The notes below the pieces were generated by a model that ran no database searches, was not told the origin of the DNA, and saw nothing but the letters and a program-made list of their open reading frames with translations. The translations under genes were made by a program, and so were the position numbers. This document shows positions 1 through 64,000 of a stretch of 64,000 nucleotides of DNA, in pieces; the stretch's first letter is position 1, and the number at the start of each line of letters is the position of its first letter. The stretch is taken from contig NZ_CP083582.1 in NCBI RefSeq assembly GCF_020091585.1, positions 1,736,001-1,800,000 of the forward strand, written 5' to 3'. The DNA comes from Kovacikia minuta CCNUW1. Its GTDB lineage: Bacteria; Cyanobacteriota; Cyanobacteriia; Leptolyngbyales; Leptolyngbyaceae.

Positions 1-564
1 CGAAAGATTGATCACAGCATCTTCGGGGACGACCGCGTACCACCCTGTTGTAGGGTTGGGAGTGGTTGGAATAAATACGCCCAGCATCGAGTTGGAGAAG
101 TGAGCTTGCGACTCCCCACTCACCCCGGTGACAAAACCCAGGGACCAGACCCCCTGACGGGGATATTCCACCAACACCACCCGTCGAAACTTACTGCCAC
201 TATCTTTTAGCAATGTTTCCAGAAGTTGCTTCAGGGTTTTGTAAATTGCCCCTGCCAGAGGAATTGCCTGAAGGATACGTTCCCCAAAATCTAGTAGCCA
301 GCGTCCAGCGATGTTTCGTGCCATCAAGCCGATTACAAGAATACAAAGCAAGGGAACTGCCAAACCGATCGCTAAATTGAGCAGGTTCAACAAAATCGGG
401 TGCAAGTCAACGAAAGGGTTCAGTTGCTTTGGAATGCGGGTCAGAAAATTGACAACCCAGTTAGCGACGGTAAATGTCAGCCAGATTGTCGTTGCCAGCG
501 GAATTACCACTAGCAGCCCTGCAATCAGGTCGTTTTTCAGATCTTGCTTGAAGCGCTGGAGCAC
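1..564 (-). CDS. DUF502 family membrane protein (3' end cut by window edge)
   Basis: The reading frame starts at a GTG at 564 and runs off the left edge after 188 codons, so the C-terminus is missing. The start LQRFKQDLKNDLIAGLLVVI is the typical opening of cyanobacterial DUF502 proteins. AAGGAG lies 12 bases before the GTG; no ATG exists in this frame because a TGA lies just upstream. Two hydrophobic segments follow (about residues 13-32 and 50-80), with the family pattern GLMARNIAGRWLLDFGE after them. The family is membrane-anchored and of unknown function. The family call is strong; the start is less certain. Confidence 0.85.
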   Translation of the reverse strand, partial: MLQRFKQDLKNDLIAGLLVVIPLATTIWLTFTVANWVVNFLTRIPKQLNPFVDLHPILLNLLNLAIGLAVPLLCILVIGLMARNIAGRWLLDFGERILQAIPLAGAIYKTLKQLLETLLKDSGSKFRRVVLVEYPRQGVWSLGFVTGVSGESQAHFSNSMLGVFIPTTPNPTTGWYAVVPEDAVINLS

Positions 565-1176
565 AGTTTGCCCAATCTCCTTAGAACCTTGCAGCAGAAC
601 ATCAAAACTCTCTCAAATGAAAATAAAAATGTAGTGAGAGGGGATCAGCCCAGGTTCGGACTTTTATCCATTTTGCCTCGATTCTGACCCACTTCACCGT
701 GAAACCTAAAATGCAACCTCCGGTCAAATTCAGCCTGAACTGATTTGCACTCCTATCTATAGTTTTAAGACCTGCCGCCCTTTCTGTAAAGTTTTGTTGC
801 TATTTTGAGTCTTTCAAGACAACAAATATAATCCTACGGCGTTTGGTATCTTATTTGACAATCTTTTAGCCAGAAAGTAGGGGTTGGGGAACGGGAGATA
901 GGGGAAATGGGGAAGTTTTAAGTTTTACAGCGGTTTTCAGATCAGTCAGCCACAGTCTCGTGAAGGGGGGTGTGGGGTGTGGGGTGTGGGGTGTGAGGTG
1001 TGGGGTGTGGGGTGTGGGGGGTGTGGGGTGTGGGGTGTGGTTAATCCAAATGAAACTGGCTGTAAGTTTTGAGTTTTAAGTGGTTGAGGGGTAAGGGAGG
1101 GGTGAGGGGTAAGGAATGAGCGGACAAATAAAATCCCACTGACGCCCATCCCTCTTCTGCCTTCTGCCTTTCACCC
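565..1176. repeat. Intergenic region with GGGTGTG heptamer array (965-1040)
   Basis: There is no convincing gene between the DUF502 protein and the HpsJ-like protein. About ten tandem copies of the heptamer GTGTGGG occupy 965-1040. G-rich imperfect repeats flank it on both sides, of the kind that recur throughout this window. The open frames across the array are low-complexity translations and not genes. Confidence 0.85.
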
Positions 1177-1929
1177 CTAGCTGCCCCGTGGTTCCTGTAA
1201 ATTAAACAATTGCCGCAGTCCAACCCAACCGATCGTGGCGTAGCCAAATGCCAGCAGCAGGCTATTTAAGCAAATTCGTAGCCCGGTCTGAAGCGCTCCT
1301 TTTCTGGTCTGGTCAACGATCTGCTGTTTCTGAGTTTGGATTTCCTTTTGTTTCTGATCACGGGCAGGCGCAATCTGGGCTTCCAGTGCCTTCGGATCGG
1401 ATTTCAATTTTTGCAACTGTTTTGCCCGGACTAACTCTTCTCCCTGAAGTTGTCCGGCTTTAATTGCCTGGTCAGCGGCATTCGCCTGAGCGTCTACCTG
1501 CGCCCTTAACTGCTGCACCTGGGCGTCAAGCTGGGCTTGCTGGCTGGCGGCATTCTGCTCTGCTTTTTTGATCTGGTCGTCTGCTGCCGATCGGGTTGTG
1601 CTGAAATGCCAGGGGGCAATTAACAGGAACGCCAGTCCCAAAACACTGGCTAACCAGAGTGCGGTTAACCTCAACCCTCTAGAACTACCGCTAGTAGCAG
1701 GGTCAGAATTGCTCTCTACCCAAAACCCGGTAAACAGGATCGCCAAACCGACGAGGGGAATAAACCCCCGATCGACCAGTTGTGTGGTCAAATTTAAGAC
1801 CCACTGGCTGTTTTGAAAATCCGCAGTGATGAGATAGACAATTAAATCGATTAGATAGGTCGAGATCAGAACGATTCCGACAAGTTTGAGGATGAGGGAG
1901 GTAAGGGGAGAGAGGCTGAAGGCTTTCAT
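1177..1929 (-). CDS. HpsJ-like membrane protein
   Basis: 250 residues starting at an ATG at 1929. There are two N-terminal membrane segments (about 12-35 and 50-68), a third near 88-108, then a long charged, Gln/Ala-rich coiled coil (about 115-205) and a final hydrophobic stretch (about 215-240). This architecture and the sequence match the HpsJ family, named for hormogonium polysaccharide secretion in Nostoc and also found beside cyanoexosortase loci. No hps or exosortase genes neighbour it here, so a role in motility or polysaccharide export is inferred from the family only. The 3' end is followed by an STRR-rich gap. Confidence 0.75.
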   Translation of the reverse strand: MKAFSLSPLTSLILKLVGIVLISTYLIDLIVYLITADFQNSQWVLNLTTQLVDRGFIPLVGLAILFTGFWVESNSDPATSGSSRGLRLTALWLASVLGLAFLLIAPWHFSTTRSAADDQIKKAEQNAASQQAQLDAQVQQLRAQVDAQANAADQAIKAGQLQGEELVRAKQLQKLKSDPKALEAQIAPARDQKQKEIQTQKQQIVDQTRKGALQTGLRICLNSLLLAFGYATIGWVGLRQLFNLQEPRGS

Positions 1930-2008
1930 TGCTTTCTTATGATTCTGATTCGGAAGTTTACTGGAAATGCGTTGACAAACACCTATAGTAAACTACTGGG
2001 TTAAACCT

Positions 2009-2043
2009 CAAGTAGGTGTTAGGTGTTAGGTGTCAGGTGTCAG
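2009..2043. repeat. AGGTGTT/AGGTGTC heptamer array before pgl
   Basis: About four to five copies of a 7-bp unit end only 14 bases before the pgl start codon and abut its ribosome binding region. Copy-number change here would alter the pgl leader. Confidence 0.8.
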
Positions 2044-2057
2044 GGAGTTTGCTGAGT

Positions 2058-2780
2058 ATGGATAAATTTGTGGAAGTATTTCCAGATCAGGCGACGTTGA
2101 TTCAACGGGCGCTGGAAATTGTGTTGGAGAAGGTCAAGGCGGCGATCGCTGAGCGGGGACAATGCACGATCGCGCTGGCGGGTGGAAATACCCCCAAGCC
2201 CCTGTATGAACAAATGGCAACTCAGGATTTGCCCTGGCGGGGAATTCATGTGTTTTGGGGGGATGAGCGTTACGTTCCGCCCGACCACCCAGACAGTAAT
2301 CAGGGAATGGCACGGCGTGCCTGGTTAGATCGGGTTCCGATCCCGCCGATTAACATTCATCCCATGCCGACAGATGTTGCCGAGCCGATCGAGGCAGCGA
2401 ACAAACACGAGGCGGAGTTGCAGGAATTTTTTCAGCTCCAACCGGGGGAATTTCCTGCCTTTGATATTATTTTGCTGGGGATGGGGGACGACGGGCATAC
2501 CGCTTCCCTGTTTCCCCATACTGAGGCCCTTCAGGTACACGATCGCCTGATCACCGTTGGCAACAAAGATGGTCAGCCTCGTCTAACCTTTACCGTTCCG
2601 CTAATTAACCATGCCCGTGCGGTCATTTTTATCGCCGCTGGGGCAGGTAAGCGCCATGCTTTGGATCACATTTTTGCGCCTTCGGCAGATGCAACCACCT
2701 ATCCTGCCCGTCTAATTCAACCTGAGGGAGAACTTTGGTGGCTGTTGGATCAAACAGCTGGACAGGATTTAAAGTCATAA
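2058..2780 (+). CDS. pgl: 6-phosphogluconolactonase
   Basis: 240 residues. It hydrolyses 6-phosphogluconolactone to 6-phosphogluconate, step two of the oxidative pentose phosphate pathway, in the cytosol. Family motifs are visible: ALAGGNTPKPLYEQ near the N-terminus, FWGDERYVPPDHPDSN, and LLGMGDDGHTASLFPHT. I start at the ATG at 2058 (MDKFVEVFP) because the frame upstream only translates the GGTGTTA/GGTGTCA repeat; GGGAG lies 11 bases before it. The gene stands alone, with FHA-protein genes downstream on the same strand. Confidence 0.95.
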   Translation: MDKFVEVFPDQATLIQRALEIVLEKVKAAIAERGQCTIALAGGNTPKPLYEQMATQDLPWRGIHVFWGDERYVPPDHPDSNQGMARRAWLDRVPIPPINIHPMPTDVAEPIEAANKHEAELQEFFQLQPGEFPAFDIILLGMGDDGHTASLFPHTEALQVHDRLITVGNKDGQPRLTFTVPLINHARAVIFIAAGAGKRHALDHIFAPSADATTYPARLIQPEGELWWLLDQTAGQDLKS

Positions 2781-2923
2781 TAAGCAGAACAACCACGGTT
2801 GAATTGCCAGCACTCCAATAAGGACTGCTGTGGATTGCTCTACTAGATTAAGAACTGTTCCCAAATTAGATTAGGGCTGCAAAAATTACGCTATAACCTT
2901 CACCTGATGTAAGGGAAAATTCC

Positions 2924-3700
2924 ATGATTGTTTGCCCGAATTGCACTCATCAAAATCCGGATGGAGCAGTTCAGTGTGAGGCATGTTACACGCCCCTACC
3001 CGCTACAATGGGTTGCCCCAATTGTGGTTCGACTGTTCAGGTCGATGCCAGCTTTTGTGGGCAGTGCGGGTTTAATTTGAGCGCTATCGGAACTCAGGCA
3101 GCCAGTAGTGCCGTTCAGCCCCCCCCGCCTGTGCCCGTTTCTTCGCCATCGGGCGTGCCCAGTTTGATCCCACCCGATCCGCTGGTGCCTCCTGATCCAA
3201 TCGTTGGAGTTCCTCCGGTTCCTAATTCGATCGCTGCCAGTGCTGCTCCATCCCCCGATGTACCGGTGCCACCACCGCCCGTTCCTGTGACGAAGCAACC
3301 TGTTGCTCCGTCAGAAGGTGGGGCTGCGCCCGCACAACCCAGGGCAGCTGGACCCAGTACCCAACTGCAACAGGCGAAGGTACAGCTTTTGCATGTGCAG
3401 ACGAATACTCCGGTCGAGCTACCCCAAAGTTTGTCGGTTATTCATATTGGCAAACCGAACGATCGCATCCCTCCAGATGTGGATGTTTCAGGATTTCCTG
3501 ACTCTGAAATCGTGTCACGAATCCATGCCGATATCCGCGTCGAGGGGGATTCATTCTACATCGAAGATGTGGGAAGCTCGAATGGAACCTACATTAATAA
3601 CGCACCGCTGCCAATGGGAAATCGTCACCGCTTGCGCCACGGCGATCGTGTCGCTTTAGGCAAGGGAGATAAGGTTACATTTCTGTTTCAGCTTTCTTAG
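2924..3700 (+). CDS. Zinc-ribbon and FHA-domain protein
   Basis: 258 residues. The N-terminus carries two CxxC zinc-ribbon pairs (CPNC at 4-7, CEAC at 18-21; CPNC near 31 and CGQC near 46). A Pro/Val-rich disordered linker follows (about 65-135), then a C-terminal FHA domain (about 160-258) with the phosphothreonine-binding pattern G-K, SRIHADI and SSNGTYIN. FHA domains bind phosphothreonine peptides, so this is likely an adaptor in Ser/Thr kinase signalling. It lies 97 bases upstream of another FHA protein fused to a kinase-like domain, suggesting a shared pathway. Partners cannot be read from sequence. Confidence 0.85.
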   Translation: MIVCPNCTHQNPDGAVQCEACYTPLPATMGCPNCGSTVQVDASFCGQCGFNLSAIGTQAASSAVQPPPPVPVSSPSGVPSLIPPDPLVPPDPIVGVPPVPNSIAASAAPSPDVPVPPPPVPVTKQPVAPSEGGAAPAQPRAAGPSTQLQQAKVQLLHVQTNTPVELPQSLSVIHIGKPNDRIPPDVDVSGFPDSEIVSRIHADIRVEGDSFYIEDVGSSNGTYINNAPLPMGNRHRLRHGDRVALGKGDKVTFLFQLS

Positions 3701-3797
3701 GTTAATTTTTTAGTGGAAAGCAACGTAGGATAGAATCAAGTTTTCGGACGGTAGCAGTCTCCGTTGCAGTCTACCATCTAGACTCCATAGCGCCAGT

Positions 3798-5228
3798 GTG
3801 ATTACGCTAACCCTCTTGCATCCAATTCAGTCGATTCCCGTTCAAAGCTGGACTTTTGAACAAGATTCTGTTGTCCGGATCGGGCGATCGACCGACAACC
3901 ACGTTATTCTCTACAGCGCGGTGGTTTCTCGACACCATGTTGAGTTACGCAAGGTCGATTCCCATTGGGAAATCGTCAACCTGGGCGCAAATGGAACCTA
4001 TTTGGATGGGAAGCGAATTACTCAGGTTCCAGTGGAGGACGGGGTAATTATCCGATTGGCACGATCGGGACCCAATATTCAAATTCATATCGGTCCATCC
4101 GCTTCCAAAGCATCCCAGGGGGCTACTGGAGAAAACACATTAGCTCAGCGAATTAAATTAAAGGCAACGGAAACCCTGCCTGAGAAAGAAGACACCGGCG
4201 AGCTTGACAAAGCTGAACCATCCCCTGTTATCCCCACTCCTATTACGATTCAGCCCGAATCTGATGAGGGTGAGGCGGCTCCAAAATTGGAAACACCTGA
4301 TGGCAGCCACCCCCCGATGACGGCAATGGAAGGAGAAAATCCTGCGCCAGCGGAAGTCGTTCCTGGTTCATCAAAGGGGTTGGTTAATTGCTCCCATCCC
4401 CGCGCCAGGGGGGACGTGCTGTTTTGCCCGGATTGTGGGCAACCCTTGCAAACCTTGCAAACCGTAGGGGAGTATCAGGTCATCAAAACCCTCAGCCAGA
4501 CTGGAATTGGGTTTTCTCAGCTAGTTTGGCGAAATGGGCAGAGCCTTTTGTTAAAAACTCTCAACCCTGATTGGGTCACAAATTCAGTCGCCAGAGATTT
4601 GTTTGAACAGCAAGCTAAACGGTTGATTCAGTTGCGCCATCCTGGCATTCCTCAGTACATGAATTTTTTTGTTGAAAATGAGCAGCCGTACCTGGTTCGA
4701 GAGCAGGTCTATGGGCAGGATCTATATCAGCATGTGAAGCGGAAGGGCGTATTGCCACAGGCGGAAGCGATCGCTGTTATCCAGCAAGTTTGCGAGGTGC
4801 TGGATTATCTGCACCAGCAATCGCCCCCTTTCCTGCACGAAGACCTGAAACCAGAAAACCTGATTCTGCAACCTCTGACGGTTGCTAATCCCAAAATCAC
4901 GGTCGTTGGCTTTGTTTCCCTCAAATCTCTGGAAACGGACGACCAACTTTCTCCTATGGGATATACCGCTCCAGAACAGCAACAGGGACAAGCAACCCCC
5001 GCTTCCGACCTGTTTGCCCTGGGTCCTATCCTGCTATATCTGCTGACCGGGAAAGAACCGATCGAATTCTATGCTCAGCAGGAGGAAGGGTTCCGCCTCT
5101 ATCCAGAATCCGCTTCACAGCTATCCCCAGAACTGATCACCATCATCCGCAAACTGACCAATCCCCACCCCAGCGATCGCTACACCAACGCCAGGGAAGT
5201 AGCAGAAGGATTGAATCAAGTGCGCTAA
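3798..5228 (+). CDS. FHA domain plus kinase-like domain (probable pseudokinase)
   Basis: 476 residues from a GTG start. The FHA domain (about 20-95) has IGR, SRHHVE and GANGTYLDG. After an acidic linker comes a CxxC-type zinc motif (CPDC near 213) and a protein-kinase fold (about 226-476). Visible kinase features: the ATP lysine in LLLKTL (near 252), HEDLKPENL in the catalytic loop (near 347; usual HRD is HED), and MGYTAPEQ. The DFG metal-binding aspartate is missing: the aligned segment reads VVGFVSL (near 369). The glycine-rich loop (LSQTGIGFSQ) is also atypical. It is probably a weakly active or inactive kinase working with the FHA protein upstream. The family is common in cyanobacteria. 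Confidence 0.8.
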   Translation: MITLTLLHPIQSIPVQSWTFEQDSVVRIGRSTDNHVILYSAVVSRHHVELRKVDSHWEIVNLGANGTYLDGKRITQVPVEDGVIIRLARSGPNIQIHIGPSASKASQGATGENTLAQRIKLKATETLPEKEDTGELDKAEPSPVIPTPITIQPESDEGEAAPKLETPDGSHPPMTAMEGENPAPAEVVPGSSKGLVNCSHPRARGDVLFCPDCGQPLQTLQTVGEYQVIKTLSQTGIGFSQLVWRNGQSLLLKTLNPDWVTNSVARDLFEQQAKRLIQLRHPGIPQYMNFFVENEQPYLVREQVYGQDLYQHVKRKGVLPQAEAIAVIQQVCEVLDYLHQQSPPFLHEDLKPENLILQPLTVANPKITVVGFVSLKSLETDDQLSPMGYTAPEQQQGQATPASDLFALGPILLYLLTGKEPIEFYAQQEEGFRLYPESASQLSPELITIIRKLTNPHPSDRYTNAREVAEGLNQVR

Positions 5229-5266
5229 AAATCAGTTAGAACCTCCCATCTGACTGAAACCTTTTG

Positions 5267-6316
5267 CTACCGAGTATCGATTCCCCTAACCTGAGGGGCT
5301 ATCGTTCTCCCTTTACGAAACGGGATCATCAGGGCTTTAGGATAGCCTGCCCGACGGGACATGAGCGTGAGCGCCAGAATGCTGAAAATGTAGGGCAGCA
5401 TGAGGAACACCTGATAGGGAATGAAGGCACCAATCTGCTGCTGCAAGCGCAATTGAAGCGCATCAAATCCGGCAAACAGGAGGGCACCGAGTAACGCTTT
5501 GAACGGTTGCCAGGAAGCGAAAATGACCAGCGCAATGCAGATCCAACCGCGCCCATTAATCAGATTCACAAAGAAGGAGTCGAAGGCGGAGAGGGTAAGA
5601 AAGGACCCTGCGATCGCCATTAACCCACTGCCCACCATCACAGCCCCCATGCGCACCGCAAAGACACTGATGCCCTGGGCTTCAACTGCATGGGGATTTT
5701 CTCCTACCATTCGCACTGCCAGTCCCAGAGGTGTCCGGTACAGAACATACGCCACAATGCCTACCATCAGCAGCGCCAAATAAGTCAGAGGGGTTTGCGC
5801 AAAAACTGCTTGCCCAATCAATGGAAGTTGCGACAGAAGTGGGAGGGGATAGGGCTGAAATGGGGTAATTTTGGGGGGAGTGGTGGCTTGTGGCAACAGC
5901 ACCCGGTAAAAGAAATAGGCCAGGTTTGCCGCCAGTAGGGTTATACCAATGCCTGTGACGTGCTGCGACAGCCCCAAGTAGACAGTAAATAGGCCGTGCA
6001 AACAACCCAATAAAATTCCAACTCCTGCCGCTAACAACACCCCCAGCCACAAGTTAGCTCCCTGGTACACCGCTGCCCAACTAACCAGTGCACCGATCGT
6101 CATGATTCCTTCAATTCCCAGGTTGAGCACGCCTGCCCGTTCACACAGTAACTCGCCCAATGTCCCAAAAATGAGCGGGCTGGCAATCCGAATGGTTGCT
6201 GTCCAAAATTCAACCCCTAGCAGCAAATTGAGTGCATCCAATGAAGCGAAACCCACCCCTAAAAATGTTGTGTTTACTATATCAGAACCAATTAGGGACT
6301 CGCTGAGAAATACCAT
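5267..6316 (-). CDS. ABC transporter permease, nucleoside/basic-membrane-protein type
   Basis: 349 residues with 8-10 hydrophobic segments. The block LGELLCERAGVLNLGIEGIM, followed by QHVTGIGITLLAANL, is diagnostic of the permease family of BmpA-type nucleoside (NupQ-like) ABC importers. I place the start at the ATG at 6316 because GGAGGA sits 7 bases before it; the frame stays open to a GTG at 6409, but that extension has no family similarity I recognise. The partner permease, ATPase and binding protein are not in this window. The substrate is inferred from the family (purine nucleosides or related). It converges with the kinase-like gene to its left. Confidence 0.85.
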   Translation of the reverse strand: MVFLSESLIGSDIVNTTFLGVGFASLDALNLLLGVEFWTATIRIASPLIFGTLGELLCERAGVLNLGIEGIMTIGALVSWAAVYQGANLWLGVLLAAGVGILLGCLHGLFTVYLGLSQHVTGIGITLLAANLAYFFYRVLLPQATTPPKITPFQPYPLPLLSQLPLIGQAVFAQTPLTYLALLMVGIVAYVLYRTPLGLAVRMVGENPHAVEAQGISVFAVRMGAVMVGSGLMAIAGSFLTLSAFDSFFVNLINGRGWICIALVIFASWQPFKALLGALLFAGFDALQLRLQQQIGAFIPYQVFLMLPYIFSILALTLMSRRAGYPKALMIPFRKGRTIAPQVRGIDTR

Positions 6317-6535
6317 CCCGCTTTCCTCCACCCATGCACCCATCCCCCCTTCAACCTGGGATTGATTGGTACGCCCATTCCTGACAGGGATAGTCGCAGG
6401 TTTTACCACCGCTCATCTGCCACTCTAAACCGCGCTCCTTAAAGATTTCATATAGACGGGAACATTCGTCAGGGTCAACAGTGCGCCCCCCGTAAGTCGA
6501 GATAGGTGTACTCCCATCTATTTTGCAGGAGAATT

Positions 6536-6820
6536 ATGCAGCATCTAGCGATCCATTTGGTTGTTGCGGTTATTGCTGCCAGTATCGCCAACATTCTAAT
6601 TCCACGGCGCATTCCTGGTCGGTTTTTGGGGCTGATTCTGACAGGTCTTGTAGGTGTGTGGGCTGGTGAAATTGTGTTCAAAGTCCTCAAGGGTTATGGG
6701 GTTAACAATGCCGTTTTCCATTGGGGCATCCTTGGCATTCCACTGATTCCGTCTATTGTTGGTTCAGTCATTGTCCTGTTTGTTGTTACCACTCTTTTTC
6801 ATCCAAGACGTTACATGTAA
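6536..6820 (+). CDS. GlsB/YeaQ/YmgE family membrane protein
   Basis: 94 residues with three predicted membrane helices (about 6-23, 30-48, 68-88) and the family's glycine-rich pattern (GRFLGLILTGLVGVWAGE). A clear ribosome site, GCAGGAG, sits 5 bases before the ATG at 6536; a longer frame upstream has no support. The family (transglycosylase-associated or stress-response) consists of small inner-membrane proteins of poorly defined function. It is a single gene without an obvious operon. Confidence 0.85.
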   Translation: MQHLAIHLVVAVIAASIANILIPRRIPGRFLGLILTGLVGVWAGEIVFKVLKGYGVNNAVFHWGILGIPLIPSIVGSVIVLFVVTTLFHPRRYM

Positions 6821-7595
6821 GGAGTTTGGGTACGGTGGGCTTTCTCATTCACGTCATCGCACAACGCTCAATGAGCCAAAAATTGAAGCTGTGCCAGATC
6901 GGTTTTATCGTCAAAGGGATGTCGGTTTTTTTGTTTCTACTTTAAAAAAAGACTCTAGAGCAATAGTTCTGTAATACCGATTTAAATGAACTTCCGGGCA
7001 AATGCGAACCATCGTAGGAGTGGGTTTCGTTAAGATGATTGGTTTAGCTGAATCGGTACGGACTAAACCTACCCCTACAGGCATCTGCCCTATTCTCAAT
7101 TTAATGGCAAGGCTGCCCCTGGGATCGGGCTACTCTCCACGAAAATTCTCGAATCGGATGGCAGGAGGCAGGCAGGAAAGGCGATCGCGCTTTAGCAGTG
7201 CAGTTTTACAAATCCTATCCCCCTACATCGCTGCGCCATTCAGAAACCTGAAGCAAGAACTCCCCTGCCCCAATCAGGAATTTTGCCAGATTTGTTAAAA
7301 AACTTCACTTGACGTTATTGAGAATAGTTCCTAATGTGTTGAAGGGCAGTTATTGAATATCAATCTCAATAAGCTTGAGGTTGATGAGGCTGATAGGTCT
7401 TCTCAAAGAGCGCGATCGCAGGTGTCCTGGCTAGTAGTACACATGGCGGCAATACTGTTCTTCCTCAGCACTCAGCACTGCCAAACCAAAGGGTTCCGAA
7501 CTTCCGCCAAGGTCTACTAGCCATCTCACCAGGGAACCTTTTGCGCCATCGTTAATAATAAAGAGTTGCAATAGCTTGCAAGTAAAGGAACAAAC
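6821..7595. other. Intergenic region with a hairpin repeat (7014-7078)
   Basis: No gene is supported in this gap. A hairpin repeat has arms GTAGGAGTGGGTTT (7014-7027) and AAACCTACCCCTAC (7065-7078). It resembles the larger hairpins at 63.6 and 63.9 kb. A second inverted pair, TGGCTAGTAG near 7427 and CTACTAGCCA near 7517, flanks a HIP1-containing stretch. An open frame at 7002-7298 crosses the hairpin and shows no protein-like features. Confidence 0.6.
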
Positions 7596-8369
7596 ATGAT
7601 TGATGCCCTAGATGCACTTTGGCTTAACACAAGCCCCAGCTTAAACTATCTCAATCAGCCATTACTGAAGTATTTAGCCCAATCAGTTGTGATTGCAAAC
7701 TGGGAATACCAGCAAACTCAGGATGAAGCCTGTTCCCTTCAAGTTGCAGTTACGTTATTACACGACTATTTGAAACAGCGTGATCGCCCGATCCATCTCA
7801 TCGGTCATGGGATGAGTGGCGTTGTGGCTTTAACCTATGCCCGACAATTTCCAGCACGGGTGCGATCGTTGACGCTATTATCTGTAGCGAGTCAATCGGC
7901 AATTACCTGGCATGCTCATTACTATGTGCAACGTCAGTTATTTGCCTGTAGCCGCAGACGCCTATTGACCCATACTATTTTCAACCTGTTTGGCAACACC
8001 GTTCCACAACCTGAAGACCAATTATTAACAGCCCTCAACTATGACCTGGACCGAGCATTGGGGTTGCATTCCCTATTCGGAATTGCTCAACTCCCTCAGG
8101 ATGGGGTGTCAATGCCTTTACTCGTTTGTGGAGGTGCAATGGATTCGATCGTATGTCCACCTGACATAGAAGCCTGGCGTCATTGGCTAAAGCCTGAAGA
8201 TGCCCTATGGCAATGTCCAGAGGGACGGCATTTCTTTCATTACTTTCATTCCCAGTTGGTTGGCGATCGCATTTTAGCGTTCTGGCGATCAACATTAATC
8301 AAGCGTTCAATTCAGCATCAGATTCCTGATCAGTCAGATTGTTCTACCATTGTTCATTCACGTCCTTAG
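7596..8369 (+). CDS. Alpha/beta-fold hydrolase-like protein lacking the nucleophile serine
   Basis: 257 residues. AAAGGA lies 8 bases before the ATG. The fold is shown by HLIGHGMSGVVALTYARQFP (about 68-87), which aligns with the nucleophile elbow GHSMGG of typical hydrolases; here the serine position is glycine (GHGMSG). A candidate acid (MDSIVCP) and a histidine (GRHFFHYFH) are present near the C-terminus. Either a shifted residue serves, or the protein is non-catalytic. It is shorter at the N-terminus than usual, beginning close to the second strand. The substrate is unknown. Confidence 0.65.
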   Translation: MIDALDALWLNTSPSLNYLNQPLLKYLAQSVVIANWEYQQTQDEACSLQVAVTLLHDYLKQRDRPIHLIGHGMSGVVALTYARQFPARVRSLTLLSVASQSAITWHAHYYVQRQLFACSRRRLLTHTIFNLFGNTVPQPEDQLLTALNYDLDRALGLHSLFGIAQLPQDGVSMPLLVCGGAMDSIVCPPDIEAWRHWLKPEDALWQCPEGRHFFHYFHSQLVGDRILAFWRSTLIKRSIQHQIPDQSDCSTIVHSRP

Positions 8370-8396
8370 CCTATCTCTTTCCAGGTCAGCTGATTG

Positions 8397-8618
8397 ATGG
8401 CTCGCGGACTCTCTAATCCTTCCCCACCTCTGTTTTTAAGATTGGTTTGTTGTGCCGCTGCCGGGTTGTTCATAGCTGGTTTTGTTTGGAGTTTGTGGCT
8501 TGCCTCGCGCGATGGTACGCGTCATTTGCAGAAGCGCCTTAACCGACGAGGCGGGCGATCGCGCTTAAGCTCGTTGGCGGTGCTGAGAAAATCCCCAGGC
8601 AAAGATGACTGCAATTAG
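8397..8618 (+). CDS. Possible small membrane protein
   Basis: 73 codons from an ATG at 8397. One hydrophobic segment (about 12-30) is followed by a basic tail. The 3' part overlaps the end of the TerC gene on the other strand by 54 bases and there is no clear ribosome binding site. It starts 27 bases after the hydrolase gene on the same strand, which is its only positional support. It could equally be chance. Confidence 0.25.
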   Translation: MARGLSNPSPPLFLRLVCCAAAGLFIAGFVWSLWLASRDGTRHLQKRLNRRGGRSRLSSLAVLRKSPGKDDCN

Positions 8619-9242
8619 GCTAATCATCAGCCACTCTGGCGGAACTAGCGCTGGAGCAACCACACGTAATAGCAATCGCAATCCAACTAAAGCAACTGCA
8701 ACGTAGCCCGCAGCTTCTAGATGCAAAAACTCTTCCAGCCAGCGGATAAATAATCCTGCCAGGAAACGAAGCGTCACAATGCCAATGGTGCCACCCAATA
8801 AAATTAACCACAGATCCTGGGAGATTGCGATCGCGGTCGTCACACTATCTAGAGAGAATGCCAGATCTGTCACCGCGATCAGAGGAATCACCTGCCAGAG
8901 CGATTTTGCCGTCATCGATCGATTGCCCTGATCCACTTGCTTGGCTGCAAAATATTGCCAGGACAACCACAGAAGATAAAGCGCGCCAGCCAATTCAAAT
9001 TGCCAGAACTGAATAATCCAGGTTGCGCTGACAATCAGCAGCATTCGTAGCCCATAAGCAATGGCTAAGCCAATATTGAGGGCACGTCGTTCCAGCTTTG
9101 GATTGTGCAAGGATTGAGACAATGTGGCTAACGCGATCGCATTATCTGCTGACAAGACTGCTTCTAAAGCAACCAGCACGATCAGCAGGGAAAGGGTTTC
9201 AACACCCCAATTAAACGGAGACTCAAAAATAAAATCCAGCAT
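8565..9242 (-). CDS. TerC family integral membrane protein
   Basis: 225 residues with about seven membrane segments. The TerC signature acidic residues are visible: ALEAVLSADNAIAL near 27-40 and TDLAFSLDSVTTAIA near 124-138, the two inverted halves with D/N motifs within membrane. The family is linked to manganese or other metal efflux and, in cyanobacteria and plants, to thylakoid membrane assembly. It probably forms an operon with the small genes at 9312-9521 and 9528-9812 upstream. The 69-base gap before it leaves no room for a yybP-ykoY manganese riboswitch. Confidence 0.85.
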   Translation of the reverse strand: MLDFIFESPFNWGVETLSLLIVLVALEAVLSADNAIALATLSQSLHNPKLERRALNIGLAIAYGLRMLLIVSATWIIQFWQFELAGALYLLWLSWQYFAAKQVDQGNRSMTAKSLWQVIPLIAVTDLAFSLDSVTTAIAISQDLWLILLGGTIGIVTLRFLAGLFIRWLEEFLHLEAAGYVAVALVGLRLLLRVVAPALVPPEWLMISLIAVIFAWGFSQHRQRA

Positions 9243-9311
9243 TACTTCTGTCCAATTTAGTCAATTATCCAGTGAGACCAGTCAACGGAATGGTCTGCGT
9301 TTTGGGAAGGT

Positions 9312-9521
9312 TTATCGCAGGATTGGGGTACGCCAAAGCACCGCCACAAAAATTAGCAGCGCTGCCTGGATAAACCAGGGCGCTAGTATTAGCCCGACAA
9401 TAAAACTTAGGATGGCAACGATCGCAGCAAAAATTCCAACCATTTCTTCTTTTGCTACATTTGCCACATAGATTGCAAAGCAAGTGATTGAAAGGGAGAC
9501 TAGAAACGAAAGAGATAACAT
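9312..9521 (-). CDS. Small two-helix membrane protein
   Basis: 69 residues with two strongly hydrophobic segments (about 2-20 and 28-62) separated by a short charged loop (KEE). It starts 6 bases after the stop of the preceding small gene, whose end carries GGAG, and lies 69 bases before the TerC gene. This tight order suggests a three-gene operon. I do not recognise a named family. Confidence 0.6.
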   Translation of the reverse strand: MLSLSFLVSLSITCFAIYVANVAKEEMVGIFAAIVAILSFIVGLILAPWFIQAALLIFVAVLWRTPILR

Positions 9522-9527
9522 TGCAAA

Positions 9528-9812
9528 TTAACACTCCGCAACAAAAGTTTCAAAGGGCTGATTCATCGAATCAGGAAGCAACAGTTGATGAGTTTCAAGC
9601 GTTCGATCGCCCATTGCTTTTCCAAACATCTGCGTTGAGGTCGCTTGTTCTGGTCGCCAAACTCCAGGTTTTCTGAGTGTTCCGATCAGTAACAGTTGGG
9701 CGATTACTTCGGCTGTCTTCAAACCCCGTTGAGCAGCTTCATCAGACAAATCACTACGCTGCCAGTGCGGTGTGATCGGCGCTATCCACTCATGAGCTAA
9801 ACAGCCCAACAC
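9528..9812 (-). CDS. Hypothetical 94-residue protein, first gene of the TerC operon
   Basis: A soluble-looking protein with a helical middle (LKTAEVIAQLLLIGTL) and no recognised domain. Its only support is position: it ends 6 bases before the next small gene, and both run toward TerC. Codon use resembles its neighbours, but no obvious ribosome site precedes the ATG at 9812. It could also be the 3' part of an older gene. Confidence 0.4.
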   Translation of the reverse strand: MLGCLAHEWIAPITPHWQRSDLSDEAAQRGLKTAEVIAQLLLIGTLRKPGVWRPEQATSTQMFGKAMGDRTLETHQLLLPDSMNQPFETFVAEC

Positions 9813-10327
9813 CCAATACAGGTGGATGAGCGTTATTGAGCTGCATGCTTGATCCGTGAATGAATGCCGAAGGAGATGCGATTAGCAATTGCTGATGGGA
9901 CTATGGCAGCAAAAATCCTGATCGGTAACGGAATATCCAGGTTAAGCCAATACAAAACTGTGACACATAGACAAATCTATGCGATGCACTCAAAGTCATC
10001 ACGATCAAAACTGCTAATTCAGTACAGGATCAAATGAATTCGATCGAGAATCCCAACAGGAACAATCCTCGACAGCATCAACGACACCAGTCTGTTACCA
10101 CAGAATCCTGATTACACTGAAATAAACTGAATTAAGGCAAAACCTGGAAAAGTCGAAAGTGCAGGACAGCAAGCTTTGCCTCAGCGTAGTGAGAGAAGCA
10201 ATTTTTGCTTGACCGTTCTTTCCCAGTGACGAACGGCGAAATGATTATGTAAACTAAGAACCATGTTTGAAGCAATATTCAAACATCGGTGAACATCAGC
10301 ATTCATTTCACTAGCACTTTGAGTTTT
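9813..10327. other. Intergenic region without recognised genes
   Basis: About 500 bases with stops in all frames and no repeat or hairpin that I recognise. It separates the TerC operon from the remains of a sensor kinase and may itself be decayed sequence. Confidence 0.5.
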
Positions 10328-10450
10328 TCAATTTAATGTAAACATTTCCACCATAGCATGACCTTTCCGAAAAACAACCTTTTGGAGCAATTCAGCCAAT
10401 GGTGATGGCAAAAGCATTAAAAACGCAATTGCACCCAATGCAAAAGTCAT
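10328..10450 (-). CDS. Possible 40-residue membrane peptide
   Basis: The frame starts with an ATG at 10450 and encodes a hydrophobic segment (MTFALGAIAFLMLLPSPLAE) and a basic tail. It lies directly downstream of the broken histidine kinase on the same strand. There is no good ribosome binding site, only TTAGGT. It is reported because its composition is membrane-like; it may be chance. Confidence 0.25.
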   Translation of the reverse strand: MTFALGAIAFLMLLPSPLAELLQKVVFRKGHAMVEMFTLN

Positions 10451-10508
10451 ACCTAAGAGAGTTGGCAGGGTTTGAGGGGCAGTTCAATCTGCAACTTTGA
10501 GCCTTTAC

Positions 10509-11466
10509 TCATTTCACTTGTGACACAATTTTTTTCCATGTGCCTGGATAATTTGCTGAACGATCGCCAACCCCCGCCCAAAACCACCGCTCTCCTGCGA
10601 TCGTTCGATCATCGACTCGGTAGAAGCGATCGAATACATAGGGCAGATCTGCTTCTGGAATGCCGATGCCTATATCAATTACCTGAATGATTGCCCAACT
10701 CGATTGGGACTCCAGGCGCAACTCTACCGTTCCACCAACTGGCGTGTTTACAGGCATTGCTGAGCAGGTTTTCGATGGCTTGCCGCAGCAGATCGGGGTC
10801 AGCCAATAGCTGGATGGGTTGCTCTGGCAACTGGCTGATTAGCTTTATGTCTTGCGTTGCAGCTTGAGCCGCGTAATCAACGGCTAAATTTTCCAGCCAA
10901 CGCGGGCGTACCTGGAGATTATCCGCTACGGATAGCAGTCCAACTTGAGCATTGGTGAGGATGGCAGAGAGGGGCGATCGTAACTCATGGGAAGCATCGG
11001 AGGTGAAGCGTTGTAGCTGCTGATAGGACTGTTGAATTGGCCGCATGGCGATGCCACTCAGTATCCAACCCGTTAGTCCAATTAATCCTAAAGCGATCGG
11101 GACAGCCAGGGTTAACACAAACTGAAGATATCTGATCTCGCTCTGAGTCTCAGTCATTGGAATAGCCACCTGTAGATAGCCAATGATGGAACTACCGCCT
11201 TGAACGGGCAGGCACATACACCAGTTCGGTATCGGTGGGGTGGGAACCACAGCCCAACCGGGGAATGTTGCTTAAATCAACCTGTTTCTCGCCCTGACGC
11301 ACCTGATATTGCAAACTGGCTGCCATTAGCTCGGTTCGTTTATAAAGCTGTTGGTCTAATGCCTTGAGCCTATCTTTTATCTCAAGATAGTAAATTACTC
11401 CGGCAAACAGCACGAGAATGCTACCCATTAATAGGGTGAACCAGTGAGCCAAGTTGACGACGTGTT
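10509..11466 (-). pseudogene. Degraded RppB/NrsS-like sensor histidine kinase
   Basis: Pieces of one kinase lie in three frames. In order: a membrane segment (WFTLLMGSILVLFAGVIYYL), a second membrane segment near 11090, the H box FTSDASHELRSPLSAILTNA, an N box LLSNACKH, the D box IGIGIPEADLPYVFDRFYR, and a G box readable only after frame correction (GRGLAIVQQIIQAHG). I find four single-base insertions: near the 5' end at about 11455, near 11213, near 10757, and at about 10583. Two in-frame losses also occur relative to the family: part of the sensor loop, and the helix after the H box (the sequence jumps from RPRW to LENLAVDYAAQA). No response-regulator gene is adjacent. The deletions suggest real decay. 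Confidence 0.8.
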
Positions 11467-11596
11467 CCCCCGGTCTCCGTGTCTTCCGTTCCCTCTGCCC
11501 TCCTCCCTATTTCCAGTGCGAATGCTATATCTAAAACCGTGTGGGTATGCTTGACAAAGGGACTGTTCGAATCCACCCACAAGCCCCTCCTTTTCC

Positions 11597-13987
11597 ATGC
11601 GCGGCACTGAGCAGAAGACTGTTCTCACCCAACCCTTCCTGGAACTTAACAACCAGGGTTATTCGATCCAGCTATTTCTAACGCAGGATCAGCACTTTCT
11701 AGGACGCGATCCGCAGAGATCGGACCTGTTGGTGCCGACGGACTGGCAGGTCATCTCTGGTTGCCATGCTGTTTTTCGCCGAACGGGAGAAGATTACACC
11801 GTTTTTGATGGCGATGGTCAGAAACCCAGCACCAATGGGCTATTCTTGAACCGAACCCGGATTACTCCTGCTAAGGGCTATCTGCTGAAGGATGGGGCCG
11901 AGTTGCGGATTGGGCAAAATCCCCGGAGTCAGATTGTCCTAACCTATCGCAATCCTCTCGGTGCGGAAGCTGCCGAGATGCCAGAGAAGCGATCGCTCTC
12001 GCTCAAAAACCGTTCCGTGCTACTGGGTCGCGATTCCCAAGCCTCTTTGCAACTCGATTCGCCGATTGTCTCCCGCCGTCACGCCACGATCGAACCGGAT
12101 GGAACCGGGCGCTACATCCTGCGCGATCACAGTGCCAATGGCGTATTTGTGAATGGCGTCCGGGTCAGCAATAGCATTTTGCTTGCGGATGCAGCCACGA
12201 TTCAGATTGGACCCTTTACCCTGGTGCTGCGGGCAGACACATTGGAAGTGGTTGATCGGGGCAACCAGATTCGCCTCGATGCCTGGGAACTGGTGCGGGA
12301 GGTGAAGGATAAGCAGCACCAGACCCGCCGCCTGCTGGATGACATTTCGCTGGCGATCGAACCGGGTCAGTTTGTTGCCCTGGTGGGTGGCAGTGGGGCG
12401 GGCAAGTCTACCCTGATGCGAACACTTTTAGGCATTGACCCAACCGACAAGGGAACGGTCTATCTAAATGGCACCGCCCTCCGGAGCAACTTCGGCATGT
12501 ATCGTTCCCAGATTGGCTATGTCCCGCAGGATGACATTGTGCATCGGGAATTGACCGTTGCGGAGGTGTTGACCTACGCAGCAAAATTGCGTCTCCCCGC
12601 TGATACGGATCTGGAGGAGGTCGTTAGCAAGACCCTGGATGAAATTGAAATGGGCGATCGCCGGGATGTTCTGGTCAGCAAACTCAGCGGCGGGCAACGC
12701 AAACGGGTCAGCATCGGGGTGGAACTGCTTGCCGATCCGAAGTTGTTTTTCCTGGATGAACCCACCTCCGGCCTCGATCCAGGACTGGACAAAAAAATGA
12801 TGCAACTGCTGCGAAAACTGGCAAACCAGGGACGCACGGTGATTTTGGTAACCCACGCCACAGCAAATATTACCCTCTGCGATCGGATTGTCTTTGTGGG
12901 CCGGGGTGGACGCCTCTGCTACTTTGGTCCCCCCCAAAAAGCCCTGGAGTTCTTCGAAGTGACATCGGGGGACTTTGCGGATATTTACAACGAATTAGAG
13001 CGGGGAGAAACCATTGTTCGTCAATGGGCGGAAAAGTTTCGCCAGTCCGATGACCATTGGCGTTATGTCACCGGGCATCTCAGCCCAGGGAATGGGACGA
13101 AGCAGCGATCGCTCCCCTCCCCCAGCAAAGGTACCGTGTTTCTCAAGCAGCTTACCCTGCTAACCGAGCGCCAATTTCAGCTTTTCTGGCGTGATCCGGT
13201 CAATATTTCCTTAGCCCTATTAACTGCCCCGATCGCCATTAGTCTGATGGCACTGGTCGTGCGCGACAAAGCGCCCCTGATCCCAGCAGACACCGCCGAT
13301 CCGACGCTTGCCCCATTGGCATTGCGGGTTCTGTTCGTTTTCACCTGTGCTGCCCTTTGGGTTGGGCTTTCCAGCTCGCTTCAGGAAATTGTTAAGGAAT
13401 CCGCCATCTACATGCGGGAGCGCTTAATTAACCTGGGGTTATTTGCCTACCTGGGTTCTAAGGCGATTGTTCTTGCCACCCTGGCATTATTGCAAACCGT
13501 ACTGATGGTAGCGGTGATTCTGTTTGGTTTCGCCGATCCCCGACCTGAATTACTGCCCTGGACCTGGGGAGTGGGCATCTCCACATTTCTAACCCTAATC
13601 GCCTGTATGAGCATGGGACTGATGATTTCAGCGATCGTCCGCAATGGTAGTCAGGCAAACAGTGCCCTCCCTCTGCTCCTCCTGCCCCAAATCATCTTCT
13701 CTGGCGTGCTGTTCAAAATGGAAGGCGTCACCAGCAAAATTTCCTGGCTGATGTTGAGTCGCTGGTCTGTGGGTGCCTACGGCAGCCTGGTAAACGTCAA
13801 CGCAATGGTACCGGAACCAACCAAACTCCCCGATGGCAGCACGATTCCCCTTCCTTTTGAGCAATCTGCCGTCTACGATCCCACCTGGAGTAATCTTTCC
13901 CTCAATTGGAAAATACTCTGTCTCCATGCCTTTATCTATCTAGCAGTCGCATTCTGGGTACAAAAGAGGAAGGATATTTTCAAATAG
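11597..13987 (+). CDS. FHA-domain ABC transporter (ABCG-type ATPase-permease)
   Basis: 796 residues. Two FHA domains come first (about 15-115: LGRDPQRSDL, STNGLFLN; about 130-215: LGRDSQASLQL, SRRHATIE, SANGVFVNG). They are followed by an ABC ATPase with Walker A GGSGAGKST (near 263), signature LSGGQRKR (near 362), and Walker B LFFLDEPTSGLDPG (near 383). An ABC-2-type membrane domain (about 520-796) has six helices. The order ATPase then membrane is the ABCG half-transporter layout. The FHA domains suggest control by Thr phosphorylation. The substrate is unknown. No Shine-Dalgarno precedes the ATG. Confidence 0.9.
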   Translation: MRGTEQKTVLTQPFLELNNQGYSIQLFLTQDQHFLGRDPQRSDLLVPTDWQVISGCHAVFRRTGEDYTVFDGDGQKPSTNGLFLNRTRITPAKGYLLKDGAELRIGQNPRSQIVLTYRNPLGAEAAEMPEKRSLSLKNRSVLLGRDSQASLQLDSPIVSRRHATIEPDGTGRYILRDHSANGVFVNGVRVSNSILLADAATIQIGPFTLVLRADTLEVVDRGNQIRLDAWELVREVKDKQHQTRRLLDDISLAIEPGQFVALVGGSGAGKSTLMRTLLGIDPTDKGTVYLNGTALRSNFGMYRSQIGYVPQDDIVHRELTVAEVLTYAAKLRLPADTDLEEVVSKTLDEIEMGDRRDVLVSKLSGGQRKRVSIGVELLADPKLFFLDEPTSGLDPGLDKKMMQLLRKLANQGRTVILVTHATANITLCDRIVFVGRGGRLCYFGPPQKALEFFEVTSGDFADIYNELERGETIVRQWAEKFRQSDDHWRYVTGHLSPGNGTKQRSLPSPSKGTVFLKQLTLLTERQFQLFWRDPVNISLALLTAPIAISLMALVVRDKAPLIPADTADPTLAPLALRVLFVFTCAALWVGLSSSLQEIVKESAIYMRERLINLGLFAYLGSKAIVLATLALLQTVLMVAVILFGFADPRPELLPWTWGVGISTFLTLIACMSMGLMISAIVRNGSQANSALPLLLLPQIIFSGVLFKMEGVTSKISWLMLSRWSVGAYGSLVNVNAMVPEPTKLPDGSTIPLPFEQSAVYDPTWSNLSLNWKILCLHAFIYLAVAFWVQKRKDIFK

Positions 13988-14068
13988 AGACGGATTTTGC
14001 CAGATGATTGATGGACGTAGAGAGTTCATTGGTCATGGGTCATTGGTTGTTAGAAGCTTATCCTAACC

Positions 14069-14104
14069 CTGACACCTGACACCTGACACCTGACACCTGA
14101 CACC
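14069..14104. repeat. CTGACAC heptamer array
   Basis: Five tandem copies of the 7-bp unit lie between two convergent genes, followed by TACCACC copies. It is the same STRR class found before pgl and near 16.4 kb. Confidence 0.85.
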
Positions 14105-14157
14105 CTTTTATCCCTCATCTTTTACCTACCACCTACCACCTACTCCCTTGTGCCTCT

Positions 14158-14451
14158 CTAACCATCGCGCAAATTTTGGTGGCGATAAAACGCGTAGGTA
14201 TCAAACAATGCCCCAACAAGGCCACAGGTTAACCCAATGACGAGTAATCCTTCTACCACGTCTCCACTACCGAAGACCGCCAGGAACTCCAAAATTTGTC
14301 CCGCTCCAACCTGGGCGATCGCTTCAATTACAGGGATCTGACTAATCAGAGATAGCACTGCCAAAATACAGCCAATCAGCAACACTGGTGCGATAAAACT
14401 GAGCACACTTGTCAGAACCAGGGAACGGAGAAAAGCAATTGAGATCATCAT
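14158..14451 (-). CDS. Small membrane protein of unknown function
   Basis: 97 residues from the paired ATGs at 14451/14448. Two or three hydrophobic helices (about 3-38, 50-65, 68-85) are separated by a short loop. The frame is open upstream to 14679, but that extension translates STRR sequence (LLPTPYSPHS), so I exclude it. I recognise no named family, although the composition and clean helices argue for a real gene. It converges with the FHA-ABC gene. Confidence 0.55.
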   Translation of the reverse strand: MMISIAFLRSLVLTSVLSFIAPVLLIGCILAVLSLISQIPVIEAIAQVGAGQILEFLAVFGSGDVVEGLLVIGLTCGLVGALFDTYAFYRHQNLRDG

Positions 14452-14792
14452 GAATCGATAATAGGCTGGTTGAGCCAGTCCAACGGTATCGTAGAAAACG
14501 AGAAAAACCTGTTTCCACCATAGGAGCGATCGTCCCAAATCACCCAAAACAGTCAGAAATCTTAAATCTGCATTAAGAATCTTGGTGAACCTATATGAAT
14601 GAGGGGAGTAGGGTGTGGGAAGTAGGCAATTCCAGGCGTAAGGGTTAGCATGCGGCAGGGATGCTTTCGGCGATGGCAAAGGTTCCTGCCCGCATGCTGA
14701 GCACCTACAAGTTAGGGATTTTATTTCATTCTTGTTCCTTAGAACTTAGAACTTAAAACTCAACACTCAAAACTTCCTATTGTTCGCTATCC
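14452..14792. other. Divergent intergenic region with STRRs
   Basis: The gap between two divergent genes contains an imperfect STRR (near 14595-14625) and a run of ACTTAGA/ACTTAAA-type heptamers (14740-14775) close to the MlaE permease start. No gene is supported. Promoters for both neighbours must lie here, but I see no clear boxes. Confidence 0.5.
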
Positions 14793-15620
14793 TTGCTAAC
14801 GTGGTTGCTTAAATTTCCCCTGGTGAGTGAAACACCGATCAGTTACGGCTTGAGATTATGGAGTCGAAGATTGCTGGCAGCAATTCTTCTAGGTGGACAG
14901 GTCATGGTTCATCTGCTGGCAGGCAAAATTCATCGCCGCAATACCTTAGAGCAAATGGCAATCGTTGGTCCAGAGTCCCTACTCATTGCCCTACTAACAG
15001 CGGCGTTTGTCGGAATGGTTTTTACCATTCAGGTGTCTAGAGAATTTATTAATTTGGGAGCGGGGAGTGCAGTTGGAGGCGTCCTGGCAATTTCCCTGGC
15101 ACGCGAATTAGCTCCCGTTTTGACCGCGGTGATTATGGCGGGGCGGGTTGGGTCTGCCTTTGCCGCAGAAATTGGCACGATGCAGGTTACTGAGCAAGTT
15201 GATGCACTTTACATGCTGAAAACCGACCCGATCGATTATTTGGTGATCCCAAGGGTGATTGCTTGCTGCCTGATGGTGCCGATTCTGACGGTGCTTTCCT
15301 TGCTGACAGGATTAATTGGTGGCATGTTCATTGCAGACGGCCTATATGGCATTTCGCACAAGGTCTTCTTTGACTCTGTGCAGGGGTTTTTAACGACCTG
15401 GGATCTGTGTAGCGCTCCAATTAAAGGATTTTGTTTTGGAGCGTTAATTGCCATCATTGGCTCAAGTTGGGGACTGACCACCACGGGCGGCGCAAAGGGT
15501 GTTGGGCAATCCACCACGACCGCTGTTGTCACCTCTCTACTTGCCATTTTTATTTCGAATTTCTTCCTTTCCTGGGTCATGTTCCAGGGGCTTGGCAGCG
15601 CGGTTACGAGAGGAATTTGA
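14793..15620 (+). CDS. MlaE family ABC transporter permease
   Basis: 275 residues with five to six membrane helices. The family blocks GPESLLIALLTAAFVGMVFTIQ, AISLARELAPVLTAVIMAGR and GSAFAAEIGTMQVTEQVDAL are clear. MlaE permeases move lipids between the membranes; in cyanobacteria and plastids the relatives (TGD1-type) act in envelope lipid traffic. The start shown is a TTG; a GTG at 14823 (VSETPIS) is an alternative. The downstream DUF3119 gene accompanies this permease in many cyanobacteria. ATPase and substrate-binding partners are elsewhere. Confidence 0.9.
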   Translation: MLTWLLKFPLVSETPISYGLRLWSRRLLAAILLGGQVMVHLLAGKIHRRNTLEQMAIVGPESLLIALLTAAFVGMVFTIQVSREFINLGAGSAVGGVLAISLARELAPVLTAVIMAGRVGSAFAAEIGTMQVTEQVDALYMLKTDPIDYLVIPRVIACCLMVPILTVLSLLTGLIGGMFIADGLYGISHKVFFDSVQGFLTTWDLCSAPIKGFCFGALIAIIGSSWGLTTTGGAKGVGQSTTTAVVTSLLAIFISNFFLSWVMFQGLGSAVTRGI

Positions 15621-15976
15621 TGAGGGATGAGGGATGAGGGATGAGGGATGAGGGATGAGGGAAAGGATAAAGGATAAAGGATGAAGGATAAAAGGATAAA
15701 AGGGGGAAAGAATTGAGAACTGAAGACTGAAGACTGAACGGTAGGAGTTAGGGGTTAGAGGTTGGGAACTGAGCTAAATTAACCCTAGCTCCTAGCTCCT
15801 AGCTCCTAGCTCCTAGCTCCTAGCTCCTAGCTCCTAGCTCCTGGCTTTTAGTCCCTGACCCCTGACACCTCCCCCTTCCCTCCGTTCTACTTCCTAGCGC
15901 CCAACCTTATAGAATAGAGAGGTAAATTCAGCGACACCCAACCAGTGGGTTTTAATGTCTTGCGGGGTAACGTTTT
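15616..15976. repeat. GATGAGG, AAGGATA and CTCCTAG heptamer arrays
   Basis: Between the permease and DUF3119 genes lie GATGAGG x about 6 (15616-15662), AAGGATA-like copies (15662-15705), and CTCCTAG x about 8 (15783-15842). Single copies of other units occur around them. They separate two genes that are usually adjacent. No coding potential. Confidence 0.9.
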
Positions 15977-16370
15977 ATGACAACATCTGCTTCACCTTTC
16001 CCAACACAGACGATCGAACTGTCACCCAGCTACGCCATCCCGATCGTGCTGGTAATTGTGGCAATTCCCCTGTTACTGGTTCAGGTTTGGGTCAGTTTGG
16101 CGCTCTCCCTATTTGGCTTGTTTTTAATGTTCCCAGGCCGTTACCCTGCGGATGAGATTTACCGAAACCGATTTTGATATTTACCGGGGTGAGAAATTGA
16201 TTCGCCGCTTCCCCTACCGAGACTGGCAAAACTGGCGAATTTTCTGGTCACCCGTTCCCATCCTTTTTTACTTTAGAGAAGTAAAGAGTATCCACTTTCT
16301 ACCCATTTTGTTTGACCCCAAGACCCTCCGCCTTTGTTTGGAGCGTATCCCTCTTAACCCCCTCCCGTAG
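15977..16370 (+). pseudogene. DUF3119 family protein, frameshifted
   Basis: The first part (15977-16130; MTTSASPF, with two membrane segments ending SLFGLFLMF) and the second part (from about 16135; QAVTLRMRFTETDFDIYRGE to the stop at 16370) are in different frames. Removing one C from CCC at 16132-16134 joins them into a normal-length protein of about 130 residues. All other positions look intact, so this may be a sequencing error or a very recent mutation. In cyanobacteria the family accompanies the MlaE permease; its role is unknown. Confidence 0.85.
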
Positions 16371-16462
16371 CAGCCTAAACGATTCACCCTGGGAAGTAGC
16401 TGTTAGCTGTTGGCGCTCTAACACCTAACATCTGACACCTGATACCTAACACCTGATTGCTC

Positions 16463-17941
16463 ATGACCCCAGACGAACCCCAAGAATTTTACTCCGAAAC
16501 ATCCGCAGAGCAGCTAGAAAAGTCTTTGCAACAGGTTCCCGTCGAAAGCGAAGATGATTACACCACTGGAACAGAGGACGCTTTTACGTTGAAACCTGCC
16601 GACTCAAAATCCACCGCCTCCGGGTCGTTAGAAGATGCCTTCAATGGGTCGCTGGAAGGGCCGAAACAGGGTTCTGAGTCGGTTGCAGATGCTCCAACCC
16701 TTGACTTAACGGAGGCAGAATCGGCTTCTCCAGCGGAGGAGGAGTTGATTCAGGTGATGACGGAAAATGAGCCAGCCTGGTTCGCAATGGCGGAAAATGA
16801 ACTATCTCAGGAGCCTTCGTCGGATGAGCGTGCTTTGATGGCATCCGAGGAAGTGTTAAATCGGGCAATGGCTGAAGATGCATCCCAGTCTTTAGGGGGG
16901 GCAGGAAGACGTTCGATTGGGCAAGGAGTGGGTAGCGTGACAACGTTTGAGTTAGAGCAACGGGTTGCCGAGTTGCAACGTCAGGAGCAAGCCTTGAGGC
17001 AGGAGATTGCTGCATTGAAGGCAACTCAGACTCAGCTTCAGGAACAAACCATGGATGCTCAGATGGCGATTGGTCGCCTGGTGCAGGAAGGGTTAAAGGA
17101 ACTGGAGCAGCGCAAGCAGGCACTCCAGATCAGCGTAGAGCAGTTGGAACGCCGTCAGGAACGAATTCAGAACGAAATGCGAACCAGTTTTGCGGGCGTT
17201 TCTCAAGATCTGGCGATTCGGGTCAAAAGCTTTAAGGATTATCTGGTGGGCAGTCTTCAGGATCTCGCTTTAACGGCGGAACAGTTGGAGTTGCCGAAAG
17301 CGGTGAAAGCCCCCCCCCAACGGCAAGCCGCACCACAGGAGACAGTGCAGCAGTCATCCCCCACCTCGCCCTCGCCTAAATTTGCCGAGCAAAGCTTTCA
17401 AGAACAAACCCGCAAAATTCGGGGTCTGCTGGATCAGTACCGCAACCGCCCAGACTACTACGGACCTGCATGGCACCTCCGCCGTACCTTTGAGCCAATC
17501 CATGCCGAGCGGGTTTCTAACTGGTTTTTTACCCAGGGCGGGCGGGGTGCAATCCGGACGATGGGCAGCCGGTTACAAAATATTCTGGTCGCTTCTGCAT
17601 CCATTTCGATTCTGCACAGTCTTTATGGCGATCGCCTCCGCACTTTGATTTTGGCTGAATCTCCCGAACGCCTGGGAGAATGGCGCAGGGGTTTACAGGA
17701 CTGCCTTGGCATTACCCGCAGTGACTTTGGCCCCGATCGCGGCGTTGCCCTGTTTGAAGACCCGGAGGCTCTGGCGATGAAAGCTGATCGCGCCGTTAAA
17801 GACGGTCTCCTTGCCTTCGTGGTCATCGACGAAACCGAGGAGCAAGTCAGCCTTTCCCTGTTGCAATTCCCCCTCTGGCTAGCGTTTGCCCCCAATCCCC
17901 AGGTGTCGTCTTCGTCTAGCTACAGCAGAGGGGAATGGTAA
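16463..17941 (+). CDS. DUF3086 domain protein with coiled coil
   Basis: 492 residues. An acidic, low-complexity N-terminus (about 1-150) is followed by a long coiled coil (about 155-255; ELEQRVAELQRQEQALRQEI), a Pro/Gln linker, and a conserved C-terminal DUF3086 domain (about 310-480: QTRKIRGLLDQYRNRPDYYG, WHLRRTFEPIHAERV). I use the ATG at 16463; a TTG two codons earlier is in frame. The stop overlaps the next start (ATGGTAA), suggesting coupling. The family is limited to cyanobacteria and has no known function. Confidence 0.85.
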   Translation: MTPDEPQEFYSETSAEQLEKSLQQVPVESEDDYTTGTEDAFTLKPADSKSTASGSLEDAFNGSLEGPKQGSESVADAPTLDLTEAESASPAEEELIQVMTENEPAWFAMAENELSQEPSSDERALMASEEVLNRAMAEDASQSLGGAGRRSIGQGVGSVTTFELEQRVAELQRQEQALRQEIAALKATQTQLQEQTMDAQMAIGRLVQEGLKELEQRKQALQISVEQLERRQERIQNEMRTSFAGVSQDLAIRVKSFKDYLVGSLQDLALTAEQLELPKAVKAPPQRQAAPQETVQQSSPTSPSPKFAEQSFQEQTRKIRGLLDQYRNRPDYYGPAWHLRRTFEPIHAERVSNWFFTQGGRGAIRTMGSRLQNILVASASISILHSLYGDRLRTLILAESPERLGEWRRGLQDCLGITRSDFGPDRGVALFEDPEALAMKADRAVKDGLLAFVVIDETEEQVSLSLLQFPLWLAFAPNPQVSSSSSYSRGEW

Positions 17942-18793
17942 ATCAGAGCAAACGCCTGGTTCTTCGAGCAACACAGGCTGGTGGGCTGGCAATCCTACTT
18001 TGTGGACATACAGCAGGCGCGATCGCGAAGGAGGTCGATCTCAAAGCTAACTCAGCTCCCCACTCCAATTTCGCTTCCTCAAGCCTGATAGCTGGATCGG
18101 TACCAATTTCCAGGTCGGATGCGAACACAATTGAGAATTGGTTGCTGCGGAGATATACGTCAGTACATCTTTGGCATCGGCGGGTTCTTCTCTGAGCGGG
18201 CAGAAATCGTGTTGGCGCGACCGCAGGCAAAGACGGAACTGGCTCAGATTGTGGCAAGAAAAGATCTGCCCCCTCACCTGCGGGTCTATGCCCAAGAGAT
18301 GCTGATGAAAGCGGGGCAACCCCAAAATCCATCCCTTGTGGAAGACTACTGCTACACGTTGCAAAATAGTGGTTATATCAAACTTTTTCACGATCCATGG
18401 GGTCTACCTGGTGTAGATATTGGTGACTTTGGCAGAACATTAATCAGTTATCGTCAAGCAGCCCTACCTTGCCTGTCTCGTCTGCTCAATGACAACAATG
18501 AGCTAATCTACGGTGGCAACGGTGAATTGAGAGCCGTTGCGTCGGGTATGCAATACCGGATATACGATTTAGCTGCTTACCTGATCACACAAATCCTGGA
18601 GCTTCCCTCCAACAACGATCCTGACCCTACTTTGCCTAACCTGCAAATTCAAGATTTACGCCGACGGTTGGGACTTGCGCCTAATAAAGGTGAAGAACAA
18701 TTTCCTCCGGTAAGATTTTCACCGAACACTATCATTGATGAAGTTGTACAGAGATCGAGAGTTGAACCAACTATGCAATTTTCCAAGCCTTGA
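17935..18793 (+). pseudogene. Secreted hypothetical protein, frameshifted
   Basis: The first frame (17935-18195) opens with a signal peptide (hydrophobic to about residue 30, ending AGAIAKE) and reads to ANTIENWLLR. The second frame (18119-18793) continues with SERAEIVLARPQAKTELAQI and a long intact C-terminus. Deleting one G near 18149 gives a continuous protein of about 285 residues through LLRDIRQYIFGIGGFFSE. The start overlaps the stop of the DUF3086 gene, so the two were probably co-translated. I recognise no domain. Confidence 0.65.
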
Positions 18794-18902
18794 AGCCTTT
18801 ACCCAAGCCCTAAACCTGGGATGCCATAATGCTCTCCTAGAGGGCAAAGCAAAAGGTATGCTATTTTTAGCTCCAAAATTGCTCTTTTGCTAGAGAACCA
18901 TC

Positions 18903-19301
18903 GTGAATACCGAGGAACTTAGCCAAATTGCCACCGCTCATCAATCAGCGATTATCCGCCATGAACAATGGCTGGCTGATCACACAACCGCCCTTGCTCG
19001 CCATGAGCAATGGAAGGCAGAACAGGAAGCGGCCATACGAAGGCATGAGCAATGGCAGGCAGAACAGGAAGCGGCTATACAAAGACATGAGCAATGGAAA
19101 GTAGAGCATGAAGCGGTCATGCGAAGAATCGATGCCCAGCAGGAACGCCATGAGCAATGGAAGGCAGAGCATGAAGCTACCATGCAAAGAATCGATGCCC
19201 AGCAAGAACTCAATACCCAGGCGATCGCCCAATTCACCGCAGGATTAGAAGAACTGCGCATTCTCGTTACCAATTACATCCGAGGACGCGAAAACCTTTA
19301 A
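18903..19301 (+). CDS. Coiled-coil protein with HEQWKAE repeats
   Basis: 132 residues from a GTG. A conserved N-terminal block (NTEELSQIATAHQSAI) and C-terminal block (AGLEELRILVTNYIRGRENL) enclose five imperfect repeats of 11-18 residues built on RHEQWKAEQEAA. The whole protein is predicted to be helical. A paralogue at 46745-47050 shares both ends but has a different core. The function is unknown. The repeat core is likely to vary by recombination. Confidence 0.75.
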   Translation: MNTEELSQIATAHQSAIIRHEQWLADHTTALARHEQWKAEQEAAIRRHEQWQAEQEAAIQRHEQWKVEHEAVMRRIDAQQERHEQWKAEHEATMQRIDAQQELNTQAIAQFTAGLEELRILVTNYIRGRENL

Positions 19302-19336
19302 GTTTCCCCACACCCTACACCCCACACCCCCTTTCT

Positions 19337-20020
19337 ATGGCTCTCTGGCTCACCCTCAACGGACTGTTGCTGATCATCGCTTACCTGTTGGGTTCGATTC
19401 CAACCGGATACTGGATGGGTCGATCGCTCAAAGGGATCGACATTCGGGAACATGGGTCGGGGTCAACGGGCGCAACCAACGTGCTACGGACGTTAGGTAA
19501 GATGCCTGCTCTGATCGTCCTGCTAGTGGACATCCTCAAGGGAGTTGGAGCGATCGGGCTGGTTCACCTCCTCTACGCCCTCGAACCGTTTAAATCCTTT
19601 ATTCCGTCAATGGTAGATATTGCTGTCTGGTTGCCCTGGATGGTCACTCTGGCAGGAATGGCAGCATTGTTGGGGCACAGCAAATCGATCTTCCTCAAAT
19701 TTACAGGTGGAAAATCCGTCGCGACCAGCCTGGGTATTTTGCTGGCAATGAATTGGGTCATGGGATTGGGCACCCTTGGCGTCTTTCTGCTGGTGCTGGC
19801 AATTTCCCGGATTGTTTCCCTCAGTTCCATTGCCGGAGCGATCGCCGTTTCCGGGCTGATGTTTTTCCTGGAGCAACCCCTACCCTACCTGCTGTTTGCG
19901 ATCGTCGGGGGTCTCTATGTCATCCTGCGCCACCGCACCAACATCCAACGCTTGTTAGCAGGCACAGAGCCGCGTTTGGGGCAATCCCTGGTTGAAGCGA
20001 GCAGCCCGCCCCAGTCTTGA
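19337..20020 (+). CDS. plsY: Glycerol-3-phosphate acyltransferase PlsY
   Basis: 227 residues with about five membrane helices. It transfers an acyl group from acyl-phosphate to glycerol-3-phosphate, the first step of phospholipid and glycolipid synthesis. All three PlsY motifs are visible: GSIPTGYWMGR, EHGSGSTGATNVLR (near 34-48) and the loop HSKSIFLKFTGGKSVATSLG (near 115-134). Start ATG at 19337 lies 35 bases after the coiled-coil gene; the spacer is an ACACCCC-type STRR. Confidence 0.95.
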   Translation: MALWLTLNGLLLIIAYLLGSIPTGYWMGRSLKGIDIREHGSGSTGATNVLRTLGKMPALIVLLVDILKGVGAIGLVHLLYALEPFKSFIPSMVDIAVWLPWMVTLAGMAALLGHSKSIFLKFTGGKSVATSLGILLAMNWVMGLGTLGVFLLVLAISRIVSLSSIAGAIAVSGLMFFLEQPLPYLLFAIVGGLYVILRHRTNIQRLLAGTEPRLGQSLVEASSPPQS

Positions 20021-20455
20021 GCGCGATCGCGCTAATGCATTTGATCTGAGGGGCGATCGCGCTGAGTAAGCTTCTATTCCATTCAAAGCTTTGTTTGATA
20101 ACAGTACGCTCATCCTCCCGCGCATAGCACGATCTGATCTGGTGCGGGGCAGAGCCAATGTGGTTTCGTTATTTCATTTCGTAAGTTGTTAGATCAAATT
20201 TCCATGAACCGCTGATTGAAGAACCCGTTGCTGGATGGGCAAAGCAGGCGATCGAAAACGCATTGCAGCGTCGCAACATGACCGATGATTAGGAACTGGA
20301 TATGCAAATTTCAGCACAGTACACGTTGAAACGACGGCGGAAATAGCACTTTTTTATGATACTGATGACCCACGCTACGGAGCGATGTTTTTTCCACCTC
20401 AGTTGGGACAGGCTACCTACTCCTACAGGTTAGCGGTTTTATCTCATTCTTGTTC
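20021..20455. other. Intergenic region with a short gene remnant
   Basis: HIP1-rich sequence near 20024 and 20055. A short open stretch ending at 20292 (EPLIEEPVAGWAKQAIENAL) looks protein-like, but it has no start codon and a stop precedes it, so it is probably a remnant. Nothing else is recognised. Confidence 0.4.
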
Positions 20456-20629
20456 CTAGCGCAACAAAACTGTGACGTTTGAAGCGATCGCGCCGTTCGC
20501 CTGCCCTTCCCGTGCAAAGACAAACTCGCTGTAATCTGCCAAGTTATCTAATCCGACTACTGTCAGGAGGACTTCAGCCGCCAACCAAATCGTTGTTTTA
20601 ACAAATGCCGATTTCCAATATCCTTTCAT
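20456..20629 (-). CDS. Small protein of 57 residues
   Basis: Starts at the ATG at 20629, with a perfect GGAGGT 7 bases upstream. The N-terminus MKGYWKSAFVKTTIWLAAEV is followed by LTVVGLDNLADYSEF, a pattern I have seen in short cyanobacterial proteins annotated only as hypothetical. One amphipathic or membrane helix (about 8-28) is predicted. The last 15 codons cross a HIP1 site. It stands alone. Confidence 0.65.
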   Translation of the reverse strand: MKGYWKSAFVKTTIWLAAEVLLTVVGLDNLADYSEFVFAREGQANGAIASNVTVLLR

Positions 20630-20809
20630 GGCTTTGACCTCCCGAATCAGCGATTCTTTTGGGCTTATGGTCTGAATGAGGTTGTTGTAGTCAAACTCTA
20701 AGAATCTTTCGGGAGGAAACCGGGAAGTTGCGCCAGCGTTTACAAAGGTTTACGAAGGGGGAGGGGAGGGGAGGGAATCAGGACAGAGGGGAGGGGACAA
20801 AATTTCTTT

Positions 20810-20859
20810 CCCCACCTTCCCCACCTTCCCCACCTTCCCCACCTTCCCCACCTTCCCCC
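20810..20859. repeat. CCACCTTCC nonamer array
   Basis: Five tandem copies of a 9-bp unit lie about 55 bases before the start of the ABC exporter gene. G-rich repeats (20757-20800) precede them. Confidence 0.85.
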
Positions 20860-20914
20860 ATTTCCCATTCCTCTCTACGCTACAGTTGTAAGGCGTATAT
20901 GGCTCTGGTGCCCC

Positions 20915-22759
20915 ATGACTGGTTCAACGATTGCGACTGAGGAGAAACCCAACCGACCGATGCGAGAGACGGATTGGCGGTTGTTTTTGCGGCTGATTCC
21001 CTATGGCTTGCGGCATGGGCGGTTGCTGGGTTTTTCGATGCTGCTGCTGATTCCGTCGTCGATCGCGGTAGCGGTGCGACCCATGTTGATTGGGGAAGCG
21101 ATTTCGCTGATTAAGCGGGAGCCAACCAGCAGCCAGTGGGCACTTGCCCTGCGGGAACTGCCTCTGCACACGGGAATCAACATCCTGGCAGGGTTACTGC
21201 TGCTGGCGCTGCTCGTTCGATCGGTGTTGGACGCATGGCAGGGCTATCTGGTGCAGAAAGTCGGTCAGTACATCACGGCTGATATTCGAGATGACTTGTT
21301 TCACCATGTGCTGTCGCTGGCGATGCGCTATTTTGACCGCACCCCTGTTGGACGGCTGATTACCCGTCTGACCAGCGATGTGGAAGCGTTGGGGGATGTG
21401 TTTTCAACGGGGGCGATCGGCATTCTGGGGGATCTGTTTTTGCTACTGGTGCTGGCGATCGCCATGTTTCTGCGCCAGTGGCAACTAGCGTTGCTGCTGG
21501 TCATCATGCTGATTCCTGTGACCATGCTGATCGTTTATTTTCAGCAGCAGTACCGCAAGGCAAACTACCGTGCCAGGGAGGAATTATCTGCCCTCAATTC
21601 GATGCTGCAAGAGAACATTGTCGGCATTAATGTGGTGCAGTTGTTTCGGCGGGAAGGCTTTAATGCTGAGCTTTTTCGCAAAATCAACCGGCGCTACATC
21701 AAGGAAGTGGATCGCACGATCTTCCATGACTCAGCGATTTCTTCCACCCTGGAATGGATTTCCCTGGTGGCGATCGCAGGCGTCCTCTGGTTGGGGGGCT
21801 TGCTCATCCTGGGAAAAAATTTGTATCTCAGTCAACTCGCCGAGTTCATCCTGTTTGCCCAACTTCTGTTTGACCCCCTCAGACAATTTGCTGAGAAGTT
21901 CACGGCGATTCAGGCTGGGTTTACTGCGGTTGAGCGAGTTAGCGATATTTTGAATGAACCGATCGAAATCCGTGATTCCGAAACCCCCCAAACCCTTCAC
22001 GCTGATCCCAGCGCTCCCGTGGGAGAGATCCGCTTTGAGCATGTCTGGTTCGGCTACAAATCGGATGAATATGTTTTGAAAGACCTGGATTTTGTCATTC
22101 GTCCTGGAGAAAAGGTTGCCCTGGTCGGACCTACAGGCGCAGGCAAAAGCTCCATTATTCGTCTACTTAGCCGTTTGTACGAGCCAACACAGGGCAGAAT
22201 CCTGGTGGATGGATTGGACATTCGGGATTTGCCACAAACCGAACTCCGTCGTCATGTGGGGGTCATTCTCCAGGACGGATTTGTGTTCGCGGGGGATGTG
22301 AAAAGTAACATCACCCTGGGGGAAACCTATTCGCTGGCTGAGATCCAGTCAGCGGCACAACGCACCAATGTCGATCGTTTGATTGAACAACTCCCGAATG
22401 GGTACGATACTCCTTTACGGGAGCGTGGGACCAACCTTTCGGGTGGACAAAAGCAACTGCTGGCATTTGCCCGTGCTGCCATCCGCAATCCCCGCATTCT
22501 GGTACTGGATGAAGCCACTGCCAGCCTGGATGTGGGCACCGAAGCCCTGATTCAAGACGCTCTAGATCATTTGCTGGAAGGGCGCACCGCCATTATTATT
22601 GCCCATCGTCTGTCTACCATTCGCAACTGCGATCGCATCCTTGTTCTCAAGCGCGGACAACTGATTGAATCCGGTAGCCATGAAGAATTGATCGCCCAGG
22701 GTGGATTGTACGCCAGTTTGCATCAGTTACAGATGTTGGAAGGGGAGGTTAGGAATTAA
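20915..22759 (+). CDS. ABC exporter, fused permease and ATPase (MsbA-like)
   Basis: 614 residues. Six membrane helices (about 35-320) contain the ABC transporter type-1 pattern (YFDRTPVGRLITRLTSDVEAL). The ATPase follows: Walker A GPTGAGKSS (near 405), Q-loop GVILQDGFVF, signature LSGGQKQ (near 508), Walker B ILVLDEATASLD (near 529), and H-loop AHRLSTI. It acts as a homodimer or heterodimer in export of lipids or other hydrophobic compounds. The substrate cannot be read. Monocistronic. Confidence 0.9.
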   Translation: MTGSTIATEEKPNRPMRETDWRLFLRLIPYGLRHGRLLGFSMLLLIPSSIAVAVRPMLIGEAISLIKREPTSSQWALALRELPLHTGINILAGLLLLALLVRSVLDAWQGYLVQKVGQYITADIRDDLFHHVLSLAMRYFDRTPVGRLITRLTSDVEALGDVFSTGAIGILGDLFLLLVLAIAMFLRQWQLALLLVIMLIPVTMLIVYFQQQYRKANYRAREELSALNSMLQENIVGINVVQLFRREGFNAELFRKINRRYIKEVDRTIFHDSAISSTLEWISLVAIAGVLWLGGLLILGKNLYLSQLAEFILFAQLLFDPLRQFAEKFTAIQAGFTAVERVSDILNEPIEIRDSETPQTLHADPSAPVGEIRFEHVWFGYKSDEYVLKDLDFVIRPGEKVALVGPTGAGKSSIIRLLSRLYEPTQGRILVDGLDIRDLPQTELRRHVGVILQDGFVFAGDVKSNITLGETYSLAEIQSAAQRTNVDRLIEQLPNGYDTPLRERGTNLSGGQKQLLAFARAAIRNPRILVLDEATASLDVGTEALIQDALDHLLEGRTAIIIAHRLSTIRNCDRILVLKRGQLIESGSHEELIAQGGLYASLHQLQMLEGEVRN

Positions 22760-22890
22760 GAGTTTTGAGTTTTGAGTTTTGAGTTGTGGAATTTGTTATT
22801 GGTCATTGGTCATTGGTCATTGGTCATTGGTCATTGGTCATTCGAGACGCCCACCTACTCCCTACTCCCTACTCCCTACTCCCTACTCCC
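22757..22890. repeat. GAGTTTT, TTGGTCA and CTACTCC heptamer arrays
   Basis: Three different heptamers follow one another between convergent genes: GAGTTTT x3-4 (22757-22785), TTGGTCA x6-7 (22797-22842) and CTACTCC x5 (22854-22890). Imperfect CATCCTT copies come after. Confidence 0.9.
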
Positions 22891-22930
22891 TTCGTTTTAT
22901 CCTTCATCCTTCATCCTTCATCCTTTCCGC

Positions 22931-23539
22931 CTACCCCCTCCTCAAGCGTTCTGGCACACCCACTGGCGAAACTCCCGCGATCGCCTTCAGGTTTTGGCAG
23001 CGCAGTAGCTCAATAAAATTCAGGTTGGGGCGTCCTTCGATATCTGCGACGGCTTCGATCGCCGAGAGTAGGTGACGGGCGGCGTCTGTTTCGCTGTAGC
23101 CCCGCCGTTGGGCAACCCGAATGGCGGCTTCGTCGGCTTCCAGTTCTTTTTCAGTATTGCGGTTGTTGCGCCAGATTTGGGTGCCAGCGATCGCACTCAA
23201 CCCTCCAGCAACCATAAACCCAATCGGATCAGCCTGCACCAATTCCACCACGGCTCCTAGCGCACCTGCCAGCACAATTCCCTGATAAAGATTGGGACGA
23301 AACCACTTCACCCCGGTTAGCCAGCAGACCCATCGCAACATCACCAGATCCCGCTGCGATCGCGACAGACGACTCCACAGATCAAAATTAATCCACACCG
23401 GACGCTCCTGCATCCACGGCATTGGAAAGGGGCTATCGATCACCACAGGCTGTTCTGGCTTGCTCATCAATTTGATTGTCATCCGACCCGAAGCAGGCAT
23501 GACATCCAACAAGCGGCGAATCTCTAAATCGGGATTCAT
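22931..23539 (-). CDS. DUF3318 domain protein
   Basis: 202 residues. Conserved opening MNPDLEIRRLLDVMPASGRM, then PVWINFDLWSRLSRSQRDLVMLR, a membrane segment (about 85-120), and a C-terminal helical part (ELEADEAAIRVAQRRGYSET). This matches the cyanobacterial DUF3318 family, whose C-terminal part resembles metalloprotease-like helices without an HExxH. Function unknown. Transcribed toward the ABC exporter. Confidence 0.85.
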   Translation of the reverse strand: MNPDLEIRRLLDVMPASGRMTIKLMSKPEQPVVIDSPFPMPWMQERPVWINFDLWSRLSRSQRDLVMLRWVCWLTGVKWFRPNLYQGIVLAGALGAVVELVQADPIGFMVAGGLSAIAGTQIWRNNRNTEKELEADEAAIRVAQRRGYSETDAARHLLSAIEAVADIEGRPNLNFIELLRCQNLKAIAGVSPVGVPERLRRG

Positions 23540-23714
23540 AACAACTACCAGTAAAGGTGGCTAGTGACAGACAGTATTGAACATATCATCAAGAAGTTCC
23601 TCCTATCCACTCCATAAAAGTGCCGGGTGACCACCAGGAGGACAGCCTACCGCGCATTTTCTCCGGTTACTCCATTACCTTACCCATAGCCTGCGAGTCT
23701 AGCATCATAATTAA

Positions 23715-23876
23715 CTAGAACTGTAATCCTCGCCTCACTGTATCAATGCGCTCAAGTTCTTCGCGGACAACTCTGCGTAGGGTTTCTTCCAAAGGCTCAC
23801 GACTTTGCTGGATATGCTGACGCAATGCTTCATTAATCAAAGTTTGGTAATTTCCTCCCCCTGCTAAATGTATATT
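23715..23876 (-). pseudogene. Fragment of a ribbon-helix-helix antitoxin
   Basis: A frame without a start reads GGGNYQTLINEALRQHIQQS followed by REPLEETLRRVVREELE. This is the DNA-binding and C-terminal part of CopG/BrnA-like antitoxins. The N-terminal strand is missing and a stop lies directly upstream. No toxin gene is left nearby. It is a relic of a lost toxin-antitoxin module. Confidence 0.6.
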
Positions 23877-24002
23877 TTAAGGCGGAAACCTTGCGGGGAA
23901 TCGGCTCCAGCCCACAAGAGGTTTAGCCATTCCTGAAGTTGAATTTTTCCCACCTTAAGTTACAAGCCGTAAGGAATGGACTTGAAGATAGCTAACAACT
24001 CC

Positions 24003-24708
24003 TTACAACGACTGTAGGCTACTGGAGATCGCTGAGACCGCTCCTGGTAATTGTCCGGCACCCGCCTGCGTCGCAGCAATTAAGACGAGCAGAATTTGTC
24101 TGGACGAGGGACGTGCCAAAATGACGCCACCCATTGGTTGAGTAATCCCTGCGATCGTCAGAGTTCCAGACCAGTTCATGACCACCCCTCCACCTGCTTC
24201 CAGTTGGGCTTGTCCGGGTTGGAACCCTTCCCCTTTCTGGAAAACGGTGGTTGCAACCTTCGCCAAACCTTCGCCATTGTCGATCGCACTTAAACCGATC
24301 GGAATCCCCGTTGGCTGGGCTTGAACCACCACAGAGTAAGCCAAATTGCCATCGGCAGACTCTATCAGTACCGAACCTGCCAGCGGACTCACTTTGAAAT
24401 CTTTCACAATCCCAATCTTGAACCGACCGGATGGATCGGTGTAGTTGCCACTCAGGGTTAAGGGAGGAGCCGTGGAAGCAGGAGGAGCAATGGGGGTGGG
24501 GTGGTAAGGGTGGGGGAAGTAGAGGAGCTAGTAGGGGTGGGGGTAGGGGTGGGGAAGTAGAGGGGCTAGTAGGGGGGGTGGGCTGTGCCAGGACTGCTGA
24601 GGTAGTTTCAGAATGGGTGATGGGGTGCAGATTAATCGGGTAGCCCGTGATCGCGATGGAGATCGCCACCAGTATCCCCAGTCCTATCCATAAGATTTGC
24701 TGTTTCAT
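24003..24708 (-). pseudogene. Secreted hypothetical protein with Pro-rich linker, frameshifted
   Basis: The N-terminus (from ATG 24708) has a signal or membrane segment (ILWIGLGILVAISIAITGYP) and a Pro/Ser-rich tract. The C-terminal domain (APPLTLSGNYTDPSGRFKIG onward to 24003) is in another frame. Deleting one C from the C-run near 24490-24500 (coding strand) restores one protein of about 235 residues. The Pro tract is encoded by an imperfect tandem duplication of about 45 bp (24498-24580), a likely slippage site. The C-terminal domain resembles PsbP/Mog1-like folds in outline only. Confidence 0.65.
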
Positions 24709-25101
24709 CAGTTGTCAGTTGTCAGTTGTCAGTTATCAGTTATCAGTTATCAGTTATCAGTCATCAGTCATCAGTTGTCAGTCATCAGTTAAACAGTTAT
24801 TGTTCATTGTCCACTGTTCACTGTCCACTGTTCACTGTTCACTGTCCACTGTTCACTGTTCACGGCTTCTCAACTTAAAACTTAAAACTCAAAACTTAAA
24901 ACTCCTTCACCCTCACTCCCTCTTCCCCTTCTGCCCTCTGCCTTCTGCCTTCTGCCTTAATCATCCCATCCCCCCATCCCCCATTCTCCGCTCATCCATC
25001 CGGGGGAAGCACCAATTGATCGAACAAGCCAATGTAGAAATAGGGGTGGGATTTTGTAGAGTCGCGAGGGCGACCATTTGGCTGTGTCAGGTTGATGTTG
25101 T
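24709..25101. repeat. Long STRR tract (AGTTATC, TGTTCAC, AACTTAA units)
   Basis: Almost the whole gap consists of heptamer arrays: AGTTGTC/AGTTATC/AGTCATC (24711-24790), TGTTCAC/TGTCCAC (24798-24862), AACTTAA (24874-24905), and CTGCCTT-like copies (24929-24957). A 390-base open frame crossing this tract is low complexity and not a gene. Confidence 0.9.
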
Positions 25102-28100
25102 ATGCGATTGAACTGGATAAATCGACACTCTTTACTTGTTGCAGGAGCGATCGCCCTTGCCTGTTTCTTCGTTGCTAACCTTGCTGCTGCCAGTTTAGAT
25201 TTGGGTGTCAAAGCTTCACCCGTCTGGCCCCCGGCAGGAATTGCCCTGGCATCTCTCCTGCTTTATGGACGGCAAATGTGGGTCGGAATTGGGTTAGGGA
25301 TGCTGTTGGTTTCGGTTTCAATGGGCGTCTCGTGGACAGTGGCGGCGGTGGCGGCGGCGGGCAGCACCCTGGGGGCGATCGCAGGCAACGAACTACTCGA
25401 ATGGTTCAACTTTCGCAAATCCCTGAGTAGCTTGCGGGATGTTTTAGGCTTTGTTGCCCTGGCAGTGCTCCTTTCACCGATCGTTAATGCAACCATTAAT
25501 AGCTTCAATGCTTGCTTGGCAGGTTTAGAGGACTGGAGTGCATTTGGGGTTCACTGGGGCACGATCTGGCTGGGAGACAGTATCGGGATTCTGGTGGTCG
25601 CGCCGCTCATGCTGACCTGGCTGGGAAAACCCCTACCGCCGAATCTGTCCCTCCAATGGTTCTGGCAGCAATGGCAGCAGAAATCAAATTTTCGCCAGAA
25701 AGTAATAGAAATTCTGGCCTGGATGGTTTTACTGGTGGGTGTGAGCTGGATTGTTTTTCAATCCCCAACTCAGACAGAAATCGCCCACTTTCCCCTGGAA
25801 TATTTACCCTTTCCTTTAATTGTTTGGGCAGCATTACGGCTGGGGCAGCGGGGAACCGTCCTGGGTAGTCTGGTGGTGTCTGCGATCGCGATCGCAGGCG
25901 TGTTGCGGCATGGAGGTCCCTTTCTGGCAAAGACAGAGGGAGACGTGTGGCAGGCAATCTTTCTGCTCCAAGCCTTTGTGGGCATCATTACAATGACTGC
26001 CCTGGTCTTAGCCGCAGCAGTAGCAGAGCGGCAACAGGCCGTCGAGCATTTGTTTAAGAGCAAAGAGCATTTCCGCAGCATGTTTGAAGGAGCCGGGATC
26101 GGAATTGGGCTTACCGATCTGCACGGGCAGATTGTGGAAAGCAACCCGGTGTTGCAACGAATGTTAGATTACAGCCGCGAAGAATTGAGTGGCAAAACCT
26201 TTGCCGAATTCACCTACACCGACGACCTTGCCGCTGATGCGAAGTGGTTACCAGAAATGGTTTCCGGGCAACGCACCCTCCACCAACTGGAAAAGCGCTA
26301 CATCGGTAAGGACGGTCACATCGTTTGGGTTCGTCAAACCAATTCCCTGATCCGGGATGAGGCAGGCGAACCCAAATTTATGGTTGGCATGGTAGAAGAC
26401 ATTACCGAATTGAGACGGGCGGAAGAAAACATTCAGCTTTATGCCAATATCGTCAGAACCATGCAAATGGGTCTAATTGTTTGGCAATTGGAAGACCTGA
26501 ATAACCTGAACAGTTTCCGGTTAATGGACATTAACCCAGCCGCCCGACAGATTTTAAAGATGACTGCCCATGCCCATGATCTGGTTGGGAAAAGGATGGC
26601 AGAGGTTTTTCCAAATTTGATCGATACGGCATTTCCTGGTGTTTATGCCACGGTGATTCGTTCTGGTAAAGTTCGAGATTTGGGAGAAGTTCGCTACGGA
26701 GATATCTACTTGCCCGAAGGTGTCTATTCCACCAAAGCTTTTCCGTTACCGAATCAATGCGTCGGGTTGGTGTTTGAGGATATTACCGATCGCAAACAGG
26801 CAGAAGAAGCATTGCAGCAAAGTGAAGCCCGCTTCCGAGTGGTTGCCGAAACTGCTGCCTGTGCCTTTATGCTCTACCAGGGGAGCCGATTACGCTACAT
26901 CAACCCTGCCGCACAGACGATTACCGGATATTCTCAAGAAGAACTCCTGTCGATGGACTTCTTGGATCTGGCTCATCCTGAATTTCGCGATCTGGTGCAG
27001 AAAAGGGGACTTGAGCGGCAACAGGGGCTAGAGGTTCCGAATCGCTATGAGATCAAGATTTTGACGAAATCGGGACAGGAACGATGGGTTGATTTGACGG
27101 CTGGGATGGCTGTGTTTGAAGGAAAACCCGCAGGTTTGGCAACCGCCTACGATATTACCGATCGCAAACGGGCAGAGGCAAAACTGCTGATGTCAGCCAA
27201 TCGGGAACGGTTACTGACGGAAATTGCCTCTCGAATTCGGAGTTCTCTGAACCTGGAAGAAATTTTGCAGACGACTGTCCAGGAAATCCGGAAATATTTG
27301 CAGGTCGATCGGGTTTTTATCAGTTACTTTGATGCGGCAGGGGGGTGTCTGGCGATCGCCGAATCCGTTGCTGAACCCTGGCCCTCCATTTTGGGTTGGG
27401 AACCAGAAAACGACAAAATTCAGGAAATTAAATCCACCTTCCAACCCGGTTGTGCTCAACGTGGTGAATGACACCGAGCAAATCGAAAAAACACCCCTGA
27501 TGCGAGAATGCAGCCAGCGTTCCCTGTTCCGGGCAGGCATGGGGATTGGGCTACGGTTAAATGGGGAAATGTTCGGTGTCCTGATTGCTCAACAATGCTG
27601 CGGTCCCCGTCAGTGGGAACCCTTTGAGATTGAACTCATGGAACAACTGGCAACCCAGGTCGAAATTGCAATCCAGCAAGGACAACTGTATCGTCAGGTG
27701 CAAACCTTCGCCGCCAACCTGGAGTGCCAGGTCGAAGAGCGAACTGCGGAACTTCACGCAGCGGATGCAAGAACTTCAAAACCTGAATCAGGTGAAAGAC
27801 CTGCTTCTCCATGCCGTCTCCCACGACCTGCGGACTCCTATCCAGGGGATGCTAATGGTGTTTAACCGTCTGCGATCGAAGTGCAAGGACTGTGAAACGG
27901 TGACGATTTCACGCTCTATGCTAGACCTGATGATCCAGAGTAGCGACCAGCAGCTTTGTTTGCTCAACTCCCTGAGGGAGAACCAGGTCAGCAACGAGCC
28001 TGAAGTGCGCCTGGTGCCCCAACCTATCACTCTCAATCATGTTCTGCACACCACCCTGGAATCCCTACACTCCCTGCTGCACGACAACCAGGCAACCCTG

Positions 28101-28628
28101 ACCAACCGAATCCCAGACGAACTTCCCCTCGTCAAAGCAGACCCCATTCAACTCCAACGGGTGCTGGAAAACCTGCTAATCAACGCCCTCAAACATAACT
28201 CCCCCAATCGCACCCTCACCCTCACCGCCTCAGTTCTCCTCCCAGAAACCCTCCACACCCCACACCCCACACCCCACACCCCACACCTCACACCCCACAC
28301 CCCACACCCCACACCCCACACCCCACACCCCACACCCCACACCCCACACCCCACACCCCACACCCCACACCCCCTCTCCCCCCTGCTCTACTGCGCCATC
28401 ACAGACAATGGCAATGGCATGAATCAGGAAAAGTGCGATCGCCTGTTCAAACCCTACGTCCGCAGCCTCGACAATCCCCATTGCACCGGAATTGGGCTGG
28501 GGTTACACCGCTGTCGGCAAATCATTACCGCCCATGGTGGGCAAATTGGCGTCACCAGCGAACCGGGAGTAGGAACAACGATCTGGTTTACCCTGCCCTT
28601 AGTGGAGAAAGGATTAAGCGCTTCTTAG
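25102..28628 (+). pseudogene. MASE1-PAS-GAF sensor histidine kinase with two frameshifts
   Basis: One gene of about 1175 codons spread over three frames. Order: MASE1 membrane sensor (about 5-300, SPVWPPAGIALASLLL), three PAS domains (about 315-700), a GAF domain, then HisKA with H box LLHAVSHDLRTPIQG, N box LENLLINALKHN, and G boxes DNGNGM and GIGLGL. The first break is near 27438-27440 (one extra T; repaired reading KSTSNPVVLNVV), the second near 27755 (one extra base; repaired reading TAELQQRMQELQNL). A CACACCC STRR encoding HTPHPTP repeats sits inside the ATPase domain (28245-28372) in frame. If the shifts are sequencing errors the gene may be functional. The ligand is unknown. Confidence 0.85.
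28245..28372 (+). repeat. CACACCC heptamer array inside a coding region
   Basis: About 17 copies of the 7-bp unit lie between the N box and G1 box of the histidine kinase. Three units make 21 bases, so the translation repeats HTPHPTP. The same unit, on the other strand, forms the intergenic array at 965-1040. Confidence 0.9.
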
Positions 28629-28681
28629 GCTTGAGTGTCCCCCCAATTTCTTCAGCAGTGGTATCGTAAAGTTATATAAAA

Positions 28682-30286
28682 ATGTTCTCAGAATTTCTGT
28701 TGAAGGTGGGAATTGTGGATAAACGCATACTTTACGTCCGTCTTCCCTGCAATCCGATTTTTCCGATCGGTGTGGTTTATCTGGCTGATCATGTCCACAA
28801 GCAATTCCCCACGGTTCAGCAGCGGATCTTTGATTTGGGCACAGTGCCACCGCTGGATTATGCCTCGGCACTGGATGCCTGCATTGATGAATTCAAGCCG
28901 ACGCTGCTGGTATTTTCCTGGCGAGATATTCAGATTTATGCCCCCGTTGGCGGTCGGGGTGGCAATCCGCTCCAGTACACATTCGAGTTCTTTTATGCCA
29001 GCAATCCGCTGGTGAAGCTGCGTGGGGCGATCGGACTATTGCGGGTCGCAAAGGGCTACTACGGTGAACTGTGGCGCAATCTGGGATTGATCAAACGGGG
29101 GATGAAACGGGCGCAGCGCTATCACTCCACCGTTCGTTCTGTTGTCGGGGGGGGTGCGGTCAGTGTCTTTTATGAACAACTGGGCAAGAGTTTGCCTGCG
29201 GGAACCATCATTTCAGTGGGAGAAGGGGAAGCCCTGCTCGAAAAGATTTTGCAGGGCAAGAATTTTCTGGACGAGCGCTGCTATGTGGTGGGGCAAACTC
29301 GACCCCGCGATCGGATGATTCACGAAACCCCTACTGCGATCGAAAAAACTGCCTGCAATTACGACTACATCGAAACCATCTGGCACGAGTTTGAGTATTA
29401 TCTGCAAGCCCAGGATTTTTACGTTGGCGTGCAAACGAAGCGGGGCTGTCCTCACAACTGCTGCTACTGCATCTACACCGTGATTGAAGGGAAGCAGGTG
29501 CGGATTAATCCCGCCGCCGAAGTCGTAGGTGAGATGCGCCAGTTGTACGATCGCGGCATTCGCAACTTCTGGTTCACCGATGCCCAACTGATTCCCGCCC
29601 GCAAGTATATGGATGATGTGGTGGAACTATTACAGAAGGTTCTGGATGCGGGCATGCAGGATATTCACTGGGCAGCATACATCCGGGCAGATAACCTGAC
29701 TCCGGAACTGTGCGACCTGATGGTGCAGACCGGCATGAACTACTTTGAGATTGGCATTACCAGCGGTTCTCAGGAGTTAGTCCGTAAGATGCGAATGGGG
29801 TATAACCTGCGCACCGTTTTGCAAAACTGCCGGGATCTAAAAGCAGCAGGGTTTAATGATCTGGTTTCGGTCAACTACTCGTTTAACGTGATTGACGAAA
29901 CCGTTGACACGATTCGCCAGACGATCGCCTACCACCGGGAACTGGAGCAGATCTTTGGGGCAGACAAGGTGGAACCGGCGATTTTCTTCATCGGTTTGCA
30001 ACCCCACACCCATCTGGAAAAATACGCCTTCGATCAGAAGATGCTGAAACCGGGCTACGACCCGATGAACATTACCCCCTGGACGGTTAAAAAGCTGCTC
30101 TGGAATCCGGAACCCCTCGGCTCTTTCTTTGGAGAAGTTTGCCTGCAAGCCTGGCGACGCAACCCCAACGATTTTGGGCGAGAAGTCATGGCAATCCTGG
30201 AAGAACGCCTGGGACGGGCAGATCTGGAAACAGCGCTGACGGCTCCGATCGAGGTGAAAGCAAAGGAACTGGCACTCTCTACATAA
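28682..30286 (+). CDS. B12-binding-type radical SAM protein
   Basis: 534 residues. The N-terminal half (about 15-200) resembles a cobalamin-binding Rossmann domain (RLPCNPIFPIGVVYLADHV). The radical SAM core has the cluster motif CPHNCCYC (C256, C260, C263), followed by EIGITSGSQELVRKMRMG, the SAM-binding region. A long cyanobacterial family of this length has been annotated as a photosystem II high-light acclimation radical SAM protein; that functional link is from annotation, not from the sequence here. It starts 53 bases after the kinase gene. Confidence 0.85.
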   Translation: MFSEFLLKVGIVDKRILYVRLPCNPIFPIGVVYLADHVHKQFPTVQQRIFDLGTVPPLDYASALDACIDEFKPTLLVFSWRDIQIYAPVGGRGGNPLQYTFEFFYASNPLVKLRGAIGLLRVAKGYYGELWRNLGLIKRGMKRAQRYHSTVRSVVGGGAVSVFYEQLGKSLPAGTIISVGEGEALLEKILQGKNFLDERCYVVGQTRPRDRMIHETPTAIEKTACNYDYIETIWHEFEYYLQAQDFYVGVQTKRGCPHNCCYCIYTVIEGKQVRINPAAEVVGEMRQLYDRGIRNFWFTDAQLIPARKYMDDVVELLQKVLDAGMQDIHWAAYIRADNLTPELCDLMVQTGMNYFEIGITSGSQELVRKMRMGYNLRTVLQNCRDLKAAGFNDLVSVNYSFNVIDETVDTIRQTIAYHRELEQIFGADKVEPAIFFIGLQPHTHLEKYAFDQKMLKPGYDPMNITPWTVKKLLWNPEPLGSFFGEVCLQAWRRNPNDFGREVMAILEERLGRADLETALTAPIEVKAKELALST

Positions 30287-30371
30287 AACCTGGCACTATC
30301 ACCGCGCCGCTAAATGATTAAGCTTTGCTCACAGGTTAGGATGTGGACGACACTGATCTGTGGAAGTTTAG

Positions 30372-30887
30372 ATGCTCAAGCTGAAGGTGTGGTATTCAAG
30401 GATTTTTCTCGTACTTTGTATCTTGCTCACGACCTGTGCAGCAACCTCTCAGCAAAAGACTTCAAAGGAAGTCTCTGAGAATCCGGTAACCAAGATTCAA
30501 TCCAGGCGGGAATTAGCCAGAGAAGTTCTGAGAGAAACCGGAATTTCGCAAAAATACAACCTTTATCTTGGTAACAGTGTTGATTTGGGACTTCCTTTTT
30601 CGACACGAAATAGTAAATACAGGGAATGGTTGCAAGCGGTTTTGGCACGGGAAGCCGGATGGGCAAAGATTGAGGATAAATATATTGCACGACTTGAAGC
30701 TGATTTTTCAGAATCAGAACTGAAGGAATTACTGAACCTATCCAGACAACCGTTAATGAAGCGGTTACTACAGAACGAAATGCAAGCTTACGTTGACTCG
30801 TCTGAAGAACGGCGAAAATTGCTGTCTCAAGTCTGGGATGATTACAACTCCGGTAAAATCAACCCACCACCGGAGGTCATGCCCTAA
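30372..30887 (+). CDS. Secreted DUF2059-like protein
   Basis: 171 residues. A basic start and hydrophobic core (IFLVLCILLTTCAATS) form a signal peptide; the C at about 22 could be a lipobox cysteine, but the -1 residue is Thr, so lipidation is doubtful. The mature part is helical, with REVLRETGI and a C-terminal block (ELKELLNLSRQPLMKRLLQN) like the DUF2059 family of periplasmic proteins. Function unknown. It lies 85 bases after the radical SAM gene on the same strand. Confidence 0.65.
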   Translation: MLKLKVWYSRIFLVLCILLTTCAATSQQKTSKEVSENPVTKIQSRRELAREVLRETGISQKYNLYLGNSVDLGLPFSTRNSKYREWLQAVLAREAGWAKIEDKYIARLEADFSESELKELLNLSRQPLMKRLLQNEMQAYVDSSEERRKLLSQVWDDYNSGKINPPPEVMP

Positions 30888-30937
30888 TCCATTGACGCAG
30901 GGCTAATACCAATTTTTTATGAGGATGCACAGAATTA

Positions 30938-31208
30938 GATCCTCCCTAGCCCCCCTTAGAAAGGGGAGAATACCCTCTGCTTCCCCCTTTCTAAGCTACC
31001 GTGTACACACAAGTCGGAAATCTGTGAACACAAGTCCTGAAACCCTTGCTCTGCCTCAACTTTGGAAATTGGCTGAAATCTCAATAATCTCGGCTTATTG
31101 AGAACCGGCAACGAGAAATCAAGGTTGTGGAGGATCAGGTTTTCGGAAAACGAATCAGCGATCGACTTGTGTGTACACCGTAGCCTTTCTAAGGGGGCTA
31201 GGGGGATC
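30938..31208. repeat. Dispersed palindromic repeat split by an inserted element
   Basis: The outer arms, GATCCTCCCTAGCCCCCCTT (from 30938) and its near complement ending GGGGCTAGGGGGATC (31208), form one palindrome of about 73 bp once the inner element is removed. The same class occurs at 38952-39027 without an insert. Confidence 0.85.
30996..31183. mobile_element. 188-bp MITE-like element with terminal inverted repeats
   Basis: The ends match over 21 bases with one mismatch; the perfect inner part is GTGTACACACAAGTCG. It is flanked by a 10-base direct repeat CCTTTCTAAG (30986-30995 and 31184-31193), a target-site duplication created within the palindrome. The interior has no ORF, so it must be moved by a transposase encoded elsewhere. 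Confidence 0.85.
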
Positions 31209-31411
31209 GAGAACCATGTGCCTTCACAAAGAATTGGGCTAAGGGCAGTGCTGCCGTTGAACTGGTCTCGTTAGTCTGGCGTTAGTTTACAGCTTGTGAC
31301 AAGTCTTTGAAACAGACAAGCGTTGGTTGATATTTTACATGAGAGGACAAAGCTTTCCTTTGGTCATTCTTAGGAGCAAGTCTAGGCTGAAACATTTATC
31401 TAGTAAAGAAT

Positions 31412-32809
31412 ATGCGTTTAGCGTTGCGCTACAGGATTATTCTAGGAGTGCTGCTGATAATTCTGGTCGGGTTTGTAGCACAGGTAGGTGTTGCCAAAAG
31501 CCAGTCATCTCATACCAGTCAGAGTCAGACAGTCTCCAGCGTTTTATTTGAGAATGTGCAGATATTCAATGGTAAGTCCGAAGGACTGTCTGCGCCTTCT
31601 AATGTTTTAGTGGTGGGCAACAAAATCCAGAAGATTTCGACCACTTCTATTCCTGCACTCCCGAATGCAACCCTGACCCGGATCAATGGCGGTGGGCGAG
31701 TGCTAATGCCTGGTCTAATCGATACCCATGTCCACCTGTTCATGGAAACTACCCCGATCGAAAAAGTCCTTTCTCCTAATACCCCTATAGAAGCTTTGTT
31801 TCAACAGGCCCAAACCAATGTAACCGAAATGCTACTGCGAGGGTTTACCAGTGTCCGGGATCTAGCTGGACCTACATTTGAGTTGAAGCAAGCAATCGAC
31901 AGAGGCGATGTCGTAGGACCACGCATTTGGCCTTCAGGGGCAATGATCTCTCAAACGAGTGGACATGGCGACTACCGCTCCCTAGACGAGCTTCCCAGAA
32001 CCCCAACTAGCCCCCTCAGCCGCGCCGAAATATATGGAGTGACTGCGATCGCCGATGGAGAAGCTGAGGTGCTTCGCCGCGCCCGTGAACAACTGATGCG
32101 CGGTGCCAGTCAGATTAAGGTGGCGGCAGGCGGTGGTGTAACCTCAAGCTACGGTCCTCTGGATGCCAACCAATTTACAGAATCAGAATTACGTGCCGCT
32201 GTTCAAGCAGCAACAGACTGGAACACCTATGTTACCGCTCATGCCATCACATCGAGCGCAATGCAATCTGCAATTCGTGCGGGTATAAAGTGTATTGAAC
32301 ATGGTCAGTTAATGGACGAGGAAACGGCTAAGTTAATGGCTGAAAAAGGGATTTGGCTTAGCATTCAGCCGTTTTTGGATGATGAAGATGCCATTCCCTT
32401 TCCAGAAGGTTCAGTGAGTCGTGAGAAACAACTGAAAGTGGTTCAGGGCACAGATAATGCTTACAAACTGGCGAAGAAATACAATATTAAGACAGCCTGG
32501 AGCACCGACACATTGTTTGATGCCAAACTGGCAACCCGACAGGGAGCAATCCTCGCCAAAATGGTTCGTTGGTACACGCCTGCTCAAGTGCTGAAGATGG
32601 CCACAAGTACTAATGCTGAACTGTTAGCATTGTCGGGTCCTCGCAATCCTTATCCGGGCAAGTTGGGTGTGGTTGAAGAAGGGGCACTGGCTGATTTGTT
32701 GCTAGTGAATGGGAATCCCTTGGATAACATTCGGTTGGTCGAGAACTCAAGCCAAAACTTTGTGATAATTATGAAGGACGGTAAGCTCTACAAAAACCTT
32801 CTCAAATAA
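31412..32809 (+). CDS. Amidohydrolase family protein, secreted
   Basis: 465 residues. The N-terminal hydrophobic segment (about 9-28) followed by Ser/Gln-rich sequence suggests export. The metal-dependent hydrolase barrel shows the HxH motif in MPGLIDTHVHLF (near 105), a metal-lysine candidate in ASQIKVAAGGG, histidines in VTAHAIT and CIEHGQLM, and an aspartate in AWSTDTLFD. These are prolidase/imidazolonepropionase-like features. The substrate is unknown (dipeptides or cyclic amides are usual in this subgroup). It stands alone. Confidence 0.85.
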   Translation: MRLALRYRIILGVLLIILVGFVAQVGVAKSQSSHTSQSQTVSSVLFENVQIFNGKSEGLSAPSNVLVVGNKIQKISTTSIPALPNATLTRINGGGRVLMPGLIDTHVHLFMETTPIEKVLSPNTPIEALFQQAQTNVTEMLLRGFTSVRDLAGPTFELKQAIDRGDVVGPRIWPSGAMISQTSGHGDYRSLDELPRTPTSPLSRAEIYGVTAIADGEAEVLRRAREQLMRGASQIKVAAGGGVTSSYGPLDANQFTESELRAAVQAATDWNTYVTAHAITSSAMQSAIRAGIKCIEHGQLMDEETAKLMAEKGIWLSIQPFLDDEDAIPFPEGSVSREKQLKVVQGTDNAYKLAKKYNIKTAWSTDTLFDAKLATRQGAILAKMVRWYTPAQVLKMATSTNAELLALSGPRNPYPGKLGVVEEGALADLLLVNGNPLDNIRLVENSSQNFVIIMKDGKLYKNLLK

Positions 32810-32829
32810 CCGAAGACCAAGCTTGTCAA

Positions 32830-33119
32830 TTACTACCTCTGAGCGAAGGCGAGCTACCTCTGAGCGAAGGCGAGCTATCTCTGAGCGAAGGCGAGCCATA
32901 TCCGAACGAAGTCCAGCTATCCCTGAACGAAGTCGAGCTATCCCTGAACGAAGTCGAGCTACCTCTGAACTAGGTCGAGCTACCTCTGAACTAGGTCGAG
33001 CTACCTCTGAACTAGGTCGAGCTGTTTCTGAACGAAGTCAAGCTATCTCTGAGCTAAGTCCAGCTACCTCTAAACGAAGTCGAGTCACCTTTGAGCTGAG
33101 CTGGGCAAGTTCAGAGATA
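32830..33119. repeat. 21-bp minisatellite, about 13-14 copies
   Basis: Imperfect tandem units of the form GAGCTACCTCTGAACGAAGTC fill the gap between the amidohydrolase and the gene at 33122. Variants alternate GAACGAA, GAACTAG and GAGCGAA. Because 21 is a multiple of three, open frames run through it on both strands; the plus-strand frame (32823-33260) is not considered a gene. Confidence 0.9.
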
Positions 33120-33121
33120 GG

Positions 33122-33622
33122 TCAACCTGCTGACGAGATAGCTGGAGTGGATACTTTCTCCGCTTTAGGTCGTCGGTTGCCCATTGCTTTAAACCGTTCT
33201 CCGAGTTGGTCTGCCACGCTCTTAAGACCGGGGGCATGTTTTGCGGCTGTTTTCACATAGTCATAGACGAGCAGACTGCTTGCCATAGATTCGCCTCCGA
33301 CTGCCAGTAACGTATCATCCACTTTTTCCGTTAATTGCTCTAACAGGCTAAGAACTTCTGTAAGGGCGATCGTCAACTGGTAATCGCGATTAAATTCAGC
33401 AATGTTAAAACTGGCGGGGACGACCTCGGAATTGTTTTGAGTCACACTCAAGCTGTTGCTGACAAAGGCGATACTCTTATCACCCATCTTGATCCGTTTG
33501 CGCCGCTCATCGGGCGTGAGGCTGATTAAGAACGGCATGTTGTCGTGGAGCGAGGCGATCGCGGCTTTGATTTCCTGCAATTTTTCCGGTGTAATCGTAG
33601 CGCTAATGTTTTCGTAGGGCAT
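33122..33622 (-). CDS. Hypothetical 166-residue helical protein
   Basis: AGGAGA lies 7 bases before the ATG at 33622. The protein is largely helical and opens MPYENISATITPEKLQEIKA; it has LTPDERRKRIKMGDKSIAFV and an Ala-rich C-terminus. I recognise the type from bacterial hypothetical proteins but no named domain. Its TGA stop is followed in the same frame by seven-residue repeats encoded by the minisatellite, interrupted by a second TGA; see findings. Confidence 0.7.
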   Translation of the reverse strand: MPYENISATITPEKLQEIKAAIASLHDNMPFLISLTPDERRKRIKMGDKSIAFVSNSLSVTQNNSEVVPASFNIAEFNRDYQLTIALTEVLSLLEQLTEKVDDTLLAVGGESMASSLLVYDYVKTAAKHAPGLKSVADQLGERFKAMGNRRPKAEKVSTPAISSAG

Positions 33623-34039
33623 GAGACGTTCTCCTGATAGGGAATGCTGCGGGATAGTGGGTGGTTACCGCGATCGCCAACCACCCAACCTGTTCGCTTA
33701 GAATTCCCGCTGACGGAGATTTAGAACAGGACAACCCAGCCGAGCTACAGCTTTTTTGAAAAAGTTCAGGATCTATTAACCTGGCAATAAAAGATCTGGC
33801 ATTCCCGCGTAGGATGCTGTTAGCGCCAGCGTAACGCATCGAAACAACCGTGGATGGTGCGTTACGGCGCTGCCTAACACACCCTACGCAATCACCTTGT
33901 CACTTCTAAATCTGTATGAACAAAGGTTGCCGGGTTAATAAAGGTAAACAGCAAGGCTAGCAAGAGCCTTTTTCTGCCCCAACCCTGAGTTGCAATGGAA
34001 CCTCAGCTCTACTAAAACTCTCGCATGTAGAATTAGAGC
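33623..34039. repeat. Intergenic region with hairpin repeat (33807-33889)
   Basis: The arms at 33807-33838 and 33858-33889 are near-complementary and share TAACGCA / TGCGTTACGGCG. A partial single-arm copy occurs at 46438-46470. No gene is supported in the rest of the gap. Confidence 0.7.
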
Positions 34040-34336
34040 ATGGACATCACCTATCGCTTAGAGGGATTCGAGTTTGAATGGGATGAAAACAAAGCTCAGA
34101 GGAACTTTGAGAAGCACGGTGTGATGTTTGAAGAGGCAGCAGAGGTTTTTCTTGACCCTTTCTACATTCTTGGAGATGCATCGGTTAACAGTGAAGAACG
34201 AGGATTTGTTTTAGGTTATTCCCTTGCTGAACGATTGCTGCTGGTTGTTCATGTTGAACGTGACATAAGGATCAGAATTATTTCAGCTCGTGTTGCTATT
34301 AATACTGAACGGAGATTATATGAGCAGTCTCAATGA
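34040..34336 (+). CDS. brnT: BrnT family toxin
   Basis: 98 residues. The BrnT signature is clear: FEWDENKAQRNFEKHGVMFE (about 12-31), then EAAEVFLDP, and the C-terminal IRIISARVAINTERRLYEQ, carrying the usual R..SAR..ERR pattern of this RelE-fold ribonuclease toxin. It overlaps the antitoxin gene downstream by 17 bases, the normal toxin-first order for BrnTA. A complete module, unlike the relic at 23715. Confidence 0.9.
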   Translation: MDITYRLEGFEFEWDENKAQRNFEKHGVMFEEAAEVFLDPFYILGDASVNSEERGFVLGYSLAERLLLVVHVERDIRIRIISARVAINTERRLYEQSQ

Positions 34337-34631
34337 AGATTTGGAGTTGGAAAAGAACCTGGAGTTAAGGGTTCATCCACGGGAATCTGAGACGGTTTCA
34401 ATTCAGATCCCCAAAGATACGCTGGACTCTCTCAAGAAGGTAGCAGCCCAGCGAGATATGCCTCTAGAAGCATTACTTAAGTTTTATATTGGCAAAAGCC
34501 TGCGCCAGGATATCAGTCAACTGTTTGCTAATCAGGTGTTAGATTCAACCGCCAAAGTTCTGGCACGATACCATCATTCAGAAGATGAAGTTGCCAAGAT
34601 TTTGCAGGAAATTCGCCTGGAGTCGAAGTAG
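34320..34631 (+). CDS. Antitoxin partner of BrnT
   Basis: 103 residues from ATG 34320, with GGAG 7 bases upstream inside the toxin gene. VSIQIPKDTLDSLKKVAAQR and PLEALLKFYIGKSLRQDI form a ribbon-helix-helix DNA-binding domain in the middle; the C-terminal helices probably bind the toxin. Longer at the N-terminus than typical BrnA. It should repress its own operon together with the toxin. Confidence 0.8.
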   Translation: MSSLNEDLELEKNLELRVHPRESETVSIQIPKDTLDSLKKVAAQRDMPLEALLKFYIGKSLRQDISQLFANQVLDSTAKVLARYHHSEDEVAKILQEIRLESK

Positions 34632-34818
34632 CTTCTCTTCCCCACTTCAGAAGGGGTTGTGAACCTGCAAGCAAGAGAGCAGCTACAAAGTTTTGTTACG
34701 CTGTCCGAAATTCTCCTGGAGAATTTGTAGATTCTCTAGATTCTTCTTGCTAAATAGAGGAAATCCCGAATAGCCTCTAAACCTAGTAAATGATAGGACT
34801 CCATCTTTATGGCGTGGA

Positions 34819-34923
34819 ATGCAGGCGCAGCTAGTCTTTGATGGTCACTACATCATTGAACGCAAACTTGGAGAAGGTAGATTTGAAATTACCTATTTGG
34901 CAAGAACCCAAGGGGTGATCTGA
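34819..34923 (+). pseudogene. N-terminal fragment of a Ser/Thr protein kinase
   Basis: 34 codons read QLVFDGHYIIERKLGEGRFE then ITYLARTQG, matching the glycine-rich loop start of cyanobacterial kinases (usual form DGRYQIIRQLGEGGFGQTYLA). The frame ends at a TGA and the rest of the kinase is gone. Confidence 0.7.
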
Positions 34924-34939
34924 AAGTTATCAAAACGAT

Positions 34940-35029
34940 ATGATCCGTTTAGCAGAGATCCACTGGTACGAGGCTCACGGCATTGGTAAGAAGGAATTTA
35001 AGTTAAAGTTGCCCTTCCTGGATGAGTGA
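34940..35029 (+). pseudogene. C-terminal fragment of a small conserved gene
   Basis: 29 codons ending IHWYEAHGIGKKEFKLKLPF plus three residues. This ending is one I know from small cyanobacterial proteins that precede a gene like the next one. Its stop overlaps the next start (TGATG), a sign of former translational coupling. The N-terminal part is missing, replaced by the kinase fragment. Confidence 0.5.
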
Positions 35030-35265
35030 TGAAAGTAGAACAAAACCAAGCCATCCACTTTGCTCTGTGTCTCAACAATGAGGGATACAAAGCATCGCTA
35101 GAAGTTGGAAAACTTTACCGCATTGTGGCTGACGAGCAAGCAGCCGCTCATGGGTTGATTCGGATTATCGATGAAAGTGGAGAAGACTATGCCTTTTCAG
35201 CCGATCGTTTCTATCCAGTTGAGTTGCCGCAGAGTGTGGAAAAGCTTCTGTTGAAAGTGTCGTAG
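35029..35265 (+). CDS. Small conserved hypothetical protein
   Basis: 78 residues from the ATG at 35029 (a GTG one codon upstream is also in frame). The opening LCLNNEGYKASLEVGKLYRI and the middle IRIIDESGEDYAFSADRFYP are typical of a widespread family of short cyanobacterial proteins, probably a small beta fold. Often the second gene of a pair; here the first gene is truncated. Function unknown. Confidence 0.7.
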   Translation: MKVEQNQAIHFALCLNNEGYKASLEVGKLYRIVADEQAAAHGLIRIIDESGEDYAFSADRFYPVELPQSVEKLLLKVS

Positions 35266-35273
35266 ATTTGCTC

Positions 35274-36755
35274 TTAATCTGGCAACTTCACCATCTCGCG
35301 CACCGTTCCCCGCACACCGCCGATCGCCGATTTAAACTGGAAATCCTGCTTATGAACTTGCATCGGCATTCCCTGTTTAGAAGCCAAAACAATTACTCCA
35401 ACGGGATTGATTTTTACCTTGGGAATAAACTGTAAGCGATAGCGTTGTAACAACATTGCCAGCACGATTTTGATTTCCATCATGGCAAAACCCGCCCCAA
35501 TGCAGAGGCGCGGACCCGCACTAAACGGATTGTATTCGTAGAGGGTGGGATTAATCGTTTCCCATCGAGAGGGATTAAACACCATTGGCTCAGGGTAAAG
35601 TTCTGGCATCTGGTGGGTTTGATAGATGCTGACAAATACCTCCGTTCCCTGTGGCAGAACGTAGTCGCCCAATTTCGTCGGTTGCGAGGTGACCCGCCCA
35701 TTCCAGGGTACGGGCGAGAGGATACGCATACTTTCCTTAATCACCCGCTCCAGCAGGGGTAGCCGCGCCAGTTGCGCCACAGTTGGGGCTTCCCCCTGCA
35801 ACACAGCGTCCAACTCTTCCAGCAAATCCGCTGCTACCTGCGGGGACTGGGACAGCAAAAACAGCGTCCAGGTCAACGCATTGGAACTGGTTTCGTGCCC
35901 TGCGGCAAAGATTACGCCTGCATGCCCCAATAATTCATCTTCAGTCAGCCCTAACCCCTGCTCCTCATCCCGTGCCTGGATTAACATCGACAGCACATCC
36001 CGATCGACGCACCCCGCTGCCCGTTTGCGGACAATCATCTGGCGCATCTGATTATCGAGTTCGGCAATCTGGTTCAAAAAGCGATGGTAGGTGGAACCTG
36101 GCAGGTCAAACGGAAAAATTGCCATCCCCGGCGACCCCATAATCGAGAGGACATTCTGAATCAGTTGACCAATTCCTTTGTCGTTCTCCCCAATGTCTTC
36201 CCCAAACAGTGTTTTGGTGACAACACGCATGGTCAACAGCCGCATTACCTCAGCGATGTCGTAGGTTTCGCCCACCCGGAGGTGATCCAGGGTGGATTGG
36301 GTGATGGCAACAATGTCATCCCGGTAACCCTCAATTTGCTGTTTATGCAGGGCAGGCATGATCAGTTGCCGATGCTGGCGGTGGCGATCGCCATTAACCC
36401 CAAACAACCCAACGACAAAGTGCTTCAGCGGTTCCGTCCGCTCAGACTCATCCTTGCGACGATACAACCTGCCCGACAATGGGTATTTGTAATAAATCTC
36501 ATGTTGCGTCGCCACCTGCCGGACAAATTCCGGCCCATAGGCAAACACCGTTCCAGGACAATTTGGCAAGGGCGAATAGAGATTGGTGCCTCCGCCATAG
36601 CGCAGAGAGACGATCGGTCCATAGGTTTGAAACAACTGGCGGGTAAAGCCGATCGAATCCCTGGAAAAGTGGACGAGATTGGTAATATGCCCTAGTGGCG
36701 TCCTGGGATTAGGTCCGGGAACGGTTAGAAGAGGACGATTTGAGATTTGTATCAT
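35274..36755 (-). CDS. Cytochrome P450
   Basis: 493 residues. Heme-thiolate monooxygenase motifs are intact: I-helix AGHETS (285-290), ExxR in KESMR (E341-R344), PSRW (396-398), and the heme ligand FSAGPRLCIG (C418). The length and C-terminal sequence resemble the cyanobacterial CYP110/CYP4-like group that hydroxylates fatty acids or terpenoids; the substrate is inferred only. Convergent with the small gene at 35029, 8 bases apart. No terpene synthase or ferredoxin gene lies nearby. Confidence 0.95.
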   Translation of the reverse strand: MIQISNRPLLTVPGPNPRTPLGHITNLVHFSRDSIGFTRQLFQTYGPIVSLRYGGGTNLYSPLPNCPGTVFAYGPEFVRQVATQHEIYYKYPLSGRLYRRKDESERTEPLKHFVVGLFGVNGDRHRQHRQLIMPALHKQQIEGYRDDIVAITQSTLDHLRVGETYDIAEVMRLLTMRVVTKTLFGEDIGENDKGIGQLIQNVLSIMGSPGMAIFPFDLPGSTYHRFLNQIAELDNQMRQMIVRKRAAGCVDRDVLSMLIQARDEEQGLGLTEDELLGHAGVIFAAGHETSSNALTWTLFLLSQSPQVAADLLEELDAVLQGEAPTVAQLARLPLLERVIKESMRILSPVPWNGRVTSQPTKLGDYVLPQGTEVFVSIYQTHQMPELYPEPMVFNPSRWETINPTLYEYNPFSAGPRLCIGAGFAMMEIKIVLAMLLQRYRLQFIPKVKINPVGVIVLASKQGMPMQVHKQDFQFKSAIGGVRGTVREMVKLPD

Positions 36756-36942
36756 CTTTAAAGATAAGCAAAAAGAAATCTGAGTTGCTTGAGCCCCTGT
36801 AGCTAATTATCTCCACTTCTGGTTTATGTAAAGATATTAGGAGATTGCAAAAATACTAATGGAATGTTTTTTCAATCTTTAGCTAAGACTTAGTTAAGTT
36901 ATCATTCTAAGTAAATAAAACTAGAATCAGACAAATTAAGAA

Positions 36943-37642
36943 ATGAGAGATCAAAGAACACGAGAAGAGAAAATTGTAATTAATCTTGTACGCAACGAAC
37001 TTTGTAAAGCAGGAAATGAAGTTATCGAGGATAATGTATTCCATGATAGACCTGACTGGGTTTTTTCATTAAATGGAAAAAGAGTAGCCGCAGAATGTCG
37101 TCTTATTGGTTTGCAGGAATTAATGAAATGGAGTAACTGCAAACGAGAGATGCTCCCCGACAAAAATTACAGGGTTACATTTCCGCTCGAACCGCATTTA
37201 TGGGATGAAGAAAGCTATTGAAGATAAAGAAGGCAAGGTATCTGAATATCTGCAAAACAGCAATTCTGAAGAGGCATGGCTCATCACTCATTCAGACTTT
37301 AAGGTGGGAATCTCTTTGTACGAATGCAGCAGTTGGCTGTTGGAGCTGATGAGATCTGCGGCAGCTGCAACAACGACTAAATTCAGTAATGTATGGTTTG
37401 TACATCCAGAAGCGGGAGCCAACAAATTATGGGATGATAGCGAGCCAAAGATTAATTTCCCATCACTTGATGTAAGCAGCGGATATTATCCAACGGCATC
37501 ATACATGATGCTCGTAGGTTCATTTAAAGATGCTGACTGGATAGCATCTGCGGGGTTAGAAAATACAATCTCTATCACATTACAACCATTGGATACTCGT
37601 TACAGAATTGAAGAAGAGGGAGTTAACCCCCCGCTCAATTAG
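36943..37642 (+). pseudogene. PD-(D/E)xK-like nuclease family protein, frameshifted
   Basis: The first frame (36943-37221) contains DRPDWVFSLNGKRVAAECR (near 31-50), which resembles the PD...ExK catalytic core with Arg in place of Lys. The second frame (to 37642) continues from MKKAIEDKEGKVSEYLQ. Removing one G near 37202 (ATGGGATG) gives one protein of about 232 residues reading HLWMKKAIEDKE. Base composition is visibly more AT-rich than in the neighbours and the gene has no HIP1 site, suggesting transfer. It might be a defence or repair nuclease; the function is not known. Confidence 0.65.
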
Positions 37643-37827
37643 AATATTAGCCAACTCAAAATAACTTACCTTTACAAGTTAGATAAATATTCGAACTCAC
37701 AACATTATATTTACTCTAACTTGCTACCATTTTCTGCTTTAGCCAATTAGCCTAATAAATCGTTGACTAGAGAGGAAGGGGATTTTGGTGATTGTTTCAG
37801 TCTTTCCTCTTACCCTTTCACCTCCTC

Positions 37828-38906
37828 ATGGTTCAAAATTTAAAATTTCCTCTCTATGAATGTCCCCCCCTACCTTCCCCCTTTTGGCTTCACGAATGGT
37901 TTGGCGATGACGCTTTACACTGCGTTGTGGGCGAGCCGTCATTGGGAGAAGACAACCGAGCATCCAGAGCCGCCCTATCAGACGCATATTTTTCAGGGGG
38001 CTGAGGGAGTTCCGATTTTTGGGACCATAGCAATTCCTGAAAGAGCAAAGGGGACGATCGTTGGCACCTACGGGATCACGGGCAGTCTGGAGAATCAGTG
38101 GTTCCTGAAATTGCTCGGTCGCAAGGCATTTGCTCAGGGCTATGCGGTAGTTTTGTTTGACTGGCGCGCCCACGGAAAAACGATCGAACTGTCTCCCACC
38201 CTGACCTCGGATGGTATTTATGAAGGCAAGGATTTTGTCCAGATTGCAGCGCAGGCAAAGACCCTGGGTTGCCCCGCGCCCTTCTGGTTTACTGCCTATT
38301 CCCTGGGTGGGCAACTGGCACTCTGGGGAATTAAAGCCGCCCAGACGATCGCCGACTGGGCACCCGATCTGGAATTGACTGCATCAGAGATTGGGGGAGG
38401 AGCAGTCATTTGCCCCACCTTAGAATCAACCCGTTCCCTGAATTTTCTGGTCAAAACCCCCCAGGGCAGATATCTGGAAAAGTCGATCGCCCGTCAGCTA
38501 CAGAAAATTGCCTGGAAGATTTATGAGCATCACCCTACTGCGATCGATCCCACTGTGATTGCACGGGTAAATAGCATCTGGTCCTTTGACCACGAACTGG
38601 TGGTTCAACAATTAGGCTTCTCATCGGTTGAGGCTTACTACGAAGCCTCCAGCGCTCTTTACTCAACTGCCAGAGCTGAAAAAATCAACGCTGATCCTTT
38701 ACGCTGCTGATGATCCAATGTTCGATCCCACGCTTGTTTCTGACTTGCAAGTGGTGGCTGCAAAAAATCCCGCGATCGATCTGGTCTTAACCCAGCACGG
38801 GGGTCACGTGGGTTATTTCAGTAGTAAAACAGGGCAACATCAAGCCAATGACCCCGATCCCTGGTGGGCATGGAACCGTATTTTAGATTGGGTCAAGCAG
38901 CAGTGA
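37828..38906 (+). pseudogene. YheT-like alpha/beta hydrolase, frameshifted
   Basis: The main frame (from ATG 37856) has GLAMTLYTALWASRHWEKT, the elbow TAYSLGGQLAL (Ser nucleophile) and ends wrongly at 38710. The final part (ADDPMFDP acid, QHGGHVGYF histidine) is in another frame to 38906. Deleting one A near 38664 joins them (YSLPELKKSTLILYAADD). A further extra C in the C7 run at 37865-37871 appears to cut off the true start at ATG 37828 (MVQNLKFPLYECPPYLPPFG). All catalytic residues survive, so the gene may be intact in the living cell. Confidence 0.8.
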
Positions 38907-38951
38907 TTGAAGGAAACAGCCCTTTAGAAACGTCTAAAGGGCTAAAGATGC

Positions 38952-39027
38952 GATCCCCCTAAGTCCCCCTTAATCAGGGGGACTTTAAGCCTGTTTCCCC
39001 CCTTTTTAAGGGAGGTTAGGGGGGATC
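38952..39027. repeat. Dispersed palindromic repeat (intact copy)
   Basis: Arms GATCCCCCTAAGTCCCCCTT and the near complement ending GGTTAGGGGGGATC. It belongs to the same class as the interrupted copy at 30938-31208. Confidence 0.8.
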
Positions 39028-39114
39028 TCTGAGTGTTGCATCTTACAGTCCATACCTTTTCAAACATCCTCTAACGGTTGTTTGTAAACATCGTCTTATT
39101 CCTTCTGGTAAAAG

Positions 39115-39342
39115 CTAAACGGGCATTTCCTGATAGCAGTAACTACAACGCCAGTAAAGCCCTCCTAAACGCACATGGCGGAGTAACATATCTGAACAGC
39201 AAGGGCAGGTATGCCGACTCACCATGTCATTTTCAATGGGTTGTCTCTCAACCCATCGACTGTAATGAGTGGTTAATAAAGCTGACAATCTTACGGAGTG
39301 TGCGCGTAGAGTTTCCATTGCAGCCCCCAAATCTGTTGTCAT
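39115..39342 (-). CDS. Zinc-ribbon protein, conserved in cyanobacteria
   Basis: 75 residues. The C-terminal half has a four-cysteine zinc ribbon: CPCC (46-49) and CSYC (66-69), within SRHTCPCCSDMLLRHVRLGG and YWRCSYCYQEM. The N-terminus is helical. The start may be the ATG at 39342 or the one at 39318 (METLRAH); neither has a strong ribosome site. The gene is divergent from the 39531 gene, so the 190-base AT-rich gap should hold both promoters. Function unknown. Confidence 0.75.
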   Translation of the reverse strand: MTTDLGAAMETLRAHSVRLSALLTTHYSRWVERQPIENDMVSRHTCPCCSDMLLRHVRLGGLYWRCSYCYQEMPV

Positions 39343-39530
39343 TTAAGTATAAATCACCTTGACAACAAAAAGCTTCTTTTGATAGAATCTGGCGCTTTTC
39401 GTGTGCTATACTTAATATTGAGTCAGTAGTTTGTCAAGAATTTTTTGAGGGATCGAAAACTCTCAATCAATAACTACTAGTCAGTGCGAGGGAAACTTGA
39501 CTCAATGATTTCTTTGATGAGGTAAATCAG

Positions 39531-39740
39531 TTGTCGAAAATTAAAGCGTTGGACATCCAGGTCGGCGATCGCATCATCGCCTACTGCAATAACAAGATGC
39601 AAATCTGTACAGTAAGGCTGATTGCGGATCTGGGGCAGGCCAATGTCACTTTGTCAGTCTGTACATCTGAGAAATATCGTAGTTCAGTCTCACGGGTCGT
39701 CCGGTTCCAGCGAGAGGCTCTGGTTGATTTAGTAAATTAA
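39531..39740 (+). CDS. Small conserved hypothetical protein upstream of groES
   Basis: 69 residues from a TTG, with GAGGT 7 bases before. The sequence ([20 protein letters not shown], then [17 protein letters not shown]) suggests a small beta-barrel. It lies 43 bases before groES on the same strand and probably shares its promoter. I recognise it only as a cyanobacterial hypothetical. Confidence 0.65.
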
Positions 39741-39783
39741 CGGCGCTAAATCAAGCGTTCAGTCCACTTATGGAGCATTTTAT

Positions 39784-40095
39784 ATGGCTGCTGTTTCTTT
39801 AAGCGTTAAAACGGTTCAACCCCTGAGCGATCGCGTCTTTATTAAGGTGAGCGCCCCCGAAGACAAAACAACGGGGGGAATTTTTCTACCCGACGGGGCG
39901 CAGGAGAAGCCCCAAATTGGAGCGATCGCTGCGATTGGTCGCGGCAAGACCAACAAAGATGGTTCGCGGCAAGATTTGGATGTCAAGATTGGCGATCAAG
40001 TTCTTTATTCAAAATACGCGGGTACAGAAATCAAACTGGGTGGCGAGGACTATGTCCTATTAGCTGAAAAAGACATTCTGGCGATCGTTGCCTGA
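39784..40095 (+). CDS. groES: Co-chaperonin GroES
   Basis: 103 residues, the normal cyanobacterial length. GroES opens and caps the GroEL cage. Family blocks are present: [12 protein letters not shown], the mobile loop [40 protein letters not shown] and [16 protein letters not shown]. The middle ([19 protein letters not shown]) is more divergent than in the usual groESL copy. GGAG lies 9 bases upstream. No groEL follows; a terminator-like hairpin and an unrelated gene do. No CIRCE element (TTAGCACTC inverted repeat) is seen upstream. Confidence 0.92.
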
Positions 40096-40122
40096 TTTAC
40101 AACTTAAAAACCTGTACAACAG

Positions 40123-40161
40123 CCTTCTGGGAAACCGTTCCATCTAACGGGTTTTCAGAGG
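40123..40161 (+). terminator. Terminator-like hairpin after groES
   Basis: Arms CTTCTGGGAAACCGTT and AACGGGTTTTCAGAGG with one bulge, followed by TTTCTTAATT. It separates groES from the next gene, supporting monocistronic groES or a two-gene unit with 39531. Confidence 0.5.
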
Positions 40162-40368
40162 GTTTCTTAATTGATGGGTATTTTTAATCTGCTGCGATCC
40201 CCAAAAATTTTGCGATCCCAATTTTATACCGTAGTGTAAACTACACTCTTTCAAATGGGGTGTTCTTTAAGATCAAAGCGATCGTCCGATCCTTAATTCT
40301 CAATTCTCAATTCTTAATTCTCATTCCCCTGACACCTAATTCCCCATTAGCCATTGAAGAGTTGGAAT

Positions 40369-40806
40369 ATGAATGATCTTGCAGAACGGTATGTCCGGCT
40401 TTGTCGTGGATATGTGCAACTAGCAGAGAAGTTTCAGAAGCTAGATGTTGAGCATATGACCTTAAGAAGTAAAGTAATCCCGCTGTTGAAGTCCTTGAAA
40501 GCACAGCACAATCTGGTTGAACGGTTGCAGCAGGAAAAGGAAAATCTGGCAGCACAATTGCAGTTGACAACCCTGAAATACGAAGAACTAAAAGGATTGG
40601 AAGCGCTCCTCCAACCAGAGATGCAGGACTGTTTAATAGAGGCAGAAGAACAGCTTGCCCTGGTAGAAACTACGGTTACGGAAATGGACAGCGATCGCGA
40701 TCCGGACTTGAGTGAGGATGAAAAATTACTCCTGAATGAGTACCACAGTCATCCAGAAACATTCAGTTTGCTGATCAACACGGCTGCCGAACGTGCTGCG
40801 GCATAG
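40369..40806 (+). CDS. Coiled-coil hypothetical protein
   Basis: 145 residues. A helical N-terminus (RYVRLCRGYVQLAEKFQKLD) and a coiled coil (about 30-95, LVERLQQEKENLAAQLQLTT) are followed by an acidic C-terminal part. I start at ATG 40369 (MNDLAERY). The 3' end overlaps glgX, on the other strand, by 58 bases. Function unknown. Confidence 0.7.
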   Translation: MNDLAERYVRLCRGYVQLAEKFQKLDVEHMTLRSKVIPLLKSLKAQHNLVERLQQEKENLAAQLQLTTLKYEELKGLEALLQPEMQDCLIEAEEQLALVETTVTEMDSDRDPDLSEDEKLLLNEYHSHPETFSLLINTAAERAAA

Positions 40807-42851
40807 TAAAAGCCACCCCTGATCGGAGGCGCGGTTGTTTGATCACAAAAGTCCTCCGGACTGGGTAAGGATGTGTCCACAATCCGGTGCCAACTTTCTC
40901 CTTTTTGGGGGGGTGGCAGTTCAAACTTGCGTGCTTCCCAGTGGGCATTCAGGATAATGTGCAAATGCTCTCCCGCCTCTGGGTGAAGCAGGGTAAATGC
41001 CAAAAAGTGGGAATCCTGATTCCAGTTTGGTTCTCCCAGTTGGGTGCCATGCCACACAATATGGGGCTTGTTGGGAGCGTAATTGATCGCCAGGATGTGT
41101 TCCTGTTGAAAGATTTGCAGGGATTGGATGAAAGAGATTAATCCTTTGACAAAGCGCAACAAACCGCTGTTTTGTTTCACCCGATCCCAGTCGAACCAAC
41201 TCAGTTCACTATCCTGGCAATAGGCATTGTTATTACCCAACTGGGTGCGCCTGATCTCATCTCCCATTAACAGCATTGGTGTTCCCTGGGAGGTAAATAG
41301 GATCGTCAGAAAATTTTTGATTTGACGCTGGCGCAGACTTTCGATCGCTGGATCGTCTGTCCAGCCCTCAAAGCCACAGTTCCAACTGTAATTTCCATTC
41401 GCGCCATCCTGGTTATTTTCCCCATTGGCTTCGTTGTGTTTCTCGTTGTAGGAAACCAGATCATTCAGGGTGAAGCCATCATGGCAGGTAATGAAATTAA
41501 TACTGTGGTTGGCATTGCGATCGGGGCGTTGGTAGATATCGGGGCTTGCCATAATCCGGGATGCCACTGCTTTGACGATCCCACCATCGCTTTTGACAAA
41601 GCGACGCACATCATCCCGGTAGGGACCGTTCCATTCCGCGAACCGATCGCCCGCAAACGATCCCACCTGATACAGTCCCCCCGCATCCCAGGCTTCGGCA
41701 ATGATTTTGGTACTGGCAAGGACGGGGTCAGAATCGATCGCCCACAGCAGGGGTGGATATTTGTGCGGCACCCCCGACGAGTCGCGGGAAAGCGCGGATG
41801 CCAGGTCAAACCGGAAGCCGTCTACATGCATCTCAGAAACCCAGTAGCGCAAACATTCCAAGATGAGATGACTGGCGATCGCGCTGGTTTCAAAGGTGTT
41901 GCCGCACCCGCTGTAGTTGCGGTAAATTGCCGGATCATCCTCCAGCATGTAATAGTCCTGATTGCTCAAACCCCGGAAGGAAAGGGTCGGTCCCTGGTCG
42001 CTACCCTCAGCAGTATGGTTAAACACCACATCCAGGATCACCTCAATTCCCGCCCGGTGCAGTGCCTTCACCATGTCCCGAAACTCATCCACCACAGCCA
42101 GGGGGTTGCGGCGGGAACTGTAACCCGTGTGAGGTGCGAAGAAGGCGATCGTGCTGTAACCCCAGAAATTTTTTAACCCCGGTCGGGCATCATATTCATC
42201 AAACTGGTGTATGGGCATCAGTTCAACGGCGGTAATGCCCAATTCCTGAAGGTAGGGAATCTTTTCGATCAACCCGGCATAGGTGCCCCGCTTTTCTGGT
42301 GTCACCCCCGAATTTGGGTGGCGGGTGAATGCGGGCACATGCATTTCATAAATGATTGTTCGGGAATAGGGGATTTTGGGATGGATATCCTCTTCCCAAT
42401 TGTAGGCACTGGGGTCTACGACCACCCCTCTTAACGCCCTGGCACAGTTATCGCCTGGCAAACTGGCAGCCTGACGGCTGTAGTTCTCCCAATTGGCGAT
42501 CGCCCGTGCAAACGGATCAAGCAAAACTTTTTCGCCATCACACCGCAACCCCAGTTCCGGCTCAAACGGTCCATAGCCCCGGTAGGCATAGACCTGCCCA
42601 GCACCAATTCCTGGCACAAACACATGCCAGTAGTGATTTGTTTTGTTCTGTTTCGAGTCCAGGGTGATCACCCGATCGGGCTGGGGCGCATTGGGGTGAT
42701 CAAACAACAGCAAATCAATCCCGGTACAATCCCTGGAAAACACGCAGAAGTTAACCCCATGCTCCAGAACCGTTGCCCCCAGCGGATAACTCTGACCAGG
42801 AAGAATATGGGTAGTTCCAGGATTGGAGCGGGTAGAGATGACCATCGGCAA
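40749..42851 (-). CDS. glgX: Glycogen debranching enzyme GlgX
   Basis: 700 residues, normal for the family. It hydrolyses alpha-1,6 branches of phosphorylase-limit glycogen. An N-terminal CBM48 domain (about 15-110, GVNFCVFSRDCTGIDLLLFD) precedes the GH13 barrel. Catalytic blocks: DVVFNHT, VDGFRFDLASAL (Asp nucleophile), IIAEAWDAGG (Glu acid/base) and NFITCHDGFTLNDLVSYN. No other glycogen genes are adjacent; a second GH13 enzyme lies at 62034. Confidence 0.95.
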   Translation of the reverse strand: MPMVISTRSNPGTTHILPGQSYPLGATVLEHGVNFCVFSRDCTGIDLLLFDHPNAPQPDRVITLDSKQNKTNHYWHVFVPGIGAGQVYAYRGYGPFEPELGLRCDGEKVLLDPFARAIANWENYSRQAASLPGDNCARALRGVVVDPSAYNWEEDIHPKIPYSRTIIYEMHVPAFTRHPNSGVTPEKRGTYAGLIEKIPYLQELGITAVELMPIHQFDEYDARPGLKNFWGYSTIAFFAPHTGYSSRRNPLAVVDEFRDMVKALHRAGIEVILDVVFNHTAEGSDQGPTLSFRGLSNQDYYMLEDDPAIYRNYSGCGNTFETSAIASHLILECLRYWVSEMHVDGFRFDLASALSRDSSGVPHKYPPLLWAIDSDPVLASTKIIAEAWDAGGLYQVGSFAGDRFAEWNGPYRDDVRRFVKSDGGIVKAVASRIMASPDIYQRPDRNANHSINFITCHDGFTLNDLVSYNEKHNEANGENNQDGANGNYSWNCGFEGWTDDPAIESLRQRQIKNFLTILFTSQGTPMLLMGDEIRRTQLGNNNAYCQDSELSWFDWDRVKQNSGLLRFVKGLISFIQSLQIFQQEHILAINYAPNKPHIVWHGTQLGEPNWNQDSHFLAFTLLHPEAGEHLHIILNAHWEARKFELPPPQKGESWHRIVDTSLPSPEDFCDQTTAPPIRGGFYYAAARSAAVLISKLNVSG

Positions 42852-43086
42852 GGGTGACAGGAGAGCAGGGTGGGGAGTGCAGGAAGGGTTCAGGGTGTGG
42901 GGTGGACTTTAACCAGACAATCGTTACGGTAAGGTAAACGCTTTCCTAGACTACCCGAAAACAGGACACCATGAGACACCCGCCAAGGAGAAACCGAGGT
43001 AGTCCTATTCAGAAAAGGATAGAGATGAAGAAAGCGAGGCTGGGCAAGTCAGAGCGTAGGCAATGCCCCCACCCTACCCTCCGTTC

Positions 43087-44550
43087 TCACCGATCGCCCG
43101 ACGCCTGCTCGTGTCTAGAGAATTTGAATAGTTGTTCCAGTCTGGTTTGCACCCAATCCACAAAATGATAGTGATGCTCAGTCATACTCAACAGACCTAA
43201 ATCCTGGAGTTGTTGACGCAGTCGGATGTATTCCTCCTGTCCTTTAGATACCTCCTGAGAAAAGGTTTCTGCGAGTTTGGGGCAGGTGTGGAGGAGTTTT
43301 TCAAACTGAGCCTTGGGGATCACAAAGACATTCGTTTCCCCAACCGCCTGGGCATTTGCGATATAGTTCATTCCGAGCAAAATTGGAACCTCCCCTAAAA
43401 ATGCGCCTGCTTGATAGGTTCTCAAACGCTCGTTTAACCCAGCAGCGACAATTTCAATTTCGCCTGAAAGCACCACATAGACAGCTGTAGGAGCTTCTCC
43501 CTCATTCAAGAGGATTTCTGCATTTGACAATAGTTTGCGGTAGCCTGCCTCAATGACGTGGCGCAGGTGCAAATCGGAGATGTTCTGAAAGTAGGGAACC
43601 TGCTTCAGCATCTGCCGGATGGAAATGGGTTGGGATGGTGTTTTGATGGGTGCCATGTCGGCTGCTGTCCCGATCGCAGTGTCTATGAGCGACATGGGCG
43701 ATCGCTCCTCCAAATTTCGCAGCCATAACTCGCGTTGGGGAAAGGGAATCTGAATCCCTGCCTGCCGAAAGTTAGAGTCGATAATGTAGTTCAGCGAACT
43801 TTTGACGGAAATTCCCTCATCGATCCGGCTCACCCAGACCCATAGTTCAAACTCCAGCGAACTATCTCCAAATCCTTTGAAAATCACTTTCGGCGGTGGT
43901 TCATATAAAACAGCGGGTTCCATATAGGCGGAGTTGAGTAGGGTTTCAGTCACTAAAATGGGTTCGCTACTGTAGGCAACCCCAATCGTCAGGCGAATTT
44001 TGCCCGTGTAATTTTTGTAGCTCCAGTTCAACACCTCACTCCCCACCAGCTTGCTGTTCGGCACCACCACATCCCCACCGTCAAAGGTCTGGATAACGGT
44101 CGATCGCACCCCAATCTCTTTGATGTATCCCGATAGCCCATCAAATTCGACGTAATCCCCAACTTGCAGTTTGCCTTCCAGAAGTAGGGCTAAACCGCTG
44201 ACCACGTTTCTGGTCAGCTCCTGAAACCCAAACCCAATCCCAACCCCCAGCCCGCCCAGAACCACCGCCAATGACATAATGTTTAGCCCATTGACGGTCA
44301 GAACGATCAGGAATCCCAGTGCCCCCAGGCAATAGCTGATCAGGGTTGAAATGACCTCTCGGTTCCCCTGCTTAAACCTGAGTCGAACCAGGAGGTAATC
44401 CCTCAGCAGGCGTTTGCATACGCTGGTAAAAGTAGCCACCACAATCAGCGCCAGGAGCAGCTTCAGAATCCACAGCAAGGATATCTGTTCTTTACCCGCC
44501 TCAAGTAATGGAAAACTTAATAGCCGATGAATCAATTCCAGAAATGACAT
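43087..44550 (-). CDS. MscS-type mechanosensitive channel with cyclic-nucleotide-binding domain
   Basis: 487 residues. Membrane helices about 20-38, 62-80 and 85-120 precede the MscS pore region (GGLGVGIGFGFQELTRNVVS) and beta domain (LQVGDYVEFDGLSGYIKEIG). A C-terminal cNMP domain (about 325-445; VYVVLSGEIEIVAAG, GAFLGEVPILLG) has the phosphate-binding cassette layout, but the usual R-S-A is not clear. It likely opens under membrane tension and is tuned by a nucleotide or by the domain itself, as in the bCNG/MscS-like group. Confidence 0.9.
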   Translation of the reverse strand: MSFLELIHRLLSFPLLEAGKEQISLLWILKLLLALIVVATFTSVCKRLLRDYLLVRLRFKQGNREVISTLISYCLGALGFLIVLTVNGLNIMSLAVVLGGLGVGIGFGFQELTRNVVSGLALLLEGKLQVGDYVEFDGLSGYIKEIGVRSTVIQTFDGGDVVVPNSKLVGSEVLNWSYKNYTGKIRLTIGVAYSSEPILVTETLLNSAYMEPAVLYEPPPKVIFKGFGDSSLEFELWVWVSRIDEGISVKSSLNYIIDSNFRQAGIQIPFPQRELWLRNLEERSPMSLIDTAIGTAADMAPIKTPSQPISIRQMLKQVPYFQNISDLHLRHVIEAGYRKLLSNAEILLNEGEAPTAVYVVLSGEIEIVAAGLNERLRTYQAGAFLGEVPILLGMNYIANAQAVGETNVFVIPKAQFEKLLHTCPKLAETFSQEVSKGQEEYIRLRQQLQDLGLLSMTEHHYHFVDWVQTRLEQLFKFSRHEQASGDR

Positions 44551-45145
44551 AGGGTAACCGACTCAGATTGATGTGCCTAAGCGTAAACCAGGGGAGAGTG
44601 CTTCAACAAGCCGCAGGAAGTGGGAAGTATAGCAGTAGGGATGAAGGAGGAAGGATGAGGGATAAAGTCAAAGGTAGTAGCATCAAGGCTCCTGGGTTCG
44701 CTACTTGTCCTAACCTACCTAGGTACTGCTATAGCTCAGATCTGTTGTCTCCATCCCCTGGGATCAGTGGATCGGTGGATGGGAGTTGAGTGCAGGAAGC
44801 TCAGGCAAGTCGCAACCGCTGTCAGTCACCGATCGCTGCCCAAAGAAACACTCCTACACCCCTCACCCCTCACCCCTTCACCCAAAAATGTTACATAACT
44901 TAAAGCTGGCGTATTCCAAGGATTTTTAAGGCTATCCTAATTTTGTATCGTTCCATCGACACACCCACCCTGAACCTTGAAAACCGCATTATTCCGTCGA
45001 GGTGCGTCGATGGCTTGCCAGATAAGGATTCCAGCCCGAATTCACGAAGGCTTCTTGCGAAAAATAGAAGCTTATTGACAATGATTCGGAGGTGTGTCGA
45101 TTTGATCGCCCAATCCCGCTCCCGGTAAGCCATCCCAGACCACCC
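44551..45145 (+). other. Putative CRISPR leader and upstream gap
   Basis: No gene is supported. The first part holds short STRR-like sequence (near 44630-44660 and 44860-44885). The last about 220 bases, from ATAACTTAAAGC near 44895, are AT-richer and contain two related motifs, GAGGTGCGTCGAT (44999) and GAGGTGTGTCGAT (45090). Their position before the end of the array opposite the degenerate repeats makes this the likely leader. Confidence 0.5.
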
Positions 45146-46389
45146 CTTTCAAACCCTCTTCCCCGCAAGGGGACGGAAACCATCTTTAGGCTTCTCACTG
45201 TAAAGCTCAGCTACAACATAGCCTTTCAAACCCTCTTCCCCGCAAGGGGACGGAAACATGCAGATCAAAAGCCAACTGAAGGGCTTTTGAAAACCGTCTT
45301 TCAAACCCTCTTCCCCGCAAGGGGACGGAAACTATTCTGAGGTCTGGTTTGGTACTTAAAGCCAATTGAAAAGTTCTTTCAAACCCTCTTCCCCGCAAGG
45401 GGACGGAAACCAGGCTGTTAAGTGGACTATCGATCGCCTGTTTGATTTCAGCTTTCAAACCCTCTTCCCCGCAAGGGGACGGAAACGTGTTGGCGGACTT
45501 TGAAATTCGCGGTTTACCAGGCATTCTTTCAAACCCTCTTCCCCGCAAGGGGACGGAAACAAATAACTAAAGAACCAACGAAAAGTAATGATTGATGCCT
45601 TTCAAACCCTCTTCCCCGCAAGGGGACGGAAACATTGCGATGGGACTCCTTGGAGTCGGAGAGTTCCTGTTAGTCTTTCAAACCCTCTTCCCCGCAAGGG
45701 GACGGAAACTTGAAAAAGAAAAGGAGCGCCAGGAGGTGTTATGAAAGAACTTTCAAACCCTCTTCCCCGCAAGGGGACGGAAACCTTCTCCCCAACCTCG
45801 ATCATCCCCAATAAGTACTAATACTTTCAAACCCTCTTCCCCGCAAGGGGACGGAAACTCATTAATGCAATGCCCCGTTGCATCATGCTCTCGCGTCTGC
45901 CTTTCAAACCCTCTTCCCCGCAAGGGGACGGAAACAACAATGGACAGAAATTACCCGATAGGAAAATCCCCATCTTTCAAACCCTCTTCCCCGCAAGGGG
46001 ACGGAAACCCTGCCTACCAGAATGGCATGATCCGGTTCAGAGTAGACTTTCGAACCCTCTTCCCCGCAAGGGGACGGAAACTCGAAATCCGGCGTTTTAG
46101 AGACTTCAAAATACGCCTTGAAGCTTTCAAACCCTCTTCCCCGCAAGGGGACGGAAACACGTTCAGTGATCCAAAAACCTTGTTAACGAACTTCCACATC
46201 TTTCAATCTCTCTTCCCCGCAAGGGGACGGAAACCTCCTCCGGGTCATCATAGGGAATGCCATCGATCGTGATCACACTTTCAAACCCTCTTCCCCGCAA
46301 GGGGACGGAAACCGTAGGTGTAGAGAATGTCCCACGCTTCCCGGATAACGTCTGCTTTCAAACCCTCTTCCCCGCAAGGGGACGGAAAC
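45146..46389 (+). CRISPR. CRISPR array, 17 repeats and 16 spacers
   Basis: Repeats are 35 bases, beginning CTTTCAAACC and ending GGGGACGGAAAC, with an internal CCCCGCAAGGGG palindrome. Spacers are 38-43 bases, all different. Fifteen repeats are identical; repeat 13 (46047) has one change and repeat 15 (46200) two, near the right end. The ACGGAAAC ending fits a crRNA 5' handle of type III or I-D systems when read on the plus strand. No cas gene occurs anywhere in the window, so the processing machinery must act in trans. Confidence 0.97.
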
Positions 46390-46744
46390 TCTACGCACTT
46401 TAAAAACTGACCAAAGCTCTTTAGAATTATGAGTTAGCGGTGCGTTACGGCGATGCCTGACAGCACCCTACAGCTCATGCAAGATCAAGTATTGCCAGGT
46501 TAATCTATTCCAGGTTCGATTGTTTCGTGGCAAAAACAGCGGAACCATTGGGCGAGAAGCATTCTACAGGGCGACTGCTGGGACGAACCCAGTAATTGGG
46601 GCAGTCTTGGGCTGTGGCAGGGGAGGGGAAGAGGGGAAGACGATCGCTGATGTCCCGTCAGCGGCAACAGGCATCGATATTTCATGGAATTAATGCTGCA
46701 ACTCTTCCTCAGGTGTGTTCAGGCGGAAAAGGCGCATACCAGGG
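46390..46744. other. Region after the CRISPR array
   Basis: Contains a single-arm copy of the 33.8-kb hairpin repeat (46438-46470, GGTGCGTTACGGCG) and a short open stretch (about 46525-46690) reading GTIGREAFYRATAGTNPVIG, reminiscent of glycine-zipper proteins but without a start codon. I regard it as a possible remnant. Confidence 0.4.
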
Positions 46745-47050
46745 CTATAGGTTTTCGCGTCCCCGCAGGTAGTTAGCAACCAATATACGAAGCTCCTCTA
46801 GCCCTGCGGTAAAGTTAGTAAAGTTTTGGGCGATGAGTGCTTGTTGCGACCGGATTGCTGCCATTTCCTGATCATGCTGAGCGATCGCCTGATCGTGCTG
46901 GGCGAGTGCGCGCTCGTGTTCCGCAAGTGCCCGCTCACTCCGAGCCTGTCCTTCACGCAAAATCGCTCTGATCTCTGCCATCTCTTGGTCATGGCGAGCG
47001 ATGGCAGACTGATGGGCTGAGGCGATCTGAGTCAATTCTTCCGTGTTCAT
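46745..47050 (-). CDS. Coiled-coil protein, paralogue of the 18903 gene
   Basis: 101 residues from ATG 47050. The N-terminus NTEELTQIASAHQSAIARH and C-terminus TAGLEELRILVANYLRGREN match the 18903-19301 protein almost exactly. The core differs: repeats of HDQ/HER (EHERALAQHDQAIAQHDQEM) with a 7-residue period replace the HEQWKAE units. Helical throughout. It lies beside the CRISPR array, but nothing links the two functionally. The upstream frame extension to 47113 is not needed. Confidence 0.75.
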   Translation of the reverse strand: MNTEELTQIASAHQSAIARHDQEMAEIRAILREGQARSERALAEHERALAQHDQAIAQHDQEMAAIRSQQALIAQNFTNFTAGLEELRILVANYLRGRENL

Positions 47051-47288
47051 TGGGGATTCTCTGTCGAGCGATTTTAGGACTAAAAGTAGCATACCTTCTG
47101 CAACCGCCAACACTGGATTCAGGAAAGAAACGTCGGCGATAAAGGGTTCAGCGATATCAACTGTCCTGACCTTTATGGCGATAGTTCAGTTAAAGCTCAG
47201 CTACCACAGATTGCTTCACACGTTACGCTGAAAAGGCGATCGGGGCGATCGTTCTGGGAGAGAATTGAATCGCTGCCACAACCGTTTT

Positions 47289-47774
47289 ATGAGAAAACCC
47301 ATAATTGGAGTGATGGGACCGGGCGATCGAGCAACTTCAGAGGAGTTGCGGGTGGCTTACCAGCTTGGTCAGGCAATTGCCAGAGCAGGGTGGGTGCTGC
47401 TGACCGGGGGGCGCAATCAGGGGGTCATGGACGCAGCGAGTCGGGGGGCGAAGAGTGCCGGGGGGTTAACTGTCGGAATTTTGCCAGGGCACGATCGCCA
47501 GGGGATTTCGGCGGCGATCGACATCCCCATCCTGACGGACATGGGCAGTGCCCGCAACAATATCAACGTCCTCTCCAGTGATGTGGTGATCGCCTGCGGC
47601 ATGGGAGCGGGAACCGCGTCCGAAGTTGCGCTGGCACTCAAGGCAAACAAATCCGTGATTCTGCTCCACAGCAGTGGGGAGAGTCAGGCATTTTTTCAAA
47701 CCCTGGCAGGCAAGCAGGTGCTGGTAGCCGCAGAGGTGGAAGCAGCGATCGCACTGGTCAACCAGCTTTTATGA
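47289..47774 (+). CDS. TIGR00725 / LOG-like family protein
   Basis: 161 residues. A Rossmann-like fold with GVMGPGDRATSEELRVAYQL, LLTGGRNQGVMDAASRGAKS and GMGAGTASEVALALKANKSV. The GGxxGxM and PGGxGTxxE-type motifs are those of the LOG/Moco-carrier-like group, here with GAGTASE in place of PGGxGTxxE. The biochemical role is unclear. I start at ATG 47289. The 3' end overlaps the oxidoreductase on the other strand by 6 bases. Confidence 0.85.
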   Translation: MRKPIIGVMGPGDRATSEELRVAYQLGQAIARAGWVLLTGGRNQGVMDAASRGAKSAGGLTVGILPGHDRQGISAAIDIPILTDMGSARNNINVLSSDVVIACGMGAGTASEVALALKANKSVILLHSSGESQAFFQTLAGKQVLVAAEVEAAIALVNQLL

Positions 47775-48821
47775 GGAATAGGCAACCGTTCGTTGTTCGG
47801 CATGGCTTTGCAACGCGAGTTCAATTATCCGGATTGTATTTCTGGCTTCCTCCGGTTTGACTGCCAGAGGTGCCCCCTGGGCGATCGCAGCATACACATT
47901 CTCGTAATATGCCTGATAGCGCCCGCGCCTGGTTTCTATCTTGCCGTCAAAAAGTGACCCATTCATTTGGGTATTCAGGGTTCCCCATTGGGTTTGCGGT
48001 TCCAGGCCCCAGTCTGGCTCCAGGGGCGATCGTCCTTGTCTCAGGGCATCTTCCTGGGGGTCCATGCCATATTTCACAAACGATCCCTCGGTGCCATGCA
48101 AGATGAAATGGGGAATCTGCCCTCTCACCAGCATGCCTGCTTTCAGAATGGCTTTCAGCTTGCGGTAGTGCAAAACCACCTCGAAGTAATCAGCGGCTTT
48201 TCCCCCTTCCCGTTGAATCTGAATATCTGCGGTAATTGACTCCGGTAGACCAAACAGAACCTGTGCCTGATCAATCAGATGGGAACCCAGATCAAACAAA
48301 ATGCCACTCCCCAACGCTGCCGTTTCCCGCCAGGCTCCCGGTTTGATGACGTTGCGGAAGCGATCGTAGTGGCTCTCATACTCCACCAATTGCCCTAAAT
48401 ATCCGGCTTCCAGCAACAGTTCCAGGGTCTGAAAATCGCCATCCCACCGTCGATTTTGATGCACACTCAGGATTCTGTTTTGCCGATTTGCCAGGTCAAT
48501 CAACTGTTGTGCCTGCTCGGATGTTGTGGTGAAGGGTTTATCAATCACAACATGCTTCCCGGCAGACAACGCCTGTTTCGCCAGGTCGAAGTGGGAGGGG
48601 TTGGGCGTCGCAATTACAACCAGATCGATTTCAGAATCGTTAAAAAGAGATGCCGCATCTTTCACCACTGTTACCCAGGGATAGCGATCGCGGGCAGTCT
48701 CACTGTGACGCTCCACTACCTGGGTCAGCTTGAGGCCAGGAACCGCCTGGATGATGGGAGCATGAAACACTCGCCCCGCAACACCATACCCAATTAAACC
48801 CACCCTCACCTGATCTGCCAT
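47769..48821 (-). CDS. Gfo/Idh/MocA family oxidoreductase
   Basis: 350 residues. N-terminal NAD(P) domain with GLIGYGVAGRVFHAPIIQ, ATPNPSHFDLAKQAL, and the catalytic-site motif GKHVVIDKPFT (EKP is DKP here). The C-terminal domain has GSGILFDLGSHLIDQAQVLFG. Closest in pattern to YvaA/IolW-type sugar or inositol dehydrogenases; the substrate is not predictable. GGGAGG lies 6 bases before the ATG at 48821, a strong ribosome site. Confidence 0.9.
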   Translation of the reverse strand: MADQVRVGLIGYGVAGRVFHAPIIQAVPGLKLTQVVERHSETARDRYPWVTVVKDAASLFNDSEIDLVVIATPNPSHFDLAKQALSAGKHVVIDKPFTTTSEQAQQLIDLANRQNRILSVHQNRRWDGDFQTLELLLEAGYLGQLVEYESHYDRFRNVIKPGAWRETAALGSGILFDLGSHLIDQAQVLFGLPESITADIQIQREGGKAADYFEVVLHYRKLKAILKAGMLVRGQIPHFILHGTEGSFVKYGMDPQEDALRQGRSPLEPDWGLEPQTQWGTLNTQMNGSLFDGKIETRRGRYQAYYENVYAAIAQGAPLAVKPEEARNTIRIIELALQSHAEQRTVAYSS

Positions 48822-48880
48822 ATTGCCCTCCCAGTAACAGTCGGGTAGGGTGGAATCAACCCTTACCGACCTAAATCCTA

Positions 48881-49457
48881 ATGCTGCCCCAAAAATTACT
48901 CAATATCATCCGCATCAAAGATTGGACGTTGACTGTTCAGTTTCTCCCCGTCTTCGTTGGCGGTTTTCTTCTCACCATCCTTTGCTGGATGAGTATCCTC
49001 CCGCCAGCGGCTGCATTGCCGCTGCCTTCCACGCCAGTGGTGGGTTCATTGCTCCACTTTTCGGGGAACCGTCCGACCAACCTGGGAGCACAGGATGGCA
49101 AACTGGCACCCTGCCCAACCAGCCCTAACTGTGTGAGCAGCCAAAGCCAGGACTCAACCCATGCGATCGCCCCCATTCCCTACAATTCCGACCCTGGTAA
49201 GGCATTCGCTCAGCTAAAAGCAGCGATCGCAGCCCTGCCGGAAGCCAAAATTATCACCGCCTCCGGCTCTTACCTTTACGCCGAGTTCACCAGCTCTTTG
49301 ATGGGATTTGTTGACGACGTTGAGTTTTATCTGGGATCAGGTTGCTGGGGTCATTCAGGTTCGTTCAGCCTCACGGCTGGGAGAATCGGATCTGGGCGTT
49401 AACCGCAAACGAATAGAAGCGATTCGAACCCAGTTAGAGGAATTGGAAGCGGCTTAA
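48881..49457 (+). pseudogene. DUF1499 family protein, frameshifted near the 3' end
   Basis: The first frame has an N-terminal membrane segment (about 22-45), CPTSPNCVSSQ and the block ASGSYLYAEFTSSLMGFVDD typical of DUF1499, then drifts after VEFYLGSG. The expected ending (AGVIQVRSASRLGESDLGVN, RIEAIRTQLEELEAA) is in another frame to the TAA at 49457. Deleting one T near 49341 repairs it to about 191 residues. Function unknown; widely conserved. Confidence 0.85.
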
Positions 49458-49490
49458 AAAGACAGAGGAAAACCCCCGCAAAAAACAACA

Positions 49491-49539
49491 CCTACCAGAT
49501 TCTCTACTGTTTAAAAAACCAGCCAGAGAATTTGGTAGG
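49491..49539. terminator. Hairpin between DUF1499 and petD
   Basis: Arms CCTACCAGATTCTCT and AGAGAATTTGGTAGG (14 of 15 pairs) with a T/A-rich loop between two convergent genes. A bidirectional terminator is likely. Confidence 0.55.
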
Positions 49540-49573
49540 CGAAATAGGAATCGTCAGCGCGATCGTTCTAAAA

Positions 49574-50056
49574 CTAAAACAAGCCCAGAGTCAAAGACTT
49601 ATCGATCGGGAAGGTTGCGCCAATGCCCATCCAAAGCGTCACCAGGGTACCGACCAGAAAAACGGTCATTGCCAGAGGACGACGGAAAGGATTTTGGAAC
49701 TTGTTCACACTTTCAATAAAGGGAACCAGAATCAAACCGAGGGGAATGGCAGTTTGAAGCAAAATCCCCAGGAGTTTATTCGGGACAATCCGCAAAATTT
49801 GGAAAGCGGGATAAAGGTACCACTCTGGCAAAATTTCCAGAGGGGTCGCAAAGGGATTCGCCGGTTCTCCCACCATTGCTGGGTCGAGAACCGCTAACCC
49901 CGTGCAGAGGGCGATCGTGCCAAGGATGACCACCGGGAAAATGTAGAGGAGATCGTTGGGCCAGGCGGGTTCACCATAATAATTGTGACCCATCCCTTTA
50001 GCCAGCTTGGCACGCAATTGAGGATCGCTGAGATCCGGCTTCTTAATCGTTGCCAT
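49574..50056 (-). CDS. petD: Cytochrome b6f complex subunit IV
   Basis: 160 residues, the standard length. It forms the plastoquinol oxidation site with cytochrome b6 in the thylakoid membrane. Three helices; the conserved PEWY quinol-site motif is in [17 protein letters not shown] (near 77-93). Sequence is near-canonical. Downstream of petB by 162 bases, on the same strand, giving the usual petBD operon. Confidence 0.98.
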
Positions 50057-50218
50057 AGTTACAGTGCGTCCTTAGTTCTGAAGTCGGCAGTTCGGAGTAA
50101 AAGCAGTCAGGTCTATTTCTGTAATGTCCCTATCATAATGGCTGAAACCCACAACCCAGGTCAACAAACCATCACAACTATCGAGAAAGTGCCGATATGA
50201 TGCACCTTTCAGTAGAAA

Positions 50219-50887
50219 TTACAACGGACCAGAGATTCCCTGCTTACGGATCATCAAGAAGTGCAACAGCATGAAGACCGCAATCAACCAGGGCATAACA
50301 AACGTATGCAGGCTGTAGAAGCGGGTTAAAGTTGCCTGACCAACGCTGACGCCACCCCGCATAAATTCAACGATGGTAGGACCAACAATTGGAATCGCTT
50401 CGGGAACCCCCGAAACAATCTTGACTGCCCAGTAACCGGTCTGATCCCAGGGAAGGGAGTATCCGGTCACACCAAAGGAGACCGTAATCACCGCCAGAAT
50501 GACACCCGTAACCCAGGTCAACTCACGGGGCTTTTTAAAGCCACCCGTTAAATAGACCCGAAAGACGTGGAGAATCATCATCAACACCATCATGCTGGCG
50601 GACCAGCGATGGATTGAGCGGATCAGCCAACCGAAGTTCACGTCAGTCATCAGATATTGCACTGATTGAAAGGCTTCGGTAACAGTGGGCTTGTAATAGA
50701 AGGTCATCGCAAACCCGGTTGCAAACTGGATCAGAAAGCAAACCAGGGTAATCCCGCCCAAACAATAAAAAATGTTGACGTGGGGAGGTACGTACTTACT
50801 GGAAATATCATCGGCAAGTGCCTGGATCTCCAGCCGTTCCTCAAACCACTGGTAGGCTTTCGAATCGGTTACCTGCTTGGTAAACAT
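50219..50887 (-). CDS. petB: Cytochrome b6
   Basis: 222 residues. Four membrane helices with the heme-ligand histidines in [20 protein letters not shown] and [20 protein letters not shown], and the c' heme cysteine in VNIFYCLGG. The start [20 protein letters not shown] matches Synechocystis-type PetB, so I use the ATG at 50887; the frame is open to 51130 only because it reads through STRR. It transfers electrons between photosystems II and I. Confidence 0.98.
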
Positions 50888-51302
50888 GAAGGAAGATTTC
50901 CCAAAAATGTATTGCTGTTCATAAAGAATGTAACACGGACAGCAAGCGATTTTCACTCGAATTTGCGATCGCCATTGAGCGGCAAACTTTACACTGCCTG
51001 AGTTCCCCTCTATAGCCAAACGCAATTCCTGGAGCAGGACAATCCTTAAGCCAATATAAAGTTTCTTAAAGCTAGTCAAGGCAGAGGGCAGAGGGCAGAA
51101 GGCAGAAGGTAGAGGGCAGGAGAGGGGCAAGGGGAGAAGGGGTCAAGGAAATCCAAAACACTCAACCCTTGGCACTAGCCCTCAGCATTACTTCAAAACT
51201 CAAAACTCATCATTCAAAATTTCCTATCCTCCACCCTCTCCGCTCCCCAAAATCTCCCTTCTCTTTGCAGAGTTTTCTTTAGTGACGTTAAGATTAGTCA
51301 CT
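50888..51302. other. Divergent petB / ctpA intergenic region
   Basis: Holds the promoters of petBD and ctpA. STRR-like GGCAGAG/GGCAGAA copies lie at 51080-51122 and degenerate ones at 51180-51235. The 190 bases next to petB are free of repeats and probably contain its promoter and leader; I see no definite boxes. Confidence 0.6.
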
Positions 51303-52562
51303 ATGGGTAAACAACGCTTCTGGGTAAAAAGACTGATTGGCTCGCTATTGCTGCTGGTGATAGGGCTAGGCTTACTGGCTCCACCTGCGTTGGCACTGAC
51401 TGAAGAACAGAAATTTGTTGCAGAGGTATGGCGCATCGTCGATCGGGCCTATGTGGATGACACCTTTAACCACCAAAACTGGTGGCTGATACGGCAAAAG
51501 CTGCTGAAAAACCCGATGGGAAATCGAGAGCAGGCGTATTCAGCCGTTCAGCAAATGCTGGCGAGTCTGGACGATCCGTTTACACGGTTGCTGCAACCAG
51601 ATCAGTATCGTAGCCTGCAAACCAATACCTCTGGGGAACTAACAGGGGTTGGATTACAGATTGCCCTGGACCCGGAAACCAAAAAGCTGCGGGTCATTGC
51701 TCCGATCGCGGGTTCTCCCGCAGAACGGGCGGGGATTCAACCGGCAGACACGATTTTGAAAATCGACGGGGTGGTGACCGAGGGGCTGTCTCTCGATGAG
51801 GCAGCCGACCGCATGCGGGGACCAATTGGCAGCTCAGTCAGGTTGACCATTGGGCGGGAAGGGGAATCTGTGACCGATCTGGAGGTCAAGCGCGATCGGA
51901 TTGCGTTAAACCCTGTGCTTGCCGATCTGCGGCTCCAGTCCAGGGCTGAAACGGACAAACCCGCCAAAATTGGCTATATCCGGCTCAGCCAATTTAACGC
52001 CAACGCAGCGGCGGAAGTTGCCCATTCCATCGATCGATTAGAACGGCAGGGAGCCGAAGCCTACATTCTGGATTTGCGTAATAATCCAGGGGGTCTGTTG
52101 CAGGCAGGCATTGAAATTGCCCGTCTCTGGCTGAACGAAGGCACGATTGTTTACACAGTGAACCGACAGGGAGTGATGGGAAGCTTTGAAGCGACTGGAG
52201 ATGCCCTGACCCGTGACCCGCTGGTAGTTTTGGTCAATCAGGGAACTGCCAGTGCCAGCGAAATTCTGGCAGGGGCATTAAAGGATAATGGTCGAGCGAC
52301 CATCCTGGGAGAAAAAACCTTTGGCAAGGGTCTGATCCAGTCCTTGTTTGACCTGTCCGATGGCTCTGGATTGGCAGTCACCGTTGCCCGTTACGAAACT
52401 CCTGCCCACCATGACATTAATAAGCTGGGAATTACTCCAGATGTATCGCTGACCCTGGACCCAATTCGAATTGATCAAATTGCGACTCAGGCAGATCGGC
52501 AATATCAGGCAGCCGTGAACCTTTTAACCGCTGACTCGATGGTTGCTGCCGGTGATACCTAA
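51303..52562 (+). CDS. ctpA: Carboxyl-terminal processing protease
   Basis: 419 residues. An N-terminal signal peptide (LIGSLLLLVIGLGLLAPPALA) exports it to the thylakoid lumen or periplasm. A PDZ domain (about 105-190) and the S41 protease core follow, with the catalytic serine in GTASASE (about 315-321) and lysine in GEKTFGKG (K338/K342 region). CtpA homologues cut the D1 C-terminal extension so that the manganese cluster can assemble. Position next to petBD is conserved in cyanobacteria. Start ATG 51303; an upstream TTG is not supported. Confidence 0.9.
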   Translation: MGKQRFWVKRLIGSLLLLVIGLGLLAPPALALTEEQKFVAEVWRIVDRAYVDDTFNHQNWWLIRQKLLKNPMGNREQAYSAVQQMLASLDDPFTRLLQPDQYRSLQTNTSGELTGVGLQIALDPETKKLRVIAPIAGSPAERAGIQPADTILKIDGVVTEGLSLDEAADRMRGPIGSSVRLTIGREGESVTDLEVKRDRIALNPVLADLRLQSRAETDKPAKIGYIRLSQFNANAAAEVAHSIDRLERQGAEAYILDLRNNPGGLLQAGIEIARLWLNEGTIVYTVNRQGVMGSFEATGDALTRDPLVVLVNQGTASASEILAGALKDNGRATILGEKTFGKGLIQSLFDLSDGSGLAVTVARYETPAHHDINKLGITPDVSLTLDPIRIDQIATQADRQYQAAVNLLTADSMVAAGDT

Positions 52563-53838
52563 CCCAGAGCGAACCTATCATGACCCCTTGCATGGTGCGA
52601 TCGCCCTCAACAGCAGCGATCCAACCGAAAGTCTGCTGATTCGCTTGATTGATACCCCTGCCTTTCAACGCCTGCGTCGGGTCAAGCAATTGGGTCCTGC
52701 CAGTCTCACCTTTCATGGTGCGGAAAGTTCCCGCTTTACCCATTCCCTCGGTGTCATGGCAATTGCCCGCCGTGCCTTCGATCGAATTGCCAGCCTCTAT
52801 CCCCAACTTCACACCTACCGTCCAGTGGTTCTGGTTGCGGCACTGCTGCACGATATCGGACACGGGCCGTTTAGCCATGTGGGCGAGGATGTGTTTGGCA
52901 CCCATCACGAACACTGGACCTGCCGCATTTTGCAGGAACATCCCTCCATTCGGGACGCGTTAGATGCGTTCGACCCGACCCTGATTCAGCAAATTGAACA
53001 GGTTTACCTCAAGCAACATCCCATTCCCCTGGTCTGGCAACTGGTTTCCAGCCAACTCGACTGCGATCGCCTCGATTACCTGATGCGGGACAGTTACTTT
53101 ACGGGAGCCTCCTACGGCAAGATTGACCTGGATCGGATTTTGATGGCAATGCGTTACGATCCGGTAACTCAACAGTTGGTGGTGGTTCGCAAAGGCATGG
53201 CGGCGATCGAACATTACTTAATCGTCCGCTACTTCATGTATGCCCAGGTTTACAACCATCCCAAAAATATTGCGGCATCGTGGATTTTGGCACAGGCAAT
53301 GGTGCGCGCCAGAGAATTGCTCCAGATTGGGCAGTTGCAAGCTGACGATACCGTCTCTGCGTGGTTAGGAAAAGTAGCCTCAGACTCCACCCATTCCTTA
53401 GACGATCGTCTGTCACTTGCAGATTACCTGGCAGCAGATGACGGGGTGTTTACCTACCATATGCAGCGCTGGCAGAACAACCCCGACCCAATCCTGGCGG
53501 ATCTCTGTCGCCGCTTTGTCGATCGCGACCTGTTTAAAGCCCTGGACGTGACCCACTTACCCGCAGTAGAACAGCAGTCGCTACTCCAAAAAGCGCATTA
53601 CTGGCTGGCAAATGCTGGTTTTGCGGCTGATTACTATGCCGGTCTGCAAGTTTCCTTCAGTCGGGGCTATACCCTCTACCAACGGGGCATCAAATTTTTG
53701 ACTCCCACAGGTTTAGAAGAGATTAGCAATTTGTCACCCCTCGTGCGGACTCTGACCAACCCTTACCAACGTGTCTGGTTGATCTACCCACGCGAAATTG
53801 AAAAATCCATTCTCATTACAAACGCAGATAAGTCATGA
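52552..53838 (+). CDS. HD-domain phosphohydrolase (dNTPase-like)
   Basis: 428 residues from GTG 52552 (TTG 52543 is an alternative). HD superfamily metal ligands are visible: FTHSLGVMAIA, LLHDIGHGPFSHVGED, HHEHW and LDCDRLDYLMRDS. This is the arrangement of SAMHD1/dGTPase-like nucleotide hydrolases. The start overlaps the ctpA end by 11 bases, so the two are co-transcribed, although a common function is not evident. Confidence 0.85.
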   Translation: MIPNPERTYHDPLHGAIALNSSDPTESLLIRLIDTPAFQRLRRVKQLGPASLTFHGAESSRFTHSLGVMAIARRAFDRIASLYPQLHTYRPVVLVAALLHDIGHGPFSHVGEDVFGTHHEHWTCRILQEHPSIRDALDAFDPTLIQQIEQVYLKQHPIPLVWQLVSSQLDCDRLDYLMRDSYFTGASYGKIDLDRILMAMRYDPVTQQLVVVRKGMAAIEHYLIVRYFMYAQVYNHPKNIAASWILAQAMVRARELLQIGQLQADDTVSAWLGKVASDSTHSLDDRLSLADYLAADDGVFTYHMQRWQNNPDPILADLCRRFVDRDLFKALDVTHLPAVEQQSLLQKAHYWLANAGFAADYYAGLQVSFSRGYTLYQRGIKFLTPTGLEEISNLSPLVRTLTNPYQRVWLIYPREIEKSILITNADKS

Positions 53839-53910
53839 ACATGATTAAACCGAACTGGCTGAAGGCTGAAGGCTGAAAGTGGTTAGCACCATAAAGCGAA
53901 ACACATAGCC

Positions 53911-53974
53911 AGAAACCGGGGTTCTGTTTAGCTTAACCGCTTTAGCCTCAATCCTTCGCAGAACCCCGGTTTCT
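53911..53974. repeat. AGAAACCGGGGTTCTG hairpin repeat
   Basis: Perfect 16-base arms (53911-53926 and 53959-53974) between convergent genes. Related GAAACCGGGTTTCT sequences occur at 58.5 and 61.3 kb. It could also serve as a bidirectional terminator. Confidence 0.8.
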
Positions 53975-53988
53975 CTAACTGTCCCGGA

Positions 53989-54267
53989 TTAAGTTGATAC
54001 CCCGCTTCTACTGAATTCTTGCAAGTCGAACCGATAATTCTCAATCACGGGATTTGCCAACAACTGATCACAGACCCGATCGAGTTGGTTACGTGCAACC
54101 GCCTCACTCTCAGCATGCAGTGTTAGCTCAATGTACTTACCAATCCGGATCGGTCCAATATTTTCATAACCCAGGTGCTTTAGCCCGGATTGCACAGCCG
54201 TCCCAGCCGGGTCTAGGACAGACTGTCGAAGCGTAACGTAAATCTGAGCCTGATATTGACGAGTCAC
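53989..54267 (-). CDS. purS: Phosphoribosylformylglycinamidine synthase subunit PurS
   Basis: 92 residues from a GTG. Small subunit that joins PurL and PurQ in step four of purine synthesis. Typical opening YQAQIYVTLRQSVLDPAGTA, then LGYENIGPIRIGKYIEL and the C-terminal NPVIENYRFDL. In many cyanobacteria purS precedes purQ; here neither purQ nor purL is adjacent, and the next gene is convergent. Confidence 0.92.
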   Translation of the reverse strand: MTRQYQAQIYVTLRQSVLDPAGTAVQSGLKHLGYENIGPIRIGKYIELTLHAESEAVARNQLDRVCDQLLANPVIENYRFDLQEFSRSGVST

Positions 54268-54467
54268 CGCATTATCCCAAACACAATTGGCAGAACTAGC
54301 TTATCAGGTCTTCAGTGGGGGAGGGAGTAGGGAATAGGGAGTGGGGAGTAGGGAATAGGGAGTAAGTGGGCGTTTCCAACAACCAACAACCAATGACTGA
54401 TGAGCAATCACCAATCACCAATCAGCCAACTTAAAACTTAAAACTTAAAACTTAAAACTTAAAACTC
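54268..54467. repeat. STRR tract (GGGAGTA, ACTTAAA units)
   Basis: Contains GGGAATA/GGGAGTA copies (54315-54365), CAACCAA and CAATCAC copies (54380-54420) and ACTTAAA x5-6 (54428-54466). The last array ends at the stop region of the glycosidase gene. Confidence 0.85.
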
Positions 54468-55382
54468 TTATTTACCCCTCTCGGCTGGTAGCGCGTAAAA
54501 GCCCAGGTGATTGGCAACGGGTCGTTCTCGCATCGGGACTTTGGTATGGATGGGGGCATTGAGCAATTGGGGACCGGTTGAGGTTGAGATCGCCAGTGTG
54601 GTTGAGCCACCTCCATCCAGATTGAGGGCATTGTAGACACCCAGGCTGACAAAGATCCCTGCCAACTCTTCCAGCGTTACACCCTCACTGTAGAAGGGTT
54701 GTTTGTCATCGATCGCCACAATCCAAATCTTTTTGCCCTGCTGATCCAGTCCTACGCCTGTGCGAGAGTACAGGCCATTGCTATCTGCCGCCCCCTTTGG
54801 GATAGGCACGGGTTTGCCCTGAGACACCAGCAGGGAACTACCCGCAACCGCCTGAGCGGTTCCATCAGGACACGTCCCACCAACGCCAATCTGCGCCAAT
54901 GGACGATCGGAAAAACACAACGCCGGAAAGGATGATTGGGGAGAAGAGTAGGGCAATTGGTTGGAAATCGCCTGTCCGACAGCGTTGACCCGATCGCCGC
55001 TGTGGGGGTAATAATCCCAGGGCGTTTTTTCCCGAAAGGGATAGAAGAAATTAGCATTGATCGCAAGTTGCAGATTGAATTCGTTCAAAAACTCAGAAGG
55101 GGTGCGTGCATTCGTTTCCCGCTGATCAGAAGCAGGCGTTCCGGGGGTGACCAGCACCCGAATTCCAGGAGCATTCAGGTCAATCGTTACGATGTGAAGC
55201 ATTAATGGGCGCGGCACAGGGCGATATTCCCGCTTGTAGGCAACACCCTGGAAGAGCGATCGCTCCAGATTTGTTTGAGGTGGACGTTGAAAGGAACGAA
55301 CCCCGTAGATCAGCAGGGGAACCCCCAGAAGACCAATCCCAAAGGCGGTTGAGAGGGACTTTAAGAAAGCGGTATAAGACAT
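54468..55382 (-). CDS. Phosphodiester glycosidase (NAGPA-like) family protein
   Basis: 304 residues. N-terminal membrane anchor (about 13-27), then a NAGPA domain with LAINANFFYPF, GVGLDQQGKKIWIVAIDDKQ, and the signature YNALNLDGGGSTTLAI (near 247-262) followed by ERPVANHLGFYA. Bacterial members of the family hydrolyse phosphodiester-linked sugars in cell-wall or exopolysaccharide; the substrate here is not known. Transcribed away from the ECF transporter operon. Confidence 0.85.
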   Translation of the reverse strand: MSYTAFLKSLSTAFGIGLLGVPLLIYGVRSFQRPPQTNLERSLFQGVAYKREYRPVPRPLMLHIVTIDLNAPGIRVLVTPGTPASDQRETNARTPSEFLNEFNLQLAINANFFYPFREKTPWDYYPHSGDRVNAVGQAISNQLPYSSPQSSFPALCFSDRPLAQIGVGGTCPDGTAQAVAGSSLLVSQGKPVPIPKGAADSNGLYSRTGVGLDQQGKKIWIVAIDDKQPFYSEGVTLEELAGIFVSLGVYNALNLDGGGSTTLAISTSTGPQLLNAPIHTKVPMRERPVANHLGFYALPAERGK

Positions 55383-55530
55383 GCGGAGCTGGGGTTAGGG
55401 ATAGACCATTTTGGTTTACGACCCTTTACATATCAGTGCTTGGGTACCTGGTCTGAGGTAGTATGCTCTTTCACCGGATGGTTTAAATTTGTTTCAAATC
55501 CATTTATCCTAACAAAGTTTAATTTGAGCT

Positions 55531-56112
55531 ATGAGGACTCCCTGGCAGCTTAGAGATTATGTGTTTGCCGCCTTCATGACGATCGGCATGGTGGTTGCAG
55601 TATTCATTGTCGGTCCTTTTGCCCCACCTGGATTTCAGCTCCTAGCCTGGTCTCCATTTGCGGGAATTTTTCTGACTTTAGGCATGGCACGGTTGCAGCG
55701 ACGGGGCAGCGTCCTGTTGATGATTTTGCCCCTGGCAATCTTGCTGGGAGTGCTTTCGCCAATCATTACGCTTTACCTGGCTGCTACGATTCTGGTGACA
55801 GAATTGGTCATGTTTTTTGTTGGGAACTATCGCCGCAAGATCAATCGTTTGATCGGAAATGTTTTATTTTTTGGCAGCGCCAACCTGTTTGGGTTGCTGC
55901 TCCTGATTCGATTCTCTCAAAGCCTCCTATCGAGAGTAAAAGATCCCCAAAAGGCAGATTCTTTTGCTAATTTAATTCAATTCATTAGCCAACCTGGAAT
56001 ATTGATTCTATTGACCGTTCTGGCAATCTTAGCAGGAGCACTGGGCTGGTTTTTGGGAGAGTTGGCAGTTAAGCAACTTCAGAAAGCCGGGAAATTAGAT
56101 TTAGAGAATTAG
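55531..56112 (+). CDS. ECF transporter S component, MptD-like
   Basis: 193 residues with five to six membrane helices (about 10-28, 35-50, 58-75, 78-100, 110-130, 150-175). The pattern (YVFAAFMTIGMVVAVFIVGP) fits the MptD-like putative S components, which bind the substrate for an ECF-type importer. It precedes the T and A subunit genes of one transporter. The substrate is unknown and no riboswitch is recognised upstream. A hairpin separates it from the T gene. Confidence 0.65.
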   Translation: MRTPWQLRDYVFAAFMTIGMVVAVFIVGPFAPPGFQLLAWSPFAGIFLTLGMARLQRRGSVLLMILPLAILLGVLSPIITLYLAATILVTELVMFFVGNYRRKINRLIGNVLFFGSANLFGLLLLIRFSQSLLSRVKDPQKADSFANLIQFISQPGILILLTVLAILAGALGWFLGELAVKQLQKAGKLDLEN

Positions 56113-56126
56113 AATTAAGAATTGAG

Positions 56127-56143
56127 AGCCTTTCGAAAAGGCT
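56127..56143 (+). terminator. Hairpin between ECF S and T genes
   Basis: Perfect 7-base arms AGCCTTT and AAAGGCT with a CGA loop, followed by TGGTTTATAT. It could reduce transcription into the T and A genes so that S is made in excess; this is inference. Confidence 0.45.
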
Positions 56144-56257
56144 TGGTTTATATAGCAATCCCATCTGGATTCTAAAAAGGTTTTCATGGAGAACCTTTGA
56201 GAAATAAAGGTGAAACTGGATTATTCATATTTTTCAAGTCTTCATTCATAATGACTG

Positions 56258-56929
56258 ATGTCTTCTTTCTTAGGTCAAATTAATCCCCTATTTAAGATTG
56301 CTCTTTGTTTTGTGCTAATCAGTTTGGGGCTGATTTTGCATCGAGTTGAGGCGATCGCGCTACTCACAGGAATCTTACTCATCCTGTTACTTACTTCTGT
56401 GAAACTTAACCTCAAAGTGCTGGGTTATGTGGTGATTTCACTTGCCCTATTCATCGCATTCTCTACCTGGCTGAGGGACTTTGAAACTTCTCTTATCAGT
56501 GCTTTACGTCTGGTTGCCATTCTGCTCCCCGCACCACTACTGGCCAGCACCACTTCTCCTTCAGACCTGGTAAGGGCTTTTCAAGCGGTGCGGCTACCCA
56601 ATTTTGTGGTGTTGAGTCTAATGCTGATCTGGCGGTTTCTGCCATTGATTCAGCAGGAAGCCCAGCGAATCGTTGAGTCCAACGGGTTGCGCGGGGTGGA
56701 TTTAGCCCGTCAGCCAGCACACTGGTTTTCAGGGTTGTTTATGCCGTTGATTTTTCGAATTGTTGCCTATGCAGACGAAGTTACCGTAGGGTTAGAAACC
56801 AGAGGCTATGACCCAACGGCTCCCCGGAGCAACAGCCGCCCCCTGAAATGGCGAAGTCAGGATACTGTATTTGCAGCCTGCGTCGGGTTAATCCTGGCAG
56901 TTGTGGGATATGTTGAATGGGTCGCGTGA
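56258..56929 (+). CDS. ecfT: ECF transporter T component (CbiQ/EcfT)
   Basis: 223 residues. Four to five helices and the coupling motifs of EcfT: ESNGLRGVDL and LETRGYDP (the Ala/Gly-Arg-Gly style motifs that contact the ATPases). EcfT links the S component to the two ATPase domains. Starts 145 bases after the S gene and ends 6 bases before the ATPase gene. Confidence 0.88.
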   Translation: MSSFLGQINPLFKIALCFVLISLGLILHRVEAIALLTGILLILLLTSVKLNLKVLGYVVISLALFIAFSTWLRDFETSLISALRLVAILLPAPLLASTTSPSDLVRAFQAVRLPNFVVLSLMLIWRFLPLIQQEAQRIVESNGLRGVDLARQPAHWFSGLFMPLIFRIVAYADEVTVGLETRGYDPTAPRSNSRPLKWRSQDTVFAACVGLILAVVGYVEWVA

Positions 56930-56935
56930 ACAAGC

Positions 56936-58477
56936 ATGGTGTCTCGCCTGCCACTGATTGAAGTTGTTGATCTTTGCTTCCGGCATCCGGGTCGATCGCA
57001 CCCGACGATCGCCGGTGTCAACCTGACCCTCAATCCAGGTGAGATTGTTTTAATTGCAGGCGCAACCGGAAGTGGCAAGAGCACATTGCTAAATTGCTTA
57101 ACAGGCATTGCCCCCAACCATACAGGCGGAGAGCTGCACGGAAAGATAGGGTTTCAGGGAACTGATATCCGCGAGTGGTCTGTGCGCCAGCGATCGCGCC
57201 ATTTCTGTACCATCTTGCAAAACGTTGAGATTCAGATCTTTACCGATCGGGTGTGGGAAGAATTGGCATTTGGCCTAGAAAACTGGAATGTTCCTGCCAC
57301 CCAGATTCCCCCATTAATTGACACCTCCCTCCAAAATTTTGGGCTGGACAACCAGCGAGACTGGTTCATTCGGCAGCTCTCAGCCGGTCAGAAACAACGC
57401 CTGCTACTGGCTTGTTTGCTGGCAACCGGTCAACCTGTGCTGCTGCTCGACGAACCTCTGGCATACCTGGATGCCAAAGGTGTCAAACAACTCTTGCAAT
57501 TGCTGCGATCGCGGGCGGACGAGGGGCAATCCGTTTTGCTGATTGAACATCGGCTTGATGTCGTCAGTGAGATTTGCGATCGCGCCTACTCCTTTGAGGA
57601 TGGCAAGTTGGTAGAAGGCAGAAGTCAGCAAGCAGGGAGTCAGGAGCCAGGAGTCAGGAGTCAGGAGCCAGGAAAGGAGGGAGACGCGGGGACACGGGGA
57701 CACAGGGACACGGAGACGAAGGCAGAGGGCAGAGGGCAGAGGGCAGAAGGGGACACGGGGAAACAGGGACACGGGGACACGGGGAAGTTAATTCAAAATT
57801 CAAAATTCAAAATTCAAAATTTAGAACTCAACACTCAAAACTCTTCCCCCATACCCCACACCCCACACCCCACACCCGATCTTCTCCAAACCCACCAACT
57901 CAGTTGGGGAGGCTATCCACCCTTTCCCGACTTACAGGTGAAAGCGGGGGAAACGGTTTTGCTGCAAGGAGACAATGGTTGCGGTAAAACAACCCTCCTC
58001 AAGCTCCTGAGTGGATTACTGAAACCGACGACTGGAACGTTGGAGATCTTGGGTCGCAACCGGAGAAACCGTAGCGTTGTGGAGATTTCTAAAGATGTAG
58101 GGTTTGTGCTGCAAAATCCAAATCACCAGCTATTTGCCGATAGTGTGCGATCGGAAGTTTTGCAGCCGGGCGTGTCGGCAGAAAGGGCAAACACACTGCT
58201 AGAGCGCCTGAATTTGGGCGATCGGGCTGATAGGCACCCCCAGTCCCTTTCCCAGGGGCAGAAACGTCGGTTAGCATTGGGAGCAGTATTAGCCAGACAA
58301 CCCAAAATTTGCCTGCTAGATGAGATTACCGTGGGACAAGACCCCCAATCCCTAGCTTTAATGCTGCGGGTACTGCGAGAATTTACAACCCAGGGCAGTG
58401 CGTTAATACTCACGTCCCACGATCCGTTAGCAGCAGCAGCGCTTAACGCTCGAATTGTTCAGATTGGAGTAGCATGA
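56936..58477 (+). CDS. ECF transporter fused double ATPase (EcfA-EcfA')
   Basis: 513 residues, two ABC ATPases in one chain. First: Walker A GATGSGKST (near 42), signature LSAGQKQR (near 148), Walker B LLLDEPLAY. Second: Walker A GDNGCGKTT (near 345), signature LSQGQKRR (near 438), Walker B CLLDEITVG. They power the S/T complex upstream. The linker (about 226-317) is unusual: it is built wholly from STRR-encoded low-complexity sequence (SQEPGVRSQEPG, GDTGKQGHGDTG, NSKFKIQN, PHTPHPTP). Frame is kept throughout. Confidence 0.9.
   Translation: MVSRLPLIEVVDLCFRHPGRSHPTIAGVNLTLNPGEIVLIAGATGSGKSTLLNCLTGIAPNHTGGELHGKIGFQGTDIREWSVRQRSRHFCTILQNVEIQIFTDRVWEELAFGLENWNVPATQIPPLIDTSLQNFGLDNQRDWFIRQLSAGQKQRLLLACLLATGQPVLLLDEPLAYLDAKGVKQLLQLLRSRADEGQSVLLIEHRLDVVSEICDRAYSFEDGKLVEGRSQQAGSQEPGVRSQEPGKEGDAGTRGHRDTETKAEGRGQRAEGDTGKQGHGDTGKLIQNSKFKIQNLELNTQNSSPIPHTPHPTPDLLQTHQLSWGGYPPFPDLQVKAGETVLLQGDNGCGKTTLLKLLSGLLKPTTGTLEILGRNRRNRSVVEISKDVGFVLQNPNHQLFADSVRSEVLQPGVSAERANTLLERLNLGDRADRHPQSLSQGQKRRLALGAVLARQPKICLLDEITVGQDPQSLALMLRVLREFTTQGSALILTSHDPLAAAALNARIVQIGVA
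57622..57872 (+). repeat. Four STRR types inside the ATPase linker
   Basis: In order: GTCAGGAGCCAGGA copies (57627-57676), GACACGG and GGCAGAG copies (57685-57785), TTCAAAA copies (57792-57820) and CACACCC copies (57853-57872). The same units occur between genes elsewhere in the window. Confidence 0.9.
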
Positions 58478-58835
58478 CCGACAAAGGTTAGCTGAAATCT
58501 TGCATCATTCTCAACCAACCTTGAGGAACCAGGTTTCTAAACGAAAACCTCTGATGCCTTGAGAACCCGGGTTTCTGAACGAAAAATCAGGGTTTTCAGG
58601 TTGAATCAATGGTGAGAAACCCGGTTTCTGATCCTGCTGCAAGATATAAGTTATACCCATTTGAATTGGAACCGCGACCGATCGGGTAGGGGCGTTTGGC
58701 CAAACGCCCTTACAGGATGTTGATGTGCCACGAAGACGATTTAATTGGGTATTAGGGCAAATTGAATGGTTGAAATGGCTCTATATCGGTCATTCCCCTT
58801 CTGCCCTCTGCCCCCTACCTTCTGCCTTTCCCAAT
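58478..58835. repeat. Intergenic region with dispersed repeats A and B
   Basis: Repeat A (58557-58645; GAGAAACCCGGTTTCTGATC) is repeated in the same orientation at 61277-61366. Repeat B (58655-58760; centred on GGGGCGTTTGGCCAAACGCC) is repeated inverted at about 61110-61230. A frame from a GTG at 58725 starts inside repeat B and is not the real gene start. Confidence 0.85.
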
Positions 58836-59717
58836 ATGACAGAGAACCAACGGCTAGACTTTGCGAATCAAGACTTGCGAAACCGCTCCTTTAAGGGCAA
58901 ACATCTCCAGGGCGCTAACTTCAGGGGGGCTGATATTCGGGGCTGTAATTTCAGCCATGCCTTGCTTATCGATGCCAACTTTGAGCGGGTCAGGACGGGA
59001 CAAACCCGACGGCAGCTCCTTGTTCTGGTGAGTGTGGCAGTGGCAGTCGGGTTGCTGGTTGCAGATGCGGTGAGTCGATTAATTTTTGGCGCACTGGGGC
59101 AGACTCCCCAGGAACCTGCCTGGAACTACGTGTTGGCGCTGTATGTGAGCCTGGGCATTGCCGCAACCGGAATTGGGGTGAGTGCTCTAACAAAAACCTA
59201 TACGATCGCACCCATCGCAAAAGTCATTTCTGGAGTTGCCTCTGGAGCATTGGTTGGCTTCTTTTATGGGGGTGTAAATGGGAATCAACTCCTGGCACTT
59301 TTCCATCAAAAGAGTGCAGGCGAGAACAATCCACGGACCGCGATCGCCGGAGCGGTTCTGCTTGGATTGGGGATGGCGATTGCCAACATCAAGTGCAGCC
59401 GTGGGTTTGTTTCGGTAGTTGTGGCAGCCGCAGGAACCGTAACAGCCTACGGATTCGCATTTTTGATGGGAACAACAGCGATCGCATGTCTCAGTACCCA
59501 TCGTTGGTTTTGGGGACTGACTCTCAGCCTGCTATCCCTGCTCTATCTCTGGCTAACCCTGAAAGCACTGACTTTAACGATTCACTCCATCAAGCACTTC
59601 TGGGGCACCACCTTTAGAAACGCGAACCTGACAAATGCCCAATTTGCTGGAGCAGAACTGAGGAATACCGATTTTACAGGTGCGATCGGGAGAGGAATGA
59701 AGGGAATAGGGGGATAG
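58836..59717 (+). CDS. Pentapeptide-repeat membrane protein
   Basis: 293 residues. Pentapeptide repeats flank the membrane part: GANFRGADIRGCNFSHALLI near 28-47 and ANLTNAQFAGAELRNTDFTG near the C-terminus. Between them are six to seven helices (about 60-260). The arrangement suggests the two repeat segments pair into one beta-helix. I start at ATG 58836 (MTENQRLDF), because the frame upstream is repeat sequence. Function unknown. Confidence 0.8.
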   Translation: MTENQRLDFANQDLRNRSFKGKHLQGANFRGADIRGCNFSHALLIDANFERVRTGQTRRQLLVLVSVAVAVGLLVADAVSRLIFGALGQTPQEPAWNYVLALYVSLGIAATGIGVSALTKTYTIAPIAKVISGVASGALVGFFYGGVNGNQLLALFHQKSAGENNPRTAIAGAVLLGLGMAIANIKCSRGFVSVVVAAAGTVTAYGFAFLMGTTAIACLSTHRWFWGLTLSLLSLLYLWLTLKALTLTIHSIKHFWGTTFRNANLTNAQFAGAELRNTDFTGAIGRGMKGIGG

Positions 59718-59787
59718 GTGGTAGGTGGTCGATAACTTTCATCCTTCATCCTTTCCCTACCACCTGACACCTGACACCTACCACCTG

Positions 59788-61092
59788 CTATATCGCCAGA
59801 TCTGCTTTCAAAAAATCAACAAACTGGCGGGCAGTCCGACCAGAGCGCCCGTTATGCCGGGTTGCCCACTGGAGGGCACGGTGTTGCAAATCCTCCGGAC
59901 TCAGCGGGATGCCAGCCTGCCCTGCCAGGTGGTGAATGATTTGCAGGTAGGTTGTTTGGTCAGCTGGTTCAAAGGTCAGCGTCAACCCAAATCGATCGCT
60001 GAACGACAGCTTTTCCTGTACCGTATCCCAGGCGTGAATTTCCTCGTTGTCCCTGGGACGGGGGCGATCGCCAAAAAACTCACGAATTAAATGGCGGCGG
60101 TTGGAGGTAGCATAGACGACGACATTCTGCGGTCGGGCGGTTAAATTTCCTTCCAGGACAACCTTCAACGCCTTGTAAGCATCCTCCTCTTCCTCAAACG
60201 AAAGATCATCGACAAAGATGATGAACTTCTGGGGCAACTCGCGTAACGGTTCCACAATCAGTGGCAAATCCTTCAAATCCGATTTGGCAACTTCAACCAG
60301 GCGAAGACCACGATCGCCAAACTGGTGTAGCAACCCCTTCACCAGCGACGACTTTCCTGAACCACGGCTGCCATAGAGCAGCACATGCAACGCGGGATAA
60401 CCGCTCAACAGAAACTCCGTATTCTTCAGCAGGGTTTCCTTCTGCGACTCGTAACCAACCAGATCGGTAATTTGCACCGGATCGGGATGGGCAATGCCAA
60501 GCAACTGCCCCGCCTGCCAGCGCAACGCGCGATATTCAGCAAATAGCCCCACCCCTTCCCTGCGGTAAAATTCCGCCAGCGTTTCCAGCCCATCCGCCCA
60601 AGCCTGTGTCCCCTTCAGCGCCGATTTTAGCCTGCTTAAGGTTGGCTCCGATCGCTCCTGCTCCCAAACGACGGGGGCAGTGGCAAGATCGGCAGCCACC
60701 TTCACCCATTCACTGATCTGCTCAAGATTGCATTCATAAAGGGTCTGCAATCTTTGCAAATCTTGGCGGGTCGCAGCAATCAGGGACGCGGACAGATCCG
60801 CCATCTGCACCCGCTGCACCTGACGGGTAAATGGGTTGTCATCCTTTAGGATGCCCGTCAGGAGGTAATCCTGCCAGCTTTGATTCCGGCTGGCTAATGA
60901 TTTAAACCAACGGCTATAGGCTCTGAGGCAGTCCAATCTACCCGTCGCATCCGTTTGTTCGGCATGGCAGAGGGTTTGCAGTAGCTCCAGAAACGCCAAT
61001 CCCACCTCCCCATCTAGCACCGATTGGTAGATCAATAAAGAAGCAGCCTGACACAGCAAAGAATGGGGCGAAGTCGCAATAGAGGCATCCAT
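59788..61092 (-). CDS. DUF815 family ATPase (AAA)
   Basis: 434 residues. An N-terminal helical region (about 1-210) is followed by an ATPase with Walker A LLYGSRGSGKSS (near 240), Walker B KFIIFVDDLSFEEEEDAYKA (near 285), sensor VVYATSNRRHLI, and the C-terminal arginine-rich RSGRTARQFVDFL. I use ATG 61092 (MDASIATSPHSLL); the frame runs to 61437, but that extension is repeats A and B. Role unknown. Confidence 0.8.
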   Translation of the reverse strand: MDASIATSPHSLLCQAASLLIYQSVLDGEVGLAFLELLQTLCHAEQTDATGRLDCLRAYSRWFKSLASRNQSWQDYLLTGILKDDNPFTRQVQRVQMADLSASLIAATRQDLQRLQTLYECNLEQISEWVKVAADLATAPVVWEQERSEPTLSRLKSALKGTQAWADGLETLAEFYRREGVGLFAEYRALRWQAGQLLGIAHPDPVQITDLVGYESQKETLLKNTEFLLSGYPALHVLLYGSRGSGKSSLVKGLLHQFGDRGLRLVEVAKSDLKDLPLIVEPLRELPQKFIIFVDDLSFEEEEDAYKALKVVLEGNLTARPQNVVVYATSNRRHLIREFFGDRPRPRDNEEIHAWDTVQEKLSFSDRFGLTLTFEPADQTTYLQIIHHLAGQAGIPLSPEDLQHRALQWATRHNGRSGRTARQFVDFLKADLAI

Positions 61093-61109
61093 AGAAATAG
61101 AATCCAGAA

Positions 61110-61366
61110 TCCAGGAGTCATTCCAAATTAAATAGTCTTCGTGGCCCATCAACATCCTGTAGGGGCGTTTGGCCGAAACGCCCCTACCCGATCGGTCGCA
61201 TTTGCAATTCAAATTGGTATCAGAATCCAGAATAACTGCTTTCCCCCTAACACCTGATATGTAGGTCATCAACAAACCTTGAGAAACCGGGTTTCTGAAT
61301 GAAAACTCAGGGATTTCAGTCAGATTGATCAAGGGTGAGGAACCCGGTTTCTGATCCTGCAAGATG
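61110..61366. repeat. Second copies of dispersed repeats A and B
   Basis: Repeat B (about 61110-61230, inverted relative to 58.7 kb) carries the hairpin GGGGCGTTTGGCCGAAACGCC. Repeat A (61277-61366) carries GAGAAACCGGGTTTCTGA and GGTGAGGAACCCGGTTTCTG. Confidence 0.85.
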
Positions 61367-61394
61367 TGAGTCGTGCCAGTTATAAAAGTTGTGT

Positions 61395-61796
61395 TTAAGA
61401 ATCGCCAGCAGTATTTGCAGATTGACACTGGGTACATAATCCAAAAAATTCCAGCATGTGGTAGTAAATTTTGAACTGGTAGGACTGGTTCAACTGAGTT
61501 TCCAGTTCATGTACCGGGCACTCATCAATGGGAATGGAACCCCCACATTGCAGACAGGTCAGGTGATGCTTGTCCTCCTGAATCAGGCTATAAAGCGCTT
61601 CGCCCCCCGCAACTGCCCGCGCCTGTACCACACCCTCTAGCTTCAATGACTCTAGAGCGCGGTAAACCGTTGCCAACCCCATTGCCTGATCCCGATTGCG
61701 CATTTCAATATACAAATCCTGAGCTGAAATGGCTCGATTGAGGGTTTGTAGCACCTTAAGAATGCGATCCTGGCTGCGCGTGCGATGAGATTTCAT
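61395..61796 (-). CDS. Fur family transcriptional regulator
   Basis: 133 residues. Winged-helix DNA-binding domain (MGLATVYRALESLKLEGVVQ), then the dimerisation domain with zinc-binding cysteines in LTCLQCGGSIPIDE and the C-terminal CTQC. The metal-site histidines (KHHLTC) are present. Fur-family repressors sense iron, zinc or peroxide; the double CxxC and lack of the HHDH-type iron site suggest Zur or PerR, but I cannot decide. Convergence with no target gene is visible. Confidence 0.85.
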   Translation of the reverse strand: MKSHRTRSQDRILKVLQTLNRAISAQDLYIEMRNRDQAMGLATVYRALESLKLEGVVQARAVAGGEALYSLIQEDKHHLTCLQCGGSIPIDECPVHELETQLNQSYQFKIYYHMLEFFGLCTQCQSANTAGDS

Positions 61797-62033
61797 AGAG
61801 AGATGAGGGATAGAAGAAGGGAATTTGTCGAACGTCTCTTTGGGGATAGGTGGTGTTTCAGATTTACGGTGGCAGCCTTAGCAACGTTCCGCCGAACGTC
61901 TCTACAGCATAGGAACAACCTATCTAGAACACCACCTGAGGCTATATCCCAGATTAGTCTCTTGACAGACTCCCTTGTAAAAAACTTATCGGTAACCCTC
62001 CTCCTTTTCCTGCCTTCATCCCTGACCCACGCC

Positions 62034-63497
62034 CTATTGCCGAACCAAAATGCACCCAGAACGAGCGGGCAGTTTCAGTTCCAACTGAGCCGTCCCTTCG
62101 TCATTCATCCATTGAAAGTCTGCATTACCAAACAGGAGTTGATTCGGTTGGGACTTGAGTATCTCTGCTTGAAACTGCACATGGGCGGGTACGGTTCCAA
62201 TATTAACGGCAACCAATAGTTCTTCCTCTCCCAAAATACGAGCAAAGACATAAACCGTGGTTTCAGCAAATAGCATTTGATATTTCCCAACTCGCAGTGC
62301 GGGGTAAGCGTGGCGGCAGGCGATGAGTTTGCGATGGTAGGAAAAGATTTCCCGATCCCATTCAGCCTCTGGGGGAAACCCGCGCCGGGAATCTGGATCG
62401 AGCGCCCCTGCTAAGCCCACTTCATCTCCATAGTAAATGCTGGGTGCGCCAGGGAAGGTCAGCAGGAGTAGGGTTGCCAATTCGACGCTGGCTCGATCGC
62501 CCCCTGCGATTGTCAGCAATCGGGCGGTGTCATGGCTTGCCAGCAGGTTTAACTGGGTCAGCTGAATTTCCCAAGGATAAAGGTTTAAGAGCTGCTGAAT
62601 TTGCTCACCGTACTCCTTGGCAAACAACGGTGGATAGGGGTGGTAGGACCGATCCTGCACCTGCTCCATGTCCACCCGATCGCCTGCGGTGAAGGCAATG
62701 GTTGGTGCCGCAAACAGATAATTCATGACACCATCGAACTGCGTGCCATCCAGCCATTCCCGCGAATCCTCCCATACCTCGCCGACAATGTAAGCTTCCG
62801 GGTTGAGGGCTTTAACGCGATCGCGAAATTCTTGCCAGAAGCCAGGAGTTCTGACTTCAAACGGTACATCCAACCGCCAACCATCAATGCCGAACTTAAT
62901 CCAGTATTCGGCAATCTCCATGATGTATTCCCGCACTTCCGGGTTGTCATGGTTGAACACAGGTAATGCCCGATTCCCAGCCCACCCCTCATAGTTTGCC
63001 GGAAACTCTCCGTTGTAGGGAGACAGGGGCCAACCCTGCAACTTAAACCAATCTACCCAGGGGGAATAGGGACCATTTTCCAGTACATCATGGAAAAAGA
63101 AAAAGCCCCGACTGGAATGGTTAAACACCCCATCCAAAACCACCTTAATATCCCGTCGATGCGCCTCATCCAATAGTTCCTTAAACGCCGAATTTCCCCC
63201 CAACATCGGGTCAACCTGATAATAGTCGTGGGTATGGTAACGGTGATTACTGGCTGACTGAAAAATCGGCGTGAAATAAACGGCATTGATTCCCAAATCT
63301 TGCAGATAATCCAGCTTTTCAATCACGCCCCACAAATCCCCACCTTTGTAGCCCTGGAGCGTGGGCATCGCAGACCATTCTTCCCAGGTCGCATTTTTCA
63401 ATAGCCGCTTGCGGGGTTGCTGGCTACGGGCGAAACGGTCTGGAAAAATCTGATAGAAAACCGCATGCTTAACCCAATCCGGCGTTTGAATCTCCAT
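62034..63497 (-). CDS. GH13 alpha-amylase family enzyme
   Basis: 487 residues. Strong ribosome site AGGAGG 10 bases before ATG 63497. Barrel motifs: AVYFTPIFQS, DGVFNHSS, GWRLDVPFEV (Asp nucleophile), IVGEVWED (Glu acid/base) and LLASHDTARLL. The layout, without an N-terminal CBM34 domain but with KHAVFYQIFPDRF at the start, resembles cyclomaltodextrinase or neopullulanase-type enzymes. It probably breaks down maltodextrins from glycogen turnover, together with GlgX. Confidence 0.9.
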   Translation of the reverse strand: MEIQTPDWVKHAVFYQIFPDRFARSQQPRKRLLKNATWEEWSAMPTLQGYKGGDLWGVIEKLDYLQDLGINAVYFTPIFQSASNHRYHTHDYYQVDPMLGGNSAFKELLDEAHRRDIKVVLDGVFNHSSRGFFFFHDVLENGPYSPWVDWFKLQGWPLSPYNGEFPANYEGWAGNRALPVFNHDNPEVREYIMEIAEYWIKFGIDGWRLDVPFEVRTPGFWQEFRDRVKALNPEAYIVGEVWEDSREWLDGTQFDGVMNYLFAAPTIAFTAGDRVDMEQVQDRSYHPYPPLFAKEYGEQIQQLLNLYPWEIQLTQLNLLASHDTARLLTIAGGDRASVELATLLLLTFPGAPSIYYGDEVGLAGALDPDSRRGFPPEAEWDREIFSYHRKLIACRHAYPALRVGKYQMLFAETTVYVFARILGEEELLVAVNIGTVPAHVQFQAEILKSQPNQLLFGNADFQWMNDEGTAQLELKLPARSGCILVRQ

Positions 63498-64000
63498 TGT
63501 GATTTATCCTCCTACTCCAGGGATTAGGTTACAAATATTTACGAATTCTGAACTCTACTTTCCGGTAGAGACTTTGCTGAGGAATGGGAATTAAATAAGT
63601 TCGAGAATTGGGTAGGGGCGGGTTTACCGATATCTTCATACAAATGATGGTTTGACTGTAAAACCCGCCCGTACAATTCGCGGTATTTGTTTAATCCGTG
63701 ATCTTTAATTGATGGATTTATACCAATTTGAGTGACGTTAAAGGCAGATGATTTCCTGGAAAGCTTATCTCTAAAGGCTTCTACAATCTACAATCTGCAA
63801 TCTAAAACGGTATTACATATCAAAATTCCCCCAGGGAAGTTTTACCAGAAACTTCCCTGGGGGTGGTAGAACCGTCCTTTTAAGATGATGAATTTAACAA
63901 ATCCGCAAACTGTACGGGCGGGTTTAGCAGACTACCGTTACCCTGCAATAGTTTGGCGGCAAAACCCGCCCCTACCCACTGGCGAACTTATCTAATTCCC
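63498..64000. repeat. Intergenic region with two related hairpin repeats
   Basis: C1 (63611-63675) has arms GTAGGGGCGGGTTTA and TAAAACCCGCCCGTAC. C2 (63912-63976) has arms GTACGGGCGGGTTTA and AAAACCCGCCCCTAC. Both enclose about 30-35 unrelated bases. No gene is supported from here to the window end. An AACTTCCC/GGGGGAAGTTT hairpin near 63830-63861 (CCCAGGGAAGTTT and AAACTTCCCTGGG) also looks terminator-like. Confidence 0.85.
63831..63862. terminator. Perfect hairpin CCCAGGGAAGTTT
   Basis: Inverted arms CCCAGGGAAGTTT and AAACTTCCCTGGG, separated by TACCAG, with no gene directly before them in the window. It could terminate a gene beyond the right edge or be a repeat. Confidence 0.5.

Follow-up and report, generated by a model that had tools for sequence, protein, structure and literature searches.

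A MITE of Kovacikia minuta and a Tn5-related insertion sequence with a split transposase frame, located mostly at the tips of dispersed palindromes

Introduction

A short element without genes interrupts a dispersed palindromic repeat in the genome of the cyanobacterium Kovacikia minuta CCNUW1, within the stretch of 64,000 bp that we analysed (C1:1736001-1800000 of a three-contig, 8.56-Mb genome; hereafter the window). The locus raises the question of whether the palindrome is an accidental landing place or a target that is sought out, and, as the element encodes nothing, of which enzyme could have placed it there.

An interrupted repeat and its insert

The interval 30938-31208, pointed out by a first-pass annotation made from the sequence alone, corresponds to the whole interrupted repeat and not to the MITE alone. 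The element proper has the 188 bp and the inverted ends that had been described and occupies positions 30996-31183 (+). Its 21-bp terminal inverted repeats (left, 30996-31016, +; right, 31163-31183, -) match at 20 of 21 positions, with a single mismatch, and the exact 10-bp duplication that had been claimed, CCTTTCTAAG, is found at 30986-30995 and 31184-31193 (both +). As the annotation had stated, the element lacks an ORF (none of at least 80 aa overlaps 30996-31183). A subterminal box resembling a second copy of the end lies as a direct repeat 21 bp inside the left end (31022-31045, +) and is kept across related MITEs. Outside the duplications remain the left part of the dispersed palindromic repeat (GATCCTCCC..., 30938-30985, +; HMM match 30938-30995) and its right part (...GGATC, 31194-31208, +). 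The tip-motif search also located the second, unoccupied tip of this same repeat, CCCCCTTAGAAAGGGGA, at 30951-30967 (+; C1:1766951-1766967), with one mismatch to the tip motif.

Removing the MITE and one duplicate by script restores a repeat of 73 bp with GATC at both termini, which is predicted to fold into one long hairpin (-28.8 kcal/mol, DNA parameters). The first-pass annotation had regarded this restored sequence as a clean palindrome of the same class as 38952-39027 (+), an empty palindromic repeat that we recognised by HMM, tip-motif search and fold, with GATC ends and two C-run/G-run tips (38965-38981 and 38998-39014). The palindrome and the shared class stand, since an HMM seeded from 38952-39027 matched 30938-30995 at E 8.9e-5 after one iteration, but the sequences have diverged and the empty repeat is predicted to form two inner hairpins (-21.3 kcal/mol, DNA parameters) in place of the single long one. 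The two repeats are evidently diverged members of one class.

Two other features of the window may be mentioned here. A 145-aa ORF of degenerate SERRRA/SELGRAT-like repeats (32823-33260, +) might be no gene at all but a tandem repeat that happens to translate, and another ORF (27585-28628, +) reads like a histidine kinase with a long TPHTPHP repeat run inside.

The element in the genome

In the 64-kb window alone, with three mismatches allowed, the end motif had three matches, a number reached by 5 of 100 shuffles, and it would not stand out there. Genome-wide, each of the two strands has 72 occurrences of the end core GTGTACACACAAGTCG when one mismatch is allowed (reversed control, 0 and 0), which is not due to chance. 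These 144 sequences are the ends of 58 MITEs of 188 bp (the MITE centre also occurs 58 times) and of 14 insertion sequences (ISs) of 1,484 bp, two of which measure 1,483 bp. The copies hardly differ: 56 of the 58 MITEs are identical and the other two are one base off, while 10 of the 14 IS copies are identical to one another. Exact duplications of 9-12 bp flank 70 of the 72 insertions (11 bp in 37, 10 bp in 29, 12 bp in three and 9 bp in one). With reverse complements counted as one, these 70 duplications comprise 31 sequences, and the outer flanks of all 72 insertions are distinct. Near-identical copies with differing flanks and duplications point to a recent burst of independent insertions. 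Both searches recommended along with the annotation, one for further copies with other duplications and one for a transposase gene between the same ends, were thus successful, and its idea of a non-autonomous element with a repeat as its target agrees with the 58 MITE copies, which lie mostly in the same kind of repeat.

The two insertions without an exact duplication are IS copies. Two IS copies (C2:578689 and C2:696427) have a different palindrome tip on either side, which suggests that one copy recombined with another or that a single base changed in one of the duplicates. In three close tandem pairs both tips of one repeat are occupied, by two MITEs (C1:5605023/5605255 and C1:6988278/6988506) or by a MITE and an IS (C1:6887750/6887982). 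The DDE_Tnp_1 family has 94 matches genome-wide, several groups of which share equal scores and lengths and look near-identical; the K. minuta genome is, judging by such matches, rich in transposons.

The element has the features expected of a MITE, being short and devoid of a transposase gene, with a target duplication and inverted ends in common with a resident IS. An origin by internal deletion of that IS, which MITE status does not require, was considered and rejected, as the sequence in common is limited to the ends (19-22 bp, the only significant blastn matches). Related MITEs of 187-188 bp, or of 301 bp with an insert, were found in five other genomes belonging to five families, with 82 and 74% identity over 188 bp in two of them (G097 and G099) and matches over 131 bp in G015 and G063 and over 173 bp in G067. 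The existence of these relatives, and the restriction of the similarity with the IS to the ends, indicate that the MITE is an independent and older element which employs these ends too. Some match to it was present in 21 of 144 relatives, mostly at the ends only. In other MITEs (L190 and L247) the end is followed immediately by what lies beyond the inner box in the 188-bp MITE, which would fit an extra end acquired by the 188-bp family on the outer side of an ancestral one. The plasmid and phage collections (from which records of this genome may be absent) had nothing that matched the MITE, the viral contigs searched held neither a relative of the transposase nor an exact end, and the Rfam search gave nothing significant (best E 0.83). 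No empty orthologous site was found, there being no other genome of the genus (g1) among the matches listed, which covered part of the 144 genomes.

A resident insertion sequence with the same ends

The 1,484-bp IS is the only other kind of element found in the genome with the ends of the MITE. It was not among the 30 best PF01609 matches, a set of candidates that was rejected because at none of the 30 loci did such ends enclose an IS, although one of them contained two MITEs; the true partner lay lower in the list. Its transposase matches the NCBIfam model NF033590 (IS4 family) with 385.5 bits (cut-off 160) and the Tn5 transposase structures with E 1.1e-37, and when the two frames in which it is written are fused the homology to Tn5 extends across residues 13-439. 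The residues D71, D175, Y309, R312, E316 and K323 are invariant in five aligned sequences and aligned with the Tn5 regions, and we take their catalytic role to be the one that they have in Tn5. They agree with the D(60-110)D(100-150)E spacing and the Y(2)R(3)E(6)K signature given for the IS4 family in the available text of PMC2266710. The seven conserved positions of the IS50-subgroup end consensus, CW------Y---CA-A--W- (Table 1 of the same paper), are all found in CTACCGTGTACACACAAGTCG and in both IS ends, and the size lies within the 1,350-1,550 bp of that subgroup.

Other traits divide. The target duplication of about one helix turn, typical of the IS4 family, is seen here (9-12 bp in 70 of 72), but the 8-9 bp typical of the IS50 subgroup are not (66 of the 70 measure 10-11 bp, three 12 bp and one 9 bp), nor is the single-ORF transposase without frameshift that characterises the IS4 family, as all 14 copies have a -1 split. 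For the last two reasons we have not filed the IS as a regular member of the IS50 subgroup. In the transposase tree it falls among cyanobacterial ISs; the IS of another genome of the same family (G034) reads like that of an Alkalinema record (L197, L267). The partner IS is, from these alignments, homologous to Tn5-type elements, and it probably works as a cut-and-paste element of the same type.

Choice of target

In the whole genome the exact tip motif, CCYCCTTNNNAAGGRGG, has 70 occurrences, of which 41 are filled and 29 empty (reversed control for the empty ones, 1). Seen from the insertions, 41 of the 70 with exact duplications are centred on an exact tip and 56 on a tip with at most one mismatch, while 14 are not so centred (with two mismatches the motif came too near its control, 201 versus 194, and only the listed places were used). 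Judged by eye, 12 of the 72 insertions lie outside dispersed palindromes, and most copies are therefore within them, as in the ISs known to target REP sequences.

The ends, with at most one mismatch, are present in 37 of 386 genomes from the phylum, K. minuta included. We have compiled 33 insertion sites outside K. minuta with exact duplications of at least 9 bp. They comprise 24 of 66 end pairs, including the low-complexity L253 and two Bacteroidota sites with weakly matching ends, L290 and L318 (the other 42 pairs, a part of which are false, lacked such a duplication), and 9 of the 10 found among 21 further loci (L316 repeats L315, and 11 gave none). A dyad of at least 7 of 10 was present at 17 of the 33 sites versus 2.4% of random windows from the same loci, and a dyad of at least 8 at 12 of them versus 0.5%; arms with at least two C and at least two G were found at 23, versus 2.6% of random windows. 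The remaining 16 sites have a dyad below 7. The target palindromes differ in sequence between hosts, for example a pyrimidine-arm palindrome around CCCCTTGTGGG in Bradyrhizobium (L287) and CCCGGTGGG in Nostoc (L258), which argues for the recognition of symmetry over that of a fixed sequence. At six loci (L262, L263, L198, L270, L272 and L277) the direct duplication is missing and near-perfect inverted repeats border the element on its two sides; a palindromic target might have become symmetric once the element was in place, perhaps through template switching in the large hairpin.

The targeting of palindromes of different sequence in other genomes would also be expected if the transposase recognised not symmetric duplex DNA but an extruded cruciform or hairpin, and the two repeats of the window do fold strongly as single strands. 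We consider this rather unlikely, although it is the alternative that fares best and our counts agree with structure and duplex symmetry alike; the duplications of 10-11 bp fit the joining across one helical turn that is described for IS4 in the available text of PMC2266710.

Rather less likely still is that palindromes are not recognised at all, the transposase reading short C/G runs at the cut, or insertion being random with only intergenic survivors, and palindromes simply being rich in such sites. The 12 sites outside palindromes speak in this sense, as they have C at -4, -3 and -2 outside the duplication (79, 92 and 88% of 24 half-sites) and little else in common. On contig 2, which was read fully (1.196 Mb after removal of 19 elements, 17 with exact duplications), at least two C and at least two G occupy the three-base arms at 16 of the 17 insertions, versus 2.1% of random positions, and 11 of the 17 are at one of its 575 CCC-N12/13-GGG places. 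However, among these 575 places, all with the same arms, occupancy rises with dyad symmetry, from 3/506 (dyad up to 6) through 3/56 (dyad 7) to 5/13 (dyad 8), or 8/69 for dyad 7-8 versus 3/506 (p 3.6e-6).

The same dependence can be examined within a single repeat, whose two tips amount to a natural experiment on the selection of symmetry by a DDE transposase. Throughout the genome the symmetric tip CCCCCTTAAAAAGGGGG is filled 28 times and empty 15 times, whereas of its sister CCCCCTTAATCAGGGGG, with one broken dyad pair, 4 occurrences are filled and 29 empty (Fisher p 4.7e-6), core sequence and symmetry changing together between the two. In the 33 repeats with a sister tip, only the partner is filled in 20, only the sister in two, both in two and neither in nine (four of these nine with an exact partner tip and five without). 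The 20 versus 2 (sign test, p about 1e-4, by hand) come from tips with the same C/G arms and in the same repeat, so that place and selection are largely controlled for. Palindrome targeting is, by all these counts, a habit of the MITE, the IS and many of their relatives, and not an accident of the locus at 30938-31208.

A transposase gene in two frames

The transposase begins (MDNPILIHA...FGDPRLVKRG, the first ~26 codons) in one frame and continues in the -1 frame; the two meet at AAAAGGGGG in all 14 copies, and the run at this junction, A4G5, is kept in 14/14. The junction is inside the DNA-binding domain: the fused reading scores 34.2 bits with Pfam Tnp_DNA_bind versus 15.4 for the -1 frame alone (cut-off 24), and its alignment with the Tn5 transposase has no gap at that point. 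With the Tn5 inhibitor structure, the match begins at residue 51.

A possible explanation is decay, the 14 IS copies being dead and ISs and MITEs having been moved by a transposase since lost. The presence of the split in every copy of the genome would fit, and yet we regard this as quite improbable, because the same junction and run recur elsewhere. With AAA AGG GGG in the 0 frame, the same split is found at 32 cyanobacterial loci (33 minus the spurious L295), from a smaller number of genomes (L262/L263, L276/L294 and L279/L280/L328 are same-genome groups). It is also found, at A4-5 G5-6, at 16 proteobacterial loci, 15 of them named alphaproteobacterial and one, L310, only Proteobacteria. Of 65 loci tested for the split, 21 gave no answer and five lacked the start motif; the proteobacterial count comes from a separate analysis. 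In two further lineages a run of A alone, A8 in L283 (Propionivibrio) and A7 in L285 (Opitutaceae), marks a -1 junction at the same protein position. There are exceptions: the cyanobacterial L301 and L307 have the motif and yet continue in the same frame, in L284 there is just AAAAAGGG, and L312 and L323 have no -1 split. Also at odds with decay, substitutions among the 33 cyanobacterial sequences fall preferentially on third codon positions in both parts, 6261 of 12392 differences in the first (0 frame) and 4917 of 9444 in the second (-1 frame), as pairwise cases that are not independent, and both parts thus look to be under selection at the protein level. We infer from these comparisons that the split reflects recoding rather than decay.

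Five more distant IS50-like loci (L208, L210, L211, L212 and L215) have the start motif in the same ORF as the rest; they belong to 15 loci with other transposase matches, the other ten of which were too short or had no match to the motif. In an unrooted tree of 43 rows, with 16 cyanobacterial and 12 proteobacterial frame-split sequences, a branch supported by 100/100 parts seven distant in-frame rows from 36 that comprise all the frame-split ones together with four in-frame Bacteroidota, L283, L285 and two Bacteroidota without a recognised split; a single origin of the split is not settled by it.

Being written in two frames, the gene can give the full enzyme only by ribosomal frameshifting or by slippage of the RNA polymerase on the run. 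In 24 sequences no conserved RNA structure was predicted downstream of the junction, an argument against a ribosomal frameshift stimulated by structure. Together with the replacement of the A/G run by runs of A in two lineages, this somewhat favours polymerase slippage over structure-driven frameshifting; a ribosomal slip on the GGG that closes the run would be equally consistent.

A model of transposition

The reading that palindrome and insert (260 bp) are a single repeat, moved or copied as a unit, which the annotation itself had raised and to which 58 copies mostly in the same kind of repeat might lend some colour, is practically excluded by the 72 distinct outer flanks (in themselves sufficient to refute it), 31 duplication sequences among 70 insertions, duplications of 9 to 12 bp, 29 exact and 29 sister tips that are empty, and 12 insertions outside the repeat. 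Common ends, duplications of 9-12 bp, near-identical copies and a location mostly at palindrome tips are all seen in the sequence itself. What we consider very probable is that the MITE is moved in trans by the transposase of the IS, produced from a split gene; as to mobilisation in trans, we infer it from the shared ends and shared targets.

The full transposase would be produced by occasional slippage at the junction run (A4-7 G5-6), would bind the ends common to IS and MITE and would excise either element. A dimer holding both ends would capture a target of two-fold symmetry, in most cases a core of 9-12 bp between CCC/GGG (or pyrimidine/purine) arms, as in the two-tip repeats of the host, and the ends would be joined across approximately one helical turn. 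Translation from an internal ATG just after the junction would give a protein that lacks the first part of the DNA-binding domain and resembles the Tn5 inhibitor, and we hypothesise by analogy that it may act in the same manner. A balance between transposase and inhibitor is known in Tn5.

Extending this to the relatives, a separate, multi-phylum group of Tn5-related elements might exist in which the transposase is obtained only by slippage at an A/G (or A) run within the DNA-binding domain and the unslipped internal product is the inhibitor. Such elements would read two-fold symmetry and not a fixed sequence, with host palindromes as landing pads, and MITEs with the same ends would exploit the group until most of the best pads are filled. 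We put forward this wider picture tentatively, and lean slightly against it as a whole.

Relation to known systems

MITEs have been described in cyanobacteria, such as Nezha (cited in PMC3733652) and 147 type II MITEs in Anabaena sp. 90 (PMC3542288), and they resemble the element studied here in being small and gene-less with inverted ends. For those of Anabaena sp. 90 a similarity of the ends to a resident IS is not reported in the available text, whereas here the partner IS is in the same genome. G/C-rich triplex motifs are numerous in cyanobacteria according to the accessible part of PMC4666352.

Frameshifted transposases are named for the families IS1, IS3, IS5 and IS630 in the part of a 2016 review available to us, where IS4 is not in the list (PMC5009743). 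In those families, as here, a DNA-binding part encoded upstream is linked to the catalytic part through a change of frame; by contrast, the junction described here lies inside the Tnp_DNA_bind domain, at A4-7 G5-6. The IS4 family is even defined by 'absence of frameshift' and 'single orf encoded transposases' in the text seen of PMC2266710. In the portions of the papers covered by our literature search, including PMC3281130, PMC4066793, PMC1088944 and PMC2246112, we encountered no mention of a frameshift conserved among IS4-family transposases. DDE_Tnp_1 clusters with -1 frame transitions are listed in PMC3711429, as far as its text was accessible, and could include this IS group, so that it may have been noticed before. 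A conserved split in relatives of Tn5 breaks a published hallmark of the IS4 family and suggests a new route to the balance between transposase and inhibitor.

IS231A, another IS4-family element, has GGG-N5-CCC as its target. It is similar in its site preference and in its long and variable duplications (10-12 bp for its subgroup in the excerpts of PMC2266710), and different in its subgroup and ends; besides, the arms here are CCC...GGG and outside the duplication.

Insertion of ISs into REP palindromes is known for ISRm22 (IS4 family), ISPpu9, ISPpu10, ISPsy8 and others, as stated in the accessible part of Tobes and Pareja (2006; PMC1525189). Both cases have dispersed extragenic palindromes as insertion sites, and ISRm22 is a precedent within the IS4 family, although the available text of PMC2266710 places it in subgroup IS4Sa and not in the IS50 group. 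What differs here is that a MITE takes part, that 41 of 70 exact tips are filled by the MITE and the IS between them and that the sequence of the palindrome varies with the host. Such filling implies that extragenic palindromes can be a transposon sink, possibly sparing genes.

The closest comparison is with IS50/Tn5, with which the IS shares the homology of the transposase, the DDE and Y(2)R(3)E(6)K residues, the seven end positions and the size. It departs from them in its duplications (8-9 bp there, mostly 10-11 bp here), in the two frames of its transposase as opposed to one ORF, and in its strong targeting of palindromes.
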